DNA from: Acidobacteriota bacterium
GTDB lineage: Bacteria; Acidobacteriota; UBA4820; DSQY01
NCBI GenBank assembly: GCA_021833665.1
Contig: JAKBES010000009.1
Location: 1-34,001, forward strand
Reading direction: 5' to 3'
Length of the DNA stretch: 34,001 bases
In this document: positions 1-34,001 of the stretch, one piece after another
Position numbering within the stretch: the first letter of the stretch is position 1
Layout of the letters: every line of letters begins with the position of its first letter
Program-made: the position numbers and the translations under genes
Notes under the pieces: generated by a model
Database searches by the model: none
What the model was told of the DNA's origin: nothing
The model's input: the letters and a program-made list of their open reading frames with translations, nothing else

Positions 1-771
1 GCAGTTGGCGCAGACGTCGTTCTGGATATCCATGCCGGCGGCGGCGTAGGCGGCGACCTCGGCGTCATCCTGCTGGATCTCGTCCTTCCACGTGCCGATG
101 ACGGACATGTCGGAACGGGCGATGGAGGCCACGCAGTCGTTGGGGCAGCCGGAAAATTTGAACTTGAACTTGTACGGGAAGGGCGGGCGGTGCAGCTCGT
201 CCTGGTACTGGTGGGTAACGTCGTTGCACATTTTCAGGGTGTCGTAGCAGGCCCACTCGCAGCGCGCCATGCCCGCGCAGGCCGAGGGCGTGCGCATGCA
301 GGATCCCGAGCCGCCGAGGTCGAACCCGGCCTCGCCCAGCTCTTTAAAGCAGGGCTCCAGCTCGTCGGTCTTGGTGCCCAGGAAGACGATGTCGCCCGTG
401 GAGCCGTGCATGTTCGTGAGGCCGGAACCGTGGCGCTCCCAGATGTCGCAGAGCGTCCGCAGGGAACCACTCGTGTAGAACCACCCCGAGGGCTGGTTCA
501 CCCGCATGGTGTGGAAGTGGGCCACCTGGGGGAACTGCTCGGGCACGTCGCTGTAACGCCCGATGACGCCGCCGCCGTATCCCATGACGCCGACGATGCC
601 GCCATGCTTCCAGTGGCCCTTCTTCTCTTCGTAAGACAGCTCGAGCTGTCCCAGAAGGTCGTCGCACACCGGGCTCGTCTTGGAAGCGTTCTTGATTTCC
701 TTGACGAAGCTCGGCCACGGGCCCTTCTCAAGCTCGTCCAGCAGTTTCGTGTCCCTCTTCTGATCCGCCAT
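1..771 (-). CDS. dsrA: Dissimilatory sulfite reductase alpha subunit, partial (3' end beyond left window edge)
   Basis: Reverse-strand translation from ATG at 771: [38 protein letters not shown]...; ends [11 protein letters not shown] at the window edge; AGGAGG Shine-Dalgarno just upstream. Not in the ORF track because it runs off the edge. Confidence 0.93.
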
Positions 772-885
772 CACTAGTCCTCCTAAAATCCACGCCTAGG
801 ATCATCTGGTCGCGGCTGCCTGACCTACGTGCCGAAAATCCTCCTCCGATGATGGTGCTCCACCGTTCCTTGGCTCATCGCCGGC

Positions 886-1974
886 TCACGTCCTCTTTCT
901 TGTGGCCGCCATGGCCACGGTCCGGTACGCCATGTGGGCGAACTTGGTGTACGGTGCGAATAAGAACAATGCGAAGATCAAGACCAGGTGAACGAAGTAG
1001 ACGGTGTACATGGCGGTCACCAGTTGCCCCGTGCGCAGGAGCTCGGCGGCGATGCCCGTGCTCACGATGCCCACGAGGATCAAAAGGAAGGACCAGTCAA
1101 AATACGTCGTGGCCTTCCTCTTTTCTGCATCCGCCAGGCGGTCCCCAAGCAGGATCAAGCCGCCCACGAGGACGACCGCCGCGCAAACGTTGGCGAAGAT
1201 CTTCCACGGATTGGTCCAAGCCAGCGGCGTGTGCATGAACCCCGCCATGGTGCCGATGCCCACCACCGTGCCCATGAGGGCCAGCCCCGCGAAGCCCCAG
1301 AGGGTCAGCAGGTGGCCCCAGAAGCGGTTTTTCTCCTTGCCGCATTCCTTGAAACGCTTGTGGGTCATGATCTCCACGGCGGCCGGGATGATGCCCGCAA
1401 GGATGGAGCCGTCCGCCCCCGAGGACCTCAGTCCCTTGATGAATTTGAAGAGCCCCATGGCGAAGGCCAGGAGCACGAGGCCCGACACGGCGAAGAAGAT
1501 GGGTTCGAGCACGTGAAGGGGGAAGACGTTGGCGAACTCCCTCGGCTCCGTGATTTCCTTGGGCCCCCAAAGGGCCAGGGCGCCGAAGACGAGAATCCCG
1601 GGGACGAAAAGGACGGGCCACGCCTTGGGGCTCGTGGCCATGCGGCTCAGGCACGACGGCGCGGCGAAGTGCTGGATGGCCTGGTTCCGCAAGGCTCCCA
1701 GCACGTTGCCGGGCTTGGCGCCGCGGGGGCACAGGGTGGTGCAGTCTCCGCAGTTGTGGCAGAGCCAGAGGGCCGGGTCCGCCAGAAGCTTGTCCTTGAG
1801 CCCCCACTGGGCCAGGATCATCTGCTTCCTCGGGAAGGGCGAGTCCTCGGGCGAGAGGGTGCACGCCACCGAACACGTGGCGCACTGGAAGCCCTTCTTG
1901 AGGTCGCCGCCTCCGGAAGCCAGAACATTCTTGATGAACTCGGTGTCGGGCGTGAGAAGAATGGGTTCGGCCAT
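886..1974 (-). CDS. qmoC: QmoC, quinone-interacting membrane-bound oxidoreductase subunit C (Fe-S + cytochrome b)
   Basis: 362 aa; N-terminal CxxC Fe-S motifs (CATCSVAC, CHNCGDCTTLCP) followed by a multi-helix membrane region; adjacent to qmoAB. Confidence 0.93.
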   Translation of the reverse strand: MAEPILLTPDTEFIKNVLASGGGDLKKGFQCATCSVACTLSPEDSPFPRKQMILAQWGLKDKLLADPALWLCHNCGDCTTLCPRGAKPGNVLGALRNQAIQHFAAPSCLSRMATSPKAWPVLFVPGILVFGALALWGPKEITEPREFANVFPLHVLEPIFFAVSGLVLLAFAMGLFKFIKGLRSSGADGSILAGIIPAAVEIMTHKRFKECGKEKNRFWGHLLTLWGFAGLALMGTVVGIGTMAGFMHTPLAWTNPWKIFANVCAAVVLVGGLILLGDRLADAEKRKATTYFDWSFLLILVGIVSTGIAAELLRTGQLVTAMYTVYFVHLVLIFALFLFAPYTKFAHMAYRTVAMAATRKRT

Positions 1975-2130
1975 GTCGTCCTCTTCAGAGAGGTGAGGAA
2001 GCGAGGAGGTGAGGAAGCGAGGAAGGACGAGCCGCCGGTCTTGCCTTCATCGCCGCTTCCATCTTCCCGCCTCCCCTTCTTCCTGACTTCCTAACTTCCT
2101 AAGCTTCCTTGCTTCCTAACGTCCCGACGC

Positions 2131-4386
2131 CTAGAACCCCTTGTAAGGATTGGGGCCGATCTCCCGGATTTTGTCCATGAACTCGTTGATGAGGACCGGC
2201 AGTTTGCCGTACTCGTTGATGGCGAGCTGGGTGACCTGGATCCGCTCCGACTCGAGCTGGAGCCGCTGCAGCGTCTCCTTCACGTTTTCGAGGCGGCGGT
2301 TGGCGAGCTCGCTGCCTTTGGCGAAGTGGCACTGGTAGTCGTCGCCGTATTTGCAGCCCACGAGCATGACGCCGTCGATGCCCCCGGAGAGCGCGTCGGC
2401 GATCCAGACGATGTTCATGGAGCCCAGGCACCGCAGGGGGATGATCCGCACGCTCGGGTCGTACTGAATCCTGTTCATGCCCGCGATGTCCAGGGCCGGG
2501 TAGGCGTCGTTTTCGCACATGAAGACCAGGACGCGCGGCTTCTCCTCGTCTTCCTCGGGAACCTCGATGGCCTTGATCTGAGAGGCGATCATGTCCACCG
2601 AGTAGTTCTTGAAGGAGATGATCCGCTCGGGGCAGGCCCCCATGCAGATGCCGCACCGCCGGCAGCGATAGGGGTTCGGTTTGGGCGTGCCCTTCTCGTC
2701 CTCGTCCAGCGTGCCGAAGGGGCACTCCTCCGTGCAGCGCTTGCACTGGGTGCAGCGCTGGAGGAAGAAGCTCGGGAAGGACATGTCCCTGGACCGGGGA
2801 TGGACCGCCTGTCCCTGGGCCGCCAGCTCCGTGGACTGGATGGCCTTCATGGCCGCGCCCAGCGCGTCCTCCTGAGCGTGGCCCGAATCCATGGGCGCCC
2901 GCACGGTCCCCGCCGCGTAAATGCCCGTGCGGCGCGTCTCGTAGGGGAAGCACACGAAGTGAGAATCGGGGAAACCGTAGCGCAGGAGCGGAAGATCGGG
3001 ACCCTGCCTGTAGGTCAAGTGGAGGATCTCGGTGCCCTCGTGGGCCTTGAGCTCCTCGGCCTTCTTTTCGGCCTCCTGGCGCTGGGTGTCGGACTCATTA
3101 CGCAGGACCTTGGCCTGGGCGTCGTGGAGCTGCCGGATGGCCTCGCCGTCCGCGGAATTGGGAACCATGCCCGTGGCCAGAACCACCAGGTCGACCACGA
3201 CCTGGATGGACTCGCCGAGCAGGGTGTCCTTCACGCGCACCGAAAGCTTGCCGCCCGCGGCCTTGCCCACGCCGTCCACCTCGCCCTTGGTGAGGAAGGT
3301 CCCGGGATGGTTCTGCACCTTGGCGTAGTACTTCTCGTACTGGCCGGGTGTCCGCATGTCCTTGTAAATGATGTAGACCTTGGCGTCCGCGTTCTGCTGG
3401 TGCACGTACTCCGAGTGCTTCAGGGTGGCCATGCAGCACACGGAGGAGCAGTAGGGCAGATGGGCCTGATCGCGTGATCCCGCGCACTGGACGAAGAGGA
3501 CGCTCTCCACGGCCTTCCCGTCGGAGGGCCGTTTGAGGGGTCCCGCGGCGGCCATTTTTTCGAACTCCACGTTGGTCACCACGTCGGGCGTCAGGCCGTA
3601 GCCCAGGTGCCCCAGCTTGGACGCGTCGTAGGGCTTCCAGCCTGTGGCCATGACGATGGCGCCCACCCGGTGGACGATGGTGCCGCCGTCTTTCAGCAGG
3701 GTCACATCGAACTGGCCGGGCTGGCCCGAGGTCTGGGTGATGGACGTGGAGGTGTACACCTTGATCTTGGGATGGTAGGTGGCGGCCTGAATCTGATCCG
3801 CCAGGTCCGCGGGCTCCATCTCCGTGTACGGGGCCTGCCGGGGGAAACGGCTCTTGAGCGTTCCCACGAAGCCGCCCAGTTGGGCCTGCTTCTCCACCAG
3901 CACCACTTCGTAGCCCGCCGCCGCCGCTTCCAAGGCCGCGGTCAGGCCGGTGACGCCGCCTCCCACCACGAGGATGGCCTTGCTCACTTCATCGGACACG
4001 GGCTCAAGGGGCTCCATCTTCTGGGCCTTGACGATCCCCATGCGGAGGTAGTCCTCCGCCATCATCTGGGTGTCTTCATCCTTGGGCTTCTGGCACCACG
4101 CCACGTGCTCGCGCAGGTTGACGCGTTCTTGCACCATGCACGGGTCCAAGGCGAAGGCCTCAGCCTTCACGCGGGGGGAGCAGGCGGCGATGACCACCGA
4201 GTCCACGGCGCCTTCCTGGAGATCCTTGTGGATCTGCTCGACTCCCTCCTTGCCGCATAGAAAGGAGTGCACGCGGCAGACGGGAGCCTTGTATTCCTTC
4301 TGGGCCACCTGGGCCAGCTTGTCCGTGTCGAGGGCGTCGCCGATGGAACACCCGCTGCAGATGTAGACGCCAAGTTTCTTATCCAT
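2131..4386 (-). CDS. qmoB: QmoB, HdrA-like flavoprotein with ferredoxin and MvhD-like C-terminal domain
   Basis: 751 aa; MDKKLGVYICSGCSIGDALD start, FAD motif VVGGGVTGLTAALEAAAAGYEVVLVEK, two 4Fe-4S motifs, MvhD-like tail. Confidence 0.94.
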   Translation of the reverse strand: MDKKLGVYICSGCSIGDALDTDKLAQVAQKEYKAPVCRVHSFLCGKEGVEQIHKDLQEGAVDSVVIAACSPRVKAEAFALDPCMVQERVNLREHVAWCQKPKDEDTQMMAEDYLRMGIVKAQKMEPLEPVSDEVSKAILVVGGGVTGLTAALEAAAAGYEVVLVEKQAQLGGFVGTLKSRFPRQAPYTEMEPADLADQIQAATYHPKIKVYTSTSITQTSGQPGQFDVTLLKDGGTIVHRVGAIVMATGWKPYDASKLGHLGYGLTPDVVTNVEFEKMAAAGPLKRPSDGKAVESVLFVQCAGSRDQAHLPYCSSVCCMATLKHSEYVHQQNADAKVYIIYKDMRTPGQYEKYYAKVQNHPGTFLTKGEVDGVGKAAGGKLSVRVKDTLLGESIQVVVDLVVLATGMVPNSADGEAIRQLHDAQAKVLRNESDTQRQEAEKKAEELKAHEGTEILHLTYRQGPDLPLLRYGFPDSHFVCFPYETRRTGIYAAGTVRAPMDSGHAQEDALGAAMKAIQSTELAAQGQAVHPRSRDMSFPSFFLQRCTQCKRCTEECPFGTLDEDEKGTPKPNPYRCRRCGICMGACPERIISFKNYSVDMIASQIKAIEVPEEDEEKPRVLVFMCENDAYPALDIAGMNRIQYDPSVRIIPLRCLGSMNIVWIADALSGGIDGVMLVGCKYGDDYQCHFAKGSELANRRLENVKETLQRLQLESERIQVTQLAINEYGKLPVLINEFMDKIREIGPNPYKGF

Positions 4387-5659
4387 GGTGAGCGCTCCTT
4401 ACAGCGCACTGGAGGGCCTTCAAGGCCGCACCCGTCGCGTCCTGCACCGTGGCCGAGACCTCCTCAGGCCGTCTCACGCACCCCGCGCCGTAGAACCCGG
4501 TCTTGCCCGGCCGGTTGTCCACGAAACCGAACTCGTCCAGCGTGGCGGCGGCGGGCAACCCCTGGGTCTGGGGCACGATGCCGGTGGCCAGCACCAGAAG
4601 GTCCACCCGCTCCGTGATCTTCTTGCCATGGAGCACGTCTTCCACTTCGAGGATCACGTCCTTGGTGGCGGGGTCTTCTTCGACCTTGGCCACTTTGCCC
4701 TTGATGAGTTCCACCATGGGGTCCGAGCTCACCTTGGTGTAGAAGTCTTCCAGGCGCCCGGGCGTGCGAATGTCGATGTAGAAGATCTTCACCTTCGCTT
4801 CGGGATAGGCGCTCCGGACGTAGGTGGCCTGCTTGAGCGAGGCCGAGCAGCACACCGCCGAGCAGTAGGGCAGGTGATTCTCGTCGCGAGAACCGGCGCA
4901 CTGCACGAAGGCCACCGTCTTGGGCTCCTTGCCGTCGGATGGGCGGAGGATCTTGCCCTGCGTGGGTCCGCTGACGGAGGCCAGCCGCTCCATGATGACG
5001 TTGGTGACCACGTTGGCGCAGCGGCCGTAGCCGAGGTTGGTGATCTTGGAGGCGTCGTAGGGAACCCATCCCGTGGCGGCGATGACGGCCGACACGCTGA
5101 TGGTTTTGGTTTCGGCCTTTTGGTTCAGATCGATGGCGCCGTAGGCGCATGCCTTGACGCACAAGTCGCAGCCGGCGGGGCATGCCTCCCGCTCCAGGGC
5201 GTAGAGGGCGGGGAAGGCGTTGGCCTGGGGAAGATACACGGCCTTCGTCTTGCTCATGCCGTAATCGAACTCGCTGGACCGCTCTGCGGGACAGACTTTG
5301 ACGCATTCTCCGCACTGGGTGCAGGCATCCGTCACGTACCTGGGCGAAATCTTGACGGTGGCGGTGTAGTCGCCCGGCGAACCCGCGAGATCCTGGACCT
5401 CGGCCTGGGTGAGCACCTGGATGCTGGAATTGGACTTCATGCGCTTGAAGTTGATTTCCAGGCCGCAGGCGGGCGGGCACAGCTTGGGGAAGTACTGGTT
5501 CATCCGGGCCACCCGTCCCCCGAGGGATGGCGCTCTCTCCACCAGGACCACCTGGCATCCCGCCTCGGCCGCTTCGATGGCCGCCGTGATGCCGGCCACG
5601 CCGCCGCCGATGACGAGGACCTTCTTCGCATCGGGCTTTCCAGAAGCTTCTTGCGTCAT
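4379..5659 (-). CDS. qmoA: QmoA, HdrA-like FAD protein
   Basis: 426 aa; VLVIGGGVAGITAAIEAAEAGCQVVLVERAPSLGGRVARMNQYFPKLCPP; 8-nt overlap with qmoB start. Confidence 0.94.
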   Translation of the reverse strand: MTQEASGKPDAKKVLVIGGGVAGITAAIEAAEAGCQVVLVERAPSLGGRVARMNQYFPKLCPPACGLEINFKRMKSNSSIQVLTQAEVQDLAGSPGDYTATVKISPRYVTDACTQCGECVKVCPAERSSEFDYGMSKTKAVYLPQANAFPALYALEREACPAGCDLCVKACAYGAIDLNQKAETKTISVSAVIAATGWVPYDASKITNLGYGRCANVVTNVIMERLASVSGPTQGKILRPSDGKEPKTVAFVQCAGSRDENHLPYCSAVCCSASLKQATYVRSAYPEAKVKIFYIDIRTPGRLEDFYTKVSSDPMVELIKGKVAKVEEDPATKDVILEVEDVLHGKKITERVDLLVLATGIVPQTQGLPAAATLDEFGFVDNRPGKTGFYGAGCVRRPEEVSATVQDATGAALKALQCAVRSAHHG

Positions 5660-5683
5660 GCTATTCCCTGCCTCTTAGGACGT

Positions 5684-6517
5684 CTATGGGGCTGAAGGGG
5701 CCGACGGCGCCGCTGACTCGGCGGCCTTCCGCCTGGCCTCGATGACCGACTTGCGAACCTTCATGGTCCGGTCCCCGAAGAGGCTGAACCGGAGCCACTG
5801 CATGGCGAAGTCCAGGAGTTCCTCGTCGTCCATGGCGATGGCCTCCGCCAGGGCTTCGTCCACCTCGAAGTACTCCATGAACTTGGTCTCGAACACGAAC
5901 CGGCGGAAGCGGTCCAGGTCATAGCAGGCCATGTAGACCATGTCGAGCTTGCCGGCGGGAATCCCTTCGGATTTGCTCCAGCCGGGGTGAAGCATGAGCG
6001 ATTTGAAGGAGGCGCCCATCATGTCGTACTCTTCCACGCCCTGGTTGGCGATCCACTCCCGGACCGTCCATGTGCGGCCCTCGCCGTGCCCCTTGCAGAG
6101 GTCCTCCTTGAGGAGGAAGTGGAAGGCGTGGTCCGTGGGGTTCGGGTTCTCGGGTTCCGCCGCCCCCAGCGGGTACATGCGGCACGCCCAAGGCCGGTCG
6201 CCGTAGACCGAACAGCCCTGCTCGCCCACGAAGGGACAGCGCTTGGCCTCGCCCTCCATCTTGAGCAGGACCACGGGGAAATTGGGTTCGCTGGTGACAC
6301 CCGTGATGGTGTGCTTCTCCAGAAAATCTGAGGAATCCATGTTCAGGACGCGGGTCAGTCTCAGGACGTCGTAGGGCGTGAGCACGATGGAGACGTCCTG
6401 GCAGCAGCACGTGAAGCACGAAACGCCTGGGCGGCATTCGAAGACGAAACGCTCGTCCGGCTTCATTCGCGGATAGTCTTTAAGGATGGTCTCTCGGGTA
6501 ATGGGCTTGTCAGTCAT
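5684..6517 (-). CDS. YkgJ-like cysteine-cluster protein (UPF0153-type putative metal-binding)
   Basis: 277 aa; [29 protein letters not shown]...[25 protein letters not shown] pattern. Confidence 0.85.
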
Positions 6518-6797
6518 GGAGGGGTTCCTTCTCGGCGAGAATGCCGTTTTTCAAGGCGTCCCGGGACCAAACGGGCAAGGGGCCCTTGTCCCCGGTGGCG
6601 GGATCCATTCGGTGGCGGTAGGACGCGGACACGTTGAACTGGCTCTGCATCCACTCCCAGCCGCGCACGAAGTAAGGGCAGTCGTCATTGAAACACACGA
6701 ACTGGAACTCGCCGCTCCAACTTCCCATTTCGGGATTGGCCCAGCGGGCCATGGGCTGGCTGCAGTGCGGGCAGAGGACCGGCTCTTCCAGAGTCAT
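6510..6797 (-). CDS. Small zinc-ribbon-like protein between aprA and the YkgJ-like gene
   Basis: 95 aa; CPHCSQPM...[18 protein letters not shown]; 8-nt overlap with the downstream YkgJ-like start. Confidence 0.8.
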
Positions 6798-6817
6798 TCG
6801 GGCGCCTTAAAAGAAGT

Positions 6818-6847
6818 GGAGGCCCCCGCCCCCCCGCGGGGGCCTCC
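6818..6847 (-). terminator. Strong hairpin between aprA and the downstream zinc-ribbon gene (terminator or attenuator)
   Basis: Perfect 12-bp stem GGAGGCCCCCGC / GCGGGGGCCTCC with 6-nt loop, followed on the minus strand by CTTCTTTTAA. Confidence 0.65.
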
Positions 6848-6887
6848 GTCAATTAGGAACTGATCAACGGGCGAGGAGTTCGTCCTC

Positions 6888-8792
6888 CTACGCCTGCGGG
6901 AAGATGTGCTTGATGGGACGTTTGATCATCTCCCAGTTGCCCGTCTTGGGATCGCACTTGCAGTTCGCGAAGACGAGCCAATCTTTGTCGTTGATCTTGG
7001 GCGTATCGGCGCGGAAGTAGTAGCCGGGCCAACGCGTCTCTTCACGGAACAGCATGGTGCGGACGTGCGCTTCGGCCTGCCACATACGGTGCTGGTTCTC
7101 CCAGCAGCGCATGAGCTCATGCAGGTTGGAGGCGGCCAGGTTCGCCGCGTCTTCCTTCAGCAAGCCAAGGAGTTCCAGCGCCCGCTCGAGCTGAGCCTTG
7201 TTGACCATGAACTGGGAGGACACGCCGCCCGCGTACTCGTCCATGATCTTCTGGAGGCGGAACATGAACATTCTGGGCTTGATGTAGTTGGGGTTGATCT
7301 CGGGATCGGTGGTGGCGTTCTTGTGGGCCTCGAAGGTCTCCATGGGCTTGAGGATCGCGGCCTTGAGGGCGTCGATCTCGGCCTGGTCAACCTTGGGCTG
7401 CGTGTTGTTCTCCACGATGAACTTGATCGCCGCCTTGGCCGTGATGCGCCCTTCGGCGTGGGAGCCCGAGGAGAACTTGTGGCTGGAGGCGCCCGAGGCG
7501 TCGCCGGCGCAGAAGAGGCCCTTCACGGTGGACATGTTGTCGTAGCCCCAGAAGTACTCGCTCTTGGTCTCGGCGGTCTGGAGATCGGCGGGGCCGGAAA
7601 CCCAGGCGCCTGACGCGCCGGAGTGGGAGCCGATGAAGTAGGGCTCGCAGGCGGCGATCTCGGAGCTCCTGGTCTCGGGCTCCACGTTGCTGGCGGCCCA
7701 GAGAATGGCCTGGGAGATGGTCATGTCGAGGAAATCTTCCCACGCCTCGGACTCGAGTTCCTTCATCTTTTTCTTGTAGGCCTTCGGATCGTCCTTGTAC
7801 TGCTCGGCGATCTTCTGGATGGCTTCCTCGGTCCGCATGAAGATGGGGCCCTTGCCCTCGATCAGATCGAGCATGCCGAGGTAGTTGCGGAGGTTGGCCG
7901 GGATGGGCTTCACGCGGCCGTAGGGGCCCCAGTTGTCCAGCTCGGGCCTGCGCTCGACCATGTACTCGCCGCCCATGGCGTTGGTGGCGCGGGACTTGAA
8001 GAGCAGGAACCACGCACCCACCGGTCCGTACGCATCCTTGAAGCGGACGGGGATGAAGCGCACTTCCTGGCAGGTCATCTCGGCGCCGGCCTTCAGGGTG
8101 AAGTAGGCCGAAGAGCCGGAGTTCCACGGCGGATACCAGGCGCGGCCGAGGCCTTCGCCCATGCTCCGCGGCTTGAAGACGTGCACGGCGCCGCCCATGG
8201 TGGCCATGGTGGCTTTCGCCTTGAAGATGTAGAACTTGTTCTCGCGCACCGAGAAGCCCACGGCGCCGGCGACGCGGTCGCCGTCCATGAGGGGCCCGAC
8301 GATGAACACGCGCTCGAAGATCTGGCCCACGCCGCTCTGCAGCAGGGCGTTCTTGGCGGCTTCCGCCACGATCACCTTGTAGGATTCGCCGTTGATCATG
8401 AGCTGCCAGCGGCCCTCATGAACGTAGGCGCCCTTCTCGTCCTTCCAGATGGGAAGGCCCCACTTCTCGAAAAGGTGCACGGTGGAGTCCACGTGGCGGG
8501 CGATGTTCGCCACCAGGTCCTCGCGGGTCACGCCCATGAGGTCGTTGCGGACGTAGTCCACGTAATCCTTGACGCTGTTGGCCCCGTCCTTCAGGCCCAC
8601 GTACTGGTTGATGGCGGAAAGGCCCATGGCCACGGCGCCGGAACGGTCCATGGCGGCCTTGTCGACCAGGGTCACCTTCAGGCCGTTCTGCTTGGCCCAG
8701 TACGCTGCTTCCACCGCTGCTCCGCAGGCAGCCATGCCTCCCCCGAGGATCAGGAGGTCGGTCTCTACGACGACGGTCTCAAAGTTGGCCAT
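6888..8792 (-). CDS. aprA: Adenylylsulfate (APS) reductase alpha subunit
   Basis: 634 aa; FAD-binding N-terminus TDLLILGGGMAACGAAVEAAYWAKQNGLKVTLVDKAAMDRSGAVAMGLSAINQY; downstream of aprB. Confidence 0.97.
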   Translation of the reverse strand: MANFETVVVETDLLILGGGMAACGAAVEAAYWAKQNGLKVTLVDKAAMDRSGAVAMGLSAINQYVGLKDGANSVKDYVDYVRNDLMGVTREDLVANIARHVDSTVHLFEKWGLPIWKDEKGAYVHEGRWQLMINGESYKVIVAEAAKNALLQSGVGQIFERVFIVGPLMDGDRVAGAVGFSVRENKFYIFKAKATMATMGGAVHVFKPRSMGEGLGRAWYPPWNSGSSAYFTLKAGAEMTCQEVRFIPVRFKDAYGPVGAWFLLFKSRATNAMGGEYMVERRPELDNWGPYGRVKPIPANLRNYLGMLDLIEGKGPIFMRTEEAIQKIAEQYKDDPKAYKKKMKELESEAWEDFLDMTISQAILWAASNVEPETRSSEIAACEPYFIGSHSGASGAWVSGPADLQTAETKSEYFWGYDNMSTVKGLFCAGDASGASSHKFSSGSHAEGRITAKAAIKFIVENNTQPKVDQAEIDALKAAILKPMETFEAHKNATTDPEINPNYIKPRMFMFRLQKIMDEYAGGVSSQFMVNKAQLERALELLGLLKEDAANLAASNLHELMRCWENQHRMWQAEAHVRTMLFREETRWPGYYFRADTPKINDKDWLVFANCKCDPKTGNWEMIKRPIKHIFPQA

Positions 8793-8806
8793 CTTTTTCC
8801 TCCCTC

Positions 8807-9247
8807 CTAACCTTTCAGGGTGAAGATCGCGTTAAGGCCCGAGGATTCGGGCTCGGTGAACAGCGCATTGCTTCCCAGATCGGCCTTGGTGGCGAACCCG
8901 CCGTCAGGAACCGCCGCCCCTTCGGGGGTCGTACGGATGGGGAACTTGAAGCGTTTGACCATGCCGTTGCGGAACTTCACGGTCCACATGATGGAGTCGG
9001 TGGAACGCAGCGGGGTGACCGCGGCGCCCATGGGAACGAAGTCCGCGTAGCCGCGGATCTCGATGGCCTGCGTCGGGCAGATCTTGACGCAGTTGTAGCA
9101 CTCCCAGCACATGGAAACGTCCTGGTTGTAGGCCTTCATTTTGTCCTTGTCCAGGACCATGAGGTCATTGGGGCAAATGTGCTGGCATGCTGTCTTGTCC
9201 AGCGCCTTGCACCCATCGCATTTTTCAGGATTCACATAGCTTGGCAT
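8807..9247 (-). CDS. aprB: Adenylylsulfate (APS) reductase beta subunit
   Basis: 146 aa; MPSYVNPEKCDGCKALDKTACQHICPNDLMVLD...MCWECYNCVKICPTQAIEIRGYADF. Confidence 0.97.
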   Translation of the reverse strand: MPSYVNPEKCDGCKALDKTACQHICPNDLMVLDKDKMKAYNQDVSMCWECYNCVKICPTQAIEIRGYADFVPMGAAVTPLRSTDSIMWTVKFRNGMVKRFKFPIRTTPEGAAVPDGGFATKADLGSNALFTEPESSGLNAIFTLKG

Positions 9248-9442
9248 CCGCTAACCTCCACTCGGATCAGAACCAGTGCCAGCACTTGGTCGTCACGAAG
9301 AAGACCAGTCCTTTCCGTCTTGTACCCTCGATTAAGCCCCCGGGGCGGATCGCACCTCCTTTCGTTCTGGTCTTACGCGGCCCGCAGGAAAATCGGGGGG
9401 GATTCATGGGTGACATCCCTTCTCGTCCTCAGGGGCCGCTAA

Positions 9443-9458
9443 ATTAATAACTATTAAT
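9443..9458. promoter_or_regulatory. AT-rich perfect inverted repeat upstream of aprB
   Basis: ATTAATA-AC-TATTAAT, 7-bp arms with 2-nt centre, within an AT-rich intergenic region of a GC-rich window. Confidence 0.4.
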
Positions 9459-9923
9459 TCAGAGTCCCCCGCGATCTTCCCTAGTGAGTATTGGGCTAGG
9501 GCTTCCGTCAATTCAATCCATTGCAAATAAAGACAAAAGGCGTGGGCGAAAAGACCCATTACGAGGTGTGAGCGGACCCCTGCCCTTTGGTTTCAAGCAA
9601 TTATGCGAATAATAACATAGTGCTCTATATGCACTTAGGTATCCTTACTTTTAGTTATTTTGGGTGATCTGAACACCTGCTCGGTCGAAGCTCCGATAGG
9701 CCAACAGCTTGATTGTAAAGGTTATATTCAACCGTAAAGGGCTGGCAAGTGGACCCATTCTAAGTGACGAGATGGACCTGCATACCCGCTAGATCCAACT
9801 TGGTTATGCATGAGGCTCTCCCCATTTCCGTGGTATAGTGCGCCCTTTCCGGGCCCCTGTGGCCCAGATGGGTACCTGGGAACCCCGTCGGAGCGGATTG
9901 CTTTAAGCGGCTGGAGTCGCGCC

Positions 9924-10901
9924 ATGGCCAAGGCTTTTGAGGAGCTTTTCCCTTCTGAGGAAACCTGCCACGAGCACCTGTTCCGCCTGCGGTGGCCGGA
10001 AGGGTTTCGCTGTCCCCGCTGCCAGGGCCAGAAGGCATGGCAGGTCCACGGTGACCTCTACCGGTGCCAGCAGTGCGATCATCAGGCCTCCGTGACCGCG
10101 GGAACCATCTTCCACGGCAGCAGGCACCCCCTACTCATGTGGTTCCGGGCCATGTGGTACGTGACGAACCAGCGGTTCGGGGTGAGCGCCCTCGGGCTCA
10201 TGAAAGAGCTGGACCTGGGAAGCTACCACACGGCCTGGGCGTGGATGCAGAAGCTGCGGACCGCCATGGTCCGCCCAGGCCGGGACCGCCTGGCTGGGAC
10301 CATCGAGGTGGGCCTCACTTACCTTGGGGCCCACAAGCCAGGCAAGCGGGGACGGGGGGCGAGCGGCAAGGTCCTGGTGGTCGTCGTGGTTCAGGACCTG
10401 GGGAATCGCATCGGTCGGATCCGCCTCCGGAGGATCCGCAACGCTTCGGCCGATAGTCTGGCCACGGTCATCTGCGAAGAGGTGGAACCGGGCAGCCGCG
10501 TGTTTACGGACGGCTGGAGGGCTTTCGGCGGATTGGCCGAGCTGGGATACAGGCACGTCGTCGTCCCCAAGGAGGGCGGACCGGGGGAAACGGCCCTCCC
10601 CCTCGTGAACCGGGTCGCCCACCTCATCGACCAGTGGCTGTTGAAATCTCACCAGGTGGCCGTCCGGCCGTCGTACCTGGACTATTACCTGGACGAGTTC
10701 ACGTTCCGCTTCAACCGGAGAACGTGGCGCTCTCGCGAATGGCTGTTCTTCGCCCTGATCCAACAGGCCGTGGCCGTTGCCCCTCTGCCCGCCAGCATGA
10801 TGAACACGCCCAGGCCCCTGGCTCCCCCTCCGGACAAGGGCGCGGGACCGCCGAAACCGCCGCGGGCCCTCACGCCCGCGGCCGGAAAGGCGGTTTCCTA
10901 G
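9924..10901 (+). CDS. IS1595-like (ISXO2-type DDE) transposase, probably catalytically degenerate
   Basis: N-terminal zinc ribbon CPRCQGQKAW...YRCQQCDHQASVTAGTIFH; TDGWRAFGGLAELGYRH; LDYYLDEFTFRFNRRTWRSR. Internal ATG at 9924 preferred over the 9810 ORF start. No terminal inverted repeats identified by eye. Confidence 0.85.
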   Translation: MAKAFEELFPSEETCHEHLFRLRWPEGFRCPRCQGQKAWQVHGDLYRCQQCDHQASVTAGTIFHGSRHPLLMWFRAMWYVTNQRFGVSALGLMKELDLGSYHTAWAWMQKLRTAMVRPGRDRLAGTIEVGLTYLGAHKPGKRGRGASGKVLVVVVVQDLGNRIGRIRLRRIRNASADSLATVICEEVEPGSRVFTDGWRAFGGLAELGYRHVVVPKEGGPGETALPLVNRVAHLIDQWLLKSHQVAVRPSYLDYYLDEFTFRFNRRTWRSREWLFFALIQQAVAVAPLPASMMNTPRPLAPPPDKGAGPPKPPRALTPAAGKAVS

Positions 10902-11137
10902 CGAACACCCCGGGCTGCTGCTGTAGAGATCTTCTTCTCCGGCTTGGGATGCAGGGCTGGGCTCGCCGCCCCTCAGCTGTGGTACTCATACAGGGTGTAT
11001 CAACCCACCTGCGTCTCCCTCTCTCTTGACAACATTGCAGGACCCCAAAGGCGGCCCTAAAGTCACCTCAACGAAGGAGGGACGCGACAGAGGTCGTTCA
11101 GTGGTGGTACGGCAGGCAATTTTGGGGGGGAGGAGAT

Positions 11138-11692
11138 ATGCGCAGACCGAGGCTGAGGGCGGCTGTAAAGTTCTTTTTCTGGGCCGCGGCGACGTTGGTG
11201 GTATTCACTTACGCCATCCACTTTTACCGGTCCGGAAAGATGGTGCACTGGTATTACTACAAGGCCAAGGCCGACGGGTTCGCCGTCAACACCAAGACAT
11301 TCGCGGACGCCTCGCCGGAGAAACCCGCCTCGCTCGCGGTGGGCGACTTCAAAATCCTGGACGGGCTCAAAGCCACGCCCGTCAAAGCGGGCGACATACT
11401 GCCCGCGGAGGCCACGGGGGTCATCGACCTCCGAACCGTGGAGGACGGGAAGCGCGTTCGGCTCAGGGGCGACCGCCTCGACATTCTCGTCCCCTGGCAA
11501 TTCAAGGAGGCCAAGGGCTTCAAATACAAGGATTCGTTCACGCACAAAAACATCAAGACGAACCCCGTCTCGGGGGTCTGGAACCTCGTGATGGTGGGCC
11601 TTATCGGCCTGTGCCTGGGCTACCTCGCGGAGGGCTTCACGGACTTCATCGGCCTGAAATTCAAGAAGATCGACCATACGGTCGGCCACTAA
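11138..11692 (+). CDS. Hypothetical two-TM membrane protein upstream of the TauE/SafE exporter
   Basis: 184 aa, N- and C-terminal hydrophobic helices, GGGAGGAG ribosome-binding site. Confidence 0.8.
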   Translation: MRRPRLRAAVKFFFWAAATLVVFTYAIHFYRSGKMVHWYYYKAKADGFAVNTKTFADASPEKPASLAVGDFKILDGLKATPVKAGDILPAEATGVIDLRTVEDGKRVRLRGDRLDILVPWQFKEAKGFKYKDSFTHKNIKTNPVSGVWNLVMVGLIGLCLGYLAEGFTDFIGLKFKKIDHTVGH

Positions 11693-11703
11693 GGGGGGGC
11701 TAC

Positions 11704-12780
11704 ATGTTCGACTTTCTCATCGCTGGCATCCAAGCCCCGGCCTTCCTGCTCATCTTCACGGGCTTCACGGTGGGCGTCGTGGGCGGGTTCATCGGCGTGG
11801 GCGGCGGCTATATGGTGACTCCCGCCCTCATCGTATTCGGGTTCCCGGGTTACATGGCCTCGGGCATCGACATGACGCACATCGCGGGGAAGGGCATCGT
11901 CTCCACGGTGAGGCACAAGCAGCTCGGAAACATTGACTGGGTCCTGGCCCTGAGCATGGTGGCCGGAACCATGTTCGGCGTGGAGGAGGGGATCCGCCTC
12001 TTGGGCTACTTTAAGCACCGGGGGCTCTCCACCGTGGCCCTCCTCTCCGCGTCAGTCCTTCTCATGTTCACCCTGTTTCTCTACACCCTCTACGAGACCC
12101 TGAAGTCGCACCGGCGCATGGAGCAAATGGCTCGTGACGGCCAGAGCATCGCCCGGGAGGTCATGACCTCCAAGCTGCCCCAAATCTTCCAGGGGTTCGC
12201 CCTCGCGCCCATCGTCCGGTGCCGGACGGCCCGCGTCGTGGTGTCCATGTGGGTCATCGTCCTGGTCGGAGTCATCACGGGCGTCCTCGCGGGATTCCTG
12301 GGCGTGGGCGGCGGCTTCATCCGCGTCCCGGCCCTCGTGTACATCGTGGGTGCGTCCACCCACATCGCCGTGGGCACCGATCTGGTGGAGATCGTCTTCT
12401 CGGGAGCCTACGGTTGTCTCCGCCACTCCATCGAGGGCAATGTGGACTTCATCGCCGTGATGTTCATGATCTGCGGCGCCATGTTCGGAGCACAGGTGGG
12501 ATCTATCGCTACGGCCTTCGTCCGGGGACCGGCCATCCGGTACATGCTTTCCTTCTCGCTGGCGCTGGCCACGCTGGGCGCCGGTCTCCCGCTGGCGAAC
12601 CTTCTTTTGGGGGGTAAATTCAAAATTCTCGTGGCCCTGTCGGTGATCATCACCCTGGGCCAGATGTTCTTCCTGTGCCTGTTTATTTTCTCCTTGGTTT
12701 ACTTCGCCTACCGCAACCGGCGGAACGAGTGGGTGCCCGAATGGGTGGCGCCGCTCCTGGTTCAGAACGTCACCGAGTGA
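11704..12780 (+). CDS. TauE/SafE family sulfite/anion exporter
   Basis: MFDFLIAGIQAPAFLLIFTGFTVGVVGGFIGVGGGYMVTPALIVFG and a repeat GVITGVLAGFLGVGGGFIRVPALVYIVG; duplicated TauE motif. Real start inside ORF 11026-12780. Confidence 0.92.
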   Translation: MFDFLIAGIQAPAFLLIFTGFTVGVVGGFIGVGGGYMVTPALIVFGFPGYMASGIDMTHIAGKGIVSTVRHKQLGNIDWVLALSMVAGTMFGVEEGIRLLGYFKHRGLSTVALLSASVLLMFTLFLYTLYETLKSHRRMEQMARDGQSIAREVMTSKLPQIFQGFALAPIVRCRTARVVVSMWVIVLVGVITGVLAGFLGVGGGFIRVPALVYIVGASTHIAVGTDLVEIVFSGAYGCLRHSIEGNVDFIAVMFMICGAMFGAQVGSIATAFVRGPAIRYMLSFSLALATLGAGLPLANLLLGGKFKILVALSVIITLGQMFFLCLFIFSLVYFAYRNRRNEWVPEWVAPLLVQNVTE

Positions 12781-12792
12781 GGGAGGACTGCC

Positions 12793-12900
12793 ATGAAAAA
12801 AGTGCTGGACAACATGTGGTCCTTCGTCTTCATCCTGCTCGCGATCTCCATGGGACTGTCCACCTTGGTGTTTTTCCTGTACATGCGCACGCTGGTGTAG
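12793..12900 (+). CDS. 35-aa single-TM microprotein
   Basis: MKKVLDNMWSFVFILLAISMGLSTLVFFLYMRTLV; GGGAGG SD upstream; sits tightly between tauE and the next micro-ORF. Too short for the ORF track. Confidence 0.7.
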   Translation: MKKVLDNMWSFVFILLAISMGLSTLVFFLYMRTLV

Positions 12901-12909
12901 GAGGAGGCC

Positions 12910-13113
12910 GTGAAGAAACTATTCCAGGTATTCGCCAACCTGCTGCTCTACGGCTTTCTCGTGTTTTACGCCGTGGAATCGACGTTTTTAAAGCCGGACC
13001 CGTGGTTCGCCTTCGTCGTCTGGTTCCTCTTGTCCGTCGCGCTCCTCATTACGGTCACCCCAGGCCTCCACGCCCGCGGGATATCCCCGGGCGAATATCC
13101 TTATGAGGATTGA
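12910..13113 (+). CDS. 67-aa small membrane protein (GTG start)
   Basis: (M)KKLFQVFANLLLYGFLVFYAVESTFLKPDPWFAFVVWFLLSVALLITVTPGLHARGISPGEYPYED; GAGGAGG SD. Confidence 0.7.
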   Translation: MKKLFQVFANLLLYGFLVFYAVESTFLKPDPWFAFVVWFLLSVALLITVTPGLHARGISPGEYPYED

Positions 13114-13774
13114 GCTTCCGGAGACTCAGCCGGAGGTCGAAGCCCTGAGGGACAAGCTGGCGAGCCTTGCGCGCCGGTTCGAGCTGGGCGATGTGACGCC
13201 CAAGCGTTACGCCCGAGGCAGGCAAGATCTCCTGGCCTGCCTCGGGCGAGCCAAGATCGCCACGGTGAGGGAAGCCGGGGAGACGATCCTCGCGGAACAC
13301 CATTGGGTGGAGGGACACGCGCGGATTCCGGACTCCGTCTTGCGGGAGACCGCCCAGGTGGCGGGAAGCCTGTACGCCACGGACCGCCGCCTCTTCCGCT
13401 GGCGGTTCCAGGATCAGAGCGCCCCCGGCGCGGCCCTGGTGGACGGCGTGGAGGAAACCTTCGAAGACCGATGGTACAAAGATGTGGCATCCTTGAACAC
13501 CCGGCGGCTCTACCGCTGGGGCGAAGCCCTGGCGGGGGCCGGCATCGGGGCGGCAGCCCTCCTGCTGGGCCGCCACCTCGGCCTGACGGGCTACGTTCTC
13601 GCCGGAGTGGGCCTCTTCGGCATCCTGCACGCCCTCCTCATGCCCACCCGCTGGATCGCCGTGACGAGCCGAAGGGAGGGTGAGGAGCCTTGGGCCGTTT
13701 ACGCCGCCCGGACAAAAAGCGGGCGCGCCCTTCTGGAGGAGGTTGAGCGCAGAACCCGTTCCGAGCGAGGATGA
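13103..13774 (+). CDS. Hypothetical membrane-associated protein
   Basis: 223 aa; overlaps the previous stop; two C-terminal hydrophobic helices. Confidence 0.7.
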   Translation: MRIELPETQPEVEALRDKLASLARRFELGDVTPKRYARGRQDLLACLGRAKIATVREAGETILAEHHWVEGHARIPDSVLRETAQVAGSLYATDRRLFRWRFQDQSAPGAALVDGVEETFEDRWYKDVASLNTRRLYRWGEALAGAGIGAAALLLGRHLGLTGYVLAGVGLFGILHALLMPTRWIAVTSRREGEEPWAVYAARTKSGRALLEEVERRTRSERG

Positions 13775-13787
13775 ACCCGGAGAGCCC

Positions 13788-14192
13788 ATGCAGAAGCGCC
13801 GATCGGTCTTGCTTGTGGATGACGAAGCCCTGTTCCTGGCCACCATGGCAAAGGTGCTGGGACGCCATGGCCTGGAGGTTCTCACGGCCCCCGGAGGCGG
13901 GGAAGCGCTGATTCTCATCGAGAGCGCGGATCCCGACGTGGTCGTGCTCGACGTGAAGATGCCGGGCCTGGACGGGCTGGCCACGCTGAAGGAAATCAAG
14001 CGGCTTCGTCCTCTTACCCCGGTCATCCTCCTGACGGGGCACGGCACCGTGGAGTCGGGGCAGGAGGCCTTGCGGCAGGGGGCCTTTGATATGCAGACCA
14101 AACCCGCCATCGTGGCTAAGCTCCTGGACCTCATCGAGGAGGCCATCCGGTCCAGAGGGCTCGCCGAAGAAGCCGCCCGGAGGGAGAGCTAG
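13788..14192 (+). CDS. Stand-alone response regulator receiver
   Basis: MQKRRSVLLVDDEALFLATMAKVLGRHG...VVVLDVKMPGLDGL...VILLTGHG...QTKP. Confidence 0.9.
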   Translation: MQKRRSVLLVDDEALFLATMAKVLGRHGLEVLTAPGGGEALILIESADPDVVVLDVKMPGLDGLATLKEIKRLRPLTPVILLTGHGTVESGQEALRQGAFDMQTKPAIVAKLLDLIEEAIRSRGLAEEAARRES

Positions 14193-14384
14193 TGTGGCGT
14201 CTCAGAACAAACTTGAATAAGTTGGGCGGGCTGGAGACGCCACACTTCCCAAGGGGCTCCGCCCCTAGGGCGCCTGCCTGCGGCAGGCTGTTACCCCGAA
14301 AGAGCGGGGAAGTGCCTTCCCCGCACCCCTTCGTGTCCTGTCAGACCGTCCAGATTGATTCAGCGAACCGCTGTTACAGGACAC
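14192..14384. repeat. Array of five inverted repeats/hairpins in the intergenic region upstream of the histidine kinase
   Basis: 14192-14203/14234-14245 GTGTGGCGTCTC..GAGACGCCACAC; 14252-14266 AGGGGC-TCC-GCCCCT; 14272-14288 GCCTGCC-TGC-GGCAGGC; 14304-14324 GCGGGGAAG-TGC-CTTCCCCGC; 14333-14341/14376-14384 GTGTCCTGT..ACAGGACAC. All arms perfect. Confidence 0.75.
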
Positions 14385-14388
14385 CAGG

Positions 14389-16059
14389 ATGATCGCCGCC
14401 GCGAAGCGCCGGCGCGCCACCCTCTACCGGCGGCTCCTTGAGAGCATGCTCCTCATGTGCCTGGTTCCCCTTTTCCTCGTGGGGGGAGCAGCCTACGTGC
14501 AGTTCCAGCTCTATGCCAGCAGGATGGTTCTGGATCAGCAGGAGCGCCTGGTCCTGAACCACAGGGACTTCATCGAGTCCTATCTGCGCGGGCGGAGCGC
14601 CGAGCTGGCGGCCATCGCCAACCAGTACACGCTGGAACAGCTCAGGGACGGAGAGCTGGAGCGAGCTTTCGCCGTGATCCAGCAGGGGGCTGGGATCTAC
14701 ACCGACATCGGCATGATTGATGACCAGGGGAACCACCTCAGGTACGTGGGCCCATACAATCTTGAAGGCCGCAACTACAGCAGCGCCGAATGGTTCCAGA
14801 AGCTCAAGGCCCGGGACCTGGTCATCAGCGACCTCTTCACGGGTTACCGGGCGGTCCCCCACTTCATCATCGCGGTGAAACGCACCACGCCCACGGGGTA
14901 CTGGATCCTGCGCGCCAGCCTCAGCACGGACTACTTTAGCCAGCTCGTGGAGCGGATCCACGTGGGCAGTACGGGGGAGGCCTTCCTTCTGGACCGGCAC
15001 GGGCTCTACCAGACCAAGACGCTCTTCGACAGCGCCCCCCTCCAGCCCTCTCATTTCCCCTACCTTTCGCCTCACGAGGGGGTGCGCACGGTGGACCTGA
15101 ACTTCAGGGGCCGGACGTTCTTATGCTCGCACGTCTGGATCATGGGGGACCAATGGCTTCTTGTGTTTCGCCAGGAGCGGGCGGAGGCCTTCGCCCCGCT
15201 CCACCGCGCCCTCTGGACCTGGGCCCTCATCACCTTCGCCGCCCTGATCGTCGTCTCCCTGGCCACCTTCGCCATCGCCAGGAACCTCGTGGGCTTCGTG
15301 GCCCGGGCGGACGCCGAAAAAGAGAACCTTCACGCCCAGCTTCTGGCCAGCTCCAAGATGGCGGCCATCGGAGAGATGGCGGCGGGGGTCGCCCACGAGC
15401 TGAACAACCCTCTGGGCATCATCGAAACTCTCAGGACCTGGATCTTGGACCTGATGCCCGAGAAGGGCCCGGCCGAGGCGGATGTCCCCGAGGTCATCGA
15501 TTCGGCCCGCAAGATCGGGGACCAGGTGGAGCGTTGCCGGCGCATCACCCACGACCTCCTGAAGTTTTCCAGGAGGGTCGAATCGGAGCGCACCCTCACG
15601 GACATCAACGCCCTCCTCGCGGAGATGCTTCAGATGGTGGAGCACCGGGCCAAAGCGGATAACGTGGCGTTTCATCTGGAGGCCGGGGCTCTCCCATCCA
15701 TCGTCACCTCGCCGTCGAGGCTCCAGCAGATCATCTTGAACGTCCTGAACAACGCGGTGGACGCCATGGAAGGCAGGGGCGGCACGGTCACGGTGCGCAC
15801 GGGTATGAGGGGCGGCGCCGTGGAGATGGTCTTCAAGGACACGGGCTGCGGCATCCCGGAGGAAAACCTTCAGCGGATCTTCGAGCCCTTTTTCACGACC
15901 AAACCCGTGGGAAAGGGGACGGGGCTGGGTCTCGCCGTCTGCTACGGGCTCATCCAGCAGATGGGAGGTACACTTGAGGTTCAGAGCCGGGTCGGCGCCG
16001 GCACCACCTTTACGCTGACCCTGCCCGCCACATCCGCCGAGCCGGGTGAGGCTCACTGA
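14389..16059 (+). CDS. Membrane sensor histidine kinase with extracytoplasmic Cache-like domain
   Basis: N-terminal TM, sensor domain, second TM, HisKA MAAGVAHELNNPLGIIETL, HATPase FKDTGCGIPEENLQRIFEPFFTTKPVGKGTGLGLAVCYGLI. Confidence 0.93.
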   Translation: MIAAAKRRRATLYRRLLESMLLMCLVPLFLVGGAAYVQFQLYASRMVLDQQERLVLNHRDFIESYLRGRSAELAAIANQYTLEQLRDGELERAFAVIQQGAGIYTDIGMIDDQGNHLRYVGPYNLEGRNYSSAEWFQKLKARDLVISDLFTGYRAVPHFIIAVKRTTPTGYWILRASLSTDYFSQLVERIHVGSTGEAFLLDRHGLYQTKTLFDSAPLQPSHFPYLSPHEGVRTVDLNFRGRTFLCSHVWIMGDQWLLVFRQERAEAFAPLHRALWTWALITFAALIVVSLATFAIARNLVGFVARADAEKENLHAQLLASSKMAAIGEMAAGVAHELNNPLGIIETLRTWILDLMPEKGPAEADVPEVIDSARKIGDQVERCRRITHDLLKFSRRVESERTLTDINALLAEMLQMVEHRAKADNVAFHLEAGALPSIVTSPSRLQQIILNVLNNAVDAMEGRGGTVTVRTGMRGGAVEMVFKDTGCGIPEENLQRIFEPFFTTKPVGKGTGLGLAVCYGLIQQMGGTLEVQSRVGAGTTFTLTLPATSAEPGEAH

Positions 16060-16066
16060 GGGCGCC

Positions 16067-16471
16067 ATGGCCGAGGCCAGGATCCTCATCGTAGACGACG
16101 AGAAGGAGTTCCGGGATACCCTGGTGAAGCTCCTGGGCCGGAGGGGCTACGACGTCTCAACGGCCCCGGACGGGGCACAAGCTCTCCGCGTCGTGCTGCG
16201 CGGAGGCATCGACGTGGCCCTGCTCGACCTCAAGATGCCCGGCCTGAGCGGCATAGATACCCTCAGGGAATTCAAGCGCATTTCCCCTGGACTCGAGGTC
16301 ATCATTCTCACGGGACACCTTCTCAAATCCACCGAGCAGGAGGGCATGACGCTGGGAGCCTTCGCCTACCTGACCAAACCCTGCACCGTCGCGGAGCTGG
16401 TGCAGACCATCGAGGCGGCCCGCGCGGCGCGGGCCGCGGGTGAGCCCTCCGGCGAGGAGGGCCGATCTTGA
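16067..16471 (+). CDS. Stand-alone response regulator receiver
   Basis: MAEARILIVDDEKEFRDTLVKLLGRRGYDV...LLDLKMPGLSGIDTL...ILTGH...LTKP. Confidence 0.9.
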   Translation: MAEARILIVDDEKEFRDTLVKLLGRRGYDVSTAPDGAQALRVVLRGGIDVALLDLKMPGLSGIDTLREFKRISPGLEVIILTGHLLKSTEQEGMTLGAFAYLTKPCTVAELVQTIEAARAARAAGEPSGEEGRS

Positions 16472-19062
16472 GCGGGGGCGATCCGGGCGGCCGCGCCTCA
16501 GGCATCCCCGAGTCGCTCCGGCGTCTGGGGCGAGCCTTCCTCACGTTCCTGGAAATCATCGGGCTGAGACAGGAGCGGACGGCCGGCTTCGAATCCCGCC
16601 TGAGCCGGCTCAAGCTCAGATATTTTCACTTCCGGACGTTGCTCTCCGCCAACAACGACCTGCTCGAAGCCATCTCCGAGATGGAGGTGCGGCTCGCCTC
16701 CGACGCGCCCCTCACCCTCGACGAGGTCCGGTCCAGAGCCCTGGCAGCGCAGACCAGCGCCCACAGGATGGCCGCGAGCTTCTCCACCCTGTCGGAGGGG
16801 GCGTATCCCGCCGTGGACGAGGTCCTGGCGGGCCTCCATCAGCGCATCGCGGGGTGCCTCCGGGGAGACGAAGCCGGCGAAAAGGCGCCCCTGGTGCTGC
16901 CTTTGGACCGGCTGGACTTGACTCACGCCGCGGTCGTGGGGCACAAGATGGCGGCCCTGGGCGAGATCAGGAACAGACTCGGCCTTCCGGTGCCTGACGG
17001 ATTCGCCATCACGACCTCCGCGTTCGAGTGTTCCATGGGCGCCGCGCGGCGCGGCGGCCCGAAGGGCGTCTCCCTCGAAACGGGACCCGGGCAGGCCGCG
17101 GCGCGGGACCACCTGCGGGACTCTCCTCTCCCGGAGGAGGTGGCCGAGGCAATCCACGCGGCATACAAAACCCTTGCGGGCGGACGGAAGCCTCCCGTGG
17201 CCATGCGCTCCAGCGCCCTCGACGAGGACCGAAGCGCCTCCTTCGCGGGGCAGTACCTCACGATCCTCAACGTGGGCGAAGGGGGCTTGGTCCCCGCCTA
17301 CGGACGGATTCTGGAGAGCGCCTTCGAACCTGACGTCCTCTTTTACCGCCACATCCTCGGGTTCGACGATGACGACCCAGCCGTGGCCGTGGGCTGCATG
17401 GTCATGGTGGACGCGCTCGCCTCGGGCGTCGCCTTCTCCAGGGACCCGCGGGGTGACGCCACCAGCAGAATCCTCATTCATGCGGCATGGGGGCTCGGCC
17501 CCTCGGTGGCAGACGGCACGGTGAACCCTGACGTGTACTGGGTCGGACGGGAAGGAATCCCTCCCTCCGTGGAGGTCCGGACCTCGCGCAAGACATGCCG
17601 CACCGTGGGCCTTGCGGGCGGCGGCGTGCAGGAGGAAAGGGTTCCCGAGGAGCTCCAGCTCGCCGCGCCCCTTTCCCGAAAGGAAATCCTGACCCTCGCC
17701 GAATGGACCCTGAAGCTGGAGGAACACTTCGGCTCTCCTCAAGACGTGGAATGGGCCATGGACCGCGAACGCCGCCTGTACCTTCTCCAAAGCCGGCCCA
17801 GCACCTCGGCGGCCCCTGAGGAGACACAGGCGCTCCCCGTTGAAGGAGCCCCCGTTCTCATGGAAGGGGGGGATACGGCGGCCCCCGGCGCGGGCGCGGG
17901 CCCCGTGTTTATCCCCGATGCGGACGACGGGCTGGAGAACTTTCCGGCGGGGGGCGTCTTGGTGGTTCGGCATTCAAGCCCCAGATACGTTCGCGTCATG
18001 AAGACGGCCTCCGCCATCGTGGCCGACGTGGGGAGCGCCATCGGCCACATGGCGTCCCTGTCACGAGAACTGGGCATCCCCACGATCGTGGGCGCGGAAG
18101 GAGCCACGTCCCTCCTGAAGCCGGGCGAGATGGTCACCGTCGATGCCACGAGGCGCCGCGTCTATGGGGGCCGGCTGGAGGCGCTCCTGGCCGTGGCCCG
18201 CCCCTCCCCGCCGCATGCGCCCAGGAACCGGACCCATCGGGCCATGGCGGAGGTGGCGCGGTACATCGTTCCCCTGACGCTCACGGACCCGGCGGATCCG
18301 GGATTCACCCTGCGCAACTGCCGCTCCCTCCACGACCTGGCTCGCTACCTGCACGAAAAATCGTTCCAGGAGATGTTCGGCATCGGCCGGCTCGTGGGGG
18401 ACGTGCGCAGCCAGACGCCCCTCCTCGATGTCTTTCTCCCCGTGGACCTCTACGTCATCGATCTCGGCGGAGGCCTTCAGGCAGAACCTGGCGCTCGCAG
18501 GGTGAAGCGGGGCCAGATCTGCTCCCCGCCCTTCGCGGCCCTGGTGGCGGGCATGCTCCACAAGGACATCCCCCGCTTCGGCCCTCGCGCCATGGACGCC
18601 AGGGGTTTTATGAGCGTGATGTTCCGCCAGGCCTTCGCGGGTCCGGACCGGGACGGAACGCTGCGCGATCCCAGCTATGCCATCGTCTCGGACAAGTACG
18701 TGAACCTCGCCACCCGAGTGGGGTTCCACTTCAGCGTCGTGGACGCCTACTGCACGGAAGCCCTCAACCAGAATTACATCACCTTCCGCTTCAAGGGGGG
18801 CGCGGCGGACAAAGTTCGCAGGATACGCAGGGTGGCGGCCATCGCCCGGATTCTCAAGAAGCTGGGGTTCTCCACGACCCTCACGAGAGATCTCGTGGCC
18901 GCCCAATACCTCAAGCACGGCCAGGAGGAGACGCTGAATGCCCTGGAGATGATTGGGCGGCTCCTCCAGTTCATGAGGCAGATGGACGCGGCCATGACCT
19001 CCGACGAGGCCGTCGGCCGGGCAGTGGAGGATTTCTTCTCGGGCACGTGCGGGACGCCGTGA
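16468..19062 (+). CDS. PEP-synthase-like protein: ATP-grasp (PPDK_N-type) plus swivelling-His domain, non-canonical N- and C-terminal domains
   Basis: VAMRSSALDEDRSASFAGQY; DVEWAMDRERRLYLLQSRP; SAIGHMASLSRELGIPTIVG; C-terminus LRNCRSLHDLARYLHEKS...FRFKGGAADKVRRIRR, not a recognisable PEP-utilizer TIM barrel. TTG start overlapping the upstream stop. Confidence 0.88.
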   Translation: MSGGDPGGRASGIPESLRRLGRAFLTFLEIIGLRQERTAGFESRLSRLKLRYFHFRTLLSANNDLLEAISEMEVRLASDAPLTLDEVRSRALAAQTSAHRMAASFSTLSEGAYPAVDEVLAGLHQRIAGCLRGDEAGEKAPLVLPLDRLDLTHAAVVGHKMAALGEIRNRLGLPVPDGFAITTSAFECSMGAARRGGPKGVSLETGPGQAAARDHLRDSPLPEEVAEAIHAAYKTLAGGRKPPVAMRSSALDEDRSASFAGQYLTILNVGEGGLVPAYGRILESAFEPDVLFYRHILGFDDDDPAVAVGCMVMVDALASGVAFSRDPRGDATSRILIHAAWGLGPSVADGTVNPDVYWVGREGIPPSVEVRTSRKTCRTVGLAGGGVQEERVPEELQLAAPLSRKEILTLAEWTLKLEEHFGSPQDVEWAMDRERRLYLLQSRPSTSAAPEETQALPVEGAPVLMEGGDTAAPGAGAGPVFIPDADDGLENFPAGGVLVVRHSSPRYVRVMKTASAIVADVGSAIGHMASLSRELGIPTIVGAEGATSLLKPGEMVTVDATRRRVYGGRLEALLAVARPSPPHAPRNRTHRAMAEVARYIVPLTLTDPADPGFTLRNCRSLHDLARYLHEKSFQEMFGIGRLVGDVRSQTPLLDVFLPVDLYVIDLGGGLQAEPGARRVKRGQICSPPFAALVAGMLHKDIPRFGPRAMDARGFMSVMFRQAFAGPDRDGTLRDPSYAIVSDKYVNLATRVGFHFSVVDAYCTEALNQNYITFRFKGGAADKVRRIRRVAAIARILKKLGFSTTLTRDLVAAQYLKHGQEETLNALEMIGRLLQFMRQMDAAMTSDEAVGRAVEDFFSGTCGTP

Positions 19063-19080
19063 GCCCTTTCCGCATCCGGC

Positions 19081-19494
19081 TCAGCGGTCTGGCCCGCCGC
19101 CGGGACCCATCTCCTGCAAAATATCCCGATGCTCGAGGGAGGACCGGATCCGTTCGCAGAGTTTGTCCACGGGGGCTGGCTTGAGCAGGTAGTCCACGGC
19201 GCCGTGTTGCATGGCCTCCACGGCCTTGGACATGTCGGCGTGGCCGCTGAGCAGAATGACGGGCAGCAGGACGTCCTGCTTCCTGATCCGCTCCAGGGTA
19301 GCGATGCCGTCCAGGCCCGGCATGCGCAGGTCCAGCACGACCACGTCGTACCGATTGAAGCGCAGGTCCTCGAGAGCCTCCACGCCCCCCGCCGCCGTTC
19401 CCACGGCGTACCCTCTCACCTTCAGTACCTTGGACATGGATTCCAGGAAGAGCGGCTCGTCGTCCACCAGGAGAACCCGGATCGCCTCGGCCAT
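19081..19494 (-). CDS. Stand-alone response regulator receiver
   Basis: MAEAIRVLLVDDEPLFLESMSKVLKVRGYAVG...VVVLDLRMPGLDGI...ILLSGH...LLKP. Confidence 0.9.
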   Translation of the reverse strand: MAEAIRVLLVDDEPLFLESMSKVLKVRGYAVGTAAGGVEALEDLRFNRYDVVVLDLRMPGLDGIATLERIRKQDVLLPVILLSGHADMSKAVEAMQHGAVDYLLKPAPVDKLCERIRSSLEHRDILQEMGPGGGPDR

Positions 19495-19546
19495 CGCCCC
19501 ATCCTCCCCGTCTCCGGCATGCCGCGCGGGCGCCTCTTGACTTCGA

Positions 19547-22060
19547 TCAAGGCCCGGCCGGCTGCTCGGCCTTCAGTATCCTCGCATAGTCTCCCTGCAG
19601 GAAGCCATCCACGTACCAAGCCACCTGGCTCTCGTGCGCCATGACCATGTCCAACTGGCCCGCGCAGGCCAGAAGGCGGCCCAGGCGCTGAAGCTCCCGC
19701 AGCATCCGCTCCTGGGTGCCGTGGCTGAAGGTGGCCGACACGAAGTCGCCCTTCCGGCGCACCTGAAACCCGAGGCCGTCGAGCACGCCCGCAACGAAGC
19801 GCGCCCGCCTCTGGCGCCGAACTTCATCCGCTGCCCCACCCTTGAAGACGAGGCGGATTCTGTTGTCCCCTCGGCGCGGGCCCACGAAAGCCTCCGCCGT
19901 CGTGAAGTGATATCCCATGCGAAGGCTCATGTGGAGGTAGCGGTCCGAAACAAGCGCCCATCCGGGCTGGCCCAGCCCCGAGTCTCCGGCCATGGCGCCC
20001 GACACGACGGACAAGAAGCCCGAGGCGTCCACGGGCCGGGGACCCTCACGCCAAAGGGCGGGGTCCGCCAACCCCGCAAGCAAGGCCCTGGCGGGGGCGG
20101 AGGTCACCTGGCCGAGAGACACGCTCGTCCCATCGGCGCGGGCATCGACTCCTGAGCCCAAAGGAATCAGCCTGAGATCAAAGGGCAGGCGTTCCCGTAC
20201 CTGCAGACCCGCCTCCTCGGTCCCGGCCGAGATGAATTCGGGCAGACGCACCATTTCCGCCAGGGCCTTCTCGTGGATGAACCGAACCACGTCGTGGAGG
20301 GAACGGCAGCCCGAGGGAGCAAACTCGGCCGAGGCGGGGTTCAGGAGGTTCAGAGGTACCACGAGGGGGAGGAGCACGCGCAGGGCGTCCTGGACGGGAC
20401 CGGAGGCGGGAGGAAGGGCAGTGGACGGGCCCTCCGCTTCGAGCAGGGGTGCGACCCTCCCCTCGTAGATCCTCCGCGCTCGGGCGTCCACCGTGACCAC
20501 CTCACCCACCCGCAGGCTCCTCAGGGCGCCCTCGAGGCCGAAAACCGCAGGCACGCCGTACTCCCTCGCCACGGCAGCCAAGTGGCTTGTAACGCCGCCT
20601 CGCTCCGTCACCAGCGCGCAGGCGCGGGGCAGGAGGAGGGCCAAGTCGGGTGTGGATTCGGCGGCCACGGCCACGAAGCCGCGGGGGAGGTCCAGCGCAT
20701 CTTCGGGCCCCCGGACGGAGGCTATGGGCCCCGAAGCCGCACCGCCCGAGGCCGTGACGCCGCCCTCCAGCAGGATCCTATGACCGGAGACGGGCTCGCT
20801 CACTCCGTCACAGGTAGGGCGCAGGGCCATGGGCCGGGCCTGAATAAGCCACAGCGTGCCTTCCCCATCCAACGTCCATTCCACGTCGGAGGGCGTCCCA
20901 AGGACGTCTGCGGCGGCCAGAGCGAGGCGGGCGGCGCGGGCCAGGTCGCTGAGCGAAAGGAGCGACGAGCCGGAGGCGCACTCTGACGTCTCGGGCAGCG
21001 GCGCCTGCAAATCACGCCGGTCGAGCACGTGACTCTCCGGAGAGACGGCGCCCTCCACGAGCGTTCGCCCCAGCCCCGGAACAGCCTCCACTCGGACCGT
21101 CTCCGCGCCTTGCGAGGAAGGATCCCGCGAGTAGGCCACGCCGGAGACACGGCCGTCCACCATGGCCATGACCAGCGCGCCCATGCCCAATTCCAGGGCC
21201 CCGAAGCCGCGCTTGAGCCGCAGCATGACGGCGCCTGGGTTGAAAAATCCGGCGAAGACCCTGATCACCGCGGAGGGCACGTCGGCGGGGGCCACGCTCA
21301 GCACCGTGTCGTACTGGCCGGCGAAAGAGAACGACGAGTCCTCGCCGCTGGCGCTGCTGCGAACCGCGAAGCGGGTGCCGGCGGGAACGCGGGCCGCCAG
21401 TGGGCCGGCAGCCTCTGCGAGGGCCTCCATGACGGCAGGGGGCAGCGTGGACGCGAGGATCCTTTCCCGGAGGGTCCGGCACGTGTCGAGGATGTGGGCG
21501 AGCTCCTCCGGATCCAGCGTATCCCAAAGGGCCCGCACCGTGCCCTCCAGATCGCTGTGCTTCAGAAACGCCCGGAACGCGTCCGTGGTCACCACCAGCC
21601 CCGGCGGAATGCGTGCCCCTTCAAGGCCCCGCAGGGCCATGAGGTGAGCGGCTTTGCCTCCCGCCGCATCCTCGCCAAGCGCCTCCCCCGCCTCGACGGC
21701 CAAAACAAGCGGGCCCGGCGGACGTTGGACGGGGCGGCGGTCCAGTTGCTCCTGCATGGCCTGGCCGAGGCCGGAAAGCACGGGAAGAAGACCGTCATAG
21801 CGGCCTCCCGAGAGCGTGCCCAGCATCCGGACCATGGCGAAAACCTGCACATTGAGACGCGTCACGGTGTTGCGCATGCGGTCCCATCCGCACAGGCCCG
21901 AGGAGGCACCCATGGCCTCCATGTCCGACAGCAGATCGAGAAAATCGTTATTGGCACGCAAGAGTTGGAGGTAGGCGTCGTAGCGCTTGAGCAGCGCGGC
22001 GTAGGCCGTACCCTGGCGGCGGCGGGACCCGGCGAAGAGCGACGAAAGCCACCGAGCCAT
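19547..22060 (-). CDS. PEP-synthase-like protein, paralog of the 16468-19062 gene
   Basis: FAVRSSASGEDSSFSFAGQYDTVLSV; DVEWTLDGEGTLWLIQARP; GGVTSHLAAVAREYGVPAVFG; same C-terminal family SGCRSLHDVVRFIHEKA...LVFKGGAADEVRRQRR. Confidence 0.88.
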   Translation of the reverse strand: MARWLSSLFAGSRRRQGTAYAALLKRYDAYLQLLRANNDFLDLLSDMEAMGASSGLCGWDRMRNTVTRLNVQVFAMVRMLGTLSGGRYDGLLPVLSGLGQAMQEQLDRRPVQRPPGPLVLAVEAGEALGEDAAGGKAAHLMALRGLEGARIPPGLVVTTDAFRAFLKHSDLEGTVRALWDTLDPEELAHILDTCRTLRERILASTLPPAVMEALAEAAGPLAARVPAGTRFAVRSSASGEDSSFSFAGQYDTVLSVAPADVPSAVIRVFAGFFNPGAVMLRLKRGFGALELGMGALVMAMVDGRVSGVAYSRDPSSQGAETVRVEAVPGLGRTLVEGAVSPESHVLDRRDLQAPLPETSECASGSSLLSLSDLARAARLALAAADVLGTPSDVEWTLDGEGTLWLIQARPMALRPTCDGVSEPVSGHRILLEGGVTASGGAASGPIASVRGPEDALDLPRGFVAVAAESTPDLALLLPRACALVTERGGVTSHLAAVAREYGVPAVFGLEGALRSLRVGEVVTVDARARRIYEGRVAPLLEAEGPSTALPPASGPVQDALRVLLPLVVPLNLLNPASAEFAPSGCRSLHDVVRFIHEKALAEMVRLPEFISAGTEEAGLQVRERLPFDLRLIPLGSGVDARADGTSVSLGQVTSAPARALLAGLADPALWREGPRPVDASGFLSVVSGAMAGDSGLGQPGWALVSDRYLHMSLRMGYHFTTAEAFVGPRRGDNRIRLVFKGGAADEVRRQRRARFVAGVLDGLGFQVRRKGDFVSATFSHGTQERMLRELQRLGRLLACAGQLDMVMAHESQVAWYVDGFLQGDYARILKAEQPAGP

Positions 22061-22090
22061 GGGAGGACCCTCCGCCTGGGACGCCCAACC

Positions 22091-22735
22091 TCAACGGTCT
22101 AAGGGGAACGGCTCGCCCGCCACATCCGTGACGAAGCCTTCGAGTTCCTTTGCGCTGGAGGGCGCGAGGCGCCCCAGGAGGCCCTCGCGGTAGATGCGCG
22201 ACAGCGCCTCCTGGATGCGCGGGCTCTCCCATCCGCGCTCAAGCATCTGGTCGCGGAGGCGGCCCATGATGTCCAGCAGTTCGGCGTACTCCTGGCCGTA
22301 CCGCGACTCCAGGTCTTCGCGCAGAGCGCGGGCCAGGGCGGGACACCGCCCTTCCGTGGCCACGGCCAGGCTCAGGTTTCCCCGCCGCACCACGGCGGGC
22401 AGCGTGAAGGTGCAGACGGCGGGGCGGTCCACCACGTTGACGAGAATGTTCAGCGACCGGGCCTCGTCGCTAATGCTGACGTTGAGGCTTTCGTCAGCCG
22501 TGGCGGCAATGACCAGGAAGGCGCCCGCCAGATCCCCGCGGGCGTACTCCCTCTCCACGAGCGCGATGCGGCCGTTCGAGGCCAGGGTGCGGATGTCTTC
22601 GCAGGAGCGCGGCGCGATCACGGTCACCCGTGCACCGGCCGCCAGGAGGCCCGTCACTTTGCGAAGCGCTACGGAACCCGCTCCCACAACGACGGTGGGT
22701 TTGCGGTCCAAGACCAGATTGACCAGGTATCCCAT
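22091..22735 (-). CDS. Precorrin-2 dehydrogenase / siroheme synthase N-domain-like protein
   Basis: MGYLVNLVLDRKPTVVVGAGSVALRKVTGLLAAGARVTVIAP...; start at 22735 within the longer ORF. Confidence 0.9.
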   Translation of the reverse strand: MGYLVNLVLDRKPTVVVGAGSVALRKVTGLLAAGARVTVIAPRSCEDIRTLASNGRIALVEREYARGDLAGAFLVIAATADESLNVSISDEARSLNILVNVVDRPAVCTFTLPAVVRRGNLSLAVATEGRCPALARALREDLESRYGQEYAELLDIMGRLRDQMLERGWESPRIQEALSRIYREGLLGRLAPSSAKELEGFVTDVAGEPFPLDR

Positions 22736-22767
22736 GGCCGCCCCCCGACTCTCGCCTCCGATCCCGC

Positions 22768-24468
22768 CTATCCCTTCCGGGCCGTCACCAGGACCGTCCC
22801 TGCGGGAAGGGCTTCCGAGCGGATCGAGGTGAGGCCCAGAGATTCCAGGGCCGTCTCGATGCGCGGAACGGACCACGTCCGGCACCCGCCGCGGGCCATG
22901 TGCCGCGAGAGGGTCCCCAAGGCCACCTCCACGGGCGGAAGGACGCTGATGGGCAGGAAGGCGTCATGAAGGACCGCGAGGCCGCCGGGTTCCAGGGCCG
23001 CCACCACGGTTTCCAGAGCCCGCTGCACTTCCCCCTTGCTGCATGAGGCCAGCAGACCCGAGAGGATGACGGTTCCCCAGGGCCCCTCTCGCTCCAACCC
23101 TTGAAACGGGTTGCCGGGCTCAAGCCGCGGCCCCGCGAAAGGGTTGCGCCAGGAGAACTTGAGCGCGGGCCAGCGCGCCGAAACGGCCTCGCGGTAGGCC
23201 TCCCCGCCCCATCCCAAAAGACGCACCCGGCTACTCTTGCCCAGGTCCAGCTTGTCGGTCACGGCCGGTGCCGCGAAGCGCGCCAGGGCTTCGCACGTGG
23301 CATCCATGGGCGACTCAAGGGCCGCAGGCAGGAAATCCCGGCAGCCCTCCCTGGCGTACCCGCCGAGTTTGCCCCACGGCGCCGACTCGCGGGCGTACTG
23401 CAGGAGGGCCGGACGCAAGCTCTGCGGGGCATTGGAGCGAAGGTACCGGGAGGCCATGTCGAGGTTCCTGTAGGTCCCCGCATTTTCCTCCAGAACCCCT
23501 AGACTGACGAGGGCCTCCAGAATTTCCTGGAGGGCGCCCGCGTTGAAGCCGAGCGCTGCCGCCAGCTCCGCGGGAGCCGTGTAGGCTTCGATCTTGTCGA
23601 AGATTCCGGCCTCCAGGGCGAGGCCCAGGGCCTGCGTCCCTATGCCCGCCAGCGCCAGCCGGATGAGCTGGTCGGGCGGAGGGGCCGGCTCGAAACGGGA
23701 GCTCCCGTCGGCCCGGCGCCTCAGCTCGCGCTGGCTGTTCCCGATGCGCTCCCGGAGGCGCACCACCTCGCCCACCACCAGCGTGGCCGGAGGCTTGATC
23801 TGGGCCCGTTCGATGTCCTGAGCGATGGTGGCCAGCGTCCCCACGACCACGTGCTCATCGTGCCAGAACGCCATCTGGATGGCCGCCGCGGGGGTCTCGG
23901 GGCTTCGCCCGTGCTCCATGAGCCGGCCCGCGATCTTCCCCGCGTTCTTGACGCCCATGAGGAAGACCACCGTCTCCATCCGGGCGAGGGCGCCCCAATC
24001 GAGCCTGCTCTCCCCTTCCTTGGCCTCGTGCCCCGTGGCGATGGTGACGCACGAGGACGCGTCGCGGTGGGTCACGGCGATGCCGGCGCAGAGCGGGGCG
24101 GCCAGAGCCGATGACACGCCTGGCACCACCTCGAAGGCGATACCGTGCTCGGCCAGGTATTCGGCCTCTTCGCCTCCTCGGCCGAAAAGGAAGGGATCGC
24201 CTCCCTTAAGGCGCACCACGCTCTTGCCTTCACGGGCCTTCCGAACGAGCAGCTCGTGAATCTCGTCCTGCCGGGAGTCGTGCTTCCCCACGGGCTTGCC
24301 CATGTAAAGTCGCTCCGCCGAAGGCTTGGCCAGCGACAGCACCTCCTCTTGCACGAGCCGGTCGTAGACCACCACGTCCGCGGCCCGCAGAAGCTCGGCG
24401 GCCTTAAGGGTCAGCAGTTCCGGGTGGCCGGGACCCGCACCCACGATGTAAACCTTGGCTGGGACCAT
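22768..24468 (-). CDS. Uroporphyrinogen-III C-methyltransferase (SUMT/CobA) fused to a C-terminal O-methyltransferase-like region
   Basis: N-term KVYIVGAGPGHPELLTLKAAELLRAADVVVYDRLV...GGDPFLFGRGGEE...VPGVSSALAAPLCAGIAVTHR; C-term ~300 aa has a winged-helix/dimerisation-like stretch (LALEAGIFDKIEAYTAPAELAAALGFNAGALQEILEALVSLGVLEE) then a Rossmann-like region. Confidence 0.88.
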   Translation of the reverse strand: MVPAKVYIVGAGPGHPELLTLKAAELLRAADVVVYDRLVQEEVLSLAKPSAERLYMGKPVGKHDSRQDEIHELLVRKAREGKSVVRLKGGDPFLFGRGGEEAEYLAEHGIAFEVVPGVSSALAAPLCAGIAVTHRDASSCVTIATGHEAKEGESRLDWGALARMETVVFLMGVKNAGKIAGRLMEHGRSPETPAAAIQMAFWHDEHVVVGTLATIAQDIERAQIKPPATLVVGEVVRLRERIGNSQRELRRRADGSSRFEPAPPPDQLIRLALAGIGTQALGLALEAGIFDKIEAYTAPAELAAALGFNAGALQEILEALVSLGVLEENAGTYRNLDMASRYLRSNAPQSLRPALLQYARESAPWGKLGGYAREGCRDFLPAALESPMDATCEALARFAAPAVTDKLDLGKSSRVRLLGWGGEAYREAVSARWPALKFSWRNPFAGPRLEPGNPFQGLEREGPWGTVILSGLLASCSKGEVQRALETVVAALEPGGLAVLHDAFLPISVLPPVEVALGTLSRHMARGGCRTWSVPRIETALESLGLTSIRSEALPAGTVLVTARKG

Positions 24469-24533
24469 GTTCTAAATCTCCCCCCTGGCAGGCTGGCGAA
24501 TCGCCCCCGCGGACGATGTGAGCTCCCTTCGGA

Positions 24534-24551
24534 GCCCCCGAAAACGGGGGC
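24534..24551. other. Perfect hairpin in the 5' leader of the SUMT-fusion gene
   Basis: GCCCCCG-AAAA-CGGGGGC (7-bp stem). Confidence 0.55.
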
Positions 24552-24719
24552 CGCGAGGCAGGCTCGCAAGGGTGAACTATAGTGCCCGGAGACCCGCAAG
24601 GGAAGGGCCTTTGTCCCGCCGTCCCCACCTACGGCAAAGCACGCAATTTGCTACAGTGGACCCCGCTGCCCCGGCACCGAAGGCCCGAAGCGCGTCCCGA
24701 AGGCGCGCCCGCCGTGCAT

Positions 24720-24746
24720 AGGCATATGCCTCCCGTGGCATATGCC
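24720..24746. promoter_or_regulatory. Tandem palindromic operator candidate between divergent SUMT-fusion and TmcC/DsrM-like operons
   Basis: AGGCATATGCCT-CCCGT-GGCATATGCC: two copies of the 10-bp palindrome GGCATATGCC, 16 bp centre to centre. Confidence 0.5.
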
Positions 24747-24864
24747 CCAAAGAGAACGACTGTGCGCGGCGGACTCGCACAGACTCGTCTTAAGACCTAT
24801 TGTAATTAAAGTCGGCCTCGATCTCGGCAGGAACCACGAGGCACCACTCAGGGGAGGAAGAGGA

Positions 24865-25800
24865 ATGAGCGTTTTGGTCTATTTGGCGCTTTACGCGGGT
24901 GCCGCGGTCTTCGTCGCCGCGTCTCTGGTGAGGGCGTGGATGTACGCGCGGGCCCCCCTCCATCTGCGCTGGGAGCTGTACCCCGTACCCCACGAGGACC
25001 CGGCCAAGGTCAAACACGGGGGCTCCTACTTCGAAGACAAAGACTGGTGGACCCACAAGCGCGCCTACAATCTGGCGGGCGAGCTGGGCGTCATGGTTCC
25101 TGAGATGCTCTTCCTCAAGGCCCTTCACGAGTTCAACAGGAAGCTCTGGTACCGCTCCTTCCCCTTCCACTTCGGCCTCTACCTTCTCATCGGGGCCTGC
25201 GGCCTCCTTCTCCTGGCGGCCCTCCTGGGCCTCTTCGCTCCCACGCTGATGGCGGGCGCCCTGGGCATGGCCTTTCACTGGCTCTACACGGTGGTGGGCG
25301 TGGCCGGGGTGGCGCTGGCCCTGGTGGGTGCCGTCGGCCTCCTGCACCGCAGGCTGACGGACGAAGATCTCAAGACCTACACCACGGCGGGAGACATCTT
25401 CAACTTGCTGTTCTTCATCGTGTCCTTCGGCGTGCTCTGCGCCGGATTCCTGCTCAGGGGCCCCGGGGGCCCGGGCGTTCTGGCCATGGTGCAGGGACTG
25501 CTGACGTTTAACAAGACCTTAGAAGTGCCGGGACTCCTCGCGGTGGGCATCGTCCTCTGCGCTCTGTTGGCCGCCTATATTCCCCTGACCCACATGTCGC
25601 ACTTCGTGGGCAAGTACTTCACCTATCACGACGTGCGTTGGAACGACCAGGTCAACCTCCGGGGCAGCAAGATCGAAGCGAAGCTCGTGGAGTATCTCAC
25701 CTACAAGCCCACCTGGTCCGCGCCGCACGTCACCGCAGACGGCAAGAGGACCTGGGCCGACGTGGCCACGACCAACCCTTGGGAAGGGGCCAAGAAATGA
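24865..25800 (+). CDS. NarI/DsrM/TmcC-like membrane cytochrome b
   Basis: MSVLVYLALYAGAAVFVAASLVRAWMYARAPLHLRWELYPVPHED...; His-containing TM helices; SD GGGGAGGAAGAGGA; start at 24865 within the longer ORF. Confidence 0.85.
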   Translation: MSVLVYLALYAGAAVFVAASLVRAWMYARAPLHLRWELYPVPHEDPAKVKHGGSYFEDKDWWTHKRAYNLAGELGVMVPEMLFLKALHEFNRKLWYRSFPFHFGLYLLIGACGLLLLAALLGLFAPTLMAGALGMAFHWLYTVVGVAGVALALVGAVGLLHRRLTDEDLKTYTTAGDIFNLLFFIVSFGVLCAGFLLRGPGGPGVLAMVQGLLTFNKTLEVPGLLAVGIVLCALLAAYIPLTHMSHFVGKYFTYHDVRWNDQVNLRGSKIEAKLVEYLTYKPTWSAPHVTADGKRTWADVATTNPWEGAKK

Positions 25801-27404
25801 CCGACAAGATCAAGCTCACCGATATGTCCCTCCCGGGCAGGAAGCCCCTGGCCCACGTCGAGAACAAGGACCTCATGCCCCTGCCCTATCCCCTCGAATC
25901 TCCCGAGAAGGACCACGGGTGGACGGCCCTCACGGAGAAGGTGATGGGGGCGGTGGAATGCGGACTCGACGACACCTGCGCCCTCAACATCCCCCAGCCC
26001 AAGACCAAGGAGGAGGAGGACGAGCTCGTCAAGAAGTTCCTCGCGGGCCTGGACAAGCTCTTCACCAAGGAGAATAACTGGACCTTCCTTCAGCCCCTGG
26101 TGCTGTCCATGGAGCACTGCGCCAAGTGCCAGACGTGCTCCGACGCCTGCCATATCTATGAGGCGAGCGGCGGGAACGAACTCTACCGGCCCACCTTCAG
26201 GTCCGAGATCGTGCGCCGGCTCTACTTCAAGAGCGTCAAACACGGCGGCGTGCTCTCCGCGTGGCAGCACGGCGACATCGAGATCAACTGGCCGCTGGTG
26301 GCCCGCCTGGCCGAGCTGGCCTACCGCTGCAACCTCTGCCGCCGGTGCGCCCAGACGTGCCCCATCGGCGCGGACAACGGCCTGGTGGCCCACGAGCTCC
26401 GCAAGCTCTTCAGCATGGAGCTGGGCATCAGCGCCAAGGAGTGCCACGACAACGGCTCCGTCCTCCAGCTCAAGGTGGGGTCCTCAACGGGCATGAGCTC
26501 TCTGGTGGTGAAAGACAACATCGAGTTCATCGACGAGGACATGACGGAAAAAACGGGCATCAAGGTTGAAACGCCGTGGGACGTGGAGGGGGCCGACGTC
26601 CTGCTCATCCACAACGCGGGCGAAATCATGGCCTGGCCCGAGAACCCCGGCGCCTTCGCCGTGATCCTCAACGCCGCGGGCATCAAGTGGACCCTCTCCT
26701 CCGAGCTGGCGGGCTACGACTCCATCAACTACGGACTCTGGTACGACGACGCGCAGTTCGCCCGGGTGGCCATCAAGCACGCCCAGGCGGCCAAGAATCT
26801 CGGCGTGAAGAAGATCGTCCTGGGCGAGTGCGGCCACGCCCACAAGGCCCTGTCGGTCATCGCCGACCGGGTCCTGACGGGCGATCTCAACATCCCCCGC
26901 GAAAGCTCCATGACCCTCCTGCGCGACATCGTCATGAACGGCCGGCTCAAGCTCGACCCCAGCCGGAACGACTTCCCCGTCACCCTCCACGACCCCTGCA
27001 ACATGGTGCGGCTCATGGGCGTGGTGGAGCCGCAGCGCGAGGTCATCCGCAAGATCTGTCCCCAGTTCCGGGAAATGTGGCCCCACGGCGTGGACAACTA
27101 CTGCTGCGGAGGCGGTTCGGGCTTCGCCATCATGAGCGGCAACAACTTCCAGGACTGGCGCTTCCACGTCTCCGGCCGGAAGAAGATGGAGCAGGTGCTC
27201 AATGCCTTCTCCGACTGCATGGACCCCTCCATCCACAAGTACATCTGCGCGCCGTGCAGCAACTGCAAGGGCCAGTTCCGCGACATGCTCGCCTACTACG
27301 ACATGTGGGCGAAGCAGAGCATCCTCTACGGCGGGTTGGTGGAGCTGATCGTCAACTGCATGGTGGACGCCAAGCCGGGCTTCATCGACTGGGAGTGGCA
27401 CTGA
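25797..27404 (+). CDS. HdrD/DsrK/TmcB-like Fe-S protein with CCG domains
   Basis: CAKCQTCSDACHIY, CNLCRRCAQTCPIG, LHDPCNMVRLMG, DNYCCGGGSGF; ATGA overlap with the upstream cytochrome b. Confidence 0.88.
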   Translation: MTDKIKLTDMSLPGRKPLAHVENKDLMPLPYPLESPEKDHGWTALTEKVMGAVECGLDDTCALNIPQPKTKEEEDELVKKFLAGLDKLFTKENNWTFLQPLVLSMEHCAKCQTCSDACHIYEASGGNELYRPTFRSEIVRRLYFKSVKHGGVLSAWQHGDIEINWPLVARLAELAYRCNLCRRCAQTCPIGADNGLVAHELRKLFSMELGISAKECHDNGSVLQLKVGSSTGMSSLVVKDNIEFIDEDMTEKTGIKVETPWDVEGADVLLIHNAGEIMAWPENPGAFAVILNAAGIKWTLSSELAGYDSINYGLWYDDAQFARVAIKHAQAAKNLGVKKIVLGECGHAHKALSVIADRVLTGDLNIPRESSMTLLRDIVMNGRLKLDPSRNDFPVTLHDPCNMVRLMGVVEPQREVIRKICPQFREMWPHGVDNYCCGGGSGFAIMSGNNFQDWRFHVSGRKKMEQVLNAFSDCMDPSIHKYICAPCSNCKGQFRDMLAYYDMWAKQSILYGGLVELIVNCMVDAKPGFIDWEWH

Positions 27405-27506
27405 CAGGTCGGGAGAAGTGAGCCGGCAGCCGGAAGCGGGAATACAACGAGATCGCGACCCCCTCCCTGCTCCCTGCTCCCCGCTCCCGTCTATGAGGAG
27501 AATCTT

Positions 27507-27881
27507 ATGAGCAAAAAGATCCTGGTCGTGGACGACGAGCCCGACGTGGTGACCTATCTAAGCACAGTGCTACGGGACGCGGGCTACGAAACGCTGGAGG
27601 CCTCCAACGGTGAGGAGGCCATGGCGCAGATCAGAACGAACCACCCGGACCTCATCACGCTGGACATCACCATGCCCGAAATGACGGGTGTGAAGACCTA
27701 CCGGACCCTCAAGGAGGACGCTGGGCTCAAGACCGTGCCGGTGATCATCGTCACGGGGGTGGCCCACGACTTCCGGCAGTTCATCTCCACCCGGACCCAA
27801 GTCCCTCCGCCCGAGGGCTATTTGGAGAAGCCCGTGAAGCCCGAGGACCTCCTCGCCGAGGTGAAGCGCCTGGTGGGATAA
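27507..27881 (+). CDS. Stand-alone response regulator receiver
   Basis: MSKKILVVDDEPDVVTYLSTVLRDAGYETLEASNGEEAM...LDITMPEMTGV...EKPVKPEDLL. Confidence 0.9.
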   Translation: MSKKILVVDDEPDVVTYLSTVLRDAGYETLEASNGEEAMAQIRTNHPDLITLDITMPEMTGVKTYRTLKEDAGLKTVPVIIVTGVAHDFRQFISTRTQVPPPEGYLEKPVKPEDLLAEVKRLVG

Positions 27882-27903
27882 GGCCGTTGCAGACGAAAGC
27901 AGA

Positions 27904-27933
27904 AGGGCGCGGGATAAGCTCTGCCCGCGCCCT
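27904..27933 (+). terminator. Hairpin downstream of the receiver gene
   Basis: AGGGCGCGGG / CCCGCGCCCT, 10-bp stem; only a weak T-rich tail. Confidence 0.55.
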
Positions 27934-28029
27934 CTTCATGTCCAGAAGCTTGCTCAAGGGATCGAAAGGTTAAGCCGACCCCCGCATGCTGTTTCACCCT
28001 TCTTACTTTTCACTTTTTTCTTGTTTTCC

Positions 28030-28341
28030 TTACTTGCTCCCTCCACCACACCGGCTCCACAAGGGTACGCCCGTGGCGGGATCCCTCAGCTTGAGCACCT
28101 GGCCGCCCTTGGTGATCTCGGCGGTTTTGATCGTGAGGTGCACGCCTTGACCCCGCCCCACCTGAACCTTGGCCACGGATTCCACGGTGCCGCTCACCGT
28201 CGCAACGGTCTTGGGGTCGTACATGCGCCCCTTGCCCCCGCGGCCGCCCCAGCCTCCACCGGCCTGCGCGATCGCGCCCAAGGACACCACCATCCCCGCC
28301 AACACCGCCATCACTGCAAATCCTTCTCGATTCATGGACAA
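28030..28341 (-). CDS. Small secreted protein, probably an internally shortened member of an OB-fold-like family
   Basis: Signal-peptide-like N-terminus MSMNREGFAVMAVLAGMVVSLGAIAQAGGGWGGR; MYDPKTVATVSGTVESVAKVQ...GVHLTIKT then directly AEITKGGQVLKLRDPATGVPLW. Confidence 0.65.
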   Translation of the reverse strand: MSMNREGFAVMAVLAGMVVSLGAIAQAGGGWGGRGGKGRMYDPKTVATVSGTVESVAKVQVGRGQGVHLTIKTAEITKGGQVLKLRDPATGVPLWSRCGGGSK

Positions 28342-28407
28342 CTCTCCCTAAGAACCGACCCGGCTCGGACCTACCTTCCTCCTAGACAGAACCAGGGGCT
28401 CGGAAGT

Positions 28408-29571
28408 TTAATCCGCGCCGCCCAGGGCGGCCCCGGAGATGCGGAACTCCCAGCCGCAGTGTCCATGGGTCTCCGGCTCGGGCGGACAATGAAGGCACCG
28501 GGCTTCGATGCGCCTGTCCACCGTGCGGGCGAAGGTCTCGAACTCCACCTCGCCGACGCTCTTGCAGGGAAAGTCGGGGAGGCCCTTTCGGTGGCGCGTC
28601 TCCTGCACGCGGCACGCCTCCATGTAAAACCGCAGCACGCCGCCATCCTCGCTCCACTCCACCCGGTAGGGATTGATGAAGCTGTACATGCGGTACGCGA
28701 GGGCCCGTTCAAGCGCGCGAAGGCCCCCGCCTGGGGGAATCGAGAAGGCCTCCATGATGCGCCTCGCCTCGGCGGCGGCGAACAGGCGCCAGGAGGCGGC
28801 ATCGAGTTCCACGGCGGTCTCCAGACCGTAGCGCTTCTCCGCGGCAAGAAACCAGCAGCCGTCGTGGGCGAGCCAGTTCTTGGCGAAGACGCCCAGGGCA
28901 TTGAATAAGCCCCGACGATCAAGGGCCGCGAACACGGGAGGCGCCCCCTCATCGGCGGAGGTTTGGAGGACGGCTGCCCGGTGAAGATGGCCCTCCCGAA
29001 GCGCCAACTCTTTCGCGCCCAGGCCAGAGAGAAAGCCCCGCGACCAATCCAGGGTTACGGGCCCTTCCGGGTGGACCCGTCCCTCTTCCGCGTGTACGTC
29101 AGAAACCAGGGCGAAGCCTTCGGCGGAAAATTCACCTAGAATAACCAAGCCGCCTGGCCTGACCACCCGCAGCACTTCCTTGAGAACTGCCGCACCGTCC
29201 GCGAGATGGTGGAGCACATCCATGGTCACGGCGCACCCGAAATATCCGTCCGGAAAGGGAAGCGCCGCCCCGTCCGCGAGGGTGAAGCGGATGCGTCCGG
29301 CGAGGGCCGGATCATCGGTGAGAAAGGCCGCCACCTGCTGGTCTTCGACGGCGACGTCCACGCTCGCCACCTCAAGGCCGCGGCGCGCCGCCTCCCGCGC
29401 CATGAGCCCCATACCCGTCCCCAGATCCAGAACGGGGCCTGCCAAGGAGCCCGCGGCATCCAGTACGAAGGCCGGAGCAACGAGCCGGTCGAATCCCAGG
29501 CTTTTGTATTGAGCCGTCCGCGTCCAGAAGTGAGCCTTGCGCCGATCCAATTCCTCGGGCGTGAGCGCCAT
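28408..29571 (-). CDS. Class I SAM-dependent methyltransferase fused to a DUF6125-like C-terminal domain
   Basis: GPVLDLGTGMGLMAREAARRGLEVASVDVA...VTMDVLHHLADGAAVLKEVLRVVRPGG; C-term GCWFLAAEKRYGLETAVELDAASW...FYMEACRVQETRHRKGLPDFPCKSVGEVEFETFARTVDRRIEARCLHCPPEP. Confidence 0.82.
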   Translation of the reverse strand: MALTPEELDRRKAHFWTRTAQYKSLGFDRLVAPAFVLDAAGSLAGPVLDLGTGMGLMAREAARRGLEVASVDVAVEDQQVAAFLTDDPALAGRIRFTLADGAALPFPDGYFGCAVTMDVLHHLADGAAVLKEVLRVVRPGGLVILGEFSAEGFALVSDVHAEEGRVHPEGPVTLDWSRGFLSGLGAKELALREGHLHRAAVLQTSADEGAPPVFAALDRRGLFNALGVFAKNWLAHDGCWFLAAEKRYGLETAVELDAASWRLFAAAEARRIMEAFSIPPGGGLRALERALAYRMYSFINPYRVEWSEDGGVLRFYMEACRVQETRHRKGLPDFPCKSVGEVEFETFARTVDRRIEARCLHCPPEPETHGHCGWEFRISGAALGGAD

Positions 29572-29603
29572 GTGCCGGTCCTTTCCTGATGGGTAACTGA
29601 AAC

Positions 29604-29660
29604 AGGCGGCGAGGCGCGAGGCTACGCGCGGCCCGCGCGCACCTCGCCTCCCCGCCGCCT
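29604..29660 (-). terminator. Long imperfect GC-rich hairpin downstream of the peroxiredoxin
   Basis: Outer arms AGGCGGC / GCCGCCT with further pairing of GAGGCGAGG-like and CGCGCG segments. Confidence 0.5.
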
Positions 29661-29695
29661 CTCGTCATCGCGAAACGCAGCCTTTCTCCAACAGT

Positions 29696-30418
29696 TTAGA
29701 AAGCGCTTTTGACCTTCCACTCCTTCCAGACCTTTCCCGTGAGTTCGGGCCTGGGCGTGAGCGTGGGCCTCCCGGGCTGCCAGCCGGAGGGCGTCACCTC
29801 CCCGGTCTTGCGCACGTGCTGGAAGGCTTTGATCTGGCGGACCAGCTCCGTTACGTTGCGTCCCACGGGGGGCGTGAGCACCTCCATGGCCTGGATGACT
29901 CCGTCGGGATCGATGATGAACCGGCCCCGGATGTCCACCCCGGCGGCTTCGTCATAGATGCCGTAGGCGGTGCCGATGGCTCCTCCCTGGTCGGAGAGCA
30001 TGGGAAAGGGCACGCCGCCCTTCACCATCTTGGAGAGCTCCTCCTCCTGCCAGATGAGGTGGGAGAACCGGCTGTCCGTGGAAACGGAGAGGACCTCGAC
30101 GCCGAGTTTTTTGAGTTCGGGATGCGTGGCGGCGACCGCCGCCAGTTCGGTGGGTCAGACGAAGGTGAAGTCGCCGGGGTAGAAGCAGAGCAGAACCCAC
30201 TTCCCCCTGAAGTCCGACAGCTTGAAGTTCTTGAAGGCTCCGGCGAAGAAGGCTCCCGCCTCAAAGTCGGGCGCCGGCTTGCCTACCCGGGCCACATCCA
30301 TCCTCGATGGCTCCATCATCGCCTCCTTGACCGAAGCACCTGGGGACGTCTTTTTGACGACCCCGCCCGCCGGTTCCACGCAACCCGTCTTCTTGGATAC
30401 GCTCTTTTTTTCCGCCAT
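29696..30418 (-). CDS. Selenocysteine-containing AhpC/Prx-type peroxiredoxin with in-frame UGA at 30155-30157
   Basis: ATG at 30418 with GGGAGGG SD; reading through UGA gives ...[75 protein letters not shown]..., one 240-residue frame from the two ORF-track pieces 30155-30511 and 29696-30028; UGA aligns with the peroxidatic Cys of FYPxDFTFVCPTE. Confidence 0.9.
30127..30144 (-). promoter_or_regulatory. Candidate bacterial SECIS hairpin
   Basis: mRNA 5'-UGA-CCCACCGAAC-UGGCGGC-GGUC-GCCGCCA-3': perfect 7-bp stem, GGUC loop starting at the 18th nt after UGA. Confidence 0.82.
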
Positions 30419-30568
30419 GGACCCTCCCTTTCTTTGGGCAACACACCTGGATAGGCCGCATGGTGCTGTTTCTCTGACGGCCTTCCAGTTTCGATGGGTT
30501 AAGTATATCACTCAAGCCCGTCCAGAAGCGCGATCGATCCGTCTCCAGATACCGGCCGCGGCACCTCC

Positions 30569-31555
30569 TCACACGTCCAAGAATCCGTGCTCTTTCATCC
30601 ACGGGTCGTTGAAGATGGTGCTGAGGTAGCGAGAGGCGCTGTCAGGGAACAAGGTCACGATGCGCGCGGGCTTGTCCAGCCTCCTAGCCAGGTCCATCGT
30701 CGCCTTGAGGGCGGCGCCGCTGGAGCCGCCCGCCAGGATCGCTTCCCTGCGCACGAGCTCTCGGCACGCGAGGAAGGCGTCCTTGTCGGGAACCGTCACC
30801 ACGTCGTCCAGGTTCGTGAAATCGGCGCAGCCGATGATGAACTCGTCCCCCAGGCCCTCCAGAAGGTAGGGCGAGGGCTGTTTCCGCTCGCCGGTGCGGA
30901 AGTAGTGGGCGAAGACCGACCCCTCCGAATCCACGGCCACGACCTTGATCTTGGGGTTCTTCTCCTTGAGGTACCGCGCCACGCCGCCGATGGTGCCCCC
31001 CGTACCCATGCCCGCCACCAGAACGTCGATGCGTCCTTCCATCTGCTCCCAGATTTCCGGGCCCGTCGTGAGGTAGTGGGCTTCGTTGTTTTCCCGGTTG
31101 TTGTGCTGGTCCGGGAAATAGCAGCCGGGGGTTTGGGCCGCCAGGCGGGGCGTGATCTGATTGTAGGAGTCGGGTGACTCGGGAGGGAGGGTGCTGTCCG
31201 CCTTGACCACGTCCACTCCGAGCGCCTCAAGTTGGGCCAGTTTTTCAGGGCTGATGCAGTCTCTCACCACCACCTTCAGGCGGTACCCTCCCTGGATGGC
31301 CACCATGGCCAGCCCCACGGCGGTGTTGCCCGAGGAGTTTTCGAGGATGAGATCGCCGGGGTGGATCCGGCCGTCGCCGGCGGCCTTCCGAATCATATGG
31401 AGGGCCGGGCGGTCCTTGATGCTCCCCATGGGATTGAAGAACTCCAGCTTGGCGTAAATTTCCGGAACCAACCCTTGGGTGATCCGGTGGAGCCGGACCA
31501 TGGGTGTCTCGCCGACGAGATCCAGGATGCTGTCATAAATTTGGGAGTGCCGCAT
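30569..31555 (-). CDS. Cysteine synthase / cystathionine beta-synthase family PLP enzyme
   Basis: LVGETPMVRLHRI...FFNPMGSIKDRPA...ENSSGNTAVGLAMVA...GTGGTIGGVARYL; SD before ATG at 31555. Confidence 0.92.
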   Translation of the reverse strand: MRHSQIYDSILDLVGETPMVRLHRITQGLVPEIYAKLEFFNPMGSIKDRPALHMIRKAAGDGRIHPGDLILENSSGNTAVGLAMVAIQGGYRLKVVVRDCISPEKLAQLEALGVDVVKADSTLPPESPDSYNQITPRLAAQTPGCYFPDQHNNRENNEAHYLTTGPEIWEQMEGRIDVLVAGMGTGGTIGGVARYLKEKNPKIKVVAVDSEGSVFAHYFRTGERKQPSPYLLEGLGDEFIIGCADFTNLDDVVTVPDKDAFLACRELVRREAILAGGSSGAALKATMDLARRLDKPARIVTLFPDSASRYLSTIFNDPWMKEHGFLDV

Positions 31556-31612
31556 GGTCCTCTCTTTCATCAATGCCAGGCCTTGACCCGATCGCTCCGC
31601 CCTACGCGGCGG

Positions 31613-32116
31613 TCACTTGCTTCCTCTGGCGGCCATGAGATCCAGGTCCTCCTTGAGGCTCTGGAGGTCCTCCTCGTGCTCCACCTCCTGCTGGAGGATC
31701 GTGAGGGCGAGGTTGTAGGTCACCATGTCCTTGTCTTTGGTGATATCCATGAGGCGTTTGTAGACGCCGATGGCGCACTGCTCGCCGGCGATGTTTTGAT
31801 CCAGGATCACCGCCACGTACGGATCATCGGGGGCATCGTAGGCGCACGGGCTCAGGGAGAACCACTGCTTGGGATCGGTGACCGGCGTGCCGCCGAGCTG
31901 GACGATGCGCGTCACCAGCAGCGTGGCGTGGTTCAGCTCCTCCGTGGCGTGCAGGGTGAGCTCCGCGGCCACGGCGTCCTTCATGGGACCCTTGAGAATC
32001 TTGGCGCCAAGCCAATACTGGTAGTAGGCCAGCCACTCGCTGGCGTAGGCCGCGTTCAGGAGCCCCAGCAGCTCCTCCACGTCCATCCCGATGATCTGCC
32101 GTCCTTTGGTTCCCAT
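31613..32116 (-). CDS. Ferritin-like di-iron protein (bacterioferritin/Dps-like)
   Basis: LNAAYASEWLAYYQYWLGAKILKGPMKDAVAAELTLHATEELNHATLL...LQQEVEHEEDLQSL; GGAGGG SD before ATG at 32116. Confidence 0.85.
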   Translation of the reverse strand: MGTKGRQIIGMDVEELLGLLNAAYASEWLAYYQYWLGAKILKGPMKDAVAAELTLHATEELNHATLLVTRIVQLGGTPVTDPKQWFSLSPCAYDAPDDPYVAVILDQNIAGEQCAIGVYKRLMDITKDKDMVTYNLALTILQQEVEHEEDLQSLKEDLDLMAARGSK

Positions 32117-32187
32117 GGAACCCTCCTTCTTCGTTTCCCGAGATGCCCCACCACGCACGGGCCGCCGCTTCTTGGTTTGACGCGGTC

Positions 32188-32430
32188 TCAGTCGTAGGAT
32201 GCCATAACTTGGGTGCCTACCACCACGGGAAGACCGAACGCCGCTTCGATAAAGGCCTTGAAATCAGCGATTTAGGGGCACGGAGGATATCCAACGATCA
32301 GCCCCGTGGCGAGGTGGATGGCCTCCGATCCGTTCCTTTTCATTTCCTCGGGCACGTGCTCCACGTTTCCGCCGGGACAGCCGCCGCATTCGCGGTAGCG
32401 GTCGCACGGAATGATGCCGATCGTCTTCAT
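32188..32430 (-). pseudogene. CGGC-domain protein remnant with in-frame TAA
   Basis: MKTIGIIPCDRYRECGGCPGGNVEHVPEEMKRNGSEAIHLATGLIVGYPPCP-TAA-IADFKAFIEAAFGLPVVVGTQVMASYD; TAA at 32272-32274 interrupts a frame that stays homologous-looking on both sides. Confidence 0.75.
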
Positions 32431-32474
32431 GGGACACCCTCCCGCCTAGAGGCTGTGATGTCGGCCAAGGTCCG

Positions 32475-32669
32475 TCAAGCTTTCTTGCCCTTCTCTTCCT
32501 GCTTCTTCAGGTAGAGCAGGTGGTGCTCCGAACCTTCGCGAACCATGGCCTTGCCGCATTTCGGACAGCGCTCGTCCTTGCAAGGCTTACCCGGCTGGTG
32601 CCCTTTGACGGCACCGCAGCCCAGGCACACGCAGTTACCCTGCGATCCCATTCCACCTTGGTGTTGCAT
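32475..32669 (-). CDS. Small zinc-ribbon/rubredoxin-like protein
   Basis: 64 aa; CVCLGCGAVKGHQPGKPCKDERCPKCGKAMVREGSEHH. Confidence 0.7.
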   Translation of the reverse strand: MQHQGGMGSQGNCVCLGCGAVKGHQPGKPCKDERCPKCGKAMVREGSEHHLLYLKKQEEKGKKA

Positions 32670-32834
32670 GGTGCCCTCCTGAGTTCAACTTATTTCGCCG
32701 TGGTTCTTGGCGCACGTACAAGTTGGAGAGATTGATCCAATCGGGATTCCATGGCGTCCTCCGCCGGACCACCGGCTTCTCTTGATCGACCTGCACATGG
32801 TCCATCTCCTCTTCTTCGAAAGAGGGGCGAGGAG

Positions 32835-34001
32835 CTACACCTGCACTCCCGTCTCGTACCCTTCCCGTGTGGCCGCTTCGATGTCCCGAGGCCGTTTGGC
32901 GTCGCCGATAACGTGGATCTCCGGAACGAGGGCCTTGAACGCCTCCGGCAGCGGCCTGGGGCTCAGCCCCGTGGCGATGAGCACCCAGTCGAAGGTTAAG
33001 ACCCTTGGTCCACCCTCTTCCGCCTTCAAAACGGCGGAGCCTTCTTCAAAGCGCGATACCGTGGTGTTGAGAAGGACGGTGATCGATGGATTGGCCTGGA
33101 TCCGCCTGAGCATGAGAGCCCGGCCGACCCTCTCCATGTCCTTGGCGAGCTCCGGCAGCATCTCGACGAGGGTCACCTCGCGGCCTTCCATGGCCAACTT
33201 TTCCGCTGCCTCTGCTCCCACCATGCCCCCGCCCAAAACCATGACACGCTGTCCTGGCAGGCGCCGCCCCTCCAGGTAAAACTCCAGAGACGACAGCCTG
33301 GGAGCGCATTCCATCCCTTCGATGGGCGGAATGTGCTGCGCGGAACCGGCGGCCCAGATGAGGACCTCGGGGTGAATCCTCCGGAGGAAGGCTTCATCGA
33401 CGATCTGGTGGCGCATCACGGGGATTCCCGTCCGGTCCACGAGGCGCAGGAGCCCGCGCAAGGGCCGCTCCATGGCCTCCTTGCCCGGAGAGAGGGGCGC
33501 CGCGCGGAAAGTGCCGCCGGGCTCGCCATCCGCCTCCGCCACGATGACACCGTGGCCGCGCTTCCAGAGCGCCAGTGCCGCCGAAAGCCCCGCGGGGCCC
33601 GCCCCGGCCACGAGCACGCGCCGCTTCTTCTCCGCCGGGGTGATGGGCGCCCTTCCCACGGTGGGATTGACGATGCAGGAGAGGCCCTCTCCGCCCACCA
33701 CGCCGCGCAGACATCCCTGGAGGCAGGAGCCGCAGGCGACCACGTCGTCGTACGCGCCCTGTTGCCATTTGGCGGGCAAGGCCGGATCGGCCACCAGTGG
33801 CCGCCCCAGCGCCACCGCATCCAGCAGGCCCTGCTCCAGGAGCGTCCTCACGCGAGTTATGTCTCCCATGCGGCCCGCCGCGATGAGGGGCAGATGGCTG
33901 GCGGCGCCGAAAAAGCGCAGAGCCTCCTCCTGCGGCCTCTCGGGTAAGGAACCGTGGTGGTAATACCACGGCGGCGCCGTGCACGGGTCGCCCATGCCCA
34001 C
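32835..34001 (-). CDS. NADH:flavin oxidoreductase / 2,4-dienoyl-CoA reductase-like FAD/Fe-S enzyme, probably partial at right edge
   Basis: TIM-barrel end (AAGRMGDITRVRTLLEQGLLDAVALGRPLVADPALPAKWQQG), CGSCLQGCL Fe-S motif, VLVAGAGPAGLSAALALWKRGHGVIVAEA FAD/NAD motif. Confidence 0.85.
   Translation of the reverse strand: MGMGDPCTAPPWYYHHGSLPERPQEEALRFFGAASHLPLIAAGRMGDITRVRTLLEQGLLDAVALGRPLVADPALPAKWQQGAYDDVVACGSCLQGCLRGVVGGEGLSCIVNPTVGRAPITPAEKKRRVLVAGAGPAGLSAALALWKRGHGVIVAEADGEPGGTFRAAPLSPGKEAMERPLRGLLRLVDRTGIPVMRHQIVDEAFLRRIHPEVLIWAAGSAQHIPPIEGMECAPRLSSLEFYLEGRRLPGQRVMVLGGGMVGAEAAEKLAMEGREVTLVEMLPELAKDMERVGRALMLRRIQANPSITVLLNTTVSRFEEGSAVLKAEEGGPRVLTFDWVLIATGLSPRPLPEAFKALVPEIHVIGDAKRPRDIEAATREGYETGVQV

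Follow-up and report, generated by a model that had tools for sequence, protein, structure and literature searches.

A peroxiredoxin gene interrupted by TGA at its catalytic codon in an Acidobacteriota bacterium is a predicted selenocysteine-encoding prxU

A peroxiredoxin gene whose catalytic codon reads TGA raises the question of whether the gene is broken or whether it encodes selenocysteine (Sec). We addressed this question for a locus in a 34,001-nucleotide stretch of DNA from an Acidobacteriota bacterium, referred to here as the window. Mechanical ORF calling splits the gene into two pieces, 30511-30155 (118 aa) and 30028-29696 (110 aa), and translation bears out an earlier note on this DNA, which had described two fragments parted by a UGA. 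Read through, the minus strand from 30418 to 29696 forms a single 240-codon gene with one in-frame TGA, a start codon ATG at 30418-30416, and a stop codon TAA at 29698-29696. The ATG is preceded by AAAGGGAGGG, with GGGAGGG as a purine-rich ribosome-binding stretch just upstream. The plus-strand reading of the same stretch was rejected, as it yields no peroxiredoxin. Further TGA-bridged frames are present elsewhere in the window. The gene and its TGA are as follows.

29696..30418, minus strand: prxU, predicted selenocysteine peroxiredoxin of 240 aa with Sec at residue 88 (read-through translation, NF040737 match, homologues)
30155..30157, minus strand: in-frame TGA, predicted Sec88 at the peroxidatic position (codon 88; structure alignments; clade-wide TGA)

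The read-through product (MAEKK...) matches Pfam AhpC-TSA (2.4e-38) and 1-cysPrx_C. Its AlphaFold model has a mean pLDDT of 87, with high confidence in the core, and the top PDB match of the model is human Prx2 (7kj1), at 44% identity. The TGA aligns exactly with the peroxidatic Cys of human Prx2 and AcePrx-1, in agreement with the earlier note, which had placed the UGA at that residue of a full AhpC/Prx-type protein. Among profile models, the product scores 383.2 bits against NCBIfam NF040737 (PrxU, thioredoxin-dependent peroxiredoxin, equivalog; cut-off 270) over model positions 2-232 of 233, and it falls below the cut-off of the AhpC model TIGR03137. We therefore assign the predicted protein to the already described PrxU family. 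The suggestion of a PrxU-type selenoperoxiredoxin is thus supported by this match, by homologues with the same TGA, and by the Sec machinery of the genome; that the class is established also held, but the mis-annotation as a pseudogene that had been expected is avoidable, since a curated NCBI model exists.

We then compared the gene with its homologues. A genome of the same genus, G002, encodes a PrxU protein that is 99% identical and carries TGA at the same codon. From the TGA to the end of the gene, all 16 codon differences between the two copies are synonymous (dN 0, dS 0.15), and the stretch after the TGA is evidently under purifying selection. For a wider view we used a clade set made up of relatives' genomes and 80 loci of GTDB genomes, the latter being the best 80 of more than 590 candidates; one record is present twice (L027 and L071), and L124 was left out because the motif pattern is absent from it. 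TGA occupies the equivalent of codon 88 in 94 of the 95 readable members of this sample, across many phyla. Because the TGA is kept in G002, because the codon differences stand at 16 to 0, and because TGA recurs in 94 of 95 clade members, its placement at the catalytic codon is, as judged from these alignments, far beyond chance.

The sole member without TGA in this sample, which includes the best 80 of more than 590 candidates, is L115, from a Chloroflexota MAG, which has TGC. In a phylogenetic tree, the Sec clade stands apart from Cys peroxiredoxins with support of 96/97, and L115 falls inside the clade; its TGC is perhaps a reversion from Sec to Cys. The L115 version (L115:3501-4118) keeps the Cys ten residues before the catalytic position and has EMTPAGW where the canonical resolving Cys would stand. 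A search of phage DNA gave no match to prxU, and IMG/VR held distant peroxiredoxins only (identity of at most 43%) and no close PrxU.

These comparisons bear on two simpler explanations of the in-frame stop. If an AhpC gene had recently been broken by a nonsense mutation that hit the catalytic Cys by chance, an in-frame stop is what would be seen, and genuine decay does occur nearby, in a CGGC-type gene. However, we count the TGA in 94 of 95 homologues across phyla as refuting this explanation, and the absence of nonsynonymous changes past the TGA, the Sec machinery in the genome, and a covarying hairpin 3' of the UGA (see below) also stand against it, so that we regard a pseudogene as extremely improbable, as the earlier note had argued in calling a random nonsense mutation hard to credit. 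Misreading of TGC or TGT as TGA might be suspected in a draft assembly of 408 contigs, but the same TGA is present in independent assemblies from the same genus, including G002, and from many phyla, and we consider such an error to have almost no chance of being the cause. The neighborhood of prxU, including the decayed gene, comprises the following features.

28408-29571, minus strand: methyltransferase domain fused to DUF6125, just downstream of prxU
32209-32426, minus strand: CGGC-type gene (MKTIGIIPCDRYRECGGCPGGNVEH...) with an in-frame TAA (compared with G002)
886-8792 and 24742-27404: genes of sulfate metabolism (HdrA-like qmoA/B; qmoC and aprA, both above cut-offs)

The CGGC-type gene lacks segments that are found in the open G002 copy (L133, ~12540-12960). 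Lying beside prxU, it is by all appearances a real pseudogene and a useful contrast. Adjoining prxU on the same strand are genes for a cysteine-synthase-like PLP enzyme and a ferritin-like/Dps-like protein. Elsewhere, some members of the PrxU family have rubrerythrin, catalase, rhodanese, or cytochrome bd genes as neighbors, and no constant operon partner emerged among 96 neighbor proteins. The window also encodes a DsrK-like protein (327 bits, below the cut-off of 400). Judged by its gene content, the source bacterium is a dissimilatory sulfur metabolizer.

The earlier note had proposed a search of the whole genome for selA, selB, selC, and selD, and all four were found, selA as a half-gene. 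The tRNA-Sec scores 72.8 bits and has the anticodon TCA; selB includes its C-terminal part (332 bits joined); and selD lies at locus L018 (G000:C18 5935-6855, minus strand). The selA gene is cut off after its first half by the end of a contig (266 bits; model positions 5-229 of 455), and it is full-length in G002. Overall, selA was detected in 15 of 16 genomes with a close TGA-bearing PrxU homologue, with no selA match in the remaining PrxU-bearing relative, G107 (750 contigs). In the source genome, selD is a selenoprotein gene in its own right; its Sec-SelD motif, HGAGUACK(I), contains a TGA in frame.

An insertion signal is expected in the RNA just after the UGA, and we identified a candidate at this location.

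30127..30144, minus strand: SECIS-like hairpin UGGCGGC-GGUC-GCCGCCA (silent-site compensatory changes, 89 sequences)

The hairpin has a 7-bp stem and a GGUC loop; it begins 10 nt after the UGA, and its loop begins 17 nt after the UGA. Taken by itself, it is unexceptional for GC-rich sequence (MFE z of -1.1; synonymous-redraw z of -0.3), and the case for a SECIS element therefore rests on the family. Because single-sequence MFE z-scores were too weak, we tested the pairing of the fixed hairpin and its covariation across 89 distinct sequences. In this set, 93.7% of hairpin cells were paired compared to 75.0% after shuffling, double-change cells numbered 145 compared to 50.8 after shuffling, and covariation was 0.502 compared to at most 0.152 when the partner strand was slid. 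When synonymous codons were redrawn, the Sec family showed 6.51 of 7 pairs where 5.04 were expected, whereas Cys homologues showed 3.07 where 3.09 were expected, indicating no hairpin. Pairs 15-30 and 18-27 each link two third codon positions and appear in all four Watson-Crick types; they are therefore not explained by protein conservation.

Nearly all of the 89 sequences have a GGUC or AGUU loop, and the central G-U is kept. Alignment columns 21 and 24 (window positions 30137 and 30134), the first and last bases of the loop, covary as well, being G..C in 49 and A..U in 36 of the 89, as if these outer bases pair and expose only the G-U. Bacterial SECIS elements are described in part of PMC1088965 as having a small apical loop with a G. 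The loop of the prxU family fits that description, and a stem-loop with a G in its apical loop lies directly 3' of the UGA. A scan of the whole window against Rfam at the gathering threshold gave no match.

The hairpin and the Sec machinery also weigh on the possibility that UGA is suppressed or is decoded as another amino acid under a changed code. The frame would be open with any residue inserted; however, the TGA falls at the catalytic residue, the genome has tRNA-Sec, selA, selB, and selD, and 3' of the UGA lies a SECIS-type hairpin whose G-U loop is conserved, leaving this possibility very remote. We assign a probability of roughly 0.96 to the reading as a whole, in which the gene encodes PrxU, UGA88 is decoded as Sec through SelB and the hairpin, the protein attacks peroxide, another thiol resolves the product, and the function is peroxide defense. 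Under this reading, the product would be a peroxiredoxin of the AhpC/Prx1 fold, and SelB with Sec-tRNA(Sec) would bind the hairpin 3' of the UGA, so that codon 88 is decoded as Sec. By analogy with the family, Sec88 would attack peroxide and become a selenenic acid. Since this protein has Thr in place of the usual resolving Cys, the selenenic acid would most likely be resolved by Cys78, by Cys13, or directly by a thiol donor from outside the protein, such as thioredoxin. PrxU would then serve in peroxide defense in a sulfur-metabolizing, probably anaerobic bacterium.

Three residues of the predicted protein bear on how the selenenic acid may be resolved.

29792..29794, minus strand: Thr209 at the resolving-Cys position (GEVTPSGW versus GEVCPAGW in alignments)
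30185..30187, minus strand: Cys78, at position -10 relative to Sec (no exception among the sampled Sec members)
30380..30382, minus strand: Cys13 of the N-terminal G-C-x-x-P-x-x-G motif (Sec-family alignment)

In the sample that includes the best 80 of more than 590 candidates, the resolving Cys is missing from 82 of 94 Sec members and kept in 12. Its replacement is Thr in most of the 82, and Met, Ile, and Ala also occur; approximately nine changes on the tree are needed to account for Thr at this position. All 94 Sec members of that sample (best 80 of more than 590 included) have a Cys ten residues before Sec, compared to mostly Phe in Cys homologues, although the public scan used two search patterns and one of them, LCFYPGDF, includes this Cys and may inflate the invariance. 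The same Cys is present in all 16 genomes that were found without that pattern. The N-terminal Gly-Cys motif, GCVEPAGG in the window protein and GCARPTGG elsewhere, occurs in 85 of the 94 (again with the best 80 of more than 590), and residues 11-20 around Cys13 are fairly ordered in the AlphaFold model, with a mean pLDDT of ~75, above the flanks. In our literature search on how PrxU works, no passage dealing with the resolving residue was found.

Two mechanisms may be considered within the selenoprotein reading. PrxU may be a true 1-Sec peroxiredoxin that forms no internal bond and whose selenenic acid is reduced directly by an external thiol. The 82 of 94 Sec members without a resolving Cys are consistent with this, as are nine of the 94 that also lack the N-terminal Cys (one of them, L126, is cut by a contig edge), eight of which keep only the Cys at -10. 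However, a Cys that is invariant with Sec and mostly Phe with Cys suggests a role tied to Sec, and we rate the 1-Sec mechanism slightly below an even chance. Tentatively, and with odds nearer to one in three, most of the PrxU family, having dropped the resolving Cys, would use an unusual internal thiol, from the Cys at -10, the N-terminal Gly-Cys tail, or both, to resolve the selenenic acid. If true, PrxU would follow a catalytic cycle distinct from others of the AhpC/Prx1 fold.

Overall, an apparently broken gene is supported, on genomic evidence, as an intact selenoprotein gene, the range of PrxU is extended to a sulfur-metabolizing Acidobacteriota bacterium, and a family-wide alignment of the PrxU SECIS with clear silent-site covariation is now at hand. 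The PrxU class itself is already known, and the pattern of the resolving Cys is the less ordinary part. Its scarcity in a Sec-using 2-Cys fold poses a testable question: does selenium make the usual resolving thiol unnecessary?

The founding selenoperoxiredoxin, PrxU of Eubacterium acidaminophilum, was described by Sohling et al. 2001, as cited in passages of PMC13188914 and PMC8533274. As the type has been known since then and is listed for many anaerobes, the window gene is a further member, resembling PrxU (NF040737) over its whole length, including the N-terminal part, with predicted Sec at the peroxidatic position. Sections of bacterial selenoproteome surveys (PMC1794560, PMC1088965, PMC13188914) list a selenoprotein family named "Peroxiredoxin (Prx), TxxU", for which the relevant part of PMC1794560 names Syntrophobacter, Syntrophus, and other anaerobes as hosts. 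The T85-F-V-U88 of the window protein fits TxxU, and the source bacterium would be one more host. With typical 2-Cys peroxiredoxins (AhpC, human Prx2), the window protein shares the fold and the C-terminal 1-cysPrx_C region. It differs from them in having Sec for the peroxidatic Cys and, where a typical 2-Cys enzyme has its C-terminal resolving Cys (EVCPxxW), Thr209, and it adds Cys78 and an N-terminal extension with Cys13.
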